64,000 nucleotides of DNA, from the NCBI GenBank assembly GCA_007693855.1, contig RECU01000038.1, positions 1 to 64,000 on the forward strand. Direction: 5' to 3'. Numbering within the stretch: position 1 is the stretch's first letter; each line of letters begins with the position of its first letter. The position numbers were made by a program, and so were the translations under genes. The stretch is from Gammaproteobacteria bacterium (GTDB taxonomy: Bacteria > Pseudomonadota > Gammaproteobacteria > Steroidobacterales > PWYM01). This document shows positions 1-64,000 of the stretch, in pieces. The notes under the pieces were generated by a model. The model did not search any database, was not told the DNA's origin, and was given only the letters and a program-made list of their open reading frames with translations.

Positions 1-371
1 TGGCGCAGCTGTCACTGCAGGCCCAGGCCTGGTTCCACGTCACCCGCCCGGGCGGCTCGTTCGTGGCCCACAACCACCCGATGGCCTCGTGGTCGGCGGT
101 GTACTGCGTGCGCGCGGGCGAACCCTCGGCGGTCCGCCGCGACAGCGGCATGCTGCGCTTTCTCGACCAGCGTCCGGGGGCGAACATGTATCTGGATGCC
201 GGCAATGCGCGGCTGCGCCAGCCGTACAGCTTCGGGCATTTCGCCCTGCGCCTGCAGGCCGGACAACTGGTGATCTTCCCGGCCTACCTGATGCACGAAG
301 TCGCCACCTTCGTCGGCGAGGACCTGCGCATCACGGTCGCGGCGAACTGCTGGTTTCCGCGCCCCGGCTAG
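1..371 (+). CDS. Putative 2OG-Fe(II) oxygenase, C-terminal part
   Basis: The frame is open from base 3, before the listed ATG, so the 5' end lies outside the window. The visible ~122 residues carry HNHPMASWSAVYCV near the start and GQLVIFPAYLMHEV further on. This is the layout of the TIGR02466-type putative 2OG-Fe(II) oxygenase family, where the HxH-like and later His positions would bind iron in a cupin-like barrel. No substrate can be deduced. It ends 7 bp before the convergent thiolase stop. The family call rests on motif resemblance only. Confidence 0.7.
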   Translation, partial: AQLSLQAQAWFHVTRPGGSFVAHNHPMASWSAVYCVRAGEPSAVRRDSGMLRFLDQRPGANMYLDAGNARLRQPYSFGHFALRLQAGQLVIFPAYLMHEVATFVGEDLRITVAANCWFPRPG

Positions 372-378
372 ATACCGA

Positions 379-1581
379 TCAGGCGTCGACGCGCTCGAGC
401 ACGATCGCCGAACCGATCCCGGACGCCGCTGCTGCCACCACCAGACCGGTGCGCGCCTCGCGCGCGTCCATTGCATCCAGCAGCGTCGACAGCAGGATCG
501 CACCACTGGCCCCCAGCGGATGGCCCTTGGCGACATGGCCACCGAGGACGTTGACCCGGGCCGGGTCGACGTCGCAGTCACGCAGAAACAGCGCGGGCAC
601 GACGGCGAAGGCTTCCATGTATTCGATGACGTCGATCTCACCCAGTGTGAGGCCGGCGGCCGCCAGCACGCGTTCCATCGCTGTCCGCCCTGCTGTCAGG
701 CCCAGCACCGGATCGCCGCCCGCCTCGGCATGGGCGCGCACCCTGAAGGCCGGCCGCAGACCGGCGCGGCGACCCGCCTCCGCCGATCCGAGCAGCGCAA
801 GCCCCGCGCCGTCAGCCATCCCCGGGCAATGCACCACGGCGTGGCGCGCGGCCAGGGCCTCCAGGCCCAGCGCCGATTTGAGCACCGGTGCATAGGCCTT
901 GATCAGCCCGCCGAAGGCCGGCTCGAAGCCGGCCAGCGCCTCGGCACTCAGGCCATCGCGCACGTATTCGTCGCGCGCGAGCACCACCGTGCCCTCGGCC
1001 CCGGTCACCGGGATGCGGCGGCCCTGATGGCCTTCGGTCTCGGCACTCACCGCACGGGCATGCGAGGCCAGCGTGATGGCATCGAGTGCTGCGCGGTCGA
1101 GGCCCTCGCGGTCGGCCAGCAGGTCGGCCGACAGCGCCGGTGGCAGGTAATGCAGCGACGCGGAGAACGCCGGATCGCTGTAGTAACTCGCCTTGTCGCC
1201 CATGAAGGGCACCTGCGACATGTTTTCCACACCGCCGGCCAGGGCGAGACCGACTGAGCCCGCGGCGATGCGATCCGCGGTGGCGGCCACGGCCGTCAGG
1301 CCCGAGGTGCAGTAGTTGTTCAGCGACCAGGCGCTGGCCTGCTCCGGAAGGTTGGCGTAGAGCTTGCTGACCAGTGCGATATGCCCGCCCTGGGCGCCCA
1401 CCTGGCCGACGCAGCCGAGTGTCAGGTGCTCGACCTCGCAGGCCGCCTCGCCATGGCGCTCGCGCAGGGCACCGACGAGCTGGCGGACCAGCTCGACCGG
1501 CGCGACGTCTGCAAGCGTCCCCGCTTCGCGGGCCTTGCCCCTGGGGGTACGCAGGGCCTCGTAGATATAGACCTCAGTCAT
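379..1581 (-). CDS. Thiolase-family acetyl-CoA C-acyltransferase lacking the second catalytic Cys
   Basis: 400 aa, the normal length for a degradative or biosynthetic thiolase that would cleave or form 3-ketoacyl-CoA. The nucleophilic Cys is present (NNYCTSG, about C91), as is the GHP His (GGHVAKGHPLGASGA, about H354). The usual NEAF box reads MEAF. The C-terminal CxGGG box reads VVAAAASGIG, so the general acid/base Cys is replaced by Ala. The fold call is secure; the catalytic type is not. It starts 2 bp after the stop of the upstream TonB receptor gene on the same strand, so the two are probably cotranscribed. Confidence 0.85.
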   Translation of the reverse strand: MTEVYIYEALRTPRGKAREAGTLADVAPVELVRQLVGALRERHGEAACEVEHLTLGCVGQVGAQGGHIALVSKLYANLPEQASAWSLNNYCTSGLTAVAATADRIAAGSVGLALAGGVENMSQVPFMGDKASYYSDPAFSASLHYLPPALSADLLADREGLDRAALDAITLASHARAVSAETEGHQGRRIPVTGAEGTVVLARDEYVRDGLSAEALAGFEPAFGGLIKAYAPVLKSALGLEALAARHAVVHCPGMADGAGLALLGSAEAGRRAGLRPAFRVRAHAEAGGDPVLGLTAGRTAMERVLAAAGLTLGEIDVIEYMEAFAVVPALFLRDCDVDPARVNVLGGHVAKGHPLGASGAILLSTLLDAMDAREARTGLVVAAAASGIGSAIVLERVDA

Positions 1582-1583
1582 GC

Positions 1584-3812
<2,229 letters not shown>

Positions 3813-4144
3813 GGTTCTCTCCCCAACTGCGGTCGCCGACAAGCGCCGCGACGGATGTGTGACCTGTCACCGGGAGCGGCCCGGATCCGTAAAACATGGC
3901 GGGAGGGCCTGGCGCCACAGCGACGCGGCAGGCTTGCACGGCAACAGGCATCCAGGCCCGTGCGGCGCAGTGGACTCTCCCCCAAGGCGACTGCAGGCGT
4001 GACCTGCTGCACCTCGTTCGTTGCATCGACGCGCCGCGACAGCCCCGGCTAGTCTCGTTATGCAATGAACGGCTGAAGTATGGAATCGCGCTCACTGGGC
4101 TGTCAAGACGCGCTGCCGCATGGCCACCTGGCACCCAACCGGCC
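3813..4144. other. 332-bp gene-free leader of the TonB receptor
   Basis: No convincing ORF in either strand; the track ORFs crossing it are read-throughs from neighbouring genes. It separates the HxlR stop from the receptor start, both on the minus strand. It contains a candidate sigma-70 promoter near its upstream edge (separate entry), which would give the receptor mRNA a 5' leader of more than 250 nt. I see no recognisable riboswitch. Confidence 0.5.
4077..4106 (-). promoter_or_regulatory. Candidate promoter for the TonB receptor
   Basis: Reading the minus strand: a perfect TTGACA (4106-4101), an 18-bp spacer and CATACT (4082-4077). It faces the receptor gene. Nothing else supports it. 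Confidence 0.3.
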
Positions 4145-5098
4145 TCAGCGCTGTTGCGAGCGCGCCACGCTGGGCGCCGCAGCAACAGGAGCGATGTTGT
4201 GACTGTCGAGCAAGCCGCCGCAGGCGCTGCACACCACCTGCGGGCGCAGCACCGCGCCGCAGGATCGGTGACTCAGAATCACCGGCACGCCCGCTGCAGG
4301 CGCATACCAGCGATCGCCCCACTGCATCAGCGCCAGCAGAATCGGATAGAACGCCCTGCCCTTGTCGGTCAGCCGGTAGTGGAGGCGTTGCGGGCGCGCC
4401 TGGTAGACCTCGGTGCGGAAGATGCCGAGTTCGACCAGGCGCCGCAGCCGGTCGGCCAGGATGTTCGGCGCCAGCTCGAGCGCCTCGCGCATGTCCTCGA
4501 AGCGCCGCAGCCCGAAAAACGCGGTCGCCGCGACCTGCGGCGTCCAGCGATCTCCCAGCATTTCGAGCAGTTCGTGGGAGACGAGGGTGCGGGTGGCCGG
4601 CTGGCCTTCGACGGTGCTGCGCCGCCGGCGAGGCGCACGCGAGGCGATCTCCCGGGCACCCGGGCCCAGCGCATAGTCGACCTCGCGCGGATCCACTTCG
4701 CCAGCACAGTGGGCGCAGCTCATGCGCGGCGTGGTGAGCTTGCCGCAGTCGAGATGCCGCAGCTGCACCAGCGCCTGCCCTGTGGGCGGCGCCCAGCGCT
4801 GCTGCCAGGCCAGCGACATCATCGCCGCAGGGTAAAGATCGCGCCCCTTGACACTCAGCCGATACTCGTAGCGGCGCGGGCGGTCACTGTAGGCTTCGCG
4901 TACCAGCACCTCGTGGTCCAGCAGGTGCTTCAGCCGGTTGGTCAGCGTGCTGCGGGCCAGCTCCAGCCGGGCCTGGAAGTCATCGAAGCGGCGGACCCCG
5001 AACCAGGCCTGCTGCAGGATCATGATCAGCCAGCGATCGCCGATCACGTCGAGAGCCCGGTTGACCGAGCTTGCCCTGATGTAGGCACTGTCGAACAT
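4145..5098 (-). CDS. Tandem HxlR-type winged-helix transcriptional regulator
   Basis: 317 aa from the ATG at 5098; the ORF track begins 22 codons earlier in the divergent promoter. The protein is two complete HxlR modules in a row (about residues 1-140 and 165-317), each with the GDRW signature (VIGDRWLIMIL, MLGDRWTPQVA) and a wing. Each module ends in the same H-x2-C-x9-C-x2-C pattern (HLDCGK...CAHC and HRSCGA...CSAC), a possible zinc site. HxlR proteins usually dimerise, so the fusion may act as a covalent dimer. It is divergent from the NMO-led operon at 5210, its likely target. Confidence 0.88.
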   Translation of the reverse strand: MFDSAYIRASSVNRALDVIGDRWLIMILQQAWFGVRRFDDFQARLELARSTLTNRLKHLLDHEVLVREAYSDRPRRYEYRLSVKGRDLYPAAMMSLAWQQRWAPPTGQALVQLRHLDCGKLTTPRMSCAHCAGEVDPREVDYALGPGAREIASRAPRRRRSTVEGQPATRTLVSHELLEMLGDRWTPQVAATAFFGLRRFEDMREALELAPNILADRLRRLVELGIFRTEVYQARPQRLHYRLTDKGRAFYPILLALMQWGDRWYAPAAGVPVILSHRSCGAVLRPQVVCSACGGLLDSHNIAPVAAAPSVARSQQR

Positions 5099-5144
5099 GC
5101 GGTCCCCTGATGTCACCACGTCGTCTCTCGCTTCACAGCCAAAC

Positions 5145-5173
5145 TTGCAAACCCCGGGGCGCATTGCTAGCTT
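5145..5173 (+). promoter_or_regulatory. Candidate promoter of the NMO-ligase-PaaN operon
   Basis: TTGCAA, a 17-bp spacer and TAGCTT, ending 36 bp before the NMO start, in the 111-bp region shared with the divergent HxlR gene. The -10 match is poor. Confidence 0.3.
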
Positions 5174-5209
5174 CCAGTCTCTTTACGAAAGTGACACGTC
5201 AGGGAACCT

Positions 5210-6154
5210 ATGTCCACTCCAGCCGAACACCTGAAACAGCGCCTGCGCCTGCCCGCCATTGCGGCGCCCATGTTCCTGATCTCCGGGCCCGAGCTGGTGA
5301 TCGCCGCCTGCCGCGCCGGGATCATCGGGTGTTTTCCGGCACCCAACGCACGCACGCCAGAGATCCTCGAGGCGTGGCTCGCGCGCATTGCCGGCGAGAT
5401 TGGCGCGGACGACGCCCCCTGGGCCGCCAACCTGGTCATGCACAAATCTTACGCGCGGCGGGACCAGGACCTGGAACTCGTGGTGCGCCATCGCGCGCCC
5501 GTGGTGATTACCGCGCTGGGCAGCCCGCGCGATGCAGTCGAGGCCGTCCACAGCTACGGCGGGCTGGTCTTTGCCGATGTCAACAGCATCGATTTCGCCG
5601 CCAAGGCGGCCGAGACCGGCGTCGACGGCCTGGTGCTGGTGGCCGCCGGCGCGGGGGGGCATACCGGCCAGGTCACCGGCTTTGCCTTCGTCGAGGCGGT
5701 GCGCGAGTTCTGGGACGGCATCATCGTGCTCGGCGGGGGCATCAGCACCGGGCGTGGCGTGCGCGCCGCCGAGGTGCTGGGCGCCGACCTCGCCTACCTG
5801 GGCACCCGCTTCATCGCCACGCGCGAGAGCATGGCCAGCGACGACTACCGCCAGATGCTGGTCGACTGCACCGCCCGCGACATCGTCTGCTCGGCGGCGA
5901 TCTCCGGGGTGCCGGCGAACTGGCTGCGCCCGAGCCTCGAGCGGGCGGGCTACGATGCCGACGCGCTCGCCACCGCCAAGCCGGTCAACTTCGGCGATCC
6001 ACAGGAAGGCAACAAGGCCTGGAAGAACGTCTGGTCGGCCGGCCAGGGCGTGGGCATGGTGCATGAAGTCATGGGCGTGGCCGAACTTGTCGACCGCCTG
6101 ACAGCCGAATACCACGACGCCAGTGCGCTGCCGGCCAGCGGCCGCGCCGCCTGA
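5210..6154 (+). CDS. Nitronate monooxygenase-family FMN protein
   Basis: 314 aa, a TIM-barrel FMN enzyme of the 2-nitropropane dioxygenase/NMO group, which also contains FabK-type enoyl reductases. Seen: the N-terminal IAAPMFLISGPELV strand-loop, the AAGAGGHTGQVTGF glycine-rich phosphate loop around residue 145, and VLGGGISTGRGVRAAEVLGAD, the second phosphate-binding segment. It is cytoplasmic, with no signal peptide. As first gene of a run with an acyl-CoA ligase and a PaaN-like dehydrogenase it more probably acts on an enoyl-CoA-like or nitro-like intermediate than in fatty acid synthesis. The exact reaction cannot be read from sequence. Confidence 0.85.
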   Translation: MSTPAEHLKQRLRLPAIAAPMFLISGPELVIAACRAGIIGCFPAPNARTPEILEAWLARIAGEIGADDAPWAANLVMHKSYARRDQDLELVVRHRAPVVITALGSPRDAVEAVHSYGGLVFADVNSIDFAAKAAETGVDGLVLVAAGAGGHTGQVTGFAFVEAVREFWDGIIVLGGGISTGRGVRAAEVLGADLAYLGTRFIATRESMASDDYRQMLVDCTARDIVCSAAISGVPANWLRPSLERAGYDADALATAKPVNFGDPQEGNKAWKNVWSAGQGVGMVHEVMGVAELVDRLTAEYHDASALPASGRAA

Positions 6155-6183
6155 ACGCAAATCCACCAATGGGGGAGAACCAC

Positions 6184-7863
6184 ATGACGCCTTCCAGGGA
6201 AGCACGAATCCAGGAGTTCACCGGCCGCGGCTGGTGGGGCACCGACACACTGGACACACTCTTCCGCGCCGCGGTCGAGCAACATGGCGAGCGCGAAGCA
6301 CTGGTCGATCAGCCCAATCGCAGTGAGCTCTGCGACGGCGAGGCGCTGCGACTGACGTATGCCGAACTCGAGCGCCACGTCTCGGCGTGGACACGGGTGC
6401 TCGCGAAGCGCGGCATCGGCAAGGGCGACATCGTGGTGGCGCAACTGCCGAACATCGCCGAGTTCGTGATTCTGTATCTGGCGATCGCGCGGCAGGGCGC
6501 CGTGATCAGCCCCCTGCCCGTGCAGTACGGGGCCCACGAGCTGCGCATGGCCTCGCGGACGGTCACCGCGCGGGCCTACATCACCGTCACCCGCCTCAAG
6601 GACCAGCCCTACGGCGCGCAGGCCTTTGCCGACGGCGTAGCGCTTGGCGCGAGACTGTTCCTGGGCCGCGACGTGCCCGAGGGCGGCGAGGGTCTGGACG
6701 CCGAACTCGCGGCGGCACTGGCCGAGGGCGGCAGCGCGCCGGCCGCCGAGGTCGATGCAAACGACGTCTACACCATCTGCTGGACCTCCGGCACCACGGG
6801 CACGCCCAAGGGCGTGCCGCGCACCTACAACCAGTGGCTGGCCATCGGCTGGGCGACCTATGATGCCGCCGAGCTGCGCGACGGCGATGTGCTGCTCAAC
6901 CCTTTCCCGTTCGTGAACATGGCGAGCATCGGCGGCTTCCTGTTCAACTGGCTGCGCTGCGGCGCCAAGATGGTGCTGCACCATCCGCTGGACCTGCCCG
7001 TGTTCCTGCAGCAGATCGCCGCGGAGGGCACTACCTTCACCATCGCACCGCCGGCACTGCTGAACATGCTGCTCAAGCAGGAAGTGCTTGCCAAGATCGA
7101 TCTCTCCCGGCTGCGCGCGATCGGCTCAGGCTCCGCACCGCTGTCACCCTGGATGGTCAAGGGCTTCGCGGAACAGCACAACGTCCACATCATCAATCTC
7201 TTCGGTTCCAATGAAGGCATCTCGCTGGTCAGCGGGCCGCGCGAGATCCCTGATCCGGAGGCGCGAGCCGTGCTGTTCCCGCGCTTTGGCGTCGCGGGCA
7301 TCGAGTGGGACAACCGCGTGGCGGCGATGGTGCAGACCCGCCTCGTCGATCCGGACAGCGGCGAGATCATTACCGCGCCCGGACAGGTGGGTGAACTGCA
7401 GATTGCCGGCGCCACCATTTTCGACGGTTACCTCGGCGATGCCGCCGGCAGCACCACCTTCACCGATGACGGTTACTTCCACACCGGCGACCTGTTCGAG
7501 ATCGCCGATGACGAAGACCCGCCGCGCCACTATCGTTTCGTCGGGCGACGCAAGGAAATCATCCTGCGTGGCGGCTACAACATCTCGCCGGACGAACTCG
7601 ACAGCCTGCTCGCCGCCCATCCCAAGCTCACCGAGGCGGCCACGGTCGGCTATCCCGACGACACGCTTGGCGAGCGGGTCTGCGTGTTCGCGGTGCCGAA
7701 GGCGGGCGAGACGGTCACCCTCGAGGACATCACCGGCTTTCTCGCCGCCCAGGGCCTGGCGAAGTTCAAGCTGCCCGAGCGCCTGGAAATCACCGACGTG
7801 CTGCCGCGCAACGCGCTCGGCAAGGTCGTGCGTGGCGAGTTGCGGGCGCAACTGGACGGTTGA
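6184..7863 (+). CDS. Acyl-CoA synthetase (AMP-binding family)
   Basis: 559 aa from the ATG at 6184. The earlier ATG in the track (6169) lies inside the ribosome site GGGGGAGAA, so I reject it. Class I adenylate-forming enzyme: P-loop-like ICWTSGTTGTPKGVP (about residues 195-210), FGSNEG, HTGDLFEI and the hinge and C-terminal Lys motif RKEIILRGGYNISP and NALGKVVRG. It activates a carboxylic acid to acyl-AMP and then acyl-CoA. Overall form is close to the 2,3-dihydroxybenzoate-AMP or cyclohexanecarboxylate ligase branch, suggesting a cyclic or aromatic acid. Followed 2 bp later by the lipocalin-like gene. Confidence 0.92.
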   Translation: MTPSREARIQEFTGRGWWGTDTLDTLFRAAVEQHGEREALVDQPNRSELCDGEALRLTYAELERHVSAWTRVLAKRGIGKGDIVVAQLPNIAEFVILYLAIARQGAVISPLPVQYGAHELRMASRTVTARAYITVTRLKDQPYGAQAFADGVALGARLFLGRDVPEGGEGLDAELAAALAEGGSAPAAEVDANDVYTICWTSGTTGTPKGVPRTYNQWLAIGWATYDAAELRDGDVLLNPFPFVNMASIGGFLFNWLRCGAKMVLHHPLDLPVFLQQIAAEGTTFTIAPPALLNMLLKQEVLAKIDLSRLRAIGSGSAPLSPWMVKGFAEQHNVHIINLFGSNEGISLVSGPREIPDPEARAVLFPRFGVAGIEWDNRVAAMVQTRLVDPDSGEIITAPGQVGELQIAGATIFDGYLGDAAGSTTFTDDGYFHTGDLFEIADDEDPPRHYRFVGRRKEIILRGGYNISPDELDSLLAAHPKLTEAATVGYPDDTLGERVCVFAVPKAGETVTLEDITGFLAAQGLAKFKLPERLEITDVLPRNALGKVVRGELRAQLDG

Positions 7864-7865
7864 GC

Positions 7866-8300
7866 ATGCGCGCCGACCAGCTGATCGGTGCCTGGGACCT
7901 GGTGGACTGGCGGATCGACTACGACGATGGTCGACCGCCAACCCACCCCTTCGGCCAAGACGCCAGCGGCCAGATCAGCTACACCGCAGACGCGCGGATG
8001 AGCGCGGTGATCCAGCGGGCGGGGCGCCGGCCGCTCAGCACCGCCTCACCGCGTCAGGCGCCGGCCGAGGAATGCCGCGAGGCCTATACCAGTTTCTTCT
8101 GTTATGCAGGCCACTGGACGCTCGAGGGCGATACGCTGATCCATCACCTGACGCTGGCCTTGAATCCCGCGATGCTCGGCACCGAACAGCGCCGGCGCGC
8201 GCAACTGCAGGACAATGTGCTGGAGCTCTCCGCTGCCGAACCCCTCGGCGGCGGCCGCACGCGCACCCACCGGCTGCGCTGGCGCCGCGCCGGCAGCTGA
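7866..8300 (+). CDS. Lipocalin-like domain protein
   Basis: 144 aa. It opens with MRADQLIGAWDLVDW and later has GQISYTADARMSAV, a pattern of the lipocalin-like family (Pfam Lipocalin_5), small soluble beta-barrels of mostly unknown function found in catabolic operons. The ATG at 7866 is preferred; a TTG at 7860 would overlap the ligase stop. No signal peptide. It may bind or carry a hydrophobic intermediate of the pathway; this is inference from context. Confidence 0.75.
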   Translation: MRADQLIGAWDLVDWRIDYDDGRPPTHPFGQDASGQISYTADARMSAVIQRAGRRPLSTASPRQAPAEECREAYTSFFCYAGHWTLEGDTLIHHLTLALNPAMLGTEQRRRAQLQDNVLELSAAEPLGGGRTRTHRLRWRRAGS

Positions 8301-8351
8301 CGCCGACGCACAGCGCGGCCACATCCAACCCGTTGCAAGGGACCCCGAACC

Positions 8352-10052
8352 ATGAGCACCGATCACTTCGATACCCACCGCAAGCGCCTTGAAGACGCAC
8401 AGGCCGCGCTGGCCACGCGCAGCGCCCACACGGCGTTTCGTGAATCCCCCAGCACCCGGGTGCATGGTGAGGAAGCACCACGCGCCGGCAAAGCTGCCTT
8501 CGAGGCCCGGCTGGGGCAGCGCTTCGCGATCGATCAACCCGGCACCATCGACTGGATCGGCGAGGAAATCTCGCCCTATACCGGGGAGGCCCTGGGCATC
8601 AGCTACCCGCGCTGTGACGTCGATACGCTGTTCGGTGCGGCCCGCGCGGCCATGCCGGCCTGGCGTGACGCCGGCCCGCGCGCGCGGGTGGGCCTGTGCC
8701 TGGAGATGCTGGCGCAGCTGGCGGACCGGGCGTTCGAGAATGCCCATGCCGTGATGCACACGGCCGGACAGAGCTACGCCATGGCCTATGCGGGCTCCGG
8801 GCCGAACGCGCTCGACCGCGGGCTCGAGGCCCTGGCGCTCGCCTGGCAGGCGCAGCAGCAGGTGCCCGGCGAGGCCCGCTGGCAGAAGCGCTTCGGCAAG
8901 GATGAGGTGGTGCTGGAAAAACGCTACCGGATCATGCCGCTGGGCCCTGCCGTGGTGTTCTGCTGCGCCACCTTCCCGACCTGGAACGCCCATCCCGCGA
9001 TCTTTGCCAACCTCGCCACCGGCAATCCCGTGCTGGTCAAGCCACATCCCGGCTGTGTGCTGCCGATGGCGATCACGGTCGAGACGCTGCGAAAAGTCCT
9101 TGCAGACAATGGCCACGACCCGAACCTCGTACAGCTGTGCGTCGACTCCACCACCGCGCCACTGGGCAAGGTGCTGGTCGAGCATCCCCAAGCGGCCATC
9201 ATCGACTTCACCGGCAGTGCGCGGTTCGGCAGCTGGGTCGAGGCGCATGCCGGGGGGCGGCCCTGCTACACCGAAACCTCGGGCGTGAACTCGGTGGTCA
9301 TCGAGTCCTGCGATTCGCTGCCGGCCATGGCGGCGGCCATCGCCGGCTCCGTCTGCCTGTTCTCCTCGCAGATGTGCACCAGCCCGCAGAACATCTACGT
9401 GCCTGCCGGTGGCATCGACAGCGCCGCCGGACACCATTCGGCCGACGAGGTGCGCGCCGCCATCGTCGCCGCCATCGACGCGATCGCCGAGGCCCCGGCG
9501 CGGGCGGCCAGCGTGATGGGCACGATCCAGTCCCGCGACACCCTGCGGCTCATCGAGCACTGGCAGCAGCGCGGCGCCGAGGCGGGCACGGTGCTCAGGC
9601 GCTCGGCGGCCTACCTGCATCCGGAGCATCCGCAGGCCTGGACGGCGACGCCGCTGGTCATCGGCCTGGGCATCGATCGCCACGAACTGTATTCCGATGA
9701 GGTGTTCGGGCCGATCGCCTTCATCATCGAGGCAGCCGACGCCGACCAGGCACTCGCCCAGGCCACGCGTGACGCCCGCGAGCACGGTGCCATCACGGCG
9801 TTTGCCTACTCGGCCAACGAGGCCTGGCTGGAACGCGCGGAGGCCGCGTTCGCCGAAGCCGGCGCCGCACTGACCGAGAACCTCACCGGCGCCATGCCCC
9901 TGAACTTCGCGGCCGCCTACAGCGACCTGCACGTCAGCGGCTTGAACCCGGCAGGCAATGCCAGTCTCGCCGACTGGTCGTTCGTCGCCGGGCGCTTCCG
10001 CATTGCCCAGGCCAGGCGGCCGGTATCGGCCCGCGCGCAAGCCGCGGGCTGA
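8352..10052 (+). CDS. paaN: PaaN-like aldehyde dehydrogenase
   Basis: 566 aa, an NAD(P)-dependent aldehyde dehydrogenase superfamily protein of the phenylacetate-degradation PaaN type. Seen: FCCATFPTWNAHPAIFANLATGNPVLVKPHPGC split over the cofactor fold, the catalytic Glu region YTETSGVNSVV, and the nucleophilic Cys in SSQMCTSPQN. The N-terminal ~100 residues ahead of the ALDH fold are also typical of the family. There is no paaABCDE or paaG here, so assignment to phenylacetate itself is uncertain; it may oxidise a ring-opened semialdehyde made from the ligase product. Symbol by family resemblance only. Confidence 0.8.
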   Translation: MSTDHFDTHRKRLEDAQAALATRSAHTAFRESPSTRVHGEEAPRAGKAAFEARLGQRFAIDQPGTIDWIGEEISPYTGEALGISYPRCDVDTLFGAARAAMPAWRDAGPRARVGLCLEMLAQLADRAFENAHAVMHTAGQSYAMAYAGSGPNALDRGLEALALAWQAQQQVPGEARWQKRFGKDEVVLEKRYRIMPLGPAVVFCCATFPTWNAHPAIFANLATGNPVLVKPHPGCVLPMAITVETLRKVLADNGHDPNLVQLCVDSTTAPLGKVLVEHPQAAIIDFTGSARFGSWVEAHAGGRPCYTETSGVNSVVIESCDSLPAMAAAIAGSVCLFSSQMCTSPQNIYVPAGGIDSAAGHHSADEVRAAIVAAIDAIAEAPARAASVMGTIQSRDTLRLIEHWQQRGAEAGTVLRRSAAYLHPEHPQAWTATPLVIGLGIDRHELYSDEVFGPIAFIIEAADADQALAQATRDAREHGAITAFAYSANEAWLERAEAAFAEAGAALTENLTGAMPLNFAAAYSDLHVSGLNPAGNASLADWSFVAGRFRIAQARRPVSARAQAAG

Positions 10053-10064
10053 CCCCTGCAGCCC

Positions 10065-10092
10065 TTGCTTTGTGCAGCGCCGGGCGTATGAT
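10065..10092 (+). promoter_or_regulatory. Candidate promoter of the amidoligase island
   Basis: TTGCTT, a 16-bp spacer and TATGAT, 41 bp before the C39-like ATG, in the 81-bp gap after paaN. The near-consensus -10 makes it plausible that the four-gene island is its own transcription unit. Confidence 0.45.
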
Positions 10093-10133
10093 CCGCGCAC
10101 GCGCGCTGTTGCCGTATTGCCGGTGGCACCCTC

Positions 10134-10865
10134 ATGACCCGCCCTCCGCTGGACGTCGAGCTGCAGGTCCCCCTGCTCGCCCAGCCTGACGATTCGACCT
10201 GCGGTCCGACCTGCCTGCATGGCCTGTACGGCTATCACGGCGAAGACATCCCCCTGGAGCAGGTGCTGGCGGAGACGCGGCGCCTCGACACCGGTGGCAC
10301 GCTGGACGTGTTCCTCGCCAACCACGCCCTGCGTCGCGGCTACGAGGCGACCATCTACACCTACAATCTGCGGGTCTTCGATCCGACCTGGTTTGGCATC
10401 GGTGACGGCCACGTCGCCAGGCGGCTGCTCGCCCAGGCCGAGGTCAAGAAAGACCGCAAGCTCGCCACGGCAACCCGCGGCTACCTGGAATTTCTCGCCC
10501 TCGGTGGCGAACTGCGCTTTGAAGACCTGACGGCCAAGCTGCTGCGACGCCTGCTGCGCCAACGCCTGCCCGTGCTCACCGGGCTGTCATCGACCTACCT
10601 GTACCGCGAGGCCCGCGAGTTCGGCCCGAACGACGATCCCGACGACCTCCGCGGCGAACCCGCCGGGCACTTCGTGCTGCTGGTCGGGTATCGCAGCGAG
10701 CAGCGCAGTGTGCTGGTTGCCGATCCGATGCACCCGAATCCGCTGTCGCCCGCCCACCGCTACGAGGTCGGCATCGAGCGGCTGATCTGCAGCATTCTCC
10801 TGGGCATCCTCACCTACGATGCCAACCTTCTGGTGATCCGTCCCCCACCCCATCCCCGCCACTGA
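10134..10865 (+). CDS. C39-like cysteine peptidase of the RimK/GCS2 island
   Basis: 243 aa, papain-fold peptidase with the oxyanion/nucleophile box QPDDSTCGPTCLHGLYG (about Cys22) and the His box PAGHFVLLVGY, followed by VADPMHP. No signal peptide or ABC exporter domain, so it is a stand-alone cytoplasmic enzyme and not a bacteriocin exporter. It sits 13 bp upstream of the RimK-like gene. Comparative work on amidoligases by Iyer, Aravind and colleagues described papain-like peptidases next to RimK/GCS2 genes. A role in trimming or hydrolysing the amide product is inference. Confidence 0.82.
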   Translation: MTRPPLDVELQVPLLAQPDDSTCGPTCLHGLYGYHGEDIPLEQVLAETRRLDTGGTLDVFLANHALRRGYEATIYTYNLRVFDPTWFGIGDGHVARRLLAQAEVKKDRKLATATRGYLEFLALGGELRFEDLTAKLLRRLLRQRLPVLTGLSSTYLYREAREFGPNDDPDDLRGEPAGHFVLLVGYRSEQRSVLVADPMHPNPLSPAHRYEVGIERLICSILLGILTYDANLLVIRPPPHPRH

Positions 10866-10878
10866 CCGGCAGACCCCC

Positions 10879-12351
10879 GTGAACATTCTGTTCGTCGTCA
10901 CCCGCCCCGAGGACTGGCCGCTCGATGTCCCCGGCGTCGAGGTCGTGCCCGCGCGCGCCTATCTCACCGACCCGGCCTTCAGCCGTGAGCGCACGGCGCG
11001 GGTCTTCAACCTGTGCAAATCCTACCGCTACCAGAGCGTCGGCTACTACGTGTCACTGCTCGCCGCCGCACGCGGTCATCGTCCGCGCCCGAGCATCACA
11101 GCGATCCAGGACATGCGCTCGCAGCGCGTGGTCCGGCTGCTGTCGGCGGAGATCGATGAGCAGGTGCGCCGCGCGCTCGGTCACCTGCAGTCGGAGCGGT
11201 TCATCCTCAGCATTTATTTCGGTCGCAACATCACGGCCCGCTACAACGCCCTGGCCGGCAGCCTGTTCGGCCTGTTCGAAGCCCCCCTGCTGCGCGCCGA
11301 GTTCGAACGCCGCGAGGGGGAATGGCAGCTGCGTGGCGTGCGCCCGATCGCCGCGGCCGACATCCCGGAGCATCATCGCGACTTCGTCGTCGAGGCGGCG
11401 ACACGGTATTTTGCCGGGCGTCAGCGCCGCTACCGCCGGCGCACTGCCACCCGCTACGATCTGGCCATCCTGCACGACCCCGAGGATCCGGAGCCCCCCT
11501 CCGATGCCCGCGCGCTGGCGCAGTTCGTGCGGGCCGCAGAGAGTGTCGGCATGAGTGCCACGCTGATCACCCGTGAAGAGGCCGGCAGGCTGGCCGAGTT
11601 CGACGGCCTGTTCATTCGCGAGACCACCGCAGTCAATCATCACACCTACCGCATCGCGCGGCGCGCCGAGGCCGAGGGCATCGTGGTGATCGATGACCCG
11701 GATTCGATTCTCAAGTGCACCAACAAGGTCTACCTGGCGGAACTGCTCGAGCAGCACGAGATTCCCGCGCCACGTACGCTGATCGTCCACCGTGACAACG
11801 CCGGCGAGATCGCCGCCACGCTCGGCCTGCCGGTGGTGCTGAAGCAGCCGGACAGCGCCTTCTCACGCGGGGTGATCAAGGTGGACGACGAGACGGCGCT
11901 CGCCGAGACCGTCCGCAACATGCTGGAGCAGTCGGATCTGGTGGTCGCCCAGGAATTCCTGCCGACCGCCTTCGACTGGCGCGTCGGCATTCTCGACGGC
12001 CGACCGCTGTACGTCTGCAAGTATTTCATGGCACGGCGGCACTGGCAGATCATCCGCCGCGACAGCAGTGGCCGCGCACATGCGGGCAATGCGCAGACGA
12101 TGGCCGTGGGCGAGGCGCCGCCGGAAGTGGTGCGGACGGCGCTGCGCGCCGCCAACCTCATTGGCAATGGCCTCTATGGCGTGGATCTCAAGCAGATCGG
12201 CCGACGCTGCCATGTGATCGAGGTGAACGACAACCCGAGCATCGATGCCGGCGTCGAGGACGCCGTGCTCAAGGGCGCGCTGTATCGCGAAATCATGGGC
12301 GTTTTTCTCAATCGCATCGAGGCGCGCAAGCGCCCACCGGAACACACGTGA
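10879..12351 (+). CDS. RimK-family ATP-grasp amidoligase with N-terminal RLAN-like domain
   Basis: 490 aa from a GTG start. About the first 190 residues look like the RimK-like ATP-grasp N-terminal (RLAN) domain (FNLCKSYRYQSVGYYVSLLA). The rest is a RimK-type ATP-grasp: LKCTNKVYLAELL, VVLKQPDSAFSRGV for the nucleotide loop, FDWRVGILDG, and the Mg-binding VIEVNDNPSID. ATP-grasp ligases form an acyl-phosphate and join it to an amine, making peptide-like amide bonds. The substrate is unknown; unlike RimK itself there is no ribosomal S6 context. Its stop overlaps the GTG of the next gene by 4 bp, so translation is coupled. Confidence 0.9.
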   Translation: MNILFVVTRPEDWPLDVPGVEVVPARAYLTDPAFSRERTARVFNLCKSYRYQSVGYYVSLLAAARGHRPRPSITAIQDMRSQRVVRLLSAEIDEQVRRALGHLQSERFILSIYFGRNITARYNALAGSLFGLFEAPLLRAEFERREGEWQLRGVRPIAAADIPEHHRDFVVEAATRYFAGRQRRYRRRTATRYDLAILHDPEDPEPPSDARALAQFVRAAESVGMSATLITREEAGRLAEFDGLFIRETTAVNHHTYRIARRAEAEGIVVIDDPDSILKCTNKVYLAELLEQHEIPAPRTLIVHRDNAGEIAATLGLPVVLKQPDSAFSRGVIKVDDETALAETVRNMLEQSDLVVAQEFLPTAFDWRVGILDGRPLYVCKYFMARRHWQIIRRDSSGRAHAGNAQTMAVGEAPPEVVRTALRAANLIGNGLYGVDLKQIGRRCHVIEVNDNPSIDAGVEDAVLKGALYREIMGVFLNRIEARKRPPEHT

Positions 12352-13592
12352 ACACCGATTCCTCTCCCCTGCAGGCCTTTGCCGGCTACGGCATCGAGAT
12401 CGAGTACATGCTCGTCGAGCGGCGCAGTCTCGATGTCGCCCCCCTCAGCGATCGGCTGATCCACGAGGTCGCCGGCGCCTACCTGAGCGAAGTCGACAGA
12501 GGGCCGCTGGCCTGGTCGAACGAGCTGGTGCTGCACGTGCTCGAACTCAAGACCAACGGCCCGGCACCGCGGCTCGACGCGCTGCCTGCACTCTTCCAGG
12601 ACGAGGTCACACGCATCAACCGCATGCTGGCGGCACATGACGCGCGCCTGATGCCAGGGGGCGCCCACCCCTGGATGGCACCGCTGACGCAGACCCGTCT
12701 CTGGCCGCACGAGTACGATATCGTCTATGAAGCCTACGACCGTATCTTCGGGTGTCGGGGGCATGGCTGGTCGAACCTGCAGAGTGTCCATATCAACCTG
12801 CCGTTCGCCGACGACACGGAATTTGCGCGGCTGCATTCGGCCGTGCGCCTGGTGCTGCCCCTGCTGCCGGGCCTGGCGGCGAGTTCACCGTTCCTGGAGG
12901 GTCGCTTCACCGGTCTGCTGGACGCCCGCCTGGAGGCCTACCGCCACAACGCCCAGCGCATCCCCAGCATCACCGGCGCGGTCATCCCCGACGTGGTCGG
13001 CTCGCGCGCCGCTTACGAGGCGCGGATCCTCGGGCCCATGTATCGCGATATCGCCGCATTCGATCCGGATGGCGTGCTGCAGCACGAATGGCTGAACTCC
13101 CGCGGAGCCATCGCGCGTTTCGACCGCAACGCCATAGAGATCCGCCTGCTCGATGTCCAGGAAGCGCCGCAGGCGGATCTTGCGGTGGTCGCGGCGGTGG
13201 TCGGCCTGGTCCGGGCGCTCTACGACGGCCCGCTCGCCGACACCGCCGCCCAGGACGCGGTCACCACCGACGCGCTGGCCCGCATCCTGCTCGCGGCCAT
13301 CCGCGACGGTGAGCGCGCGATCGTCGACGACCGCGCCTTGTTGGGCTGTCTTGGCCTGCCACCCAGCCCGCTGACGCTGCAGGCGGTGTGGCGGGCACTG
13401 CTGGCACAGCAGCTCACCCTGCCCCCCGGGGACTGGGCGGCGCCGCTTGAACTGATCCTCGAACAGGGGCCGCTGGCCCGCCGCCTGCTGACCGCCGCCG
13501 GAGACACGCCCACACCAACCCGCCTGCGCGCCATCTACCGTGAACTCTGCCAGTGTCTGCAGCGCGGTGAGCTGTTCAACCCGGAGGGCTGA
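12348..13592 (+). CDS. GCS2-like glutamate-cysteine ligase family protein
   Basis: 414 aa, carboxylate-amine ligase of the GCS2 (YbdK-like) fold. Signature strands: GIEIEYMLV at the N-terminus, ELVLHVLELKTN, SVHINLPF and RFDRNAIEIRLLDVQE, which supply the Glu and Asp residues for Mg-ATP. It would form a gamma-glutamyl-type or similar amide bond; the second substrate is not evident. Two ligases of different folds in one operon imply a product with two amide links, or one enzyme working on the product of the other. GTG start overlaps the RimK-like stop. Confidence 0.87.
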   Translation: MNTDSSPLQAFAGYGIEIEYMLVERRSLDVAPLSDRLIHEVAGAYLSEVDRGPLAWSNELVLHVLELKTNGPAPRLDALPALFQDEVTRINRMLAAHDARLMPGGAHPWMAPLTQTRLWPHEYDIVYEAYDRIFGCRGHGWSNLQSVHINLPFADDTEFARLHSAVRLVLPLLPGLAASSPFLEGRFTGLLDARLEAYRHNAQRIPSITGAVIPDVVGSRAAYEARILGPMYRDIAAFDPDGVLQHEWLNSRGAIARFDRNAIEIRLLDVQEAPQADLAVVAAVVGLVRALYDGPLADTAAQDAVTTDALARILLAAIRDGERAIVDDRALLGCLGLPPSPLTLQAVWRALLAQQLTLPPGDWAAPLELILEQGPLARRLLTAAGDTPTPTRLRAIYRELCQCLQRGELFNPEG

Positions 13593-13598
13593 GCCCCG

Positions 13599-14339
13599 AT
13601 GCCCGCGCACGCGCCAGGGCTGCTGATCACCTGCGAACATGGCGGCAACCGCGTGCCTGCGCGGTATGCGGCACTGTTCGCCGGGCAGCAGGCGCTGCTC
13701 GAGTCTCACCGCGGGCTGGACATCGGCAGCCTGGTCATCGCCCGACAGCTCGCCCACCGCCTGGAGGCGCCACTGGTCGAGGCCACCGTGACCCGGCTGC
13801 TGGTGGACCTGAACCGCTCGCCGGGACGCGGTCGACGGTATTCGGAGATCACCCGCGGGCTGCCGGCGGCGGCGCGCGAGACGCTGGTCCAGCACTACTG
13901 GGCACCCTACCGCGGGCAGGTCGACGCCAGCCTCGCGCGCCTGCTGGCGCAGCATGGGCGGGTGGTGCATGTGTCGGTGCACACTTTTGCCGCGGTCCTC
14001 GACGGGGTGCGCCGCACGGCCGACATCGGGCTGCTCTACGACCCCCGGCGCGCGCCCGAGCGCGCGTTCTGCGAGCAGTGGCAGCAGACCCTGCGGCACA
14101 GCGCGCCAGCGCTCTCGGTACGCCGCAACTACCCCTATCTCGGCCGTGCCGACGGCCTCACCACGGCGCTGCGCCGGCGGCACCCGCCGAGCACCTACAT
14201 CGGCATCGAACTCGAGATCAACCAGGCCATCACCGCCCAGCCCGAGGCCGCCTGGGCAGGACTTCGCCAACAGCTGGCGGACAGCCTCGCGGCGGCACTG
14301 GTGGCCGCGCCCGCCCAGGTTTGGCAGACTCCGGGGTAA
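13599..14339 (+). CDS. N-formylglutamate amidohydrolase family protein
   Basis: 246 aa. N-formylglutamate amidohydrolase fold (zinc aminopeptidase-like) with ITCEHGGNRVP at the N-terminus, SHRGLDIG, LLVDLNRSPG and HVSVHTFAAVL, matching family metal and substrate motifs. Histidine-degradation genes (hut) are absent, so the HutG role is unlikely. In this operon it more probably cleaves an N-acyl amide of a glutamate-like compound. The start is 6 bp after the GCS2 stop. Last gene of the island; the S9 peptidase begins 23 bp later and could be cotranscribed. Confidence 0.87.
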   Translation: MPAHAPGLLITCEHGGNRVPARYAALFAGQQALLESHRGLDIGSLVIARQLAHRLEAPLVEATVTRLLVDLNRSPGRGRRYSEITRGLPAAARETLVQHYWAPYRGQVDASLARLLAQHGRVVHVSVHTFAAVLDGVRRTADIGLLYDPRRAPERAFCEQWQQTLRHSAPALSVRRNYPYLGRADGLTTALRRRHPPSTYIGIELEINQAITAQPEAAWAGLRQQLADSLAAALVAAPAQVWQTPG

Positions 14340-14362
14340 CTCAACGCCCCGGAGACTGCCCC

Positions 14363-16513
14363 ATGCTTGTACGGTCCCTCGCGCTGCTGGCGCTGCTGCT
14401 CGGCCTGCCGGCCCTGGCCGGTGATGGCCCACGACCGATCACCCATGAGGACCTGTGGCTGATGCCGCGGGTCGGCCAGCCGGAAATCAGCCCCGACGGC
14501 CGACAGGCCATCGTCGAGGTGACCCAACCTGCCTACGACAGCGACGAGCAGGCCTCGCACCTGTGGCTGGTGACCACCGACGGGTCCGGTCCGCCCCGCC
14601 AGTTGACCTTTGCGCGCAGCCGCGAGAGCGGCGTGACCTGGAGCCCGGACAGCCGACGAATCGCCTTCACAACGCGCCGCGACGGTGACAAGGCCAGCCA
14701 GGTCTATGTGCTGGACCTGGTCGCCGGGGGTGAGGCCGAGCGCGTAACCTCGGTCAGCACGGGTGCACGCGCGCCGCGGTTCTCGCCGGATGGCAACCGC
14801 ATCGCCTTCACCAGCGATGTGCCTCCGGGAGCCATGGATGACGAGGACAGTGCCCGCCTCCTCGAGGAGGAATCAGCGCGCAAGCATGAGGTCTACACCT
14901 ACACCGGCTTCCCGATCCGCAACTGGGACCGCTGGCTGCCCGAGCGTCAGCCGCGACTGCTGGTCCAGACCCTGGGCGAGGACGCCGCCATCGACCTGCT
15001 CGCCGGCAGCGAGCTCGTCACCCTGCCCGGCTACGGCGGGCGCAGCACGCCGGGCGGCAGCGAACTCGATGCGGTCTGGGCGCCGGATGGCGAGTCGCTG
15101 GTGTTCGTGGCCACCCGCAACCGCGACCGTGCCGCCTTCGACTTCACCAACACCGAGCTCTGGCAGGTGCCGGCCACGGGCGGCGAACCGCAGCGCCTCA
15201 CCGGCCACGACAGCGCCGAGGGCGGCGACAGCTGGGGGGCACCCGCGTTCAGCCCGGATGGCGCCAGCCTGTATGCCCTGCGCGTGCCGCGAACCGACCG
15301 CGTCTACAACGCCGCCCGCCTGGTGCGGCTGGACTGGCCGAGCGCCGAGCCGCGCGTCGAGATCGAGCTGCCCGAGGCGCGGGCCGTGCTGGAATACAGC
15401 ATCTCCCCGGACAGCCGCGAGGTCTTCATGCTCGCCGACGATGCGGCCCACGTGAAGCTGTTCCGCGCCGACAGCCGCGGCCGGGATATCCGCCTGGCCT
15501 TCGACATGGACAGCGGGATCTACACCGGGCTCTCCGGCGCGCGCCTGGGCAACCGGCCGCTGCTGCTGGCGAGTTTCCAGAGCGCAGTCAGTCCACCCGA
15601 GGTGGTGCGTCTCGACCTGCGCCGCGGGGGCCACCAGGCACTCACCCGCTTCACCGCCGAGCGGGTGGCCGAACTCGATCTCCAGCCGGTGGAGAATTTC
15701 TGGTTCGAGAACGCGGCCGGCGCGCAGGTGCACAGCATGCTGGTCCGCCCGGCAAACTTCGATCCCGAGCGTCGCTATCCGCTGTTCGTCATGATGCGCG
15801 GTGGGCCACACCTCAATTCCCGCGACTACTTCTTCCTGCGCTGGAACTACCACCTGCTGGCCGGTACCGACGTCGTGGTGCTGATGACCAACTACACCGG
15901 CTCCACCGGCTTCGGCGAGGCCTTCGCCCAGGCCATCCAGGGCGACCCCCTGGCCGGCCCGGCCGAGGACATCAACCAGGCCGCCGACGAAGCCATCGCC
16001 CGCTTCGACTTCATCGATGGCGAGCGCCAGTGCGCGGGCGGCGCGAGCTACGGCGGCCATCTGGCCAACTGGATGCAGTCGGCCACCGACCGCTACCGCT
16101 GCCTGGTCAGCCACGCGGGCCTGGTCAACCTCGCCACCCAGTGGGCCACCAGCGACGTGATCTACAGCCGTGAAGTGAACCTCGGCGGCCCACCGTGGCT
16201 GGACGAGGAATTCCCCGTCTGGCTGGAGCAGAATCCGATCCGCTTTGCCGAGAACTGGCAGACGCCGGTGCTGGTGACCATCGGCAAGCTGGATTACCGC
16301 GTACCCCTGGCCAACGTGCTCGAGTACTGGTCAGCACTGCAGCGCCAGCAGATCGAGAGCCGTCTGCTGGTCTACCCGAAGGAAAATCACTGGATTCTGA
16401 ACGGCCACAACAGCCGGCATTTCTACGGCGAGGTCACCGACTGGCTGGCACGCTGGCTGCTGGAGTCGCCGGAAGAGGCGATGGAAACAGCCGAGGCCGA
16501 ACCCGCCCAGTGA
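14363..16513 (+). CDS. S9-family prolyl oligopeptidase-like peptidase, exported
   Basis: 716 aa from the ATG at 14363, which follows CGGAGA and opens a signal peptide (MLVRSLALLALLLG...ALAG); the track start lies inside the previous gene. Beta-propeller repeats with PDG and SPD loops fill residues 50-430. The catalytic alpha/beta-hydrolase domain has GASYGG (Ser562), Asp644 in KLDYRVP and His676 in ENHWI, the ordered triad of acylaminoacyl-peptidase/DPP-type enzymes. It likely hydrolyses short peptides in the periplasm. The 3' end lies within a 16-bp tandem repeat. Confidence 0.93.
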   Translation: MLVRSLALLALLLGLPALAGDGPRPITHEDLWLMPRVGQPEISPDGRQAIVEVTQPAYDSDEQASHLWLVTTDGSGPPRQLTFARSRESGVTWSPDSRRIAFTTRRDGDKASQVYVLDLVAGGEAERVTSVSTGARAPRFSPDGNRIAFTSDVPPGAMDDEDSARLLEEESARKHEVYTYTGFPIRNWDRWLPERQPRLLVQTLGEDAAIDLLAGSELVTLPGYGGRSTPGGSELDAVWAPDGESLVFVATRNRDRAAFDFTNTELWQVPATGGEPQRLTGHDSAEGGDSWGAPAFSPDGASLYALRVPRTDRVYNAARLVRLDWPSAEPRVEIELPEARAVLEYSISPDSREVFMLADDAAHVKLFRADSRGRDIRLAFDMDSGIYTGLSGARLGNRPLLLASFQSAVSPPEVVRLDLRRGGHQALTRFTAERVAELDLQPVENFWFENAAGAQVHSMLVRPANFDPERRYPLFVMMRGGPHLNSRDYFFLRWNYHLLAGTDVVVLMTNYTGSTGFGEAFAQAIQGDPLAGPAEDINQAADEAIARFDFIDGERQCAGGASYGGHLANWMQSATDRYRCLVSHAGLVNLATQWATSDVIYSREVNLGGPPWLDEEFPVWLEQNPIRFAENWQTPVLVTIGKLDYRVPLANVLEYWSALQRQQIESRLLVYPKENHWILNGHNSRHFYGEVTDWLARWLLESPEEAMETAEAEPAQ

Positions 16514-16556
16514 GTCGGCCGCCGAGTGAGTCAGCCGCCCAGCGAGTCGGCCGCCG
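16509..16556 (+). repeat. 16-bp tandem repeat, three copies
   Basis: Units agtgagtcggccgccg, agtgagtcagccgccc and agcgagtcggccgccg run head to tail; the S9 stop codon (16511-16513) is inside unit 1. Copies differ by one to three bases. Every unit but the last keeps a TGA in the S9 frame position. Confidence 0.85.
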
Positions 16557-16572
16557 GGGAGTCTCGATTCGC

Positions 16573-16598
16573 GCCGGCGGCGCTCAGCCGCCGCCGGC
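16573..16598. terminator. GC-rich hairpin between convergent genes
   Basis: 9-bp perfect stem GCCGGCGGC / GCCGCCGGC with an 8-base loop. It covers the stop and last codons of the DUF885 gene and lies 60 bp after the S9 stop. No T-tract on either side, so termination is uncertain. Confidence 0.3.
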
Positions 16599-18452
16599 CT
16601 CGATCCAGTCGTCGACCACGCCATCGAGCAGCGCGAGCGGCATGGCGCCGGCATCGAGCGCCACCCGATGGAAATCGCGGATATCGAAGGCCTCACCGAG
16701 GGTCTCGGCCGCGCGCGAGCGCATCGCCTCCATCCGCTGCATGCCCACCTTGAAGGCGCAGGCCTGGCCGGGAATGACCAGATAGCGCTCGATCTCGGCG
16801 ACGACATCGCTCATCGGCATGCCGGTCACCCGGTGCATGTAGTCGATCCCCTCCTCGCGGGTCCAGCGCAGCTGATGCATGCCGGTGTCCACCACCAGCC
16901 GCACGGCGCGAAACAGCTCGGCCTGCAGGCGCCCGAGGTTGTCGAACGGGTCGTCGTGCAGGCCCATCTCCCAGGCCAGCTTTTCGGCGTATAGCGCCCA
17001 GCCCTCGGCATGGGCGTGCAGGCTGAGAGTACGGCGGAAGTCCGGGATGTCGGGGATGGCCTGCATGCGGCTGATCTGCAGATGATGCCCGGGAATGGCC
17101 TCGTGGTAGGCCAGCGTGCGCAGACCGAAGCGCGGGTGCTCTTCGACCGAGCGAAGATTGACGAAGAACATGCCCGGGCGCGAGCCGTCGATGGCCGGGC
17201 GCGAGTAGTAGGCGAGAAAAGCCGTGGGCTCACGGTATACGGGCACCCGATGCACCTCGACCTCGCCGACCGGCCCACGGTGAAACCAGCCCTCCAGGGC
17301 ACCGGCGGCTTCCTCGACGATCTCGCGGTACGCGGCGAGGATGGCCTCGCGTCCCGCATCACTGTCCTCGAACAGGAACCGCGACTCGGCATTCAGGGCC
17401 ATCATGCGCGCACCGACTTCCCCTTCGCAGTAGCCTTCGGCGCAGAGAATGGCGTCCATTTCGGCTTCGATCCGGGCCACCTCGGCCCGCCCCAGCGCGT
17501 GGATCTCCTCCGCGGTGAGCTCGGTGGTGGTGTGGCCGCGCAGCAGCCAACGGTAATAGGCTTCGCCCTCCGGCAACGCCCACACGCCGTGGTTGTCCTC
17601 AGCCTGCTCGAGCAGCCCGTCCAGCGACTCGATCAACAGACCATAGGCCGGCACCACATGCGCGCGCACCGCTGCAGCCAGTTCGGCCTCGAGCCCCGCG
17701 AGGCGCTCGGCCGACAGCACGCCCGTGCGCTCGGCGCGGGCGATCAGTTCGGTGACCAGCGGATTCGCGGCTGCAGGCCCGTCGATGAACGCCCGGCTGT
17801 CACGCAGCGTCTTCTCCAGCGCGAAGCGCGGCGGCAGCAGGCCCAGGCCTGCGCGATGCTCCACCACCTCGACGGTACCGGCGAACGCCGCGGGAAACTG
17901 CGCCAGCCGCTCGAGGTAGAAGTCGAGATCCCGCTCGTCGCGCAGCGGGTGCTGGGCGGTCATGAAGCCCGGCAGCAGGTTGTGGATCGCCATCAGCTGG
18001 TTGACCGGGTAGTCGTGCCACAGCCAGGGCGCGCCGGCGATCTGCTGATCCAGGATCCAGGCGAGGATGTCCAGCGACAGCTGTGCCTGCGCTGAAAGGC
18101 CGGGCTGATCGAAATCCGCGAGCGCCTCGCGGTGCCGACGGGCCAGTTCGAGCTCGGCCTTGGTCCGGGCCACTGAGGGGACGTCCAGCAGGCCGAGGAA
18201 GTCCGCCTCGCGCGGCGTCCCGGCCGTGGCCGCAGCCATGGCCTGGGGGCTGAAGGCCCGCCGCTCCTCGGCGACGCGCTCGAAAAAGGTCTCCAGGGCA
18301 ACCTCCAGAGCGGCGCCGCCAGCCGTCGCCGACATGACGTCCACCGACCCCGTGGCATCCTCCGTGACGACACCCTCTGTGGGCGCCTGACTACAGCCGG
18401 CGCACAGCAGCAGGCAGGCCAGGAGCAGGCCAGGGAAAGGCTGGGTATGCAT
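16584..18452 (-). CDS. DUF885-family putative metallopeptidase, lipoprotein
   Basis: 622 aa from the ATG at 18452; the track ORF extends 253 codons too far upstream. A lipoprotein signal ends LLLCAGC. The DUF885 domain fills the rest, with YHEAIPGHHLQ (HExxxGH, a probable zinc site about residue 450) and a later HAHAEGWALYAE Glu-containing helix as in gluzincin-like peptidases. Likely a periplasm-facing peptidase or ester hydrolase anchored to a membrane. A second DUF885 protein, fused to an NTF2-like domain, is at 56113-58323. Convergent with the S9 gene and divergent from PA2779. Confidence 0.88.
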   Translation of the reverse strand: MHTQPFPGLLLACLLLCAGCSQAPTEGVVTEDATGSVDVMSATAGGAALEVALETFFERVAEERRAFSPQAMAAATAGTPREADFLGLLDVPSVARTKAELELARRHREALADFDQPGLSAQAQLSLDILAWILDQQIAGAPWLWHDYPVNQLMAIHNLLPGFMTAQHPLRDERDLDFYLERLAQFPAAFAGTVEVVEHRAGLGLLPPRFALEKTLRDSRAFIDGPAAANPLVTELIARAERTGVLSAERLAGLEAELAAAVRAHVVPAYGLLIESLDGLLEQAEDNHGVWALPEGEAYYRWLLRGHTTTELTAEEIHALGRAEVARIEAEMDAILCAEGYCEGEVGARMMALNAESRFLFEDSDAGREAILAAYREIVEEAAGALEGWFHRGPVGEVEVHRVPVYREPTAFLAYYSRPAIDGSRPGMFFVNLRSVEEHPRFGLRTLAYHEAIPGHHLQISRMQAIPDIPDFRRTLSLHAHAEGWALYAEKLAWEMGLHDDPFDNLGRLQAELFRAVRLVVDTGMHQLRWTREEGIDYMHRVTGMPMSDVVAEIERYLVIPGQACAFKVGMQRMEAMRSRAAETLGEAFDIRDFHRVALDAGAMPLALLDGVVDDWIEAGGG

Positions 18453-18674
18453 ACTGAATTCTCCAGGGTCAGCGGGGCGACGGACCCTGCAGGCGCCACG
18501 CCGACCCGTCATGCGATAGCTGGCCAGTGTAGCGACCAAACCTCGTGGCTGCTTGCGCACGATCGCTCGGCTGCCTACCCTTGCGAGGCCGCTCGGGTCC
18601 GGAGTCGTGGCCGCCTTGTCGTGCAAGGCCCTGGGATCTCGTGCTGGCGGTCTTGACACCATAGGAGAATCCCG

Positions 18675-19055
18675 ATGAGAACGCCTTTCAACCTGCTCTC
18701 CGGCCTGCTCATCAGCCTCGCGCTCATCACCGGGGGCACAGCCAGCGTGGCTCATGGCGCGCTGCTCGACAGCAGCGGCCTGCTGGCTTTCGAGCAACGG
18801 ACCCAGCATCTGGCCAGCGTGGAACAGGCGCTCGCACAGGAGGCGCTGGCCGCACGGCTCGCGGCCATGGGCGTGGACGCGGCGGCGGTGAGCGCCCGGC
18901 TTGGCCAGCTCACCGACGAGGAATTGCAGCTGCTCGCCGAGCGACTGGATCAGCTGCCGGCCGGTGCCGGACTGCTGGAAATCATCGGCATCGTCTTCGT
19001 CGTGCTGCTGATCCTCGAGCTCGTGGGTGTCACCGACATCTTCAAGGCGATCTGA
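18675..19055 (+). CDS. PA2779-family small membrane protein
   Basis: 126 aa. N-terminal signal or membrane segment, a central helix-rich part (EQALAQEALAARLAAMG, TDEELQLLAERLDQLPAG), then a hydrophobic C-terminal segment IIGIVFVVLLILELVGVTDIF. This is the layout of the PA2779 family from Pseudomonas aeruginosa, always next to a PA2778-type cysteine peptidase, as here (4 bp apart). Ribosome site AGGAGAA precedes the ATG. Function unknown; membrane anchoring of the peptidase is a guess. Confidence 0.85.
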   Translation: MRTPFNLLSGLLISLALITGGTASVAHGALLDSSGLLAFEQRTQHLASVEQALAQEALAARLAAMGVDAAAVSARLGQLTDEELQLLAERLDQLPAGAGLLEIIGIVFVVLLILELVGVTDIFKAI

Positions 19056-19059
19056 GACC

Positions 19060-20064
19060 GTGCGCCGTCTACCCGGCAGCGGCCGGGTATGGCGGCGCGC
19101 CGCGCCGCTGAGTGTCCTGCTGCTGGCGGGCTGCGCCACCGGACCGCCTCCATTGATCGAGCACCTGCCGGAAGCGGCGCGCAGTGCCGGGCGTCTGCAG
19201 CAGGAGATCACGGCCGTGCCCTTCCATCCCCAGGCCGACTACCAGTGCGGCCCGGCGGCGCTGGCGACGGTACTCGGCTGGAGCGGCGTGCAGACCACGC
19301 CCGAGGCACTCGTGCCGCGGGTCTATCTGCCGGGCCGACAGGGGTCTTTGCAGCCGGAGATCCGCGCGACCGCGCGCGCTTTCAACCGACTGGCCTATGA
19401 GCCGGAACCCAGACTCGCCGCGCTGCTGGCCGAACTCGACGCCGGCCATCCGGTGCTGGTATTGCAGAAACTCGGCGTCGGCCCATGGCCGGGCTGGCAC
19501 TATGCCGTCGTCATCGGCTATGACGCGGTTGCGGAGGCGTTTCTGCTGCGCTCCGGGACTGAGTCTAGACTTCGCGTGTCCAGCCGACGTTTTCTGACGA
19601 GCTGGATCCGCGGTGGCACCTGGGCGCTGGTGGTCCTGCCCCCGGGGACGCTTCCGGCCTCTGCGGACGCCGCACGCTACCAGCATGCCGCCGCCGATCT
19701 CGAAGCCACCGGCAGCCCGGCGGCAGCAAGGGCCGCCTGGGCGGCCGGCGTCACCCGCTGGCCCGACGCCCCGGCCATGTGGTTTGGCCTGGGCAATACC
19801 GCCTACCGGCAGGACGACATAGCGGCTGCGCTGGCGGCTTTCCAGCGCGCCGTGGCGGTAGCGCCAACCCATGCAGCCTCGCACTACAACCTCGCCAGGA
19901 TTCACCTTGAGCACGGCTGTCTCGACCAGGCGAAAACCCACCTGGCAGCAGCCGAAGACGCTCTCGACGCCCTCCCGGGCCTGGCGCCGCTGGTCGCCGA
20001 TGCCCGCGAGGCGCTGGCGCGCGAGCGCGCGCGACCCATCGCACCGATCTGTCAGCTGCCCTGA
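19060..20064 (+). CDS. PA2778-family C39-like cysteine peptidase with TPR, lipoprotein
   Basis: 334 aa from a GTG at 19060; the track start is inside PA2779. Lipobox VLLLAGC. Peptidase part: ADYQCGPAALATVLG (nucleophilic Cys) and GWHYAVVIGYD (His). The C-terminal third is TPR-like (MWFGLGNTAYRQDDIAAALAAFQRA, then SHYNLARIHLEHG), a protein-binding platform. Same architecture as PA2778. A second, unrelated C39-like peptidase lies at 10134. Its substrate is unknown. Confidence 0.88.
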   Translation: MRRLPGSGRVWRRAAPLSVLLLAGCATGPPPLIEHLPEAARSAGRLQQEITAVPFHPQADYQCGPAALATVLGWSGVQTTPEALVPRVYLPGRQGSLQPEIRATARAFNRLAYEPEPRLAALLAELDAGHPVLVLQKLGVGPWPGWHYAVVIGYDAVAEAFLLRSGTESRLRVSSRRFLTSWIRGGTWALVVLPPGTLPASADAARYQHAAADLEATGSPAAARAAWAAGVTRWPDAPAMWFGLGNTAYRQDDIAAALAAFQRAVAVAPTHAASHYNLARIHLEHGCLDQAKTHLAAAEDALDALPGLAPLVADAREALARERARPIAPICQLP

Positions 20065-20191
20065 ACCGCATGCACCTGCCGTCGAGGCGCGCCTGTCAAC
20101 CCGCGGTCGGCTGGTGCGTTCTGTTAGGGTGCTGACCATGGAAGAGCGCTGACCTGGGTCGGGCCCCATTTGAAATCAACGGTGAATCATT

Positions 20192-21655
20192 ATGTTAAGA
20201 ACAGCAGCCACCCTGGGCATTGCCGCGATGGCAGTGCTGCTCACCGCCTGCGGCGGCTCGTCGTCGCCAGGTGACACGCTCGGTACGCCCCCCGACACGT
20301 CGGCGCCGCCCCCGACCACCGGCACCGTGGGCATCCTGTTCACCGACGGTCCCACCGACGAATTCGACCGGATTCTGATTACCGTCAATGAAGTGAGCCT
20401 GCTGCCAGCCGACCGGGATGCCGATCCGATTGAGATCTTCAGCGGCGAAGAGACCTTCGACCTGCTCGAGCTGCGCGACTTCACCGACTTTTTCGCGGTC
20501 GCCGAAGAGGTGCCGGCTGGCGACTACCGCAAGGTCCGCATGCGCATCTCCAACATCGATCTGGTCGCGCTGGACGCCGACGGCGAGGTCGAGCGCGTGG
20601 TCAATCCTCGCCTGACCGGCAACGGCAAGCTGGACCTGAACCCGCGCAGTGGGGGTCCGATCAGCCTGGAGGGTGGCGAGACCCTGCTGGTCCGCCTCGA
20701 TCTCGATGCAGAGAAGTCCTTCCTGGTGATCCGGGCCGGCGCGTCCGGCCAGTACATTTTCCGCCCGGTGGTCTTTGTTGACATCGAGGGCGAGCTGCGC
20801 GATCGGCTGGTGCGTCTGTTCGGCACGATCGGTGACATCGACGATGCAGAACCCCGCTTCGAACTCTGCGAACTGCAGCGCATCCAGGGCGAAGGCACGG
20901 CCTGGCGCGGTTGCGTGGTGATTCGCACCGACGATGACACCGGCCTGTTCGGCGCCGACGGTCTGCCGATCGCCTTCTCCACGCTGCAGAGCGGGGAAAC
21001 CGCCACCGCCATCGGCTTCTTCGTGGATGAGCGCATCGACGAGCTGCGCGTGCTCGATGCCCTGGTCGTCCAGTACGGCCCGCGGCTGGACAGCGGCAGC
21101 TCGGCCAGCCGCTACAGCGGCTTCACCAATACCAGCATCGACGGCAGCGGCCGGTTCAACCTGCTGCTCGATCCGCCCGGCCAGGGCCTCGCGGAAGACA
21201 CGCTGGACGTCGCCCTGCAGACCGGCGCGGCACTGATCACCCGTGAAGGCGAGCGCCTGTTGGCCGGTGACATCGGCGTGGGCGCCGAGGTGATCAGCGA
21301 GGGCATCCTCTCCGTGGGCGACGGCGAGCTGCGCGCCTCACTGCTGGTGGTCAATGTCGACGGCGAGGCTGAGCAGGTGCTCGAAGGCACCCTGGCAAGC
21401 GTCGATGTCGATGCGCGCGAGCTGACGGTCACTGTCGAACTCGAGGGCGACCGCTGCGTGCGCGTGGCCGAAGACGCCGATATCACGCGGATCGTGCCAG
21501 GTGACGACGACGGTACGGTCACTGATGTCATCTCACTGGGTGACCTCGAGGAAGGTGACCCGATCGAGGCCTTCGGTCTGCCGGCATTCGACGGCTGCTT
21601 CGAGGCCAGCGCAATCGTGGTGGACGAGACCCAGGCGGTCGACGAGGCGGCCTGA
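20192..21655 (+). CDS. DUF4382 domain lipoprotein
   Basis: 487 aa. Lipobox LLTACGG, then a Pro/Thr/Ser linker (PPDTSAPPPTTG) and a DUF4382 domain (about 45-195: VGILFTDGPTDEFDRILITV, VPAGDYRKVRMRISN). The remaining ~290 residues look like DUF5666-type beta repeats (EVISEGILSV, EGTLASVDVDARELTV). Strongly acidic, as expected of a surface or periplasmic protein. No enzymatic motif. Role unknown. Followed by a strong intrinsic terminator. Confidence 0.82.
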   Translation: MLRTAATLGIAAMAVLLTACGGSSSPGDTLGTPPDTSAPPPTTGTVGILFTDGPTDEFDRILITVNEVSLLPADRDADPIEIFSGEETFDLLELRDFTDFFAVAEEVPAGDYRKVRMRISNIDLVALDADGEVERVVNPRLTGNGKLDLNPRSGGPISLEGGETLLVRLDLDAEKSFLVIRAGASGQYIFRPVVFVDIEGELRDRLVRLFGTIGDIDDAEPRFELCELQRIQGEGTAWRGCVVIRTDDDTGLFGADGLPIAFSTLQSGETATAIGFFVDERIDELRVLDALVVQYGPRLDSGSSASRYSGFTNTSIDGSGRFNLLLDPPGQGLAEDTLDVALQTGAALITREGERLLAGDIGVGAEVISEGILSVGDGELRASLLVVNVDGEAEQVLEGTLASVDVDARELTVTVELEGDRCVRVAEDADITRIVPGDDDGTVTDVISLGDLEEGDPIEAFGLPAFDGCFEASAIVVDETQAVDEAA

Positions 21656-21694
21656 CGCCACGCGCCCGTCTCGACGGGCGTCCCCGTTGACCAA

Positions 21695-21730
21695 GGCCCG
21701 CCCCGGTACCCCCGGGGTGGGCCTTTTTTT
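21695..21730. terminator. Intrinsic terminator after the DUF4382 gene
   Basis: GGCCCGCCCCGG / CCGGGGTGGGCC stem (12 bp with one G-T pair) followed by T7 at 21724-21730. The T-run touches the stop codon of the APH-type gene on the other strand. A second short hairpin (CGCCCGT...ACGGGCG, 21663-21680) precedes it. Confidence 0.9.
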
Positions 21731-22812
21731 CAGACGGCGCCCGCGTCCTGCGCGAAGCGCCAGGCCATCTCGGCCAGCGGCCGGACCTGGGCGGCCATGA
21801 CTTTCGCATGCGCGCTGGTCGCCGTGCCATCGCGTACCCGCCCGGCAATGCCCTGGAGAATGGCGGCCAGGCGGAAGAAGTTGTAGGCGAAGTAGAAGTC
21901 GCGGTTCTCGATACCGTCGCGCCCTGTGCGCTCGCAGTATCGCGCCACGTAGTCGTCCTCGCTGGGAATGCCGAGGGCGGCAAGATCGGCGCCGGCCAGG
22001 GTGCTGATGCCGAAGCCCTCGATGTTCGGCAGCCGCCACTGCATCAGGTGATAGGTGAAATCGCCCAGCGGATGGCCCAGCGTCGAGAGCTCCCAGTCGA
22101 GCACGGCCAGCACCTCCGGGCGCTCGGGGTGCAGGATGAGGTTGTCGAGGCGGTAGTCGCCGTGGACGATGCTGGTGGCCTCGTCGTCGGGGATGTTGTC
22201 GGGCAGCCAGGCGATCAGCCGGTTCATCTCGGGGATGGACTCGGTCTCCGAGGCCTCGTACTGGCGTGACCAGCGGCCGATCTGGCGGACAAAGTAGTTC
22301 CCCGGCTTGCCGTAGTCGGCCAGCCCGATGGCGGCGTAATCCAGCGTATGCAGCCGCGCCAGCGTCGCGTTGACCGCATCATAAATGGCAGCACGCTCGG
22401 CAGGCGTGCTCTCGGGCATCGAGGCCTCCCAGACGATTCGCCCGGGCACGTACCCCATGACGTAGAACATGGTACCGACGATGCTCTCGTCCTCGCACAG
22501 GACCACGGCTTCCGGCACCGGAAAACCGGCTTCTCCGAGCGCCTTGATGATGCGGTATTCGCGATCCACGGCGTGCGCCGAGGGCAGCAGCTTGCCCGGT
22601 GGCTTGCGCCGCAGCACCCAGGCGCCGGAGGGCGAGCGCAGACGGTAAGTCGGATTGGACTGGCCGCCCTTGAACTGCTCGACGGTGAGCGGCCCGCGGA
22701 AGCCCGGGATGTGCGCCGCCAGGTAGGCCTCCAGCCGCGCCTCATCGAAGCGGTGGCCCTCACTGACGGGCTTGACCCCGCTGAACTGATCCTGCCGGCT
22801 GGCCTCGCTCAT
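21730..22812 (-). CDS. APH-type phosphotransferase (ACAD10/11-kinase-like, LvaA-like)
   Basis: 360 aa from the ATG at 22812, whose ATGA overlaps the GST stop; the track start is 62 codons too early. Protein-kinase-like fold with the Brenner motif HGDYRLDN (H217, D219, N224) and DWE (D239) for metal and ATP. This subfamily includes the kinase domains of ACAD10/ACAD11 and the bacterial LvaA, which phosphorylate 4-hydroxyacyl-CoA. Together with an ACAD carrying the matching Asp active site in the same operon, that activity is the best hypothesis; antibiotic resistance is unlikely. Confidence 0.85.
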   Translation of the reverse strand: MSEASRQDQFSGVKPVSEGHRFDEARLEAYLAAHIPGFRGPLTVEQFKGGQSNPTYRLRSPSGAWVLRRKPPGKLLPSAHAVDREYRIIKALGEAGFPVPEAVVLCEDESIVGTMFYVMGYVPGRIVWEASMPESTPAERAAIYDAVNATLARLHTLDYAAIGLADYGKPGNYFVRQIGRWSRQYEASETESIPEMNRLIAWLPDNIPDDEATSIVHGDYRLDNLILHPERPEVLAVLDWELSTLGHPLGDFTYHLMQWRLPNIEGFGISTLAGADLAALGIPSEDDYVARYCERTGRDGIENRDFYFAYNFFRLAAILQGIAGRVRDGTATSAHAKVMAAQVRPLAEMAWRFAQDAGAV

Positions 22813-23444
22813 GCCCCGACCTCGCCGGCCGCCGGCAGCGTCGAGGTCATGGCGCGCTGCCAGGCCGGGCGGGCGCGTACCCGGGCGAAGTAGGCCTGCA
22901 CATTCGGCGTGCTCTCGTCGAGCATCTTGATAAAGGCCGTCAGGAACACCGTGTAACCCAGCATCACGTCGGCGGCCGAGAACTCGCCAAGCAGCCACTC
23001 GCGATCGGCCAGGCTGTCGTCCACCAGCTTCATCTGCTCGGCATACTTCTGGCGCCCGTAGGCGATCATGCCGGCGTTACGCTGGTCCTCCGGCGTGAAC
23101 ACCAGCTGGCCGATCAACATGCCCACGGGCACCATGAGCGACGCCTCGGCAAAGTGGATCCAGTTGAGAAACTCGCCGCGCTCAGGCGTGCCGATGGCCG
23201 GCTGCAGTCGCCCCTCGGCATAGGTCTCGAGGATGTACTGAACGATCGCGCCGGACTCGTGCATCACGAGCTCGCCATCCACCAGCGCCGGGACGCGGCC
23301 CAGCGGATTGACCCGACGGAACTCCGCGGACTTCAGCGCCTGAGGGCCGAAGGGCAGTTCTTCGAGCTGGTACTCGACGCCCAGCTCCTCCAACAGCCAA
23401 CGAACGCGCACCGAGCGCGAACCGGCACAGTGATACAGCTTCAT
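22809..23444 (-). CDS. Glutathione S-transferase
   Basis: 211 aa. Thioredoxin-like N-terminal domain (MKLYHCAGSRSVRVRWLLEELG) with NPLGRVPALVDGELVMHESGAI, the cis-Pro and glutathione gamma-Glu binding segment, then an all-alpha C-terminal domain with DVMLGYTVFL. AAGGAGAAC precedes the ATG. A cytoplasmic conjugation or isomerisation enzyme within the TetR-led operon; its substrate there is unknown, and it might detoxify a reactive enone made by the pathway. Confidence 0.9.
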   Translation of the reverse strand: MKLYHCAGSRSVRVRWLLEELGVEYQLEELPFGPQALKSAEFRRVNPLGRVPALVDGELVMHESGAIVQYILETYAEGRLQPAIGTPERGEFLNWIHFAEASLMVPVGMLIGQLVFTPEDQRNAGMIAYGRQKYAEQMKLVDDSLADREWLLGEFSAADVMLGYTVFLTAFIKMLDESTPNVQAYFARVRARPAWQRAMTSTLPAAGEVGA

Positions 23445-23482
23445 GCCTGTTCTCCTTGCAAGACCATGGCCGCCGCACGGCC

Positions 23483-24313
23483 TCAGCCGCGCGGTTCGAC
23501 GAAGAAATCCGGGGCGAGCTCGGCGTCGGGATCCACGGCATAGGACGTGAGATCGGTGATGCCCACCGATTCCAGCACTTCATCATCGACGCAGAAATGG
23601 CCGGTGAACTCACGCGCGGGACGCGTGAGGATCACATGGGCCGCATCGGCCATGATCTCCGGTTTGCGCGAGCGACGAACCAGCTCGTCACCGCCGATGA
23701 CGTTGCGGATCGCCGCCGTGGCGATGGCCGTACGCGGCCACAGCGCATTGAAGGCGACACCCTGGCCGCGGTACTCCTCGGCCATGCCGAGCACGCACAG
23801 GCTCATGCCATACTTGGCCATACTGTAGGCCACGTGCGGCGCAAACCACTTCGCCTCGAAGTTCAGCGGCGGCGCCAGGTTCAGCACGTGCGGGTTGTCC
23901 GCCGCGAGCAGGTGCGGCAGGCAGGTTTTCGAGACCAGGAAGGTGCCGCGCAGATTGATCTGATGCATCAGATCAAAACGCTTCATGTCGGTCTTGAGCG
24001 TCGGCGTGAGCGAGATGGCGCTGGCGTTGTTCACCAGGATATCGATCCCGCCGAAGGCCTCGACGGTGGCAGCGACTGCCGCCTCGACCTGAGCCTCGTC
24101 GCGGATGTCGCAGACCAGTGGCAGGGCCTTGCCCCCGGCCGCTTCGATCTCCCGGGCAGCGGTATGGATGGTGCCCGGGAGTTTCGGATGCGGCTCGGCG
24201 GTCTTGGCCGCGATCGTCACGTTGGCGCCGTCGCGGGCCGCGCGGCAGGCGATGGCCAGGCCGATGCCTCGACTGCCACCGGTGATAAAGACTGTCTTGC
24301 CAGCGAGACTCAT
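23483..24313 (-). CDS. HSDL2-like short-chain dehydrogenase
   Basis: 276 aa from the ATG at 24313, which is better spaced from GGAG than the one at 24319. Rossmann motif TGGSRGIG, NNASAIS, and YSMAKYG (YxxxK). Long stretches read like the SDR domain of human HSDL2, including AAKTAEPHPKLPGTI and LNLAPPLNF, so it is an ortholog-like sequence without the SCP2 domain. Peroxisomal HSDL2 is linked to fatty acid metabolism; a bacterial partner of an ACAD11-like system fits. NAD(P)(H) oxidation of a hydroxyacyl substrate is inferred. Confidence 0.9.
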   Translation of the reverse strand: MSLAGKTVFITGGSRGIGLAIACRAARDGANVTIAAKTAEPHPKLPGTIHTAAREIEAAGGKALPLVCDIRDEAQVEAAVAATVEAFGGIDILVNNASAISLTPTLKTDMKRFDLMHQINLRGTFLVSKTCLPHLLAADNPHVLNLAPPLNFEAKWFAPHVAYSMAKYGMSLCVLGMAEEYRGQGVAFNALWPRTAIATAAIRNVIGGDELVRRSRKPEIMADAAHVILTRPAREFTGHFCVDDEVLESVGITDLTSYAVDPDAELAPDFFVEPRG

Positions 24314-24327
24314 GTGCATGCGCTCCG

Positions 24328-25500
24328 TCAGCGGCCCAGGCGCCGGGCGATCGACCAGCGATGAACTTCGCTCGGGCCGTCGTAGACGCGGAAGGCGCGC
24401 ACGTCACGGTAGATGCGCGCAACCTCGGTGTCATCGGACAGCCCCAGCCCCCCCATCACCTGCATCGCCCGGTCGGCGATCCGATAGATGGCCTCGGCGC
24501 AGTATACCTTGGCCATGCTCGACTCCCGCGAGGCGCGCTCGCCACGATCGAGCAGCCAGGCGGTATGCCAGATCGCCAGACGCGCCTGGCGCAATTCGAT
24601 CTCGTTATCGGCCAACTGGAAGCCCACGCCTTCGTGATCGATCAGCCGCTGGCCGAAGGCCTCGCGCCGCCGGGTGTAGTCGACCGCGATGTCGTGCGCG
24701 CGCCGGGCCGCCCCCAGCCAGCGCATGCAATGGGTGAGGCGGGCGGGCGCAAGACGCACCTGGGCATACCGAAAGCCTTCACCGAGCTCGCCGAGCACGG
24801 CATCGCGCGGCACCCTGAGGCCTTCGAAGGCAAGCTCCGCATGGCCCCCGGTAAAACTGGCGTCCATGGTGTCGAGCACGCGCACCAGGCGGATACCGGG
24901 CACATCCATCGGCGTGAGGAACATCGAGGCACCAAGGTCTCGCCCCTCGGCATCGATCGTGCGGGCCATGATGATCGCGAACGCCGCACCGTCGAAACCG
25001 GTGATCATCCACTTGAGACCGTCGATCACGAACTCGTCGCCCTCCTGGCGGGCAGTCGTGGCCAGCGCCGCAGGGTCGGAGCCCGCGCCAGGCGCAGGCT
25101 CGGTCATGCAGAAACACGAGCGCCCGCCCCCGGCGGCCAGCGGGCGGAGGTACCGCTCTTTCTGCGTAGCACTGGCAATGCGCTCGAGCATGTGCATGTT
25201 CGCCTCGTCGGGCGCGGCAATGTTCATCGCCACGGGACCGAGCATCGAATAGCCGGCCTCCTCGAACACCAGTGCAGCGGTGCGATGATCGATACCCTTG
25301 CCACCGTATTCGGCGCTGACGTGCAGGCTGAGCAGGCCGGCCTCCCGGGCCATCGCCACCAGGTCGCCGCGCAGCGCCTCGGTGGGGCCATGCGCCGTGC
25401 GCCGCGGGTCGCCTTCCATGGGGATCACCCGCTCCCGGATGAACTCGCGCACCTGCGCCACCAGGGCCGACTGCTCCGCTGTCGGTTCGAAATCGATCAT
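24328..25500 (-). CDS. Acyl-CoA dehydrogenase, ACAD10/11-like
   Basis: 390 aa, full ACAD fold with CFCMTEPAPGAGSDP and KWMITGFDGAAFAIIMA for FAD and substrate. The C-terminal catalytic segment is VYDGPSEVH, so the usual YEG Glu is an Asp (D374), as in the ACAD10/ACAD11 group. Those enzymes act on phosphorylated 4-hydroxyacyl-CoA instead of simple alpha,beta-dehydrogenation. ATG overlaps the hydrolase stop by 4 bp (ATGA). No regulator site seen inside the operon, so expression probably follows the TetR promoter. Confidence 0.92.
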   Translation of the reverse strand: MIDFEPTAEQSALVAQVREFIRERVIPMEGDPRRTAHGPTEALRGDLVAMAREAGLLSLHVSAEYGGKGIDHRTAALVFEEAGYSMLGPVAMNIAAPDEANMHMLERIASATQKERYLRPLAAGGGRSCFCMTEPAPGAGSDPAALATTARQEGDEFVIDGLKWMITGFDGAAFAIIMARTIDAEGRDLGASMFLTPMDVPGIRLVRVLDTMDASFTGGHAELAFEGLRVPRDAVLGELGEGFRYAQVRLAPARLTHCMRWLGAARRAHDIAVDYTRRREAFGQRLIDHEGVGFQLADNEIELRQARLAIWHTAWLLDRGERASRESSMAKVYCAEAIYRIADRAMQVMGGLGLSDDTEVARIYRDVRAFRVYDGPSEVHRWSIARRLGR

Positions 25501-26375
25501 CGCTGGAGACTCCGTTGTGTCACTGGGGAAGCCCGTGTCGGCGGCGCCGACGAGGCGAGAAACTCGAGGACCGCGGCAGTGAAACGGTCATTACGATCAC
25601 CGGCCACCATGTGCGCGGCATCGCTGACCGACGCGTAGCGGGCGTGGGGCACCAGCGCGAGAAAATCCCGGGCGCCCGCCTCGCTCAGCACGTCGCTCAG
25701 GCCACCCCGCACCAGCAGGGTCGGCTGGTGCAGGCGCGCGGCTGCGGCGCGCAGCCGCGGCTCCCAGGCCTCGGGAGGCTCGGCGCGCGCGGCGTGCAGA
25801 AAGCGCGGATCCCAGTGCCAGTACCAACGTCCGTCCTCGCGGCGACGCAGGTTCCGGGCCAGACCCGCACTGCGGGCGGGACGCGGCCGGTGTGGCAGGT
25901 AAGCCGCCACCGCCGCAGCCGCCTCATCAAGACTGCTGAAGCCGTCGTCATGCGCCTCCATGAACGCCAGCACGCGATCGACACCATGCGGCTCGGGCCG
26001 CACCGCGATATCGACCAGCACCAGGGCCTCGACGCATTCCGGGGCCAGTTCGCCGGCCACCATCAGCGCGGCCAGTCCACCGAGCGAGGCACCCACCAGC
26101 ACCACCGGTTGCGCAAGGCTGCGGACCGCTGCGGCAAGATCCTCGCCGTAGCATTCGAGCCGGTAGTCCTGCTCCGGCGGTGCCCAGTCGCTGTCGCCAT
26201 GACCGCGCTGGTCAATGGCGATGGCCTGCCACCCGGCCGTGGCCAGACGGGCGGCGGTCGGCCCCCAGGCATGGCGGGTCTGGCCACCCCCGTGGAGCAG
26301 CAGCACCGGCAGACCGTCGCCGACACACTCGCCGGCAAGGCGCAGGCCATCGGCGCCCGGCAGGCTCAAATTCAC
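25497..26375 (-). CDS. Alpha/beta hydrolase
   Basis: 292 aa from a GTG that overlaps the TetR stop (GTGA). Canonical fold: LLLHGGGQTRHAW (oxyanion HG), DQRGHGDSD, GASLGG nucleophile elbow and DAAHMVAGDRND for the catalytic His. An esterase, thioesterase or C-C hydrolase cannot be told apart from sequence. Second gene of the TetR-led operon and plausibly releases the acid that the kinase/ACAD pair then processes. Confidence 0.9.
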   Translation of the reverse strand: MNLSLPGADGLRLAGECVGDGLPVLLLHGGGQTRHAWGPTAARLATAGWQAIAIDQRGHGDSDWAPPEQDYRLECYGEDLAAAVRSLAQPVVLVGASLGGLAALMVAGELAPECVEALVLVDIAVRPEPHGVDRVLAFMEAHDDGFSSLDEAAAAVAAYLPHRPRPARSAGLARNLRRREDGRWYWHWDPRFLHAARAEPPEAWEPRLRAAAARLHQPTLLVRGGLSDVLSEAGARDFLALVPHARYASVSDAAHMVAGDRNDRFTAAVLEFLASSAPPTRASPVTQRSLQR

Positions 26376-27043
26376 TGACTGGCGCGGCTGCGCGCCGGCT
26401 GGGCCGACGGGGCGAGTTCGCGCAGCTTCTCCTCGAGGTAGGCCAACAGACGCCGATCACGCTCAGTCGGATCGTGGGTCATGAAACTCACGGCCATCCC
26501 CTCCATGAGGCAGCGCGAGAGATCGAGGGCCAGATCGAAGGCCTCGGGATTATCCTTCCACTCCGGAAACACCTCCCAGGCCGTCTGGTGCCAGGCCTCA
26601 TCGAAGGCGGCCTGCGCCGGCTGCAGAATCGAGCGCAGCTCGGCGTCCGTGCGGGCGGCGACTGAGAGCTCGAAAAAAGCCATGAACCAGGGGTGATTGA
26701 CCTGCTGCCAGTACGCCTCGACGCTGAAGCGCACGCGGTCCTCGTCGGGACCGATGGCGGCCACCGCCCGGCGAAAGGCCTTCAGGCGCTTGGCGTGCAG
26801 ATAGTCGACGGCGGCACGCACGATGTCGATCTTGGAAGGAAAGTGATGCAGCATCGCACCCCGCGACAGTCCCGCCATCTCGGCGATCCGTGTCGTGGTG
26901 GTCTGGGCATAACCAAGTTCGACGAAACAGCGGATGGCCGCCTCGATGATCAGCCCTCGCGTTGACGCGCTTTTCTGGGCCTGCCAGCCCCCGCTGACGA
27001 CCTCTTCCTGGCGCCGCGCAACGCGCTGGTTGCGCTTGCTCAT
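26372..27043 (-). CDS. TetR-family regulator heading the ACAD/APH operon
   Basis: 223 aa from the ATG at 27043, which follows GGGGAGAGA; the track start is 16 codons upstream. N-terminal helix-turn-helix: STRGLIIEAAIRCFVELGY and TTTRIAEMAGLSRGAMLHHFPSK. The C-terminal ligand domain is unassigned. It leads a six-gene operon with 4-bp overlaps and is divergent from the SDR at 27207. It is one candidate for the protein that reads the AAACAGTC palindromes at 28388 and 62256, but no copy of that palindrome lies in its own promoter. Confidence 0.92.
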   Translation of the reverse strand: MSKRNQRVARRQEEVVSGGWQAQKSASTRGLIIEAAIRCFVELGYAQTTTTRIAEMAGLSRGAMLHHFPSKIDIVRAAVDYLHAKRLKAFRRAVAAIGPDEDRVRFSVEAYWQQVNHPWFMAFFELSVAARTDAELRSILQPAQAAFDEAWHQTAWEVFPEWKDNPEAFDLALDLSRCLMEGMAVSFMTHDPTERDRRLLAYLEEKLRELAPSAQPARSRASQ

Positions 27044-27206
27044 GACCTGTCTCTCCCCTGCACGCCCGTCTGAGGTGGGGCGGTGTGACAAGAGTGTCGC
27101 GGAGACCAGGAAAAGTCAAAGATGATTGAAACCAGCACGCCTGACTGCTAGCGTCAGCGCCGGTCGCAGCATACCGCTGCATCATCACACAGTCAGGGGG
27201 AGAATC
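27044..27206. promoter_or_regulatory. Divergent promoter region with short dyads
   Basis: Between the TetR and SDR starts. It holds GACA-AGAG-TGTC (27087-27098) and CTGAC-N7-GTCAG (27141-27157). Either could be a TetR operator; both are short and neither resembles the AAACAGTC palindrome. Confidence 0.25.
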
Positions 27207-27971
27207 ATGGGTCGCGTACAAGGCAAGGTCGCATTGATCACCGGAGCCGCCTCCGGTCTTGGCAAGGCGGACGCAGAACTGCTGGCCGCCGAGGGCGCCG
27301 ATGTGGTGGTGACCGACGTCAACCTCGAAGCCGCCGAAGCCGTGGCCGAGGCGATCAACGCCCGCGAGGGCGGCCGCGCGCTGGCGCTGGCACTCGACGT
27401 GCGTGACCAGAGCGCATGGGCGGACGCTGTTGCCGCCGCCGAGAGCCGCTTCGGCGGGCTCGATGTGCTGGTCAACAACGCCGGAGTAGTGATCGTCGCC
27501 ACCCCGGAAGACACCACACTCGAGCAGTTCCGCTTCGCCAATGCGGTGATGAACGAGGGTGTGTTCCTGGGCATCCAGGCCGCCCTCCCGGCGATGAAAA
27601 AGCGCGGCGGTGGCTCGATCATCAACATGTCGTCAGTCGCCTCGCACCTGGGCTATCCGGTATTTTTTGCCTATACGGCAGCCAAGGGCGCGGTGCGCAG
27701 CATGACCAAGTCGGTGGCGGTGCACTGCCAGATGAACGGTTACAACATCCGCGTGAACTCGATCCACGCCGGGGCTATCGAGACGCCGATGATCGCCACC
27801 GCCAACGCCGCGCTTGGCGTCTCCGATGAAGACGCCAAGGCGGCCTCAGGCCACGTCGGCGTGGGCAAGCCCGAAGACGTGGCCTGGATGGTGGTGTATC
27901 TCGCCTCCGATGAAGCCCGCTTCGTCAACGGCGCGGAACTCATGCTGGACAACGCGCTGACGGTGCAATAA
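27207..27971 (+). CDS. Short-chain dehydrogenase (cyclopentanol/hydroxysteroid dehydrogenase type)
   Basis: 254 aa from the ATG at 27207 after AGGGGGAGAATC. Classical SDR: TGAASGLG cofactor motif, Asp41-like VVVTDVN (NAD preference), NNAGVV, catalytic MSSVASHLG Ser and YTAAKGA (YxxxK). Its style is that of cyclopentanol and 3-beta/20-beta hydroxysteroid dehydrogenases; it would oxidise a secondary alcohol. It is divergent from the TetR gene, so likely in the same regulatory group, and convergent with the ferredoxin gene. Confidence 0.92.
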   Translation: MGRVQGKVALITGAASGLGKADAELLAAEGADVVVTDVNLEAAEAVAEAINAREGGRALALALDVRDQSAWADAVAAAESRFGGLDVLVNNAGVVIVATPEDTTLEQFRFANAVMNEGVFLGIQAALPAMKKRGGGSIINMSSVASHLGYPVFFAYTAAKGAVRSMTKSVAVHCQMNGYNIRVNSIHAGAIETPMIATANAALGVSDEDAKAASGHVGVGKPEDVAWMVVYLASDEARFVNGAELMLDNALTVQ

Positions 27972-27977
27972 CCCCCC

Positions 27978-28019
27978 GCGGGCACCACGCCGGCGCGCTT
28001 CGCTGGCGCGAGTGCCCGC
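27978..28019. terminator. Hairpin between convergent SDR and ferredoxin genes
   Basis: GCGGGCAC / GTGCCCGC 8-bp stem enclosing a 26-base GC-rich segment that can fold further. It fills the gap between the two stop codons. No T-run, so efficiency is uncertain. Confidence 0.4.
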
Positions 28020-28022
28020 CGG

Positions 28023-28340
28023 TCACTCCTCGGGTGCGATGGTCAGGCGAATCCCGTCGAGCGCTTCGGTGAACTCCACCTGGCAGGTGAGCCGGGATGT
28101 CTCGGCGCGATAGCTCTCACCCTCGGCGAGCAGCTCCTCCTCGTCGTCCTGGCGACGCGGCAGCTGCGCAAACCAGGCCGGCTCGATGTAGCAGTGGCAG
28201 GTGCAGCAGGAGCACATGCCACCGCACAACGCTTCCACGCCATTCTCGAGCTCACGCAGGGTTTCCATGATGGACAGGCCAACCTTGCCGTCCACCTCGT
28301 GGGTCGCGCCTTCGCGATCCGTCACGATCATCTTTGCCAT
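28023..28340 (-). CDS. Adrenodoxin-type [2Fe-2S] ferredoxin
   Basis: 105 aa from MAKMIVTD at 28340; the track start is 19 codons early. Cluster ligands follow C-x5-C-x2-C...C: C39, C45, C48 and C86. Two further Cys (C43, C46) sit within the loop and C50 after it, more than usual. It would carry electrons to a P450 or Rieske oxygenase; the Rieske oxygenase at 29332, divergent from the same operator region, is the obvious partner. No ferredoxin reductase is in the window. Confidence 0.92.
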   Translation of the reverse strand: MAKMIVTDREGATHEVDGKVGLSIMETLRELENGVEALCGGMCSCCTCHCYIEPAWFAQLPRRQDDEEELLAEGESYRAETSRLTCQVEFTEALDGIRLTIAPEE

Positions 28341-28387
28341 CGTCTCTTCGCCTCCCGGGGTATGCACGCGGCCTTTTGAAACAGAAA

Positions 28388-28405
28388 AAACAGTCAAGAC
28401 TGTTT
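28388..28405. promoter_or_regulatory. 18-bp palindromic operator, copy 1
   Basis: AAACAGTC-AA-GACTGTTT, a perfect 8-bp dyad with a 2-bp centre. It lies between the divergent ferredoxin and SDR genes and overlaps the -35 (TTGTCC, 28404-28409) of the plus-strand promoter. On the minus strand it contains TTGACT. The same palindrome recurs at 62256-62273. Size and form suit a TetR-family repressor. Confidence 0.65.
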
Positions 28406-28431
28406 GTCCGCTTCCGCAGGCAGAGTATACT
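28404..28431 (+). promoter_or_regulatory. Candidate promoter of the SDR-Rieske-quinoprotein genes
   Basis: TTGTCC, 16-bp spacer, TATACT (28426-28431). Its -35 overlaps the palindrome, so a bound repressor would block it. About 95 bp before the SDR ATG. Confidence 0.5.
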
Positions 28432-28526
28432 CGACCCGGAACGGTCGCGGCGTCGGCCGGAAGATACCAGTGTCACGCGGCGGCCGACAGCGCGCTGCCG
28501 CCAGGAACCACCAGGGGAGCACGCGC

Positions 28527-29288
28527 ATGGATCTCGGACTCAAGGGCAAGAAAGCCATCGTCACCGGCTCGACAAAAGGCATCGGCCGCAGGATCGTCGA
28601 CCTGCTGGCCGACGAAGGCGTCGACGTGGGCGTGTGTTCGCGCGACGAGGACGAGGTGGCCGAGACGGTTGCGGCGCTCAAGGCCAAGGGCGTCAATGCC
28701 GTGGGCGGCGCGGTCAACGTGCGCGATGGTGATGCCTACAAGGCCTGGCTCACCGCAACGGCCGAAGCCCTGGGCGGGGTCGACATCTTCGTGCCCAATG
28801 TCAGCGGCGGCGGCGGCATGGATTCCGAGAAGAACTGGTGGAAGTGCTTCGAGATCGACATCCTCGGCACCGTGCGCGGCGTGGAGACCTTGATGCCGCA
28901 GCTCGAGCAGTCCGAGGCCGCCGCGGTGGTGATCATCAGCTCCACCAACGCGGTCGAATTCTTTGCCGGTCCGATGGCCTACAACGCCATGAAAGCGGCG
29001 CTGCTGAACTACAGCAAGCAGCTTGCGCTGTTCGTCGCCAGGAAAGGCATCCGCGTCAATGCGGTCTCGCCAGGGCCCGTGTACTTCGAAGGCGGCGCCT
29101 GGGAGATGATCGAGGGCACGATGCCGGATTTCTACAAGGCCACCCTGAAGCAGATCCCCGCCGGGCGCATGGCCACGCCCGAGGAAATCGCCCGGGTAGT
29201 CGCCTTTGCGGCCAGCCCGGCGGGCAGCGTGCTGCAGGGCGCCAACATCGTGGCGGACCTCGGCTTCACCAACCGCGTGCAGTACTGA
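28527..29288 (+). CDS. Short-chain dehydrogenase
   Basis: 253 aa from the ATG at 28527 after AGGGGAG; the track start lies in the promoter. TGSTKGIG cofactor motif, SSTNAVEFF catalytic Ser region, and YNAMKAAL (YxxxK). C-terminal GRMATPEEIARVVAFAASPAGSVLQGANIVADLG is classical. Substrate unknown; a hydroxyl produced by the Rieske oxygenase or quinoprotein is a reasonable guess given the shared promoter. Followed 43 bp later by the Rieske gene. Confidence 0.9.
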   Translation: MDLGLKGKKAIVTGSTKGIGRRIVDLLADEGVDVGVCSRDEDEVAETVAALKAKGVNAVGGAVNVRDGDAYKAWLTATAEALGGVDIFVPNVSGGGGMDSEKNWWKCFEIDILGTVRGVETLMPQLEQSEAAAVVIISSTNAVEFFAGPMAYNAMKAALLNYSKQLALFVARKGIRVNAVSPGPVYFEGGAWEMIEGTMPDFYKATLKQIPAGRMATPEEIARVVAFAASPAGSVLQGANIVADLGFTNRVQY

Positions 29289-29331
29289 GCCGTCCGCGAC
29301 CGTCGAACGCCGTCAAGCGAGGCCGAACCCC

Positions 29332-30711
29332 ATGAACAAGCTGGACAAGGTCGAGGCCAGTTTCGTCCGTTCCTACGCGAAGCTGGATAAGGTTCGCGAG
29401 GTCAAGGTGCCCCGCGTCGACCCCGAGGACAGCCCGGAGACGCCAGCGGAGAAAGCTCCGGACCCGGAACTGGGCACCGAGGTCATCCCCGCGTCCCGTT
29501 ACACCAGCGCCGAATTCATGCGCCTGGAATGGGAACACATCTGGAGCAAGGTCTGGCTGCTCGGCTGCCGGGAAGACGACATCCCGGAGCCTGGCGACTA
29601 TGCCTGCACCGAGATCGGCCGCGAGTCGGTGCTGATCGTCCGCCAGCCCGACGGCGGCGTGCGCGCCTTCTACAACGTCTGCCAGCACCGCGGCAACCGC
29701 CTGCGCTCGCCCGGCTACGGCAGTGCCAACACCTTCAAGTGCTCGTATCATCACTGGGAATACCGGCTCGATGGCAGCATCGAGAACATTCCCGATGTCG
29801 ACACCTTCCCGCAGGGCGCGCCCTGCAAAGGCCTGACCGAGATCCCCTGCGACACCTGGGGGAGCTTCGTCTGGTTCAGCCTGAACCCGGCGGTCGAGCC
29901 GCTGCTGGCATTCCTCGACCCGATCCCGAAGCATCTCGAGGCCTACAATTTCTCGCGCATGGCCCTGACGCGTGACGTCACCATCGAGTGGCACTGCAAC
30001 TGGAAGGCCTCGGTGGATGCCTTCAACGAGAGTTACCATGTGCAGGGCATCCACCCGCAACTGCTCTGGTACCTCGACGACTACAACATCCAGATCGACT
30101 GCTACGCGCGTCACAACCGCTATCTCATCCCCTTCGCCACCATCAGCCCGCGGGTCAAGCTGCCACCGGACATTCCGCCCGCCATCAAGCACATCATGCT
30201 CGAGGCCGGCATGGATCCAGCCGACTACGATGGCAAGATCAAGGACCTGCGCGTGAACATCCAGAAATTCAAGCGCAAGCATGGCGCCGAACAGGGCAAG
30301 GACTATTCGCGGCTGAACGATGACCAGCTGACCGACGACTACCACTACATGATCTTTCCGAACGTCACACTGAACATCCACGCCGACGACCTGATGCTGT
30401 TTCGGCAGCGACCGCATCCCACCGATCCCGACAAGATGCTCTTCGACGTGCAGACCTACGAGCTGATTCCGGAGGGCGGTGAGTGGCCGGAGCGCCCGGA
30501 GCACGCCACCTATCCGCACGGCGACAAGTCCATCGGCCTGGTGCTTGACCAGGATGCCCACAACCTGCCCGGCGTGCAGCAGGGCATGCACTCGGCAGGG
30601 TTTCGTGGCCTGTGGCTGGGCAAGCAGGAACTGCGCATCCGGCATTTCCACAAGGTCATCGACGACTATATTTTCGGGCCGGGAGGCAAACCCGCCGACT
30701 CGGAGTTCTGA
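29332..30711 (+). CDS. Rieske non-heme iron oxygenase, alpha subunit
   Basis: 459 aa from the ATG at 29332. N-terminal Rieske domain: C117-x-H119 (CQHRG) and C137-x2-H140 (CSYHH). C-terminal SRPBCC catalytic domain with ESYHVQGIHP giving the iron ligands H236 and H241; an Asp in the DQDAHN region may complete the facial triad. No beta subunit is nearby, so it is probably a homomeric monooxygenase or dioxygenase fed by the ferredoxin at 28023. Substrate unknown. Confidence 0.93.
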   Translation: MNKLDKVEASFVRSYAKLDKVREVKVPRVDPEDSPETPAEKAPDPELGTEVIPASRYTSAEFMRLEWEHIWSKVWLLGCREDDIPEPGDYACTEIGRESVLIVRQPDGGVRAFYNVCQHRGNRLRSPGYGSANTFKCSYHHWEYRLDGSIENIPDVDTFPQGAPCKGLTEIPCDTWGSFVWFSLNPAVEPLLAFLDPIPKHLEAYNFSRMALTRDVTIEWHCNWKASVDAFNESYHVQGIHPQLLWYLDDYNIQIDCYARHNRYLIPFATISPRVKLPPDIPPAIKHIMLEAGMDPADYDGKIKDLRVNIQKFKRKHGAEQGKDYSRLNDDQLTDDYHYMIFPNVTLNIHADDLMLFRQRPHPTDPDKMLFDVQTYELIPEGGEWPERPEHATYPHGDKSIGLVLDQDAHNLPGVQQGMHSAGFRGLWLGKQELRIRHFHKVIDDYIFGPGGKPADSEF

Positions 30712-30716
30712 TGACA

Positions 30717-30742
30717 GTCGGGCGGCCTGCCGGCCGCCCGAC
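30717..30742 (+). terminator. Perfect 11-bp hairpin between Rieske and quinoprotein genes
   Basis: GTCGGGCGGCC-TGCC-GGCCGCCCGAC followed by GCTTTCTC. A terminator with a weak T-tract, or an mRNA-stabilising hairpin that lowers expression of the downstream gene. Confidence 0.5.
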
Positions 30743-30763
30743 GCTTTCTCTGGGGGAGAACGC

Positions 30764-32728
30764 ATGGAACGCACCAGCCTGAGCAGCATCGCAGCGGTAA
30801 CGCTGACCTCGACATTGGCACTCGGGGGCTGCGGCAGCCCGGCAGACACCTCATCGGCCCCCGGGACGGCAGCGAGCACAGAGGCTCTGGCCGCGGCGCC
30901 GGTGACCGACATCGACGGCGCCGGGATCTACCAGCAGTTCTGTGCCAGCTGCCATGAGGGCGGGGTCGCGCGCTCTCCGCATCGCGAGTTTCTCAACCTG
31001 ATGGCGGGCGATGTCATCCTCGCCTCGTTGACTGACGGGGTCATGCGCCAGCAGGCGGCGATGCTCTCCGAAGCGCAGAAGATCGCGGTCACCGATTACC
31101 TGGCGCTGGAAATCCCGCTGGGCGCGGAGTCGCGCTATCCGCCGCCGCCGCGCTGTGACACGGACCGCATGGCTTTCGATTTCTCCCAACCGCCGATGCA
31201 GCGTGGCTGGGGCGGCGTCGATCCCTTCAACTCCCGCTTCTCGCCTGCCGACCATGCCGGCCTGACCGCCGAGGAGGCCTCACGCCTGGAGCTGAGCTGG
31301 GCGTTCGCCCTGCCGAACGCCAACCGGGCGCGCTCCCAGCCTTCGGTGGCCGGCGGTGCGGTGTACCTCGGCAGCCAGGACGGTACGGTCTACGCACTGG
31401 AAGAGCAGACCGGCTGCCTGCGCTGGAGCTTCCGCGCCAGCGCAGAGGTGCGTACTGCGGTGAGCATCACCCCCTGGGAGGCTGGCGATGAGTCCGCGCG
31501 CCCGATCGGGTTCTTCGGCGACTTCCAGGCCCGGGTGTATGCCGTGGATCTCCAGAGCGGCGAGCTGCTGTGGGTCACCCGGCTGGATGACCACGCGAAT
31601 GCCACCTCGACCGGCTCACCGGTCTATCACGAGGGCCGGGTCTACGCGCCGGTCTCCTCACTCGAAGTGACCGCCGCCGCCGACCCCGACTATGCCTGCT
31701 GCACCTTCCGCGGCTCGGTGGTGGCGCTGGACGCCGCCACCGGAGACACGCTCTGGAAGGGCTATACCATTCCCGAGCCACCCGCGGAATTCGGCGTGAC
31801 CACGGTGGGCACCACCATCTACGGGCCGAGCGGCGCGCCGGTCTGGAACGCCCCGACCCTCGACCCCGAGCGCGGGCAACTCTACATCGGGACCGGCCAG
31901 AACTACTCCTCGCCCGCCGATGGCCACAGCAATGCCATCATCGCCTTCGACCTGGAGACCGGTGAGCAGCGCTGGGTCTTCCAGGCGCTGGCCGGCGATG
32001 CCTGGAACATGGGCTGCTACGACTACTACGGCGGCGACCCGGGCCCGAACTGCCCGGAGGAGAATGGCCCGGATCTCGACTTCGGCGCCGGAACGCTGCT
32101 CTCGGCCGACGGCAGCACCGTGCTCGCCGGCCAGAAGTCAGGAGATGTGTGGGCGCTGGACCCCGATACCGGTCGCGTGAAGTGGTTCCACAAGCTCGGC
32201 CGCGGCGGCATCCAGGGCGGCATTCATTTCGGCATGGCCAACGATGGCGATGTGCTGTATGTGCCGATCTCGGACATGGACGACGGGCTGACCTACGAAC
32301 ACCCCGATCGCCCCGGACTGTTCGCGGTGGATGTGGCCAGTGGCGAGGTGCGCTGGCACTACGCCTACGAGGATCGCTGCGACGGCAAGGCCTATTGTGA
32401 CCCGGGCATCTCCGCGGCCATCTATGCCTTCCCCGGCGCCGTGGCCGCGGGGGCGATGGACGGCACCCTGCGCATCCATGCGCGCGACACCGGCGAGGTG
32501 CTCTGGCAGTTCGATGCCCTGCGGGAATTCACCACCGTGTCGGGCGCGACGGCCAGCGGCGGTTCGTTCGGCGGGCCGGGGCCGGTGATCGTCAATGGCG
32601 CGCTGTACGTCAACTCCGGCTACGGGATCTACTACCACCTGCCGGGTAACGTGTTCCTCAGGTTCGCGCCGGCAGACGCTGACCGTCCGGAGGAGGTCAC
32701 CGCAGCCGCGCAGGCCGCCGGCCGCTGA
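30764..32728 (+). CDS. Cytochrome c-PQQ dehydrogenase (polyvinyl-alcohol-dehydrogenase-like)
   Basis: 654 aa from the ATG at 30764 after TGGGGGAGAACGC. A lipobox (LALGGC, C23) suggests a membrane-anchored periplasmic protein. An N-terminal cytochrome c with CASCH (C60, C63, H64) precedes an eight-bladed PQQ propeller (SVAGGAVYLGSQDGTVYALE and similar repeats). This cytochrome-first order is that of bacterial polyvinyl alcohol dehydrogenases; alcohols would be oxidised and electrons passed to the respiratory chain. Many paired Cys in the propeller suggest disulphides. The real substrate is probably a secondary alcohol. Confidence 0.88.
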   Translation: MERTSLSSIAAVTLTSTLALGGCGSPADTSSAPGTAASTEALAAAPVTDIDGAGIYQQFCASCHEGGVARSPHREFLNLMAGDVILASLTDGVMRQQAAMLSEAQKIAVTDYLALEIPLGAESRYPPPPRCDTDRMAFDFSQPPMQRGWGGVDPFNSRFSPADHAGLTAEEASRLELSWAFALPNANRARSQPSVAGGAVYLGSQDGTVYALEEQTGCLRWSFRASAEVRTAVSITPWEAGDESARPIGFFGDFQARVYAVDLQSGELLWVTRLDDHANATSTGSPVYHEGRVYAPVSSLEVTAAADPDYACCTFRGSVVALDAATGDTLWKGYTIPEPPAEFGVTTVGTTIYGPSGAPVWNAPTLDPERGQLYIGTGQNYSSPADGHSNAIIAFDLETGEQRWVFQALAGDAWNMGCYDYYGGDPGPNCPEENGPDLDFGAGTLLSADGSTVLAGQKSGDVWALDPDTGRVKWFHKLGRGGIQGGIHFGMANDGDVLYVPISDMDDGLTYEHPDRPGLFAVDVASGEVRWHYAYEDRCDGKAYCDPGISAAIYAFPGAVAAGAMDGTLRIHARDTGEVLWQFDALREFTTVSGATASGGSFGGPGPVIVNGALYVNSGYGIYYHLPGNVFLRFAPADADRPEEVTAAAQAAGR

Positions 32729-32752
32729 CGTCATGCGCACACCGGGCTGGCA

Positions 32753-33658
32753 TCAGGTCGCCTCGAGGGCATCGAAACGCCGGGCGAGATGGTCGACCAG
32801 CGCGCGCACCGACGGCAGCAGCCCCCGGCGCGAGGGGAACACGGCGTGGATGATTTCCGGGCGGGGGGCCCAACCCGGCAGCACTCTGACCAGCTGACCA
32901 CGCTCGAAAGGCTCGCCGAGGATCATCGTCGGCAACTGCACGATGCCCACGCCGGCCTCTGCCGCCGCACGCAGCGCGAGCATGCCGCGGGTAATCAGCC
33001 GCGGCTGGTGCTCGATGCGTGCCACGGCGCCGTCGGGTCCGACCAGGGTCCATGTCGCCCGCTGCTGCGGCGTGCCGAGCTCGAGACTGGGATAGCGCGT
33101 GAGGTCTGCCGGCACCCGCGGCGTACCTAGTGCCGCCAGCAGCCCGGGGCTGGCCACCAGACACTGCGCGCGGTCGCCGAGCACGCGCAGCACCAGGTCG
33201 CTGTCCTCCAGCGGCGGGGGGCGGACCCGGAGGGCGAGATCGACCCCCTCGCCCACCACGTCGACGCGCCGATTGGTGGCCTCCAGATGCAGCTCCACCT
33301 GTGGATGCAGGGCCAGAAAGTCCGCCAGCATGTCACCGACGGTGGCCTCGAGCAGCGTGACCGGACAGGTCAGCCGCACCACCCCGGAAGGCTCGGCACG
33401 GCTGCGGTCGATGGCCTCCTGCGCGGCCTCCGCCTGCACCAGCATCGCCTTGCAGTGGGTGTAGTAGGCGTAGCCGAGCTCCGTGACCGCAAGGCGCCGC
33501 GTCGTGCGCTGCAGCAGCCTGACGCCCAGGCGTGCCTCGAGCGCCGCGACCCGCCGCGAGAGCCGGGACTTCGGCACGCCAAGCGCCCGGCCGGCCGCGG
33601 CGAACCCGCCATGGTCGACCACCTGCACGAAGAAATAGAGGTCATTCAGATCCTGCAT
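32753..33658 (-). CDS. LysR-family regulator divergent from pirin
   Basis: 301 aa. N-terminal winged helix (DLNDLYFFVQVVDHGGFAAAGRALGVPKSRLSRRVAALE) and a LysR substrate-binding domain (RLTCPVTLLEATVGDMLADF). It belongs to the AaeR/CrgA-like group often found beside pirin genes. A 22-bp imperfect palindrome starts 6 bp upstream of its ATG, consistent with autoregulation and control of the divergent pirin. Confidence 0.93.
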   Translation of the reverse strand: MQDLNDLYFFVQVVDHGGFAAAGRALGVPKSRLSRRVAALEARLGVRLLQRTTRRLAVTELGYAYYTHCKAMLVQAEAAQEAIDRSRAEPSGVVRLTCPVTLLEATVGDMLADFLALHPQVELHLEATNRRVDVVGEGVDLALRVRPPPLEDSDLVLRVLGDRAQCLVASPGLLAALGTPRVPADLTRYPSLELGTPQQRATWTLVGPDGAVARIEHQPRLITRGMLALRAAAEAGVGIVQLPTMILGEPFERGQLVRVLPGWAPRPEIIHAVFPSRRGLLPSVRALVDHLARRFDALEAT

Positions 33659-33664
33659 GGGCTT

Positions 33665-33686
33665 ATCGTCTCAAATTTGGAACGAT
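33665..33686. promoter_or_regulatory. LysR-type operator palindrome
   Basis: ATCGTCTCAAA / TTTGGAACGAT: 9 of 11 positions pair, with an AAATTT centre. It contains a T-N11-A motif and sits between the divergent lysR and pirin genes, next to the lysR start. Confidence 0.5.
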
Positions 33687-33786
33687 GAGTCCGATTTAAG
33701 CCGACTACCCGCGAAATACCAACAATGGAATACTGAATCGAACGTCAACCTACCCATGGCCTCACGGCTCACCTGAGGGTCCCCAC

Positions 33787-34653
33787 ATGAAGAAAATACT
33801 CGGTGTCTACAGCGCCCCGCCGGGCCACTGGGTCGGCGACGGCTTCCCGGTACGCTCGCTGTTTTCCTACCATAGCCATGGGGCGCATGTGAGCCCCTTC
33901 CTGCTGCTCGACTACGCCGGGCCGGCGGAATTCGCGCCAGCGGCCCGCCCGCGCGGCGTGGGTGAACACCCGCACCGCGGGTTCGAGACCGTGACCATCG
34001 TCTATCAGGGCGAGGTGGAACACCTCGACACCACCGGTGCAGGGGGACTGATTGGACCCGGCGACGTACAGTGGATGACCGCTGCCGCGGGCATCCAGCA
34101 CCACGAGTTCCATTCCCAGGCCTTCACGCGCCAGGGCGGTACGCTGGAGATGGTCCAACTCTGGGTCAATCTGCCGGCACGCGACAAGATGTCCGAGCCA
34201 GGCTACCAGACGCTGCTGGCAGCCGACATTCCCGTGGTCGCCCTGCCGGCAGATGCCGGCAAGCTACGGGTGATTGCCGGGGAATACGCGGGCCTTCAGG
34301 GCCCGGCGACCACGCGCACGCCCATGGCCGTATGGGATCTGCGGCTCACCCAGGGGCACAGCCTCGAGCTGCCCCTCCCAGAGGGCTGGAACGCGCTGCT
34401 GGTGGTCCTCAAGGGCGCCCTGCGCCTCAACGGCCAGCACGCCCTGCGCGAGGCACAGTTCGCACTGCTCGACCCCGCCGGACAGGCTGCACACCTCGTG
34501 GCGGACACCGATGCCACCGTGCTGGTGCTCGCCGGCGAGCCGATCGACGAGCCGATCGTCGGTCACGGCCCGTTTGTCATGAACACGCGCGACGAGATCC
34601 GTCAGGCGATCGCCGACTTCAACAGCGGACGGTTCGGCCAGCTGCCCGGCTGA
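33787..34653 (+). CDS. Pirin family protein
   Basis: 288 aa bicupin. The metal-binding residues of the N-terminal cupin are visible: GEHPHRGFETVTIV, EHLD, and GIQHHEFHS. These coordinate Fe in pirins, some of which have quercetinase activity; others are redox-dependent cofactors. The C-terminal cupin lacks a full His set. Its control by the divergent LysR gene is suggested by the palindrome between them. Confidence 0.93.
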   Translation: MKKILGVYSAPPGHWVGDGFPVRSLFSYHSHGAHVSPFLLLDYAGPAEFAPAARPRGVGEHPHRGFETVTIVYQGEVEHLDTTGAGGLIGPGDVQWMTAAAGIQHHEFHSQAFTRQGGTLEMVQLWVNLPARDKMSEPGYQTLLAADIPVVALPADAGKLRVIAGEYAGLQGPATTRTPMAVWDLRLTQGHSLELPLPEGWNALLVVLKGALRLNGQHALREAQFALLDPAGQAAHLVADTDATVLVLAGEPIDEPIVGHGPFVMNTRDEIRQAIADFNSGRFGQLPG

Positions 34654-34698
34654 ACACCACGCCGCTGATCGGACGGCCATGCCCGATCGAAAGCGTCG

Positions 34699-35835
34699 CT
34701 ACTCGGGTCGCAACCGCAGCAACGGCGCTGCCGGGCCGTCGGCCAGCACGTATATCAGTCCGTCCTCCGGGCCGATGGCGACGTCCCGGATCCGCAGATT
34801 CTCGCCGTCCAGCAGCCGCGCGACTTCGCGAAGACCACCGTCGCTCTCCGCGAACAGGCCGAGATAGCGATGATAGAGATTGCCGATCAGCAGGTGGCCA
34901 CGCCAGTCCGCAAAGGCCTCGCCGGTATAGAACACCATGCCCGAGGGCGGGAAATGCGCCGTGCGTCCCGCAGGCCAGTGGTGCACCGGCGCGATGAAAC
35001 CGTCACCCGGCGTATGCGGCGGCGAGAAGCGGCTGCCGTCGCGGTAATTGACGCCGAAGCTGGCCAGCGGCCAGCCGAAGTTCCCGCCGCGCTCGACCCT
35101 GTTGACTTCATCGCCACCGGCTTCGCCGTGCTCGGCGAGCCAGATCGCGCCCGTCTCGGGATGCACGGTCATCGCCTGGATGTTGCGATGACCGTAGGAC
35201 CAGATGGCCCCCGCCGCGCCGTCACGGTCGACGAAAGGGTTGTCCGCCGGAATGTCGCCCTCGAGGGTGATGCGGATCACCGAGCCATTCTCGCTGCTCA
35301 GGTCCTGCGAGATGTGATTCGCCGAGAAATCCTTGCTGTTGCGGTCGCCGAAGCCGGCGAATAGAAAACCGTCATGGAACACGATGCGCGCGCCGAAATG
35401 TCCCCCGCCGGCCATCCCCGGACTCACAGCATGCAGCACCTCGAGATCGGTCAGTGCGCCTGCGGCGCGATCGAGCCGCGCGCGACCGACATGCGTCGTG
35501 GTCCCGCCTTCGGCCCGATCCACCCAGGCCAGATAGACAAAGCCGTGCTCGGCGAAGTCCGGGCCCACAGCGACATCCAGCAGGCCACCCTGACCGCTAC
35601 TGACCACCCGCGGTGCGCCCCCGATCTCGGTGATACCGTTCTCCGCATCCCACAGCACCAGCGTGCCGCCGCGCAGGGTAATGATCAGGTCTCCCCGATC
35701 AGGCAGAAACGCCATCCCCCAGGGCCGATCCAGCCCTTCGGCAAGCCGCTCCACCGCGTACCCGTGGACGGACTGTGCAGGGGCAGCAAGCAACAACGCC
35801 GCGGCCAACGGCAAGAGGGCCCGGAAATATCGCAT
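34699..35835 (-). CDS. PQQ-dependent sugar dehydrogenase (GSDH/YliI type)
   Basis: 378 aa from the ATG at 35835, which has AAGGAG 8 bp upstream; the track start is 7 codons early. Signal peptide (LLPLAAALLLAAPAQS), then a six-bladed propeller with GLDRPWGMAFLPDR, YGHRNIQAMTVHP, EHGEAGGDEVNRV and GGNFGWPLAS, all typical of soluble aldose sugar dehydrogenases. It oxidises sugars in the periplasm with PQQ as cofactor. No PQQ synthesis genes are in the window. Second quinoprotein after 30764-32728. Confidence 0.9.
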   Translation of the reverse strand: MRYFRALLPLAAALLLAAPAQSVHGYAVERLAEGLDRPWGMAFLPDRGDLIITLRGGTLVLWDAENGITEIGGAPRVVSSGQGGLLDVAVGPDFAEHGFVYLAWVDRAEGGTTTHVGRARLDRAAGALTDLEVLHAVSPGMAGGGHFGARIVFHDGFLFAGFGDRNSKDFSANHISQDLSSENGSVIRITLEGDIPADNPFVDRDGAAGAIWSYGHRNIQAMTVHPETGAIWLAEHGEAGGDEVNRVERGGNFGWPLASFGVNYRDGSRFSPPHTPGDGFIAPVHHWPAGRTAHFPPSGMVFYTGEAFADWRGHLLIGNLYHRYLGLFAESDGGLREVARLLDGENLRIRDVAIGPEDGLIYVLADGPAAPLLRLRPE

Positions 35836-35891
35836 GGGGAGACTCCTTCGGATCAACGCTGCATTTTCGATGGATCAAGCCTACCCGAACA

Positions 35892-36731
35892 TCAGCGACG
35901 AGACATGTCTCCCGCGGACGACGGCGCGGACGCCACCGAGCGCCGGCGCAGCAGCCACCAACTCACCAGCGCCGCCAGCAGCACGAACGCGATCAGCAGC
36001 GTCGCCAGGGCATTGACCTTCGGGCTCACGCCCAGGCGCACACTGGAGAACACCACCATCGGCAGGGTCGTGGCACCCGGGCCGGAGGTGAAGCTCGCGA
36101 TCACCAGATCATCCAGTGACAGCGTGAAGGCGAGCAGCCAGCCGGCAACCAGCGCGGGCGCGATCACCGGCAGCACCACCTGGGTAAAGGCTTTGAAGGG
36201 GGTTGCCCCCAGATCCAGCGCTGCCTCGTAGAGTGCGCGATCGAACTGGGCCAGCCGTGCAGCGACCACCACCGTGACAAACGCCGTGGCAAAGGTGACA
36301 TGCGCGATCCACACCGTCAGCATGCCACGCTCCGCGGGCCAGCCCACCAGCTGCCCCATGGCGACGAACAGAAGCAGCAGCGACAACCCCGTGATCACCT
36401 CGGGAATCAGCAGCGGCGCGGTGACCAGCATGCCCAGTACGCTGCGACCCCGAAACGCGCCCAGCCGGGTAAGCGCGATCGCAGCGAGCGTACCGAGCAC
36501 CACCGCCGCGCTGGCGGCCATGACGGCCACCCGCAGGCTCACCCACAGCGCCGACATCATCTGCTGATCGCGAAACAATTCGCCGTACCAGCGCGTCGAA
36601 AAACCTGCCCAGACCGTGACCAGCCGGGAGTCGTTGAACGAGTAGATCACCAGCAGCAGCATCGGGGCGTACAGGAACACGAGCACGGCGACCATCGCCG
36701 CACGCAGCGCCGGCGAGGGCCCGCGGATCAT
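35892..36731 (-). CDS. potI: Polyamine ABC transporter permease PotI-like
   Basis: 279 aa from the ATG at 36731; the track ORF is a false in-frame fusion through potH. Six hydrophobic segments, and the EAA loop EAALDLGATPFKAFTQVVLP that docks the ATPase. Last gene of a potF-G-H-I order on the minus strand, its ATG overlapping the potH stop. Part of the inner-membrane channel for putrescine or spermidine uptake. Confidence 0.92.
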   Translation of the reverse strand: MIRGPSPALRAAMVAVLVFLYAPMLLLVIYSFNDSRLVTVWAGFSTRWYGELFRDQQMMSALWVSLRVAVMAASAAVVLGTLAAIALTRLGAFRGRSVLGMLVTAPLLIPEVITGLSLLLLFVAMGQLVGWPAERGMLTVWIAHVTFATAFVTVVVAARLAQFDRALYEAALDLGATPFKAFTQVVLPVIAPALVAGWLLAFTLSLDDLVIASFTSGPGATTLPMVVFSSVRLGVSPKVNALATLLIAFVLLAALVSWWLLRRRSVASAPSSAGDMSRR

Positions 36732-37624
36732 CGTCCCATCCCCATGCTGCGGGCCTGCTGGTGGTGGAACAGCCACAGCGGCGCCAGCAGCAGCGCCAGC
36801 AGCACCACCGCCACCGCCGAGGCCAGCGGCCAGGCGCGGTTGTTGAAAAACTCCTGCCAGAGCACCTTGCCGATCATCAGCGTATCGGCGCCGCCGAGGA
36901 GCTCGGGGATCACGAACTCGCCGAGCGCGGGAACGAACACCAGCATGCAGCCGGCAAGGATGCCACCCGCAGCCAGCGGCAACACGATACGCAGGAACAC
37001 CGTCGCCGGCCCCGCGCCAAGATCGGCTGCCGCCTCGAGCAGCGCGGGCTCGATGCGCACCAGCGTCGCGTACAGCGGCAGCACCATGAACGGCAGATAG
37101 GCATACACGATGCCCACGTACACCGCGAAGTCGGTGCGCAGCATCACCAGCGGCCGGTCGATGAGGCCCAGCCCGAGCATCAGGGTATTGATCACGCCGG
37201 TGTTGCCGAGAATCCCCATCCAGGCATACACGCGGATGAGAAACGACGTCCAGGACGGCACGATCACCAGCAGCAGCAGCACGGCCTGCCACTGCGGCGA
37301 GGCCCGCGCGATGCCCAGCGCCAGCGGAAAGCCCAGCAGCAGACAGACGACCGTGGAAATCGCCGCGATCTTCAGCGAACTGAGGTAGGCGGCCACATAC
37401 AGGTTGTCGGTCAACAGGAAACGGAAATTGGCCAGGGTGGCGTTGAGCCAGCGGTCCTCCATGCCAAACCAGGGCTGGAACGGCGGGATGGCCACCGCAG
37501 CCTCCGACAGACTGATCTTCAGCACGATGCCGAATGGCAGCAGGAAAAACAGGGTCAGCCAGACCGCCGGAATGCCGATCACCAGCCAACGGCCCCACGG
37601 CCAGCGGGCACGCGGCCCCGTCAT
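36728..37624 (-). CDS. potH: Polyamine ABC transporter permease PotH-like
   Basis: 298 aa from the ATG at 37624, which overlaps the potG stop. Six membrane segments and an EAA loop (LLEAAADLGAGPATVFLRIVLP). Pairs with PotI to form the membrane channel. The permease families PotB and PotH are alike; the presence of a PotF-like binding protein favours the putrescine set. Confidence 0.92.
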   Translation of the reverse strand: MTGPRARWPWGRWLVIGIPAVWLTLFFLLPFGIVLKISLSEAAVAIPPFQPWFGMEDRWLNATLANFRFLLTDNLYVAAYLSSLKIAAISTVVCLLLGFPLALGIARASPQWQAVLLLLVIVPSWTSFLIRVYAWMGILGNTGVINTLMLGLGLIDRPLVMLRTDFAVYVGIVYAYLPFMVLPLYATLVRIEPALLEAAADLGAGPATVFLRIVLPLAAGGILAGCMLVFVPALGEFVIPELLGGADTLMIGKVLWQEFFNNRAWPLASAVAVVLLALLLAPLWLFHHQQARSMGMGR

Positions 37625-38685
37625 GCCTCCGGGTCCAGCGCGACCGCGTCCTCGGCACACCAGTCCAGCCACACCCGGGTGCCGACCGGCGGACTCTTCT
37701 GGGCACTGCCGCCGATGATCACCGCGAGCGGCGCCAGCCCGGCCACAGCAACCTCCAGCACACGGTGTGCACCCATGTAGTCGACCCCGCTGACCGTACC
37801 TTCCAGGGCCTGGCCGTGCGTCGGCGAGGACAGGTGCAGATCGATGTCCTCGGGGCGCACGGCGATCGTCGTGAGTGTCCCCGCCGCAGCGCCGCGGGTC
37901 GGCAACAGGCGTCCCGCTACGCAGATCCGCTCCGCGGCGTCGGCCACGCCCTGCAGCAGGTTCACCTGGCCGAGGAACTCGGCGGCGAAGCGCGTGCGCG
38001 GACGGTCATACACCTCTTCGGGCGTACCGACCTGCACCAGCCGCCCGCGCTGCATCAGCCCGATGCGGTCGGCCATGGTCATCGCCTCGTCGCGATCGTG
38101 CGTGACCAGCACACAGGTGATCTCAATGGCGCGGAGAATCTCCCGCAGCTCGCGCTGCATCTGCACGCGCAGTTGACGGTCCAGCGCGGCCATCGGCTCG
38201 TCGAGCAGCAACAGCTTGGGCGCGCGGGCAAGACTGCGTGCCAGTGCCACGCGTTGCTGCTGCCCTCCGGAGAGCTGGTGCGGGCGGCGGGCGGCGTGCT
38301 CACTCATCCGCACGAGCTCGAGCATCTCCTGGACGCGGCTGCGGGCACGCGCGCCCTTCATGCCCATCTGCCGGAGCCCGAAGGCGACGTTCTCCGCCAC
38401 GCTCAGGTGCGGAAACAGCGCATACGCCTGGAACATCATGTTGACCGGCCGCGCATGCGCTGGCCGGCCGTCGAGCAGCTCCCCGTCCAGCCAGATGCTG
38501 CCGGCATCGACGCCCTCCAGCCCGGCCAGCATGCGCAGCAGCGTCGATTTGCCGCAGCCCGAGGGTCCAAGCAGGGCGAAGACCTCACTGCGATGGATGT
38601 CCAGATCGACGGCCGCGACGGCGGCGACGCCAGCGAAGCGGCGCTCGAGCGCGCGCAGCGAGAGAAATCCCTGTGCAGGGCTCAC
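37621..38685 (-). CDS. potG: Polyamine ABC transporter ATPase PotG-like
   Basis: 354 aa from a GTG at 38685. Walker A GPSGCGKST, signature LSGGQQQRVALARSL, Walker B LLLLDEPMAALD, and the switch His in VTHDRDEA. A C-terminal TOBE domain (VRPEDIDLHLS) is present, as in PotG/PotA. It powers import through PotHI. 40 bp downstream of potF. Confidence 0.94.
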   Translation of the reverse strand: MSPAQGFLSLRALERRFAGVAAVAAVDLDIHRSEVFALLGPSGCGKSTLLRMLAGLEGVDAGSIWLDGELLDGRPAHARPVNMMFQAYALFPHLSVAENVAFGLRQMGMKGARARSRVQEMLELVRMSEHAARRPHQLSGGQQQRVALARSLARAPKLLLLDEPMAALDRQLRVQMQRELREILRAIEITCVLVTHDRDEAMTMADRIGLMQRGRLVQVGTPEEVYDRPRTRFAAEFLGQVNLLQGVADAAERICVAGRLLPTRGAAAGTLTTIAVRPEDIDLHLSSPTHGQALEGTVSGVDYMGAHRVLEVAVAGLAPLAVIIGGSAQKSPPVGTRVWLDWCAEDAVALDPEA

Positions 38686-38725
38686 GGCGTAGCGGACAGC
38701 GCGGCCGCGCGCGAAAGGCTGCGCG

Positions 38726-39841
38726 TCATCGACGGGTCTTGATCTCGGTCCACACCCGCGTCATGACGCGATCGAGCGCCGGCTCCCGCGCCTCGACGGC
38801 GAACAGTCGGGCGCGGACCTCGGGGGGCGGATAAATGCCCGGATGCTCGCGCACCTCGGGCGCCAGTAGCGCTGTGGCTGGCAGGTTGGGGTTGGCGTAG
38901 AACACCGTATTGCTGACCTCTGCGATCACCTCCGGTCGCAACAGGAAATCGATGAACGCATGCGCGCCCTCGACATTACCGGCGTCGCGAGGGATGGCCA
39001 GCAGGTCGAACCAGACACTGCTGCCCTCGGCCGGCACGGCGTACTCGATCTCCACCCCCCGCCCGGCCTCGGCCGCACGATCGGCGGCCTGCAGGATGTC
39101 GCCCGACCACCCCAGCGCCACGCAGATCTCACCATTGGCCAGATCGTTGATGTACTGCGATGAATGGAAGTAGCGGATGTGCGGCCGGATCGCCATGAAG
39201 GCGTCGCGCACCGGCCCCTGGTAGTCGGCGGGTTCCGCGGAATTCGGCTCGAGACCGAGATAGTTCAGCACCAGAGGAAACACCTCAGCCGCCGAATCCA
39301 GCAGGGCCACGCCGCAATCGGCCAGGCGCTCGATGTTTTCCGGCACGAACAGCAGATCGAGACTGTCCGCCGGCGCGCCTTCCGGGAAACGCGCCTCGAG
39401 CATCGCGACGTTGACCCCGATCCCGGTCGTGCCCCACAGATAGGGCACCCCGTAGGCATTGCCCGGATCGACCGTCTCGAGGAAGCCGAGCAGCTCCGGA
39501 TCCAGGTTCACGTAGTTACTCAGCCGCTCGCGCTGCAGCGGCTGGAACGCCTCAGCGCCGATCTGTCTGGCGATCGCATCACTGCTGGGCACCACCACGT
39601 CATAACCGCTCGCACCCGACAGCAGCCGGGCCTCGAGCACCTCCTGACTGTCGAACACGTCATAGACCGTGCGCAACCCGGTCTCCGCACTGAAGCGTGC
39701 CAGGGTATCGGCGGCGATGTAATCCGACCAGTTGAAGACGCGGACGGTCTCGGCACGCCGCTCCGGCGCATCCGGACTGCCGCAGGCCACGAGGCTCAGG
39801 CAGCATGCGAGCACGGCAAGGGTCCGGCGAATCGGGATCAT
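38726..39841 (-). CDS. potF: Polyamine-binding lipoprotein PotF/PotD-like
   Basis: 371 aa from the ATG at 39841 with AGGAG upstream; the track start is 24 codons early. Lipobox LSLVACGS rather than the cleaved signal of E. coli PotF. Family marks: VRVFNWSDYIAADTLARFSAETG, YDVVVPSSDA, GVPYLWGTTGIGVN and ALGWSGDILQA. Captures putrescine or spermidine in the periplasm for PotGHI. Head of the four-gene operon. Confidence 0.9.
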   Translation of the reverse strand: MIPIRRTLAVLACCLSLVACGSPDAPERRAETVRVFNWSDYIAADTLARFSAETGLRTVYDVFDSQEVLEARLLSGASGYDVVVPSSDAIARQIGAEAFQPLQRERLSNYVNLDPELLGFLETVDPGNAYGVPYLWGTTGIGVNVAMLEARFPEGAPADSLDLLFVPENIERLADCGVALLDSAAEVFPLVLNYLGLEPNSAEPADYQGPVRDAFMAIRPHIRYFHSSQYINDLANGEICVALGWSGDILQAADRAAEAGRGVEIEYAVPAEGSSVWFDLLAIPRDAGNVEGAHAFIDFLLRPEVIAEVSNTVFYANPNLPATALLAPEVREHPGIYPPPEVRARLFAVEAREPALDRVMTRVWTEIKTRR

Positions 39842-39984
39842 GCTGGAGTCTCCTGTCACGGGGGCTGGGCGCCGCGCGCGGTCAATGATGCGAAGCGCGG
39901 ACCGAGCCGTCAATTCGAACGCTGTCCCGCCCCTGCCAGGGTCGGTCGCTGGCGAGCTCCGACAGCGCCCGGCACAATAGGGCC

Positions 39985-41703
39985 ATGCGCAAGGAGGCTC
40001 GCGAAACGCCGGTCAGTCTGCTGCCGGCCTGGCTCAGTGGCGGGCCGGTGGCCCTCTCCACCATCGGCCTGATCGTCGGCACACTGTTTTTCGCCGCCTC
40101 GCTGTCACCAAGCCTGGTTCCAAGGACCTGGAGCATGCAGGGTGTGCTCTCCGGGCTGTCGCTGGCCGCCGGCTATGCGACCGGGGTGGCGCTGCGCTGG
40201 TGCTGGGCCTATCTGGAGCTGCCCGTGCCTTCACGGCCGGTGCAGCGACTGCTGCTGGCGCTGGCCGCCCTGGTCTGCCTGGTGGTGGCGGTGATTTTCC
40301 TGCGCCAGGCGTCGGAGTGGCAGAACTCGATCCGGGTGCTGATGGAAATGGACACGGTCGACACGGCCCGTCCGTTCCGGGTGGCCATGCTGGCACTGCC
40401 GCTGTTCGCGCTGATCCTGGTGTTCTCCCGCGCGTTTCTGTTCACGTTCCGGCTGATTTCCGCGCGCCTGCATCGCTATGTGCCCCGCCGGATTTCCCAC
40501 GGGCTCGGGGTGGTGCTCGCCGTCGCCCTGTTCTGGTCGGTGATCGATGGCGTACTGCTGACCGCGCTCATGCGCGGGCTCGACAGCTCCTTCCAGCAGA
40601 TCGACGCGCTGATGGAACCGGAAGTCGCGGCACCGGATGACCCGACCCGCACCGGCAGCATCGCCTCGCCGGTCGCCTGGAGCACCCTGGGGCGGACGGG
40701 CCGGAACTTCGTGTCCTCCGGGCCGAGTCTCGAGGACCTGCGGGCGTTCCATGGCGCGGCGGTCCGCAAGCCCATCCGTATCTACATCGGCCTGAATTCG
40801 GCGGACGACATCCAGACGCGGGCCCGGCTCGCGGCCGAGGAACTCGAACGCACCGGGGCGTTCGAGCGGGCAGTGCTGGTCATCGCCACACCCACCGGCA
40901 CCGGCTGGCTCGACCCCTCGGCGATCGATACGCTGGAATACCTGCACCGCGGCGACGTGGCCACGGTGGCCCTGCAGTATTCCTACCTGCCGAGCTGGCT
41001 GTCCCTGCTGTCGGAGGAAAACTATGGCGCAGAGAGCGCGCGCGCCCTGTTCGAGGCGGTCTACGGCCACTGGACCCAGCTCCCCCGCGAGGCGCGGCCG
41101 CGTCTGTACCTCCACGGCCTGAGTCTCGGCGCGTTGAATTCCGAGCGCTCGGCCGATCTCTTCGACGTCATCGCCGATCCGTTTCACGGAGCGCTGTGGA
41201 GCGGCCCGCCGTTTCGCAGCCAGGCCTGGCGCACCATCACCGCCAGCCGTGAACCCGGCTCGCCGGCATGGTTGCCACGCTTTCGTGACGGTTCGATCGT
41301 CCGCTTCACCCACCAGCACAACGCCCTGGATCTGCCCGGAGCCCGCTGGGGGCCCATCCGCATCGTCTATCTGCAATACGCCAGCGATCCGGTGACCTTC
41401 TTCGAACCCCAGGCGTTCTTCCGGCAGCCGGAATGGATGCAGTCGCCGCGCGGGCCCGATGTGTCCGACCGGCTGCGATGGTATCCGGTGGTCACGATGC
41501 TGCAGCTCGCGATCGACATCACCGCGGCGGATGAGGCGCCCATGGGCTTCGGGCACCGCTACGCGCCCGAGCATTACATCGACGCCTGGCTCGAGGTCAC
41601 CGCACCGCCGGACTGGCGGGCAGAGGATATCGATCGCCTCAAGGCCTGGTTTTATCTCCGGAGTGGTCGTGGGACGCCTGACGCGACGGTTTCACGCCCG
41701 TGA
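39985..41703 (+). CDS. Abhydrolase_9-family membrane protein
   Basis: 572 aa. N-terminal half has about four hydrophobic segments (IGLIVGTLFFAASLSPSLVPRTW is diagnostic of the family); the C-terminal half is an alpha/beta hydrolase (YLHGLSLGALNSERS with the nucleophile Ser in GLSLGA; GALWSGPPF). Matches the Pfam Abhydrolase_9 N- and C-terminal pair found across bacteria. Biochemical role unknown; a lipid or ester substrate at the membrane is likely. Its end overlaps the next gene's start by 35 bp. Confidence 0.9.
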   Translation: MRKEARETPVSLLPAWLSGGPVALSTIGLIVGTLFFAASLSPSLVPRTWSMQGVLSGLSLAAGYATGVALRWCWAYLELPVPSRPVQRLLLALAALVCLVVAVIFLRQASEWQNSIRVLMEMDTVDTARPFRVAMLALPLFALILVFSRAFLFTFRLISARLHRYVPRRISHGLGVVLAVALFWSVIDGVLLTALMRGLDSSFQQIDALMEPEVAAPDDPTRTGSIASPVAWSTLGRTGRNFVSSGPSLEDLRAFHGAAVRKPIRIYIGLNSADDIQTRARLAAEELERTGAFERAVLVIATPTGTGWLDPSAIDTLEYLHRGDVATVALQYSYLPSWLSLLSEENYGAESARALFEAVYGHWTQLPREARPRLYLHGLSLGALNSERSADLFDVIADPFHGALWSGPPFRSQAWRTITASREPGSPAWLPRFRDGSIVRFTHQHNALDLPGARWGPIRIVYLQYASDPVTFFEPQAFFRQPEWMQSPRGPDVSDRLRWYPVVTMLQLAIDITAADEAPMGFGHRYAPEHYIDAWLEVTAPPDWRAEDIDRLKAWFYLRSGRGTPDATVSRP

Positions 41704-42277
41704 GCCGGTGACGCTGGCGCGGGCCCTGCTCGGCCAGGTGCTGGTGCGGGTGCTCGACGACGGTGAACGGCTTGCCGGGCGCATCGTCGAAACCGAAGCC
41801 TACCTCGGCGTGATCGATCGCGCCGCCCACACCTATGGCGGGCGGCGCACACCCCGTACCGAGTCGATGTGGGGCCCGGCGGGCCATGCCTACATCTATT
41901 TTCTCTACGGTATGCATCACTGCATGAATGTCGTGGCCGAAGGCCCCGGACAGCCGACCGCGGTGCTGATCCGGGCCCTGGAGCCGCTGGAGGGGATCGC
42001 GCGCATGCGCAGGCACCGTGCCGGACGTATCCCGCCCCCCCGGCTGCGCGACACCGACCTGTGCTCCGGCCCGGCCAAGCTGGCCCAGGCCCTGGCGCTG
42101 GATCGGCACCTCGATGGCACCGACCTGGTCGACGGCGACCGGCTATTCCTGGAGCGCGGCCGACGCGTGCGCGCCGAGGACATCCTCGCAGGGCCACGCA
42201 TCGGCATCGCCTATGCCGGCGACTGGGCACTGAAGCCGCTGCGCTTCACCCTGCGCGGCAATCCGCACGTCAGCTGA
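41669..42277 (+). CDS. mpg: DNA-3-methyladenine glycosylase (Mpg/AAG type)
   Basis: 202 aa from the GTG at 41669, with GGAG 5 bp before it; the track ORF continues into the upstream gene. AAG family: LARALLGQVLVRV, RIVETEAYLG with the catalytic Glu, DRAAHTYGGRRT, YIYFLYGMHHCMNVV and SGPAKLAQAL. It excises alkylated purines in base excision repair. Its 3' end overlaps the convergent esterase by 8 bp. Confidence 0.93.
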   Translation: MGRLTRRFHAREPVTLARALLGQVLVRVLDDGERLAGRIVETEAYLGVIDRAAHTYGGRRTPRTESMWGPAGHAYIYFLYGMHHCMNVVAEGPGQPTAVLIRALEPLEGIARMRRHRAGRIPPPRLRDTDLCSGPAKLAQALALDRHLDGTDLVDGDRLFLERGRRVRAEDILAGPRIGIAYAGDWALKPLRFTLRGNPHVS

Positions 42278-43226
42278 GCCTGTTCGACTCGATCGCCGCG
42301 GAGGTGCTCACCAGCTCACCACACGCCAGAACATCTTCCGCGGATCGATCCGTAGACTCGCCAGTCACCCGTGCAATGAAGGCGGCGACATCCTGGTCAC
42401 TGCGACCCGCGAACGACAGCGGCGGAGCCAGCGCCGCAGCAATCCGCATATGCCCCACACCGGGGTAGACAATCACCTCGGCCGTGCCACCAGCCTCGCA
42501 CAACCGGTCGAACAGCTGACGACTGTTCTCGGCCGAGACCACGCGATCATTCTCACCGTGCAGCAGCAAGGCCGGGGGCGCATCGCCACGTGCGAAGTTC
42601 ATCGGCTGGCTGTCGCCCTGGCCATCGTCGGCAGCGAAGATCTCGGCCAGGCGTCCGCTGTCGGTATCGAACCGGTAGGGGCCGGCCAGCCCGATCAGGC
42701 CACGCGGTATGGCACGGGTGACCCCCTGGGCCAGGAGATAGCGTTCGTCCAGCGCCAGCAGCGCGGCGATGTGCGCGCCGGCCGAGTGGCCCATGACCAG
42801 TACCTGGTCCGGGTCGCCGCCGAACGCCTCGATATGCTGCTCGACCCAGGCCAGCACGGCAGCCCCATCTTCGACAAAGCCGGGAAACCGCACCTCCGGA
42901 TACACCCGGTAATCCGGCACCACCGCCACCACGCCGAGATCCGCGAGGTAGCTGCCCACGAACGCGTACTTGCCGCGATCACCGCGTTGCCAGGAGCCGC
43001 CATAGAAAAACACCACCACGGGCGAGCCCGTTGCGGCGGTCGCTTCGTTGGGACGGTAGATGTCGAGCTGCTGGCGAGGATGCGTGCCGTAGGCGATTGC
43101 CGGGGCGCGCTCGAGATGGGAGGTCGGGCTGAGGGTCGAGACCACCCGCGTGGGGCTGCAACCGGCGGTCAGCAGTGACGCCGCCAGCAGGCCGATGCCC
43201 GCCCAGACCAGGGACGGCGAAGGCAT
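42270..43226 (-). CDS. Alpha/beta hydrolase, esterase/lipase-like lipoprotein
   Basis: 318 aa from the ATG at 43226; a GTG at 43244 is possible but would overlap the upstream gene. Lipobox LLTAGC. Fold marks: VVVFFYGGSWQRGDR (HGGG-like oxyanion loop with the first His as Tyr), VMGHSAGAH nucleophile elbow, LLLHGENDRVV acid, YPGVGHMRI His. Resembles the BD-FAE/kynurenine-formamidase-like esterases. Located 4 bp downstream of the NTF2-like lipoprotein gene. Confidence 0.88.
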   Translation of the reverse strand: MPSPSLVWAGIGLLAASLLTAGCSPTRVVSTLSPTSHLERAPAIAYGTHPRQQLDIYRPNEATAATGSPVVVFFYGGSWQRGDRGKYAFVGSYLADLGVVAVVPDYRVYPEVRFPGFVEDGAAVLAWVEQHIEAFGGDPDQVLVMGHSAGAHIAALLALDERYLLAQGVTRAIPRGLIGLAGPYRFDTDSGRLAEIFAADDGQGDSQPMNFARGDAPPALLLHGENDRVVSAENSRQLFDRLCEAGGTAEVIVYPGVGHMRIAAALAPPLSFAGRSDQDVAAFIARVTGESTDRSAEDVLACGELVSTSAAIESNRLS

Positions 43227-43230
43227 GCGC

Positions 43231-43833
43231 TTACAGGCGCCCACGTATGCTGCGGATCGCCCGACCGACGAACGGCAGGTGCTCGAAGAAATTGCCGCCC
43301 GAATCCCAGAAGTCCTTGTGGATCAGCAGTCGCCCCTGCTCGTCGAAACGGAACTGCGACACCCCATAGGAGACCAGCGGCTCATCGGCCAGGCGCGGCG
43401 CCTCGATGGTCATGCGCCAGCGGACATAGACATCCATCCCGGTGGCCGCGTAGGACAGGAACTCCACGCGCACGGCATCGGTATTGCCGGCCGTCTCATA
43501 AAAATACTCTTCGATGGCCTCGGCGCCGGTGATCACCTTCAGGGTGTCGTTCAGGTAGCCATCAGGCGCGTAGGTCTCGCGTGTCAGGTCGCGTACCGAC
43601 TCCTGGGTGATGTCCCTGAAATACGCCTCGGCGCGCGCCACGAACGCAGCAAGTCGCTCGGGGTCCTGGTCGAGATCAGCAACGGCCTGCGCTTCGCTGG
43701 CGACCAGCGCCTGCTCGTAACTGGCGATCAGCTCCGCGCTGCCCACGCCGGGGCCGGCGCAGCCCGTCAACGCGCCGCCGAGCAGGGCAAGCATGCCTCC
43801 GGCCAACCACCCCTTCCGGTCTCTGATGTACAT
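43231..43833 (-). CDS. NTF2/SnoaL-like lipoprotein
   Basis: 200 aa from the ATG at 43833, preceded by AAAGGGGAA; an upstream ATG is less well placed. Lipobox GALTGC. The mature part looks like an NTF2-like cone (LKVITGAEAIEEYFYETAG, VYVRWRMTIEAP, VSQFRFDEQGRLLIHKDFWDSG). No catalytic assignment. Likely cotranscribed with the downstream esterase. Confidence 0.75.
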   Translation of the reverse strand: MYIRDRKGWLAGGMLALLGGALTGCAGPGVGSAELIASYEQALVASEAQAVADLDQDPERLAAFVARAEAYFRDITQESVRDLTRETYAPDGYLNDTLKVITGAEAIEEYFYETAGNTDAVRVEFLSYAATGMDVYVRWRMTIEAPRLADEPLVSYGVSQFRFDEQGRLLIHKDFWDSGGNFFEHLPFVGRAIRSIRGRL

Positions 43834-43958
43834 GGTGTTCCCCTTTGTCTCGAGCGTCTTGTTCATTGGCAGCGTGGACTGGCCTGCCCGCAGGCCGGGT
43901 GACCATTCCGTCGGACTTCTGTTATGGTCTCATCGTGTTCAGGTGACCGGGAGTTCTC

Positions 43959-44141
43959 ATGGGTCTCGAAATCGGCGGCATTCTGGGTCTGCTATGGCTG
44001 GTCCTGGTGATCTACGCCATCGTCAAGACCGTCGACAGTGGCGCCACCACCGGTGCCAAGGTTCTCTGGATCGTCCTGATTCTCGTTCTGCCGGTGATCG
44101 GTGTGATCCTCTGGCTGCTGCTCGGTCCCAAGCGGCGCTAG
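43959..44141 (+). CDS. PLDc_N-domain small membrane protein
   Basis: 60 aa, two hydrophobic segments with a short loop and LGPKRR at the end, the phospholipase D N-terminal (PLDc_N) pattern found in many tiny bacterial membrane proteins. GGGAGTTCTC precedes the ATG. Function unknown. A perfect hairpin follows. Confidence 0.85.
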   Translation: MGLEIGGILGLLWLVLVIYAIVKTVDSGATTGAKVLWIVLILVLPVIGVILWLLLGPKRR

Positions 44142-44166
44142 TGCACATGATAAGGAAACCGTAAAC

Positions 44167-44203
44167 AGGACGCTGCGCTCAAAGGCGCAGCGTCCTGATG
44201 TTT
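44167..44203. terminator. Hairpin after the PLDc_N gene
   Basis: AGGACGCTGCGC / GCGCAGCGTCCT, 12-bp perfect stem, loop TCAAAG, then GATGTTT. Terminator for the small gene, possibly also for the convergent fasciclin gene. Confidence 0.65.
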
Positions 44204-44258
44204 CCGGTGACCTGCGGACAAAAAACTCTCCTGCCCGCGGCACGTTGGCCACACATCG

Positions 44259-44756
44259 TTACGGCAGAATCACCTGGTCGATGACGTGAATGACGCCGTT
44301 GCTGGCTTCGACGTCGGCCTGGATGACCGTTGCGCCGTCGATTTTCACCGCGCCATCTTCGACCGCAATGGTGACGCTGGCGCCATTCACGGTCTCCGCC
44401 GAGGTGAGATTCACCACGTCCGCCGCCATCACCTTACCGGCCACCACATGATAGGTCAGGATCGCGACCAGCTGATCGCGGTTTTCCGGCTGCAGCAGGC
44501 TCTCGACCGTGCCCTCGGGCAGCGCCGCGAAGGCCTCGTCGGTCGGCGCGAAGACAGTGAACGGACCCTCGCCCTGCAGCGTTTCCACCAGACCGGCAGC
44601 CTGCACCGCAGCCACCAGCGTCTCGAAGGCCCCGGCTGCAACCGCCGTCTCGACGATGTCCTGGCCGTGATCGTGCGCGTCGTGCGCCTTAACGGCGGGG
44701 CTGCCGGCGAGCATCATCACCGCAGCAAACGCCATCACACCTGTCATGATCTTCAT
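44259..44756 (-). CDS. Fasciclin-domain secreted protein
   Basis: 165 aa from the ATG at 44756 (GGAGAG upstream). Signal peptide, His/Asp-rich linker ([10 protein letters not shown]), then one FAS1 domain: [45 protein letters not shown], and [13 protein letters not shown]1 proteins act in adhesion or bind small ligands. The linker could bind metals. Single-gene unit. Confidence 0.92.
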
Positions 44757-44856
44757 ATAGTGCTCTCCGTGTAAATTGGGTTGGGTCATCCTGCACGCCA
44801 TCCACTGACGTCACCCACCACTACGCGCGGGAGGTACAGTCGGATGCAGACCGGGT

Positions 44857-45858
44857 TCAGACAGCCCAGGCCGGCGCCGGCCCGAGCCGGGCGCGATCAT
44901 GCGGTCGATCGAGGTCGAGTACCGGCCCCCGCGGCACGACCCGCGTGGGATTGATCATGTCATGGCTGTAGTAGTAATGCGTCTTGATGTGGTCCATGAC
45001 CACCGTGTCGGCCACGCCCGGCAGCTGGTAGAGATCGCGCAGATAGTTCGAGAGCGCCGGGTAATCCTCGATGCGCTGGCGGTTGCACTTGAAGTGGCCC
45101 ACGTAGACGGCATCGAAGCGCACCAGGGTGGTGAACAGTCGCCAGTCGGCCTCGGTGAGGGTATCGCCCACCAGGTAGCGCTGCCCGGAAAGCCGCTGCT
45201 CGACGCGATCGAGTGCGGCGAACAGCGCATCGAAGGCCTCCTTGTAGGCCGACTGGGTGGTGGCGAAACCGCTGCGATACACACCATTGTTGATGCTCTC
45301 GTAGACGAACGCGTTGATCTCATCGATCTCGCGGCGCAGCAGAGCCGGGTAAAAATCGATGGTATTGCCGGTCAGACCGTCGAACGCCGAGTTGAACATC
45401 CGGATGATGTCGGCCGACTCGTTGCTGACGATGGTGTCACGCTCACGGTCCCAGAGCACCGGCACGGTGACCCGCCCGGTATAGTCGCTGCGGGCGCGCT
45501 GATAGAGCTCGTAGAGATGGGCCACGCCGTGCAGGGGATCGACGTTCTCGGCGAACCTGCCTGAAAAACACCAGCCACGCTCGAGCATCTCCGCGTCGAC
45601 GACCGACACGCCGACATGCTGCTCCAGGCCTTTGAGTCGCCGGAAAATCAGCGTGCGGTGCGCCCACGGACAGGCCCAGGACACGATCAGATGGTAACGC
45701 CCGGAGGCGGCCGGCCAGGCCTCATGGCCGGGCGGCGCCGCGGCGCCCGGGGCCACCACCCAGTCGCGGAACCCGGCATCCTCGCGCTGGAATTCTCCGC
45801 CGCTTGCATCGGTGTCGTACCAGTCGGTATGCCACTCGCCGTTTTTCAACAGGCCCAT
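44857..45858 (-). CDS. Glutathionyl-hydroquinone reductase (Xi-class GST)
   Basis: 333 aa from the ATG at 45858 with GGGAGG upstream. The SWACPWAHRTL motif holds the catalytic Cys63 of the YqjG/PcpF group, with INNGVYRSGFATTQ and the Tyr-bearing THYYYSHDMINPTRVVP tail also typical. Reduces glutathionyl-hydroquinones, for example from quinone detoxification. The nearest aromatic-type genes are distant, so general quinone defence is likely. Confidence 0.93.
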   Translation of the reverse strand: MGLLKNGEWHTDWYDTDASGGEFQREDAGFRDWVVAPGAAAPPGHEAWPAASGRYHLIVSWACPWAHRTLIFRRLKGLEQHVGVSVVDAEMLERGWCFSGRFAENVDPLHGVAHLYELYQRARSDYTGRVTVPVLWDRERDTIVSNESADIIRMFNSAFDGLTGNTIDFYPALLRREIDEINAFVYESINNGVYRSGFATTQSAYKEAFDALFAALDRVEQRLSGQRYLVGDTLTEADWRLFTTLVRFDAVYVGHFKCNRQRIEDYPALSNYLRDLYQLPGVADTVVMDHIKTHYYYSHDMINPTRVVPRGPVLDLDRPHDRARLGPAPAWAV

Positions 45859-45885
45859 GGAATCGCCTCCCAAAGGTCTGCAAGT

Positions 45886-47196
45886 CTACTGCACCTCGGG
45901 TAGACGCACCGCGAGCGCGGCGGCGGCGAGCGAAACCAGCGCCAACAGCAGGATCAGGCCGCCAGCGCCCAGCGGCCCACCGAGCAGACCGACCGTGCTC
46001 GCGAGCAACAAGGCGATGCCGATCAGCGTATTGCTGAGCGCCACGTAGGCTGCGCGGGTCGACTGGTCGGCCATGTCGACGAGGTAGGTCTTGCGTCCAA
46101 TCCTCACACCACTGTGTGCCACCCCAAGCACGAAAAACAGCATGGCAAACACCGCGGCGGAATGCGTCGTGTCCACCCGGCCGTAGCCGAAAGCAAGGAT
46201 GCCGGCGGTGCCGGCGATCACCGCCGCAGCCACCAGCACCCACCGGCTGGAACGATCAGCCAGACGCCCCCACACCGCCGAGGACAGGAGCGAGGCCAAG
46301 CCGGTGGCGATGATCATCAGGCCCAGGGCACCGATACTGCTGTCGGTGAGCTCGCGGGTCAGTACGACGTAAAACGGCGCCGTCAACGCGGTCGACAGCA
46401 GCAGGGTACGCACGTAGAGAAAGTGACGCAGCCTGGCATCCTCGCGCAACAGGCGCAGGCTGCGCCAGGCCTCCGCCAACGCGCTCGCCCCGCCCTCGGT
46501 AGCCCCTTCGGGCTCGAGTACCTGGGCGTAGACGACCGCTGCGAACAGCCACAGCACGCCTGCCCCGATCAACAGCCACGCGAACACCGCCAGCGACTGG
46601 CTCTCCGTCCCGCCGAAGTGCAGCCAGCCGCCGACCAGCAGCGAGACCACACCGGCGGCGGACGAGGCATAGCCGCTGACCGAGCCACGCCGGGTCTTGG
46701 AGACGGTCTTGCCCTCGACGTCCTTGAGCGAGACCGAACACACGCCGCGCGCCAGCGCGAACACCACGAGCAGCGCGAGGATCAGCCCGCCAGCCACAGC
46801 CCCTTCGAAGGCCAGTACCACCGGCACCATCGCCAGCACCGCCACACCCTGCACCACGCTGCCAGCCACCCAGAACCACTTGCGCAGCCGGTACCGACGC
46901 ATCACCCCGGCCACGGCCAGCTGCGGCAGCAGCGACAGGGACTCGCGGATCGGCACCAGCATCGCGATCATCACCGCAGGCGCCCCCAGCGTGGCGAGGA
47001 TCCAGGCCAGTACCGTCTTGACGTCCATCAGCAGATCGCCGGCCTTGGTGGCGATCAGCGCGACGATATGGGCGAAGTAATTCCGGGGCTGGTGGCGGCA
47101 GGCATCGTCTGGAATGTCGCGACAGACCCGCGCGTCCTCATCGCCGGTCGCGAGGTCGTAGAGGCGTGTGAGCAGTTCCTTCGATGCTCTGGTCAT
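45886..47196 (-). CDS. MFS transporter
   Basis: 436 aa from the ATG at 47196; the upstream part of the track ORF is low-complexity and intergenic. A cytoplasmic N-terminus with RDIPDDACRHQPRNYF, then about 12 membrane segments; YRLRKWFWVAGSVVQG and KTRRGSVSGY loops. Substrate unknown; likely an efflux or uptake carrier of the major facilitator type. Divergent from the superoxide dismutase gene. Confidence 0.85.
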   Translation of the reverse strand: MTRASKELLTRLYDLATGDEDARVCRDIPDDACRHQPRNYFAHIVALIATKAGDLLMDVKTVLAWILATLGAPAVMIAMLVPIRESLSLLPQLAVAGVMRRYRLRKWFWVAGSVVQGVAVLAMVPVVLAFEGAVAGGLILALLVVFALARGVCSVSLKDVEGKTVSKTRRGSVSGYASSAAGVVSLLVGGWLHFGGTESQSLAVFAWLLIGAGVLWLFAAVVYAQVLEPEGATEGGASALAEAWRSLRLLREDARLRHFLYVRTLLLSTALTAPFYVVLTRELTDSSIGALGLMIIATGLASLLSSAVWGRLADRSSRWVLVAAAVIAGTAGILAFGYGRVDTTHSAAVFAMLFFVLGVAHSGVRIGRKTYLVDMADQSTRAAYVALSNTLIGIALLLASTVGLLGGPLGAGGLILLLALVSLAAAALAVRLPEVQ

Positions 47197-47426
47197 GGGC
47201 GCGTCCCTGGCCGATGGCGCAGCTTGCGGCTGACCGCAAGGCGGTGGTGCCCGGCCCGCGCCGCAGGGCACGGACTGACGCGACCCCTGTGGCTGCGCTA
47301 ATATAGAAGGCTTAAGGGGTCGGCGGCGACAAGCGCGTAGTATATCGGGCTTCGTCATCGTCGATGGAATGACACGGAAGGGCAAGGCACCATGTCGGAG
47401 CCTCCCGCGGTCGAACAGGAGACACC

Positions 47427-48038
47427 ATGAGCTACCAGCTACCCGCGCTTGACTATGATCTGAAGGCCCTCGAGCCGCATCTCTCCAGCGAAATCCTCGA
47501 GCTGCACCACGGCAAGCATCATGCCGCCTACGTGGCCGGTGCCAACACCACGCTCGAGAAGCTGGCCGAGGCCCGCAAGGCCAAGGATTTTGGCAAGATC
47601 AACCAGCTCTCCAAGGACCTGGCCTTCCACCTCTCCGGCCACGTGCTGCACGCGCTGTTCTGGAAGAACCTCGGCCCGAATGGCGGCGGCGATCCGACCG
47701 GCGCGCTGGCCGAGCAGATCAACCGCGACTTCGGCTCACTCGACGGCTTCCGCGAGCAGTTCACCGCCGCGGCCATGGGGATCCAGGGCTCGGGCTGGGC
47801 CGCACTGTCCTGGGAGCCGATTGCCGGCCACCTGCTGGTCCACCAGGTCTATGACCACCAGACCAACTTCGGCCAGGGCACCACGCCGATCCTGGTGCTG
47901 GACATGTGGGAGCACGCCTTCTATCTGCAGTACCGCAACGTCAAGGCGGACTGGGTGAAGGGCTATTGGAACATCGTCAACTGGCAGGACGTGGGCGATC
48001 GTCTGGCCAAGGTCAGCAAGGGCCCTGCCGCCGTCTGA
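47427..48038 (+). CDS. sodA: Superoxide dismutase (Fe/Mn family), actinobacterial-like
   Basis: 203 aa. Iron/manganese ligands: H27 in LELHHGKHH, a His in [11 protein letters not shown], and Asp and His in [14 protein letters not shown]. Converts superoxide to oxygen and peroxide in the cytoplasm. Segments such as [29 protein letters not shown] and VYDHQTNF read more like mycobacterial SodA than E. coli SodB. Metal use (Fe, Mn or cambialistic) cannot be told. AGGAG precedes the ATG. Confidence 0.95.
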
Positions 48039-48061
48039 TCCGGGCCGCCCTGAGCGCCTCC

Positions 48062-48089
48062 AAAAAGCGGCCTGCGGGCCGCTTTTTTT
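48062..48089. terminator. Bidirectional intrinsic terminator
   Basis: AAAAAGCGGCC-TGCG-GGCCGCTTTTTTT. The A-run and T-run make it work for the sod gene and the convergent class V gene. Confidence 0.9.
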
Positions 48090-48110
48090 ATGCGTCCTAT
48101 TGTGGGTGAC

Positions 48111-49298
48111 TCACTGCAACAGGGCCCGCTCGCAGGCCAGCGCGTCGAGCAGGCGCGCGATGTCCTCGTCGTTGTTATAGAAGTGAAACGAAGCGCGCAC
48201 GTTGCCATCGCGGCAGGAGGTCACGATCCCGTGGCGCGCCAGCGCCGCCACCAGTGCCGCATCGTCACGGGCCCGGATCGCCACCGTCGCGCCGCGCCGC
48301 GCGGGCGCCGCCGGCGTGGCCACCGCCACCCCCTGGTCGGCCAGCGCCGCCAGGCATCGGGTCACCAGCGCCTCGACCCTGGCACCGATCGCCGCGAGCC
48401 CGATGTGATCGAGGATCGCCGCCCCGGCGGCGGCCGCCTGGAAGGCTGCGACGCCCGGGGTACCGGCCTCGAAACGGCGGGCATCAGGCGCCGGCGCATG
48501 CCGCGTGATGTCCATCGCCGCCACATCCGCCTGCGCCAGCCAACCGGTCGCCAGCGGCTCGAGCCCAGGCACCAGCGCATGACGCACGAACATGAAGCCC
48601 GTACCCGAGGTGCCGAGCAGGTACTTCATCATCCCGCCCACGGCAAAATCGACACCCAGCGCGGCGAGATCCAGCGGTTCCGCACCCACCGACTGATAAC
48701 AGTCCAGCAGCACGCGCGCGCCGCGGGCATGGGCCAGCTCGGCGATCGCCGGGATATCGAGGCGTGCGCCGTTGCGATAGCAGACGTGGGTCACGGCCAC
48801 CAACGCTGTGTGCTCATCGATCAGGCGTTCGAAATGCGCAAGCGGCACCTCGTCGCCCGCCGCCGTGGTCGGCACATGCACCACTTCGACGCCGCGACGG
48901 GCCTGGGCATGCCAGATCTGGGCGCTGGTCGGAAATTCGAAATCGCTGACCACCACCCGACGCCGGTCGCCGACGAAGTCGAGCGCACTGGCCAGACTGT
49001 TGAGCCCGGCCGAGGCCGAGGCGGTCAGCGCAAGCTCACCGGGCTTCACACCCAGCAGCCCGGCCAGCGAGGCCCGCAGGGCTTCGAGTCGGCCGAGCCA
49101 CAGTCCCCAGTCCGCCCCTTCGTGCATGCGCAGTTCGAGGTAGTCCTCGATGGCCGCGCGCACCGGCAGCGACAGGGCACCGCAGGAACCTGAGTTCAGA
49201 TAGGTCCGCCGCCCGAGCACGGGGAACTGCGCCCGCCAGCCTGCCCAATCGGCGGGTGCCGGCCAGGCGCTGCGTGACGGCCAGGTCTCGTGTCCCAC
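48111..49298 (-). CDS. Class V PLP-dependent enzyme (kynureninase/aminotransferase-like)
   Basis: 395 aa from the GTG at 49298, one base after the stop of the upstream gene; the 628-aa track ORF is an artefact of reading through it. Fold-type I: YLNSGSCGALS, TASASAGLNSLAS, HVCYRNGARLD, Asp199 in LLDCYQSVG for the PLP nitrogen, and GGMMKYLLGTSG with Lys225 for the Schiff base. It could be a kynureninase-, desulfurase- or lyase-like enzyme; kynureninase is suggested because its upstream partner is of the heme dioxygenase superfamily. The partner is tightly coupled. Confidence 0.88.
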   Translation of the reverse strand: MGHETWPSRSAWPAPADWAGWRAQFPVLGRRTYLNSGSCGALSLPVRAAIEDYLELRMHEGADWGLWLGRLEALRASLAGLLGVKPGELALTASASAGLNSLASALDFVGDRRRVVVSDFEFPTSAQIWHAQARRGVEVVHVPTTAAGDEVPLAHFERLIDEHTALVAVTHVCYRNGARLDIPAIAELAHARGARVLLDCYQSVGAEPLDLAALGVDFAVGGMMKYLLGTSGTGFMFVRHALVPGLEPLATGWLAQADVAAMDITRHAPAPDARRFEAGTPGVAAFQAAAAGAAILDHIGLAAIGARVEALVTRCLAALADQGVAVATPAAPARRGATVAIRARDDAALVAALARHGIVTSCRDGNVRASFHFYNNDEDIARLLDALACERALLQ

Positions 49299-49299
49299 C

Positions 49300-50496
49300 T
49301 CAGCCGACCTGCGCGGGCGGCTGCAGGGTAGCGCGCAACTGCGCGAGCTCGCGGTGACGGGTCGGGATGTCGTCCCGCGGCGCCGCCCGGCGCAGATCGC
49401 GCAGCCGCTCCAGTGCCGGCAGCAGCACGGACAGCGGCGGCCCGCTGGCGGTGACATCCCCCTGTGCGTCCTCGGGCAGCGTCTGGGCCGGCAGCTCGAT
49501 GAACCGGCGCACCAGCTGATCGTGGTGCTGGGTCGCGGTCTCGCCATGCCGGGCACAGACCTCGAGGTAGCGCGCGACCACCGCCTGGAACCAGGGTCGA
49601 TCGGCCGCCTCGGGTGCCGCGTCCAGCAGGGCGTCGAGCAGGCTGCGACGGCGCATGCAATCCCGCAGCCGCTGCTGGTCCTCGGGCAGCATGTAGAGAA
49701 ACTTGTCGACCAGCAGCTGCGAGTACTCGGGATGGTCGGCACGACACAGGCCGAGCAGCAGGTCGATCTCGTTGATCCCGGCGAAGTCGCCAGCGTTGGC
49801 GCCACGATAGACGTGCGGGCCGACCCGGTAGGGCTTGAGGTAAGGCCGTACGCAGTAGAAGAACCGGTCGACGTCCAGCGCGGCGAACAGCGCCTCATTG
49901 CTACGCTGGACATCAACGAGCGCCGCGGCGGTGTCGTCGAGCAGCTGCAGCACCGCGGGATGGGAGATGCCCATCGGCAGGATGCGGACCAGCGCATCGG
50001 CTGCCCGCTTGTAGGCCAGAATGCCGCGGGTGTTGTAGTCGAAAAAGACCCGCTCAGCCTCCAGCCGCGTGAAGCGCTTGTAGATGCCGTCCCGGGCTGG
50101 ATTGTGGGTGGTGAGGTGGCTGGTGGCGAAGCGCGGCGTCACGCCCAGCGAGGCGCCGAGGTGCAGCGCCAGTGCCGAGGCGGCCTGCAGCGGCGAGTTT
50201 TGCGCCTGCGCCGGGTCGCTCAACCCATGCCGGCGACAGGCCGCCATGAACATGCCCAGATTCCCCAGCAGGTCGAAGGCCGCTTCGAAGCCTTCATCGG
50301 TATTGCCCTCGGCGAGCAGCCGGGACACGTGGACATGGCCGCTCTCCAGCAGCTCCTGACGCAGCGCCTCCCCTTCGGCAGGAATCACGTTGCGGTCCGC
50401 CTGGGCGAAATACAGTTCCTCGAGCTCGGAATTGATATCAACGAAGCGGTCACGGATCCAGTCGTCGAACGCGCGGGCATTGGGTGTCATGTGCAT
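49300..50496 (-). CDS. PrnB/DUF1864-like heme-dependent oxygenase family protein
   Basis: 398 aa, helical, no signal. Features shared with PrnB of pyrrolnitrin synthesis: THNPARDGIYKRFTRL, YLKPYRVGPHVYRGANAGD, EIDLLLGL and a His-rich helix TATQHHDQLVRRF (H324/H325) where the heme-binding His is expected. These place it near the TDO/IDO/PrnB histidine-ligated heme-dependent aromatic oxygenase superfamily (DUF1864). PrnB acts on a tryptophan-derived substrate. The pairing with a class V PLP enzyme, 1 bp apart, points to amino acid or indole chemistry. Heme binding is unproven. Confidence 0.75.
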   Translation of the reverse strand: MHMTPNARAFDDWIRDRFVDINSELEELYFAQADRNVIPAEGEALRQELLESGHVHVSRLLAEGNTDEGFEAAFDLLGNLGMFMAACRRHGLSDPAQAQNSPLQAASALALHLGASLGVTPRFATSHLTTHNPARDGIYKRFTRLEAERVFFDYNTRGILAYKRAADALVRILPMGISHPAVLQLLDDTAAALVDVQRSNEALFAALDVDRFFYCVRPYLKPYRVGPHVYRGANAGDFAGINEIDLLLGLCRADHPEYSQLLVDKFLYMLPEDQQRLRDCMRRRSLLDALLDAAPEAADRPWFQAVVARYLEVCARHGETATQHHDQLVRRFIELPAQTLPEDAQGDVTASGPPLSVLLPALERLRDLRRAAPRDDIPTRHRELAQLRATLQPPAQVG

Positions 50497-50631
50497 AGGT
50501 CATCCGGGTGCGCCGCCGATAGGCAGGCGCCGTCTGTAGGCGAGACAGCACTCTAGCAGCTACGCCTGGCAGGAACCCTGCAAGATCAACCATGAAATGA
50601 CGTAAATTGAGTGGAATCCTGCGCCAGAAGC

Positions 50632-51789
50632 TTAAAAAGCTGATTTTCCGGTCAGTGCCTGACCCACCACGAGCTGGTGGACGGTCTCCGTGCCTTCATA
50701 GGTGATCACGCTCTCAAGGTTCAACATGTGCCGGATGGCCTGGTGGCAGCTGGTGATGCCGGCCGCGCCGAGCAGGTCGCGACACTCGCGTGCCACCGCC
50801 AGCGCCATGCGCACGTTGTTCCACTTGGCGAGCGACACCTGCACGGGGGACAGTTCGCCGGCCTGCTTCAGCCGGCCGAGGTGCAGGGCCAGCAGCCTTG
50901 CGGTCGCGAGCTGTCGCGCCATGTCGGCCAGCCGCTGCTGCACGGACTGGGTGTGCGCCAGCGGGCGGCCGAACAGTTGACGATCGCCGGTATAGGCCAG
51001 ACTTTCGGTCAGGCAGGCCGCCGCTGCACCGGTCGCGCCCCAGCAGATTCCGTAACGCGCCTCGGTGAGGCAGCTGAGCGCGGCGCGAAGCCCCAGCGCG
51101 CCCGGCAGCCGCTGCTCTTCCGGCACGCGCACGGCGTCGAGATGCAGTGTCGAGGTCACCGCCGCCCGCAGGCTGTACTTGCGGCCGATGTCCGTGGCGG
51201 TGAACCCGGGGGTGCCCCGCTCCACCAGAAAGCCCCGGACACCCTCTTCGCTCCTCGCCCACACCAGTGCGCAGTCGGCAATCGAGCCGTTGCTGATCCA
51301 GGTCTTGCTGCCGTCGAGGATCCAGTCGCTGCCATCGCGGCGCGCCCGCGTGCGCATGTTCGCCGGGTCCGAACCGCCCTCGGCCTCGCTCAGACCAAAA
51401 CAGCCGATCGCCTCGCCACGCGCCAGGGCCGGCAGCCAGCGCGCCTTCTGCGCCTCCGACCCGTACGCATGGATCGGCCACATGACCAGGCTGGACTGCA
51501 CCGACACGAAGCTTCGCAATGCCGAGTCGCCGCGCTCGATTTCCTGGCAGATCAGCCCATAGGCGACGGGACCGAGACCCGGGCAGCCCCAGCCCGCCAG
51601 GCTGCTGCCGAGCAGCCCGAGTTCCGCCATGGGCCTGACGAGTTCCCGCGGAAACCGTCCGGCATCGAAGGCCTCGCCGATGATCGGCAGGACTTCGGCG
51701 GAGACGAAGCGTGCAACGCTGTCTTCCACCGCGCGCTCTTCATCGCTGAGCTGCCCACGGACATCGAGCAGATCGAGCGGATCGCCCAC
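50632..51789 (-). CDS. Glutaryl-CoA dehydrogenase-like acyl-CoA dehydrogenase
   Basis: 385 aa from a GTG. The segments LRSFVSVQSSLVM (Arg in the position that binds the substrate carboxylate), GCFGLSEAEGGSDP, DGSKTWISNGSIAD, ARYGICWGA and TYEGTETVHQ (Glu365 base) match glutaryl-CoA dehydrogenase, which oxidises and decarboxylates glutaryl-CoA to crotonyl-CoA. There is no lysine-degradation gene nearby; a related substituted dicarboxylyl-CoA is possible. It starts 7 bp after the amidohydrolase stop. Confidence 0.85.
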   Translation of the reverse strand: MGDPLDLLDVRGQLSDEERAVEDSVARFVSAEVLPIIGEAFDAGRFPRELVRPMAELGLLGSSLAGWGCPGLGPVAYGLICQEIERGDSALRSFVSVQSSLVMWPIHAYGSEAQKARWLPALARGEAIGCFGLSEAEGGSDPANMRTRARRDGSDWILDGSKTWISNGSIADCALVWARSEEGVRGFLVERGTPGFTATDIGRKYSLRAAVTSTLHLDAVRVPEEQRLPGALGLRAALSCLTEARYGICWGATGAAAACLTESLAYTGDRQLFGRPLAHTQSVQQRLADMARQLATARLLALHLGRLKQAGELSPVQVSLAKWNNVRMALAVARECRDLLGAAGITSCHQAIRHMLNLESVITYEGTETVHQLVVGQALTGKSAF

Positions 51790-51796
51790 TGCGGGA

Positions 51797-53059
51797 CTAT
51801 TCCCAGTCGTGGCGGTAGACCTGGCCGCCCTTCATCACGAAGCCTATGCTGCGCAGCGCCGAGATGTCCGCAAGCGGATCGCCTTCGATGGCCACGATGT
51901 CGGCATGCTTGCCCGGAGACAGCGAACCGATACTGTCGTCCATGCCGAGCATACGGGCCGATGCCAGCGTCGCCGAGCGCAACGCCTGCAGCGGTGTCAT
52001 TCCCGCCTCGACGTAGTACTCCGCCTCGCGCACGGTGGCGGTGGTGCCATCATTGGGCTCATAGGGAAACTGGTCGGTGCCGAGCGCGATGTTCACACCC
52101 TCCTCGACGGCCATCTCCAGGGCACGCCAGTGGTCCTGCCCCACTTCATAGACGCGGGCCATGTACCACGGCGGTGAACCGATGCGCTCGAAGAAATCGA
52201 AACTGGCCGGCTGGCTGACCACGATGGTGGGCACGTACCACGTCCCGCGCTCGGCCATCAGCTGCAGGGTCGGACGCTGCAGGAAATAGCCGTGCTCGAC
52301 CCCGTGCACCCCCAGCTCGACGGCCTCGCGGGTGGCATGATCCGAACCCGAGTGTGCCGTGACCTTGATGCCATGGCGCTCGGCGATGTCCACCACCGCC
52401 GAGATCTCGTCTGGCGTCATCAGGCCCTGGCCGATACCGCCCACCGGCGTGGCGATCCCCCCGGAGATGGCGATCTTCAGCCACTGCGCCCCTGCGCGAA
52501 CCTGCAGGCGCGCAGCCTTGCGCATCTCGTAGGGCCCGTCGTAGTGCGTACCCATGCTCGCCCCGTGGCCCCCGGTGATGTTGAGCATCTCGCCGGAGGA
52601 GACGATGCGCGGCCCTGGCAGGACCCCACGATCGATCGCCCGCGCCAGCGCGATGTCGGCATGACGCCGGTCACCGGGCTGGCGGATCGTGGTCACCCCG
52701 GCGTAGAGGCTCTGGCGCGCGTTGTCGGCCATGCGCAGCACCAGCTGCGCATCGCTCTCGGTAGCATGCTCCGCGGCCATGAGCCCGGGCAGGATCAGGC
52801 CAAGATGGACATGCATGTTCATCAGGCCTGGAATCAGCCATTTGCCCTCGAGATCGATACGCTCGGCATCTTCCGGCACCGGTGTCTCGGCCGCCGGCCC
52901 CGCGGCGGTGATCCGTCCGTCACGGATCACCACCACGGCATCGGGGATCACCTGACCCTCGATGACATCGACCAGCGCCGCACCGACAATGGCGCGGGTC
53001 TCGCCAGCGAGCAGCGGCTGACAGACCAGACACGCCGCGAGCAGCAGCAGTATTCTCAT
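51797..53059 (-). CDS. Exported amidohydrolase (prolidase/imidazolonepropionase-like)
   Basis: 420 aa. Signal peptide (LLLLAACLVCQPLLAG), then a TIM-barrel amidohydrolase: NMHVHLG for the HxH metal pair, WLKIAISGG bridging Lys, VTAHSGSD and GVEHGY His ligands, LGTDQFPYEP Asp. C-terminal SLSPGKHADIVAIEGDP is standard. Periplasmic enzymes of this group cleave Xaa-Pro dipeptides or cyclic amides. It starts 13 bp after the TonB receptor stop, so the imported substrate may be its target. Confidence 0.9.
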   Translation of the reverse strand: MRILLLLAACLVCQPLLAGETRAIVGAALVDVIEGQVIPDAVVVIRDGRITAAGPAAETPVPEDAERIDLEGKWLIPGLMNMHVHLGLILPGLMAAEHATESDAQLVLRMADNARQSLYAGVTTIRQPGDRRHADIALARAIDRGVLPGPRIVSSGEMLNITGGHGASMGTHYDGPYEMRKAARLQVRAGAQWLKIAISGGIATPVGGIGQGLMTPDEISAVVDIAERHGIKVTAHSGSDHATREAVELGVHGVEHGYFLQRPTLQLMAERGTWYVPTIVVSQPASFDFFERIGSPPWYMARVYEVGQDHWRALEMAVEEGVNIALGTDQFPYEPNDGTTATVREAEYYVEAGMTPLQALRSATLASARMLGMDDSIGSLSPGKHADIVAIEGDPLADISALRSIGFVMKGGQVYRHDWE

Positions 53060-53072
53060 ACCCGAGCCTCCG

Positions 53073-55376
53073 TTACAGCCGCACCGTCAGGCGTACCCCG
53101 TAGTTGCGGAAAGACGGCACGACATGCAGTCCGCCAAAGAAGGCTTTCTGGTAGGAGTTGGTGAAGAAATTGTTGTCGAACACGTTCTCCACGTAGGCGC
53201 TCACATCCCAGCGCTCGGTACGGATCCCTGCGCGCAGGTTCACCTGGTTGAAGCCCGGCACCTCCCAGGGGAAGCCTTCACGGACCAACGAGTTGATGTT
53301 GGCCACGTTGCGGCTGCGCGCAAACCACTCGCCACGCACGTAGGCGTCGTTGCCGTTGCCAAGCTCGAAGTTGTACTGGGCATCGGCGTTGGCGGTCAGC
53401 CGCGGGGCGTTCGGGATCCGACGGTCGGTGAGGTCGACGAACTGGCCGTCGATGAACGCGCCATCGAAGCTGTCGAACTTGGCGCTCAGATAGCCCACGC
53501 CGAGACCCACCACCAGGTTGTCGGTCACCAGTGCCAGGGCATCGACCTCGACGCCGTAGTTGCGTGCTTCGGCCGCATTGAGAATCGCGGCAATGAAGGC
53601 GATGTTGCCGTCCGGACGCTGCACACCAACGGCAGTGTTCACCTGCATGTCTTTCCAGTCCATGTAGAAGGCTGCAGCGTTCAGGCGCAGGCGCCGATCG
53701 AACAGCTCCGACTTGACACCGATCTCGTAGCTCCAGACCGTCTCCTCGTCGAAATCCTCACGCTCGCCTGCGCCCGCCAGCGCGATGTTCGTCTGGATAC
53801 CGCCGCTCTTGTAGCCCCGCGCCACGCTGCCATAGACGTTGATGTCGTCGCTCAGCGCGAAGGTCAACGCCGCCGAGGGCGAGAAGTCCGTGTAGCGGGT
53901 CGAGCCCTCGGCAAAGGCGGTGATTACGGGAGGATCACCGGAGGTGCGGAAGGTCAGCGAGTCGATCTCGTCGCGGGTCACGCGGGCGCCGAGCTTCAGC
54001 GACAGCTGATCGGTGATGTCGTAGAACAGCTCGCCGAAAACGGCATAGCTTTCGAACTCGCCGTTTGACCCCGAAGAGGTCACCTGCTGTCCGGGGAAAA
54101 ACGGCAGCCTGCTCACGAACTCATTGCCCGGATCGTTCGGATCGAAGGCGTTGCCGGCGAAGGTGAACTGGTCCTGGCTGCCGCGATCGCGCGCGTAGAT
54201 CACGCCGGCCGTCCAGTTCAGCGGGCCGTCGAGCGCCGAGACCAGGCGGAACTCCTGGGTGAAGGAGTCACGGAACAGCGGCTTGGTTTCAAAGAAAGCA
54301 TCGACGCTGCCGCCATCGATATCACCGCGCAGGAACTCGTCCTTGTCGATGTAGCCGGTGATGCTGATCAGCGAGAGATCATCCCAGTCGTACTGGGCGC
54401 GCGCCATCAGGTAATAGAACTTGTTGCCGACGCTCTGGCCGCGGTTGAAGTTCACCCGATTGCGGTTCTCGGGGAAAAAGCCCACGCCGTCGGGATTGGC
54501 CTCCGGCCCGAACAGGAAGGCACCGAAGGTGGACATCACGCCCGAGGGGACGCCTTCGCGCATGCCGACTTCCTCGTCGACATAGGTGCCGCTGACATCC
54601 AGGGTGAAGCGCTCGCTGGGCGTCCAGCGTACCGTGCCGCGCAGATACTGGTACTTGGAATCGTTGCCGCCACCGATGGGGTTGATATTGCGGATGTGGC
54701 CATCGGTCTGGGCGAACTTGCCGGCGAAGCGCACGGCCAGCGTGTCTTCGATGATCGGCACGTTGAGCACCGACTCGACATCGATGGAATTGAACCGCGC
54801 GTAGCCTACCGAGTTCTCCATGAACAGCTCGTTGTCAGGCTTGCGGGTCACCAGGTTGATCGCGCCACCGACCGCATTGCGGCCGAAGCCGGTGCCCTGC
54901 GGACCCCGCAGCACCTCGATGCGCTCCATGTCCAGGATCGGTGGGTTGACGGTCGCCTGGACCACGTTGAACTCGTCGACATAGAAGCCGAAGGACTGGG
55001 GGCGCACATCGATATCGCGCGAGACCTGGTTGGTCACCCCGCGGATACTGAGCTCACGGCGGTCGCGCGAACCTTCCTGGATGAAGCTCACGTTGGGTGT
55101 CCGGAAGAAGAAATCATCCACGCCCTGGATGTTCGAGAGCGTGATGTCTTCGGCCGTGAAGGCCGTGAGGCTGATCGGCACGTCCTGCGCCACGTCTTCG
55201 CGCCGCTGGGCGGTGACCACCACCTCGTCGAGCACCCGCGCGCCCTGCTGGGCGTTCGCGGGCACCTGCCAGCCGGCAGCCAGCAGCGTGACGCCGCAGA
55301 GTGCGGCGACCTGGCGTCTGAGGTGACGACGGCCGTCGCTGACGGCGGGCGGGGTGGACTCCTGGATGTTGCTCAC
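53073..55376 (-). CDS. TonB-dependent receptor
   Basis: 767 aa from a GTG at 55376 that follows GGAGAGAGAAACC; the upstream ATG at 55400 lacks a ribosome site. Long N-terminal leader with Arg-rich RRHLRRQ then a hydrophobic signal ending PANAQQ. TonB box LDEVVVTAQRR, plug with RGVTNQVSRD and RGPQGTGFGRNAVGGAINLV, then a beta-barrel ending in FRNYGVRLTVRL. Groups with receptors of the oligomer/steroid type, not siderophore. Operon: NTF2-like, receptor, amidohydrolase, ACAD. Confidence 0.92.
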   Translation of the reverse strand: MSNIQESTPPAVSDGRRHLRRQVAALCGVTLLAAGWQVPANAQQGARVLDEVVVTAQRREDVAQDVPISLTAFTAEDITLSNIQGVDDFFFRTPNVSFIQEGSRDRRELSIRGVTNQVSRDIDVRPQSFGFYVDEFNVVQATVNPPILDMERIEVLRGPQGTGFGRNAVGGAINLVTRKPDNELFMENSVGYARFNSIDVESVLNVPIIEDTLAVRFAGKFAQTDGHIRNINPIGGGNDSKYQYLRGTVRWTPSERFTLDVSGTYVDEEVGMREGVPSGVMSTFGAFLFGPEANPDGVGFFPENRNRVNFNRGQSVGNKFYYLMARAQYDWDDLSLISITGYIDKDEFLRGDIDGGSVDAFFETKPLFRDSFTQEFRLVSALDGPLNWTAGVIYARDRGSQDQFTFAGNAFDPNDPGNEFVSRLPFFPGQQVTSSGSNGEFESYAVFGELFYDITDQLSLKLGARVTRDEIDSLTFRTSGDPPVITAFAEGSTRYTDFSPSAALTFALSDDINVYGSVARGYKSGGIQTNIALAGAGEREDFDEETVWSYEIGVKSELFDRRLRLNAAAFYMDWKDMQVNTAVGVQRPDGNIAFIAAILNAAEARNYGVEVDALALVTDNLVVGLGVGYLSAKFDSFDGAFIDGQFVDLTDRRIPNAPRLTANADAQYNFELGNGNDAYVRGEWFARSRNVANINSLVREGFPWEVPGFNQVNLRAGIRTERWDVSAYVENVFDNNFFTNSYQKAFFGGLHVVPSFRNYGVRLTVRL

Positions 55377-55441
55377 GGTTTCTCTCTCCAACTGAAGCAT
55401 GATGGGATGCGATAGGGCTGCCCGGGCAGCGCGAAGCTTGC

Positions 55442-55906
55442 TTAAGGTGCCGGCGTGCCGACGAAATTGATCAGGGCGATCCGCCCGTCGGTGATCAGCG
55501 CGTAGCCGACCACGCGCTCCCGGTGTTCCACGCCGTCACGACGCGAGTGCACCAGGTGCGAGGTGAAGGTCCGGGAGCCTGCGGAAAACCCCTGGTCGAA
55601 CGGCAGTTCGATTTCCACCGCCTCGGTGGCCGCCTGGATATTGCGGAAATGGCGGGCAAGCGCAACGGGGCCCACGCCGCGCAGGTTACCGTTGATGATC
55701 ATCACCGCGTCTTCGGTGTAATAGCGGGCAAAGGCCTCCGGGGTGAAGCCTTCAGGATCCTGATAGGCCTCGTTCCACCACTCGAACATCGCCTCGAGCA
55801 CCCGGCCCGGGTCTTCCTCGGCGCGCGCACTACCGAGCGACAGCAGCGACAGCAGCGACAGCAGCAGCACCAGCCACACTGCCCGCCATGCGAGTTTTCC
55901 ATCCAT
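55442..55906 (-). CDS. NTF2/SnoaL-like exported protein
   Basis: 154 aa from the ATG at 55906 after GGGAGTGGG; the track start is 64 codons early. Signal peptide (AWRAVWLVLLLSLLSLLSLGSARA). The mature NTF2-like domain begins MFEWWNEAYQDPEGF and is nearly the same as the N-terminal domain of the divergent 736-aa protein at 56113. No known catalytic residues. A steroid-isomerase-like or ligand-binding role is possible. Head of the minus-strand operon with the receptor. Confidence 0.82.
   Translation of the reverse strand: MDGKLAWRAVWLVLLLSLLSLLSLGSARAEEDPGRVLEAMFEWWNEAYQDPEGFTPEAFARYYTEDAVMIINGNLRGVGPVALARHFRNIQAATEAVEIELPFDQGFSAGSRTFTSHLVHSRRDGVEHRERVVGYALITDGRIALINFVGTPAP
55731..55780 (-). 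repeat. 50-bp perfect inverted repeat, copy in the NTF2-like gene
   Basis: The reverse complement of this segment equals 56218-56267 exactly over 50 bp, with partial similarity on both sides. It encodes the EWWNEAYQDPEGFTPEAF region of the NTF2-like domain. Confidence 0.95.
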
Positions 55907-56112
55907 GAATCCCACTCCCTGCCGAGAATTCCGGCTGCGTCCCCTGCCGCCAGGGGCTGTCGCAGCCTGCCAACAGTGCGCTAGCAAACAACAAAAGCTG
56001 GCATTACGCAATCCGGATCGCGAGAATCTCGGCGAGGGAGACCCATCCGCTCCACGAGGAGGACGCAGCAGCGATTCCGCGTGGCGCGTGAACAACACTC
56101 ACGGAGGACATC

Positions 56113-58323
56113 ATGATGCGGCGGACACTGGTGCTGGGGGCCTGGCTGCTGGTCACGCCCGTATTTGCCGCGGCGGAGCCGCCTCGCCCGGGAGACGTGC
56201 TGGTGGGCATGTTCGAATGGTGGAACGAGGCCTATCAGGATCCTGAAGGCTTCACCCCGGAGGCCTTCGCGCGGTTTTTCGATGACGACGCGGTGATGGT
56301 CATCAACGGCAACGCCCGTGGTCCGGGGCCGGTGGCCATCGCCCGGCATTTCCGTGCCATTCAGGCCGCCGTCGACGAGGTCGAAATCCTCCTGCCGTTC
56401 CGCGAGGGCTTCGATGAGGGCGCGCGCAGTTTTACCTATCACTACACGCGTGCCGAGGTCGACGGTGAGACGCGGTACTCCCGCGTCATGGGCTATGCGC
56501 TGGTCCGCAACGGACGCATCGCGCTGATCGATTTCATCAACCTGCCAATCGAAGGGGTGCCCCCGCCGGCGCTCGGGCATGATCGCGGGGCCGATGCCCA
56601 TCTGCTCTGGCTGCTGGAGGCCCTGTTCGAGGAGTTGCTGGAAGCCAGCCCCATGCTGGCGGCCCGCCTCGACCGCGGCGTCCCCCGCGGCGAATGGGAC
56701 GGGTTCTCCGCCGCGGCCCGTGCCGCCGAGGCCGAGCGCCTGCAGCGCTGGCAGGCCCGACTGCAGGCTGAGGTCGACCGCAGCACACTCTCGCCGCGTG
56801 CCGCGCTGCAGCTCGACGTCGCCCTCGAGGAACTGGCGCTCAGGCTCGAACGGCTCGACTGGTGGGCCCAGAGCTACCCGCTCAACCAGATCGTCGGCCT
56901 GCATGTCGAGATTCCGAACCTGCTGATCAACCACCATCCCATCAGCAACGAAGCCGATGCGCGAGCCTACATCCAGCGCCTCGAGGGGGTCGGCCCCCTG
57001 CTCCGGGAGTTCGTGGCCGACATGGCGCTGCGCGAGGAGGCCGGTGTGCTGATGCCACGGGCGGTCTACCCGCGACTGATCGAGGCGACGCGCTCGCTGC
57101 TCGGCGGCGCACCGCTCGAGGCGGGTGAGGCCCACCCGCTGTGGCGCGACTTCCAGCGCAAACTGGCCGCGCTGGAACTCCCGCCCGCGCGCGAACAGGC
57201 GCTCATGGCCGACGCCGAGGCCGCCCTTCGCGGCGAATTCCGCGCCGGCTATGGCGCCTTGCTGGCACGTCTCGAGGACGAAGCCGCGCGCACCCCAATC
57301 GACGGCGGTGTGGGCCAGCTCCCTGACGGCGACGCCTATTACCGGTTCCTGCTCCGGCTGTTCACCACCACCGACATCAGCCCGGAGGAGGTGCACGCGC
57401 TGGGCCTGGCGGAAGTTGCCCGCATCCGCGAGGAGATGCGGGCGCTCATGCGTGAAGTCGGCTTCGAGGGGGAACTCGCGGAGTTCTTCACACAGTTGCG
57501 GGAAGACGAGCGGTTCCTGCTGCCGGATGACGATGAGGGTCGCGAGGCCTATCTGGCCCTCGCCCGCGAGCTGGTCGCCGGCGCGATGGCCCGCCTCGAC
57601 GAGGTGGTCACCGTGCCGCCCGACAGCGACGTGGTGGTTCGGCGCTTCCCGGCCTACCGCGAAGCCGGTGCGCCGGGAGGCTTTTACTCGGCACCCGCCG
57701 AGGACGGTTCGCGCCCTGGCATCATCGAGCTCAATCTCGCCAACATGGCCTCCAACCCGCTGTATGCCCTCGACGCACTGATCTACCACGAAGGCCCGCC
57801 CGGACATCATCTGCAGATCGCCAGCATGCTCGCCGACCCGGCGATCCCGCAGCTGCGCAAGGTCTATGTCTGGTGGTTGAATACCGCGTTCATCGAGGGC
57901 TGGGCACTGTATGCAGAACTGCTGGCCTCGGAGATGGGGCTGTACCGCGATGACTACGCCGAGTTCGGGCGGCTGTCCGCGGAGCTCTGGCGCGCGGTGC
58001 GCCTGGTGGTCGACAGCGGTCTGCACAGTCGCGGCTGGACCCGCGAACAGGCGCTCGACTACATGGCCGACACCCTGCCCGCGACCGCAGAGGCGAACGC
58101 GCGCGAGGTCGATCGTTATCTGGCCGTGCCCGGCCAGGCCACGGCCTTCAAGATCGGCATGCAGCGGCTGCTGGAACTGCGCGCACAGGCCCGCCAGACA
58201 CTGGGCGAGGACTTCGACATCCGGGCGTTCCACGACGAGATTCTGGCCCACGGCAACGTTCCGTTATGGGCGATAGAACAGGCCATCGCGCAGTGGTTGG
58301 AGGCGCAACAGGTGGCGCAGTGA
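56113..58323 (+). CDS. NTF2-like/DUF885 fusion protein, exported
   Basis: 736 aa; ATG at 56113 with GGAGG upstream. Signal peptide (LVLGAWLLVTPVFAAAE), an NTF2-like domain (about 25-145, near-duplicate of the divergent gene), a short linker, then a DUF885 domain with YHEGPPGHHLQIAS (HExxxGHH metal site) and FIEGWALYAE. DUF885 proteins elsewhere lack the NTF2 part, including the paralog at 16584. The fusion suggests the NTF2 domain recognises or orients a substrate for the putative metallo-hydrolase. Confidence 0.9.
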   Translation: MMRRTLVLGAWLLVTPVFAAAEPPRPGDVLVGMFEWWNEAYQDPEGFTPEAFARFFDDDAVMVINGNARGPGPVAIARHFRAIQAAVDEVEILLPFREGFDEGARSFTYHYTRAEVDGETRYSRVMGYALVRNGRIALIDFINLPIEGVPPPALGHDRGADAHLLWLLEALFEELLEASPMLAARLDRGVPRGEWDGFSAAARAAEAERLQRWQARLQAEVDRSTLSPRAALQLDVALEELALRLERLDWWAQSYPLNQIVGLHVEIPNLLINHHPISNEADARAYIQRLEGVGPLLREFVADMALREEAGVLMPRAVYPRLIEATRSLLGGAPLEAGEAHPLWRDFQRKLAALELPPAREQALMADAEAALRGEFRAGYGALLARLEDEAARTPIDGGVGQLPDGDAYYRFLLRLFTTTDISPEEVHALGLAEVARIREEMRALMREVGFEGELAEFFTQLREDERFLLPDDDEGREAYLALARELVAGAMARLDEVVTVPPDSDVVVRRFPAYREAGAPGGFYSAPAEDGSRPGIIELNLANMASNPLYALDALIYHEGPPGHHLQIASMLADPAIPQLRKVYVWWLNTAFIEGWALYAELLASEMGLYRDDYAEFGRLSAELWRAVRLVVDSGLHSRGWTREQALDYMADTLPATAEANAREVDRYLAVPGQATAFKIGMQRLLELRAQARQTLGEDFDIRAFHDEILAHGNVPLWAIEQAIAQWLEAQQVAQ
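56218..56267 (+). repeat. 50-bp perfect inverted repeat, copy in the NTF2-DUF885 gene
   Basis: Exact inverted copy of 55731-55780, 437 bp away. Lies in the codons for the first helix of the NTF2-like domain. Confidence 0.95.
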
Positions 58324-58408
58324 CACCGGCGCGAGCCGGCGCCTGGCTGCCGTCGCCGGCATCCTCTACACTGCGCCGCGGTCCGGAGACAGCAGCGGGG
58401 ATGCACGT

Positions 58409-59779
58409 GTGACAGTACAGGGCGACAGACAGTGGTCCTCGGGCCTGATGTTCCTCGCGGCGGCCATCGGCAGCGCCGTGGGCATCGCCAACATCTGGAA
58501 GTTCACCTACGTGGCCGGCGGCAACGGCGGCGGTGCGTTCGTGCTGATCTACGTGCTGGCACTGTTCGGTGTGGCCCTGCCGGCGCTGGTCGCGGAGCTG
58601 ATGATCGGGCGCCGTGGCGGGCGCAGCGTGGTCGGCACCATGGCGGTGCTGCGCCAGCGCGAAGGCATCGGCCGCGGCTGGAAGGCCTATGGCGTCATGG
58701 CGGTGACCACGGTGTTCATCGCCCTGTCGTTTTACTGCGTAGTGGCGGGCTGGACCATCGACTATTTCCGCGTCGCCCTGTCCGGGGCGTTCCGCGACAT
58801 GAACGCCACGAGCTCCGGTGCTGCGCTCGCGGCCATGCATGCCAGCCCGCTGCGGATGATCCTGTTCCAGACGCTGTTCATCGGCCTGACCGTCTGGATC
58901 GTCGCCGCGGGCATCCATGCCGGCCTCGAGCGCGCGCTGAAACTGCTGACCCCCGGGCTGTTCCTGATCCTCCTGATCATGCTGGGCTACGCGATGATCG
59001 CCGGCGATGCCGCCGCGGGACTGACGTTTCTGTTCCGACCGAACTGGAGTGAGCTGACGCCAGCGGTGGTGCTGTTCGCGGTGGGCCAGGCGTTCTTCTC
59101 ACTTGGCGTCGGTGTCGGCGTCATCATGACGATCGGCGCCTACATGGACCGCAACATCCCGATCGTGCCCTCCGGCATCGTGATCGCGGCGGCCGACGGC
59201 GCAGTCGCGCTGATCGCGGCCATGGTGATGTTCCCGATCGTCTTCGCCCAGGGCCTGTCCCCCGCGCAGGGCCCCGGGTTGATCTTCGCGACCCTGCCCG
59301 TGGCCTTCGGCCAGATGACCGGTGGCGCGATCCTCGGGCCGATGTTCTTTCTGCTGATGGCCTTCGCCGCGCTGTCCTCCTCGATCACGCTGCTGGAGAG
59401 CATCATCGCGACCCTGGAGGACTACACGGGGCTTACGCGCATCCCGCTGGCGCTGCTCACGGGGCTGGCGCTCTGGCTGGTCGGCCTGGGGACGGTGTTC
59501 TCGTTCAACCTCTGGGCGGATGTCTACCCACTGGGATTCATCACGGCGCTGGAAGGTCGCACGATCTATGACCTCAAGGGACTGGCCGTGGCGAACGTGC
59601 TGATGCCCGCCGGCGGCATCCTGCTAGCGGTCCTCGCCGGCTGGATCATTGCCAGGCGCAGCTCCGCGGAAGAACTGGGCATGCGCCGTGAGTGGGCGTA
59701 TCGCGGCTGGCGGCTGCTGGTACGCTGGGTCGTGCCCTGCGTGGTGATCCTGGTGTTCGCGGTCAACCTGCTGGCCTGA
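58409..59779 (+). CDS. Sodium-dependent transporter of the NSS/SNF family
   Basis: 456 aa from a GTG at 58409. At least ten membrane helices; GSAVGIANIWKF and GGNGGGAFVLIY are the TM1 Na/substrate and TM2 motifs of the neurotransmitter:sodium symporter family (LeuT-like). The bacterial members carry amino acids. Located after the NTF2-DUF885 peptidase-like gene, an amino acid product of its activity could be imported. Long loops are few, as in bacterial forms. Confidence 0.92.
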   Translation: MTVQGDRQWSSGLMFLAAAIGSAVGIANIWKFTYVAGGNGGGAFVLIYVLALFGVALPALVAELMIGRRGGRSVVGTMAVLRQREGIGRGWKAYGVMAVTTVFIALSFYCVVAGWTIDYFRVALSGAFRDMNATSSGAALAAMHASPLRMILFQTLFIGLTVWIVAAGIHAGLERALKLLTPGLFLILLIMLGYAMIAGDAAAGLTFLFRPNWSELTPAVVLFAVGQAFFSLGVGVGVIMTIGAYMDRNIPIVPSGIVIAAADGAVALIAAMVMFPIVFAQGLSPAQGPGLIFATLPVAFGQMTGGAILGPMFFLLMAFAALSSSITLLESIIATLEDYTGLTRIPLALLTGLALWLVGLGTVFSFNLWADVYPLGFITALEGRTIYDLKGLAVANVLMPAGGILLAVLAGWIIARRSSAEELGMRREWAYRGWRLLVRWVVPCVVILVFAVNLLA

Positions 59780-59814
59780 GCCGCCGCACGCGCACAGACA
59801 CGCGCGTCGGCTCA
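59777..59814. terminator. Imperfect hairpin at the transporter/ABM convergent junction
   Basis: TGAGCCG...CGGCTCA (7-bp outer stem) with an imperfect inner arm; overlaps the symporter stop codon. No T-run. Confidence 0.3.
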
Positions 59815-59828
59815 GCGCCTGTCCCCGC

Positions 59829-60122
59829 TCAGGCGCCCAGGACGTCGAAGAACTGCAGATCCATCTCCTCGGCCAGGCAGTCGAGGATCGGCGGCACGAG
59901 CTCGTCATGGAAAGACGAGGCCATGTGCGCATCGAAGGCCGCCTGGTCCTTGAAACTCGAATACACCACGTAGGTGTTCGGCGCGTCCCGGTGGCGGATG
60001 AGGTCATAGACCAGCGTATCGGGCTCGTGCGCATGCGTGAGCTGCTTGAGCTTGATCTGCAGCGCCTCGAATTCGGCCGCCTTCTCGGGCTTGACCACCA
60101 GTTTCGCGATGAATGCCATCAT
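59829..60122 (-). CDS. ABM-domain protein, copy 2
   Basis: 97 aa, ferredoxin-like alpha/beta fold of the antibiotic biosynthesis monooxygenase family: KPEKAAEFEALQIKL, HEPDTLVYDLIRHRDAPNTYVVYSSFKDQAAFDAHM. Such small proteins oxidise aromatic polyketides or quinones, or isomerise lactones, or break down heme. Starts 21 bp after the ligase stop; a second ABM gene lies on the other side of the ligase. Family sure, reaction unknown. Confidence 0.87.
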   Translation of the reverse strand: MMAFIAKLVVKPEKAAEFEALQIKLKQLTHAHEPDTLVYDLIRHRDAPNTYVVYSSFKDQAAFDAHMASSFHDELVPPILDCLAEEMDLQFFDVLGA

Positions 60123-60143
60123 GGGGAGCGTCTCCTCGGGGGT

Positions 60144-61802
60144 TCAGCCGGCCTGCTTCAGACCGAGCTCCTCGATGAGCCCGTCGCGCAACCGGAATTT
60201 CTGGATCTTGCTGGTGGACATCGGCCATTCGCGCACGAAACGCACATGGCGCGGCACCTTGAAGCCGGCAATCTGGCCCTTGCAGTAGTCGATGAGGGCC
60301 TGCTCGGTGACTTCTTCGCCGGTTTCGAGTTCGATGAAGGCCGCGGCCACTTCCTGCAGGCGCTCATCCGGCACGCCGACCACCTGGGCCAGCTTCACCG
60401 CCGGGTGGCCGGCCAGGAAGGCCTCGATCTCTGCCGCGGCAACGTTTTCCCCGCCGACCTTCAGCATGTCCTTGAGACGACCGTAGAACATGATCTGGCC
60501 TTCACGATCCAGCGAGCCGATATCGCCGGTGTGATACCAGCCCTCGGCATCCAGCGCCTCGGCCGTCTTCGCCGGATCCTTGTAATAGCCCTCGAAGAGG
60601 CTGTAACCGCGCACCAGGATTTCCCCGCGCGCGCCGGTCGGCATCTCGTCACCGCTGGCCGGATCGATGATCCGCACTTCCAGACCGGGCAGTGGCACGC
60701 CGAGCCGGCTGGTGCGCGCCGCCAGCGGATCGTCCAGGCGACTGGTACAGACGGTACCGGCCGTTTCGGTCATGCCGAAGGTGCCGACATAGACGGTATC
60801 GGGCATCGCCTTCAGCATCGCCTCCCGAATCCAGTCCGGTTGCACGGCGAAATTCGAATTCATCAGCCGGATGCGCGACAGGTCGGTCTTCTCGAAGTCA
60901 GGGTGCTTGATCAGATCCGCCATGATGGTGACGAAACAGGGATAGGTCGCGGTGACCTGCTCGCCCTCGAGCATCCCCAGCGCAACCCCGGCATCGAAAT
61001 GCGCCATGGTGAGGTAGGTGCCGCCCACGTCGAAGATCGACACCATCGGCAGGATGGCGGCGATATGGAACATCGGCAGCGGCGACCAGAAACGGTCTTC
61101 AGCGGTGAGCTGATAACGGTGCCGGCCGAGTGCGATGGAGTTGCGCACCATCGCCTCGTGGGTGATGGGGCAGCCCTTCGGATTGGCCGTGGTCCCGGAG
61201 GTATAGAGCATCAGTGCCGGGTCGCGCAGGCGAACGCGCGAGCGGATCTCCATGATCTCCTCATGCGCGATGGTCTCGGCGCGGGCACGGAAGTCGTCCT
61301 CCGGCAGGAAGCCCGGCGCCTGGTCGGGCCCCAGCAGTACCAACCGCCGCAGTTGCGGGGCCGTGGCGAGTGCCAGTGCCACGGGATCCGGCCCATCGGC
61401 GAGCTCGGGGAAGGCACCGGTCAGGCGCTCGACGAAATTCACATGATCGTTCACCCGCGAGGTGGTGATCACTGCGACGAGATCGGCGTTGCCGATGACA
61501 TAGGCCAGCTCGGCCGACTGGTAGCGGGCGTTGATCGGCACCGCCACCGCACCACACAGCGAGATCCCGAAAAACAGTTCCGGGAAATCCATGCAGGTGG
61601 GCATCAACAGGCCGACATGATCACCCGGTGCCACCCCCAGCGCGCGCAGCGAGCGCGCGTGGGCCAGCGCACGCTCGGCGAGATCGCGATAGTTGACCCG
61701 TTCCTCCGGAAAAACGATGGCGTCGGTGGCCGGGTAGTGTTCCGCAGCCTGCAGCAGCAGGTCACCCAGCGTGGTGACGTTGATCCAGGGCGTCTTCGAC
61801 AT
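60144..61802 (-). CDS. Acyl-CoA ligase (AMP-binding)
   Basis: 552 aa from the ATG at 61802; the track start lies in the upstream gene. MLYTSGTTANPKGCPITH nucleotide loop, FGMTETAG, YHTGDIGSLD, GRLKDMLKVGGENVAAAEIE and the C-terminal STSKIQKFRLRD with the catalytic Lys. It activates a carboxylic acid as CoA thioester; chain length and type unknown. Gene order ABM-ligase-ABM in one minus-strand operon under the palindrome at 62256. Confidence 0.92.
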   Translation of the reverse strand: MSKTPWINVTTLGDLLLQAAEHYPATDAIVFPEERVNYRDLAERALAHARSLRALGVAPGDHVGLLMPTCMDFPELFFGISLCGAVAVPINARYQSAELAYVIGNADLVAVITTSRVNDHVNFVERLTGAFPELADGPDPVALALATAPQLRRLVLLGPDQAPGFLPEDDFRARAETIAHEEIMEIRSRVRLRDPALMLYTSGTTANPKGCPITHEAMVRNSIALGRHRYQLTAEDRFWSPLPMFHIAAILPMVSIFDVGGTYLTMAHFDAGVALGMLEGEQVTATYPCFVTIMADLIKHPDFEKTDLSRIRLMNSNFAVQPDWIREAMLKAMPDTVYVGTFGMTETAGTVCTSRLDDPLAARTSRLGVPLPGLEVRIIDPASGDEMPTGARGEILVRGYSLFEGYYKDPAKTAEALDAEGWYHTGDIGSLDREGQIMFYGRLKDMLKVGGENVAAAEIEAFLAGHPAVKLAQVVGVPDERLQEVAAAFIELETGEEVTEQALIDYCKGQIAGFKVPRHVRFVREWPMSTSKIQKFRLRDGLIEELGLKQAG

Positions 61803-61816
61803 CGTGTGCTGGCCCG

Positions 61817-62125
61817 TCACGGCTCGAGGGGGTCCAGGTACTCGCGCACGTAGGGTCCGTCCAGGCAATCGACCAGACCGGGCGCCAGCGCCTTGAAGTG
61901 CTCGGTGTTCTGGTGCTCGTGCTCGGCCTGCTCACTGGTGAACGATTCCACCACGGCAAAGCGGTGGGGCTCGCGCAGACGATAGAACTGGTAGATCAGT
62001 GTGTCGGGCTCGTGCGCGTGCACCTTTTCCGTGAGCGCCTTGGCCAGGCGGATGAACTCCGCTTCCTTCTCGGACTTGACGGTCATGCGGGAAATGAAAG
62101 ACATGCGTGCGGTCTGCTCGCTCAC
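61817..62125 (-). CDS. ABM-domain protein, copy 1
   Basis: 102 aa from a GTG at 62125 with AGGAG upstream. Similar to the 97-aa protein downstream in HAHEPDTLIYQFYRLREP and ESFTSEQAEHEHQ, but diverged elsewhere. First gene of the ABM-ligase-ABM operon. Ferredoxin-like fold; oxygenase or isomerase role not decided. The 15-bp gap to the ligase supports cotranscription. Confidence 0.85.
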   Translation of the reverse strand: MSEQTARMSFISRMTVKSEKEAEFIRLAKALTEKVHAHEPDTLIYQFYRLREPHRFAVVESFTSEQAEHEHQNTEHFKALAPGLVDCLDGPYVREYLDPLEP

Positions 62126-62255
62126 GGCCTGGCTCCTCGGTCAAAGGTCTCGCCGAATTGCGGAGCGCGTGCCGCGATCGTGACCCGGCCAGTCCGCCGC
62201 CATCACGCCCTCCCCCAAGAGTGTGCCGATCATAGCACCGCGCTGCCCGCCGAAG

Positions 62256-62273
62256 AAACAGTCATGACTGTTT
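62256..62273. promoter_or_regulatory. 18-bp palindromic operator, copy 2
   Basis: AAACAGTC-AT-GACTGTTT: identical arms to 28388-28405, only the 2-bp centre differs. It lies 131 bp upstream of the ABM-ligase-ABM start. On the minus strand a TATGAT (62234-62229) follows at -10 distance, placing the palindrome around the -35. Implies control by the same regulator. Confidence 0.65.
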
Positions 62274-62309
62274 ATTTTGGCGTCCGCATGCGCTCCTTGC
62301 GGCCAGCCC

Positions 62310-62969
62310 CTAGCGGTACTCGACTTCCAGCTGCCACTGGTCGCGCGGCTGCACGTGCAGCTTCCAGTACTCCTCGGCGATCGTGTCCGGGTCGAAGCGG
62401 GTGCCGGGATTGATGTGGTCAAAGATGGTCACCGTGGCCACGTGCACGTCGTGATACGCCAACTCGCGGGCCAGGCTGAAACAGAGGTTCCGCAGCCCGG
62501 CCTTGCCGATCCCCAGGGCCGCTACCTGCACCGGAGGATCTATGGCGGATCCCCCCCCGGTGAACAGAATAGTGCCGCGGCGCTTGTAGCGCATGTCGGC
62601 GACGACCTGGCGGACGCAGTGCAGCGCACCGACGACGTTGACGCGCACACTGTCCAGAACATCGAGTTCGGTCAGCAGGCTGGGGGCGCTGGTGCGGCGC
62701 AGAAAGGCGTTGAAGATGAGCACTTCCGGCGCGCCATGGTCCTGTCCGATCCGCTGGAAGGCGGTTGCCACCGCCTTGCGATCCGTCACGTCGGCGACGT
62801 AGGCGGAACACTCGATCCCCTCTTCGCGGAGCTGCTCCTGGATCTCGCTCAGGCGCGCCGCCGTGCGCCCGAGCATCGCCACGTGGAAACCCTCGCGCCC
62901 GAACCGACGGCACAGGGCCAATCCCATGCCGGGGCCGACGCCGGCGATCGCACAGACTTTCTTGTCCAC
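62310..62969 (-). CDS. Atypical SDR-family protein without the catalytic Tyr
   Basis: 219 aa from a GTG. Rossmann start IAGVGPGMG, NADP-like LGRTAARL, Ser141 after LFTGGG. The YxxxK motif reads LGIGK (152-156), so Tyr is replaced by Leu while Lys156 is kept. Such SDRs are grouped with weakly annotated oxidoreductases. It may use another base or be non-catalytic. Located upstream of the ABM operon and divergent from the Rieske ferredoxin. Confidence 0.85.
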   Translation of the reverse strand: MDKKVCAIAGVGPGMGLALCRRFGREGFHVAMLGRTAARLSEIQEQLREEGIECSAYVADVTDRKAVATAFQRIGQDHGAPEVLIFNAFLRRTSAPSLLTELDVLDSVRVNVVGALHCVRQVVADMRYKRRGTILFTGGGSAIDPPVQVAALGIGKAGLRNLCFSLARELAYHDVHVATVTIFDHINPGTRFDPDTIAEEYWKLHVQPRDQWQLEVEYR

Positions 62970-63077
62970 CCCACCCTCGCATGCACGCCCGGTGACTCCA
63001 GGGCGCTATGCTATCATCGCCGCCGCCCGAAGGCGGTGCAGGATTGCGCCGCACAGGCCGACAGGGATGAGAGCATC

Positions 63078-63395
63078 ATGAGCGAGCCCCAGTACCACCT
63101 GCTGATCCAGGCCGACGAACTGCCGGTCGGCAAGACCCGCTGTTTCGAAATCGGTGAGCACCCCATCCTGCTCTGCCATACCAAGGAAGGCTTCTTTGCG
63201 GTGCACAACATCTGCTCGCACGCCTATGCACGGCTGGACGAAGGTCGGTTACGCGGCACGCGGGTGATCTGCCCGCTGCACGGCGCCTCTTTCGACGTGC
63301 GTGACGGCAGCGTCAAGGGTCCGCCGGCCTATGAGGGCATTCGCAGTTATCCGCTGCGCGTGATCGACGGCCGCGTCGAAGTCGCCCTCGACTGA
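63078..63395 (+). CDS. Rieske-type ferredoxin (non-heme [2Fe-2S])
   Basis: 105 aa from the ATG at 63078; the track ORF starts far upstream. Cluster motif CSHAYARL (C-x-H) and CPLHGASFDV (C-x2-H). Small Rieske ferredoxins deliver electrons to ring-hydroxylating oxygenases or to similar systems. No oxygenase is next to it; the closest Rieske oxygenase is at 29332. Convergent with the ACAD at the window end. Confidence 0.92.
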   Translation: MSEPQYHLLIQADELPVGKTRCFEIGEHPILLCHTKEGFFAVHNICSHAYARLDEGRLRGTRVICPLHGASFDVRDGSVKGPPAYEGIRSYPLRVIDGRVEVALD

Positions 63396-63428
63396 CGGCC
63401 GCGGCCCGCGCAGCGGCCCATCGCGGGG

Positions 63429-64000
63429 CTAACGGCGCTGATCGAAACGCCGGCCCACCAGCGCCGAGGCGATGTTGGTTTTCTGAATATCCACCGCCCC
63501 GCCGGCAATGCCCCAGCCCCAGGCATCGCGTAACCGCCGCTCCATCGGGTAGTCCTTTGAATAGCCATAACCGCCCATGAGCTGCACGGCATCGCCGGTC
63601 ACCGTGCGGGCGATCTCGTTGGCGAAGCACTTCGCCACCGAAGACTCCAGCACGCTCGGCAGCCCATCCTGGGCGTTACTCGCCGCCCGCCAGATGAGCA
63701 GCCGCGCCGCATCGACCCGCATCTTCATCTCCGCAAGCTTCAGCTGGACGGCCTGGAAGTCGACGATCGGCTTGCCGAACTGCTCACGCTCCTGCACATA
63801 GGTCAGCACGTCCTCCAGCGCGCCGGAGGCCTGACCGAGCGCCATGGTGGCATTGCCGCAGCGCTCCAGGTCGAAGGCTTCCATCAGCTTGCGGAAGCCA
63901 CCCGCCGGCACGATGACGTTGTCCGCCGGCACCTCGACACCATCCAGGTAGAGGTCCGAGGACGGTACACCGCGAAAGCCCATCAGCTCTTCCTGTGCGC
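63429..64000 (-). CDS. Acyl-CoA dehydrogenase, C-terminal part
   Basis: The frame is open past the right edge, so the 5' part is missing; about 189 residues are seen. ELMGFRGVPSSDLYLDGVEVP, REQFGKPIVDFQAVQLKLAEM, LMGGYGYSKDYPMERRLRDAW are standard for ACADs. The usual catalytic YEG segment is GIAGGAVDIQKTNIA, so the Glu is a Gly. A Glu in FDLERCG, at the isovaleryl-CoA dehydrogenase-type site, is the probable base. Confidence 0.9.
   Translation of the reverse strand, partial: AQEELMGFRGVPSSDLYLDGVEVPADNVIVPAGGFRKLMEAFDLERCGNATMALGQASGALEDVLTYVQEREQFGKPIVDFQAVQLKLAEMKMRVDAARLLIWRAASNAQDGLPSVLESSVAKCFANEIARTVTGDAVQLMGGYGYSKDYPMERRLRDAWGWGIAGGAVDIQKTNIASALVGRRFDQRR

Follow-up and report, generated by a model that had tools for sequence, protein, structure and literature searches.

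Probable recurrent gene conversion at a 50-bp island shared by head-to-head NTF2-like genes, one of them fused to DUF885

Two divergent genes for NTF2-like proteins share a perfect 50-bp inverted repeat; this identity is very probably explained by recurrent, very local gene conversion between the close inverted copies, judging from sequence comparison with related species. One gene encodes a short exported protein (the solo gene) and the other an NTF2-DUF885 fusion. Both lie in the window, the 64,000-nucleotide stretch of contig RECU01000038.1 that was analysed, which belongs to a 3.28-Mb genome (G000). Two more species of the genus, G001 (locus L031) and G003 (locus L026), have this head-to-head pair too, among the same neighbours. 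A fourth species of the genus, G002, carries the two paralogs on separate contigs. The pair is known from three species, and all genomes are metagenome-assembled or draft. Feature coordinates are given in Table 1.

Table 1. Features of the locus, in window coordinates
Feature	Position	Strand	Basis or remark
Amidohydrolase, Xaa-Pro dipeptidase-like, cluster partner	51797..53059	-	Pfam; NCBIfam XaaProDiPepCaul E=1.9e-90, below cut-off
TonB-dependent receptor, downstream of solo gene, cluster partner	53073..55400	-	Pfam; receptor and NTF2 gene are neighbours across the order
Solo NTF2/SnoaL-like exported protein, 154 aa	55442..55906	-	ORF; SnoaL_2 sub-threshold; AlphaFold2 model; orthologs in L031 and L026
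Wider diverged inverted match, paralogous domain	55556..55811	-	74%, ungapped 256 bp; partner 56187..56442
Arm 1 of perfect 50-bp inverted repeat, probable conversion island in solo gene	55731..55780	-	
Conserved intergenic block, non-coding	55958..56028		71 bp with 92% identity in L026, similar in L031; flanks diverge
NTF2-DUF885 fusion protein, 736 aa	56113..58323	+	ORF; DUF885 match; full-length orthologs 85% (G001) and 83% (G003) identical
NTF2-like domain of fusion	about 56176-56541	+	
Wider diverged inverted match, paralogous domain	56187..56442	+	74%, ungapped 256 bp; partner 55556..55811
Arm 2 of perfect 50-bp inverted repeat, probable conversion island in fusion gene	56218..56267	+	
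DUF885 domain of fusion	about 56674-58287	+	
SNF-family sodium-dependent transporter, downstream of fusion, cluster partner	58409..59779	+	Adjoins an NTF2 gene also in L032, L051 and L053

One correction apart, the gene models of a preliminary description of this DNA stand. For the solo gene, the ATG ending at 55906, which opens a normal signal peptide, is the most likely start; the GTG further upstream, at 56098, is not required. In the fusion, DUF885 (PF05960) spans residues 188-725 and is matched above the Pfam cut-off (E=1.7e-156, 523 bits). The HEGxPGH motif of the family is kept, and the alignment shows no variation at H559, E560 and H565; PDB relatives are 3o0y, 3iuk and 3u24. The Pfam sequence model SnoaL_2 reaches only 17.4 bits in the window, under its cut-off of 27; the match exceeds the cut-off in the relative L054. 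An AlphaFold2 model (pLDDT 84) matches SnoaL/NTF2-like PDB entries in Foldseek (best E=3.7e-8), and this modelling supports the assignment to a SnoaL-like NTF2 fold. The full-length AlphaFold2 model of the fusion was set aside (pLDDT 62, falling below 50 in the NTF2 domain and in part of the DUF885 core). Open reading frames, Pfam and structural matches together bear out the description of head-to-head NTF2 paralogs, one joined to DUF885. The part of the solo gene that codes for the signal peptide also contains a 9-bp tandem repeat, AGCGACAGC, at 55836-55871, which is absent as such in the two related species.

The perfect 50-bp inverted identity with diverged flanks was likewise confirmed, inside the 74% match. 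The second-longest stretch of identity between the two G000 domains is 12 bp, and no third copy of the 50-mer occurs in the G000 genome, even with three mismatches allowed. When aligned codons were shuffled, none of 20,000 trials gave a run of 50 bp or more. The arms are separated by 437 bp; this spacer holds both promoters, both signal peptides and, for each NTF2-like domain, its first codons.

An identical run occurs at the same place within each genome that carries the pair: 50 bp in G000, 56 bp in G001 and 48 bp in G003. The next longest run is 13 bp in G001 and 17 bp in G003, and with the flanks diverged the island boundaries are sharp. The island is identical between the paralogs of each genome, yet it differs between genomes, mostly at synonymous sites altered in both copies: both read CAGGATCCTGAAGGC in G000, CATGATCCCGACGGC in G001 and CAGGATCCCGAGGGC in G003. 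Amino acids change together as well, with AYQDPEG in both G000 copies and AYHDPDG in both G001 copies.

Variable sites are few in the island, and their pattern is opposite to that of the rest of the domain. Counts of sites sorting by genome and by paralog are, within and outside the island respectively, 6:0 and 1:65 for G000-G001 (p=4e-8), 4:0 and 4:53 for G000-G003 (p=1e-4), and 4:0 and 7:55 for G001-G003 (p=5e-4); since the island was delimited from G000, p-values that involve G000 are post hoc, and the independent tests are those of G001 and G003 alone. In the AU test, the paralog tree is rejected for the island (p=1.7e-5); the rest of the domain follows the paralog tree, and there the concerted tree is rejected (p=8.6e-5). 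Where the G000 pair encodes identical amino acids, the codon is also identical in 15 of 16 cases within the island, compared with 30 of 57 elsewhere (p=0.002, again post hoc); the same test gives p=0.003 and 0.0012 in the other two species. The synonymous-site comparison that the preliminary description had proposed thus finds excess within-genome identity at the island in all three species with the pair. Likeness is greater within than between genomes, synonymous sites included, in the island only, which is the mark of concerted evolution.

These patterns bear on several other explanations. The earlier description had offered gene conversion or strong constraint at the DNA level. The first is supported by homogenisation of the same island in three species, with species-specific sites common to both copies; the second is rejected, as the island sequence is not the same from species to species. 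A fixed DNA element under constraint was ruled out on the same ground. In comparisons across species, island and flanks are equally diverged, and the island has no excess of codon identity.

The protein segment encoded by the island is conserved in the family (MFxWWN...GFT), so chance combined with protein-level conservation of a shared helix-loop was also considered. Protein conservation across the family is 0.57 in the island versus 0.53 in the rest, and the maximum lies outside the island. Constraint on the protein cannot by itself account for homogenised synonymous sites, nor for the lack of homogenisation in blocks that are equally or more conserved; the site patterns refute this reading, which is highly improbable. 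Copying of one arm onto the other during assembly might be suspected in draft genomes. It is hardly conceivable here: the island recurs in three separate assemblies, each time with another sequence, and ordinary reads are longer than a 50-bp repeat.

Covarying arms could also mimic conversion if an RNA or DNA hairpin between them were under selection and paired changes preserved it. Such a hairpin is very unlikely, as it would require a transcript across two divergent promoters and an unfavourable loop of about 440 nt. In addition, the perfect runs are all Watson-Crick in the three species, with no G-U intermediates, and no Rfam match reaches the gathering score.

The arrangement of the arms raises the question of inversion. 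Perfect inverted repeats flank the divergent promoter region, and both proteins remain in frame after a flip; the arms could therefore be crossover sites of an invertible switch in which the intervening 437 bp or so turns, swapping promoters and N-termini, and reciprocal exchange would homogenise the arms too. This is unlikely. The preliminary description had suggested looking for inversion of the middle segment, and none is seen: the assemblies of all three species have the same orientation (scores of 125-255 versus 13-14 for the inverted form), and the solo and fusion N-termini remain with their own bodies throughout. No dedicated recombinase was found near the arms; resolvases (PF00239) are absent from the genome and tyrosine recombinases (PF00589) from the contig. 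A related idea is even less likely: homologous inversion in part of the population might swap promoters and signal peptides reversibly between the receptor-linked solo gene and the fusion, with the island maintained for that purpose.

The non-coding block between the genes is probably a shared regulatory region. A sigma-70 scan found no match in it, the Rfam scan gave only sub-threshold matches and none for the block, and it was not found in G002 or in the order-level loci.

In a tree of the NTF2-like domain with the island left out, one G002 copy groups with the solo genes, at 85% support, and its paralog lies beside the fused genes. Because each G002 copy falls with one window paralog, the duplication appears to predate both the divergence of G002 and the head-to-head arrangement known here; the previously suggested origin, a local inverted duplication, is therefore not supported. 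Alternatively, the G002 copies may have been separated later. One of the G002 loci has the gene order NTF2-receptor-DUF885-amidohydrolase. In the other, the NTF2-like gene immediately precedes a DUF885 gene that is separate and read in a different frame, and the NTF2-DUF885 fusion is for this reason most simply explained by joining of tandem neighbours. The G002 paralogs differ across the island stretch and are not homogenised, although this control is a single species whose two copies are older and more diverged. Across its several contigs, G002 has 19 matches to the fusion protein, mostly to DUF885, versus 2 to 5 in relatives.

The following sequence of events is proposed. Old, diverged NTF2-like paralogs would have come to lie head to head, with one joined to its tandem DUF885 neighbour. 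The close inverted copies could then exchange sequence, presumably by RecA-type recombination or by template switching at the replication fork. Most reports of template-switch conversion concern spacers much shorter than about 440 bp. Only the stretch of about 50 bp would be long enough to pair, so that pairing may perpetuate itself; conversion would be confined to the island because no other identical run exceeds 12-17 bp. For efficient recombination, E. coli is usually said to need roughly 20-30 bp. Restriction to one stretch fits such a threshold for pairing, since the other runs are 17 bp or less. Conversion would recur at the island and preserve its identity while the remainder diverges under separate selection.

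The G000 and G001 lineages each carry private two-state changes, and the third species shows identity as well; together these suggest at least three homogenisation events. The direction of transfer can be read at the right end of the island, where the G003 fusion keeps A..Q as in the G002 relative and the G000 and G001 fusions carry the solo-type P..R; transfer there was probably from solo to fusion.

Gene conversion is an already known process, and this is a small, clear case of it. The closest precedent is the Brucella omp2a/omp2b porin pair, linked paralogs that face in opposite directions about 830 bp apart and exchange segments through gene conversion (PMC7050475). The likeness lies in linked, inverted paralogs with gene conversion; however, the porin tracts vary and can homogenise a whole gene, whereas here one island of about 50 bp recurs at a constant position in paralogs that are about 70% identical. 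In yeast, inverted-repeat arms are homogenised by template switching (PMC8604942). As in those cases, imperfect coding inverted repeats become perfect with several amino acids changed, but the published spacers are limited to 70 bp or less, with shorter ones favoured, and the spacer here is about 437 bp. Prokaryotic concerted evolution, in tuf and other genes, makes paralogs closer within than between species via recurrent conversion (PMC6053082); it spans whole genes, unlike the short island in otherwise diverged copies seen here. In mitochondria of Nematomorpha, coding sequences contain perfect inverted repeats with jointly evolving arms (PMC6649704). That is another genetic system, with many repeats and close arms.

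Both the domain and the fusion are uncommon. With the genome of the window included in each count, the NTF2-like domain is carried by 12 of 396 genomes of the order, 2 of 369 in the class sample and 4 of 399 in the phylum sample. The earlier impression that the fusion is uncommon is borne out: in a sample of about 1,150 genomes, fusions were confined to three species of one genus, G000, G001 and G003, with distant ones below detection possible.

Across the order, an NTF2-like gene adjoins or lies near a TonB-dependent receptor in all nine loci compared (L050-L058). These loci also contain DUF885 genes (often two copies), usually an amidohydrolase resembling Xaa-Pro dipeptidases, and sometimes an SNF transporter. 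DUF885 belongs to a metallopeptidase clan (Peptidase_MA), and a zinc site has been predicted in a DUF885 protein (PMC12572635); the literature on DUF885 function is thin. Judging by its neighbours, the cluster is a predicted locus for peptide uptake and degradation, in which the solo and fusion proteins probably act. The fusion and the order-wide neighbourhood suggest that the NTF2-like protein works jointly with DUF885 peptidases. A second DUF885 gene is found elsewhere in the window (16584-19211), 41% identical over the DUF885 part, and adjoins a prolyl oligopeptidase-family S9 gene at 14078-16513.

If gene conversion is the correct explanation, the locus is a natural case of conversion between close inverted copies that is limited to one island of about 50 bp in three species. 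The island could help to gauge the minimum length and similarity needed for such exchange outside model bacteria.
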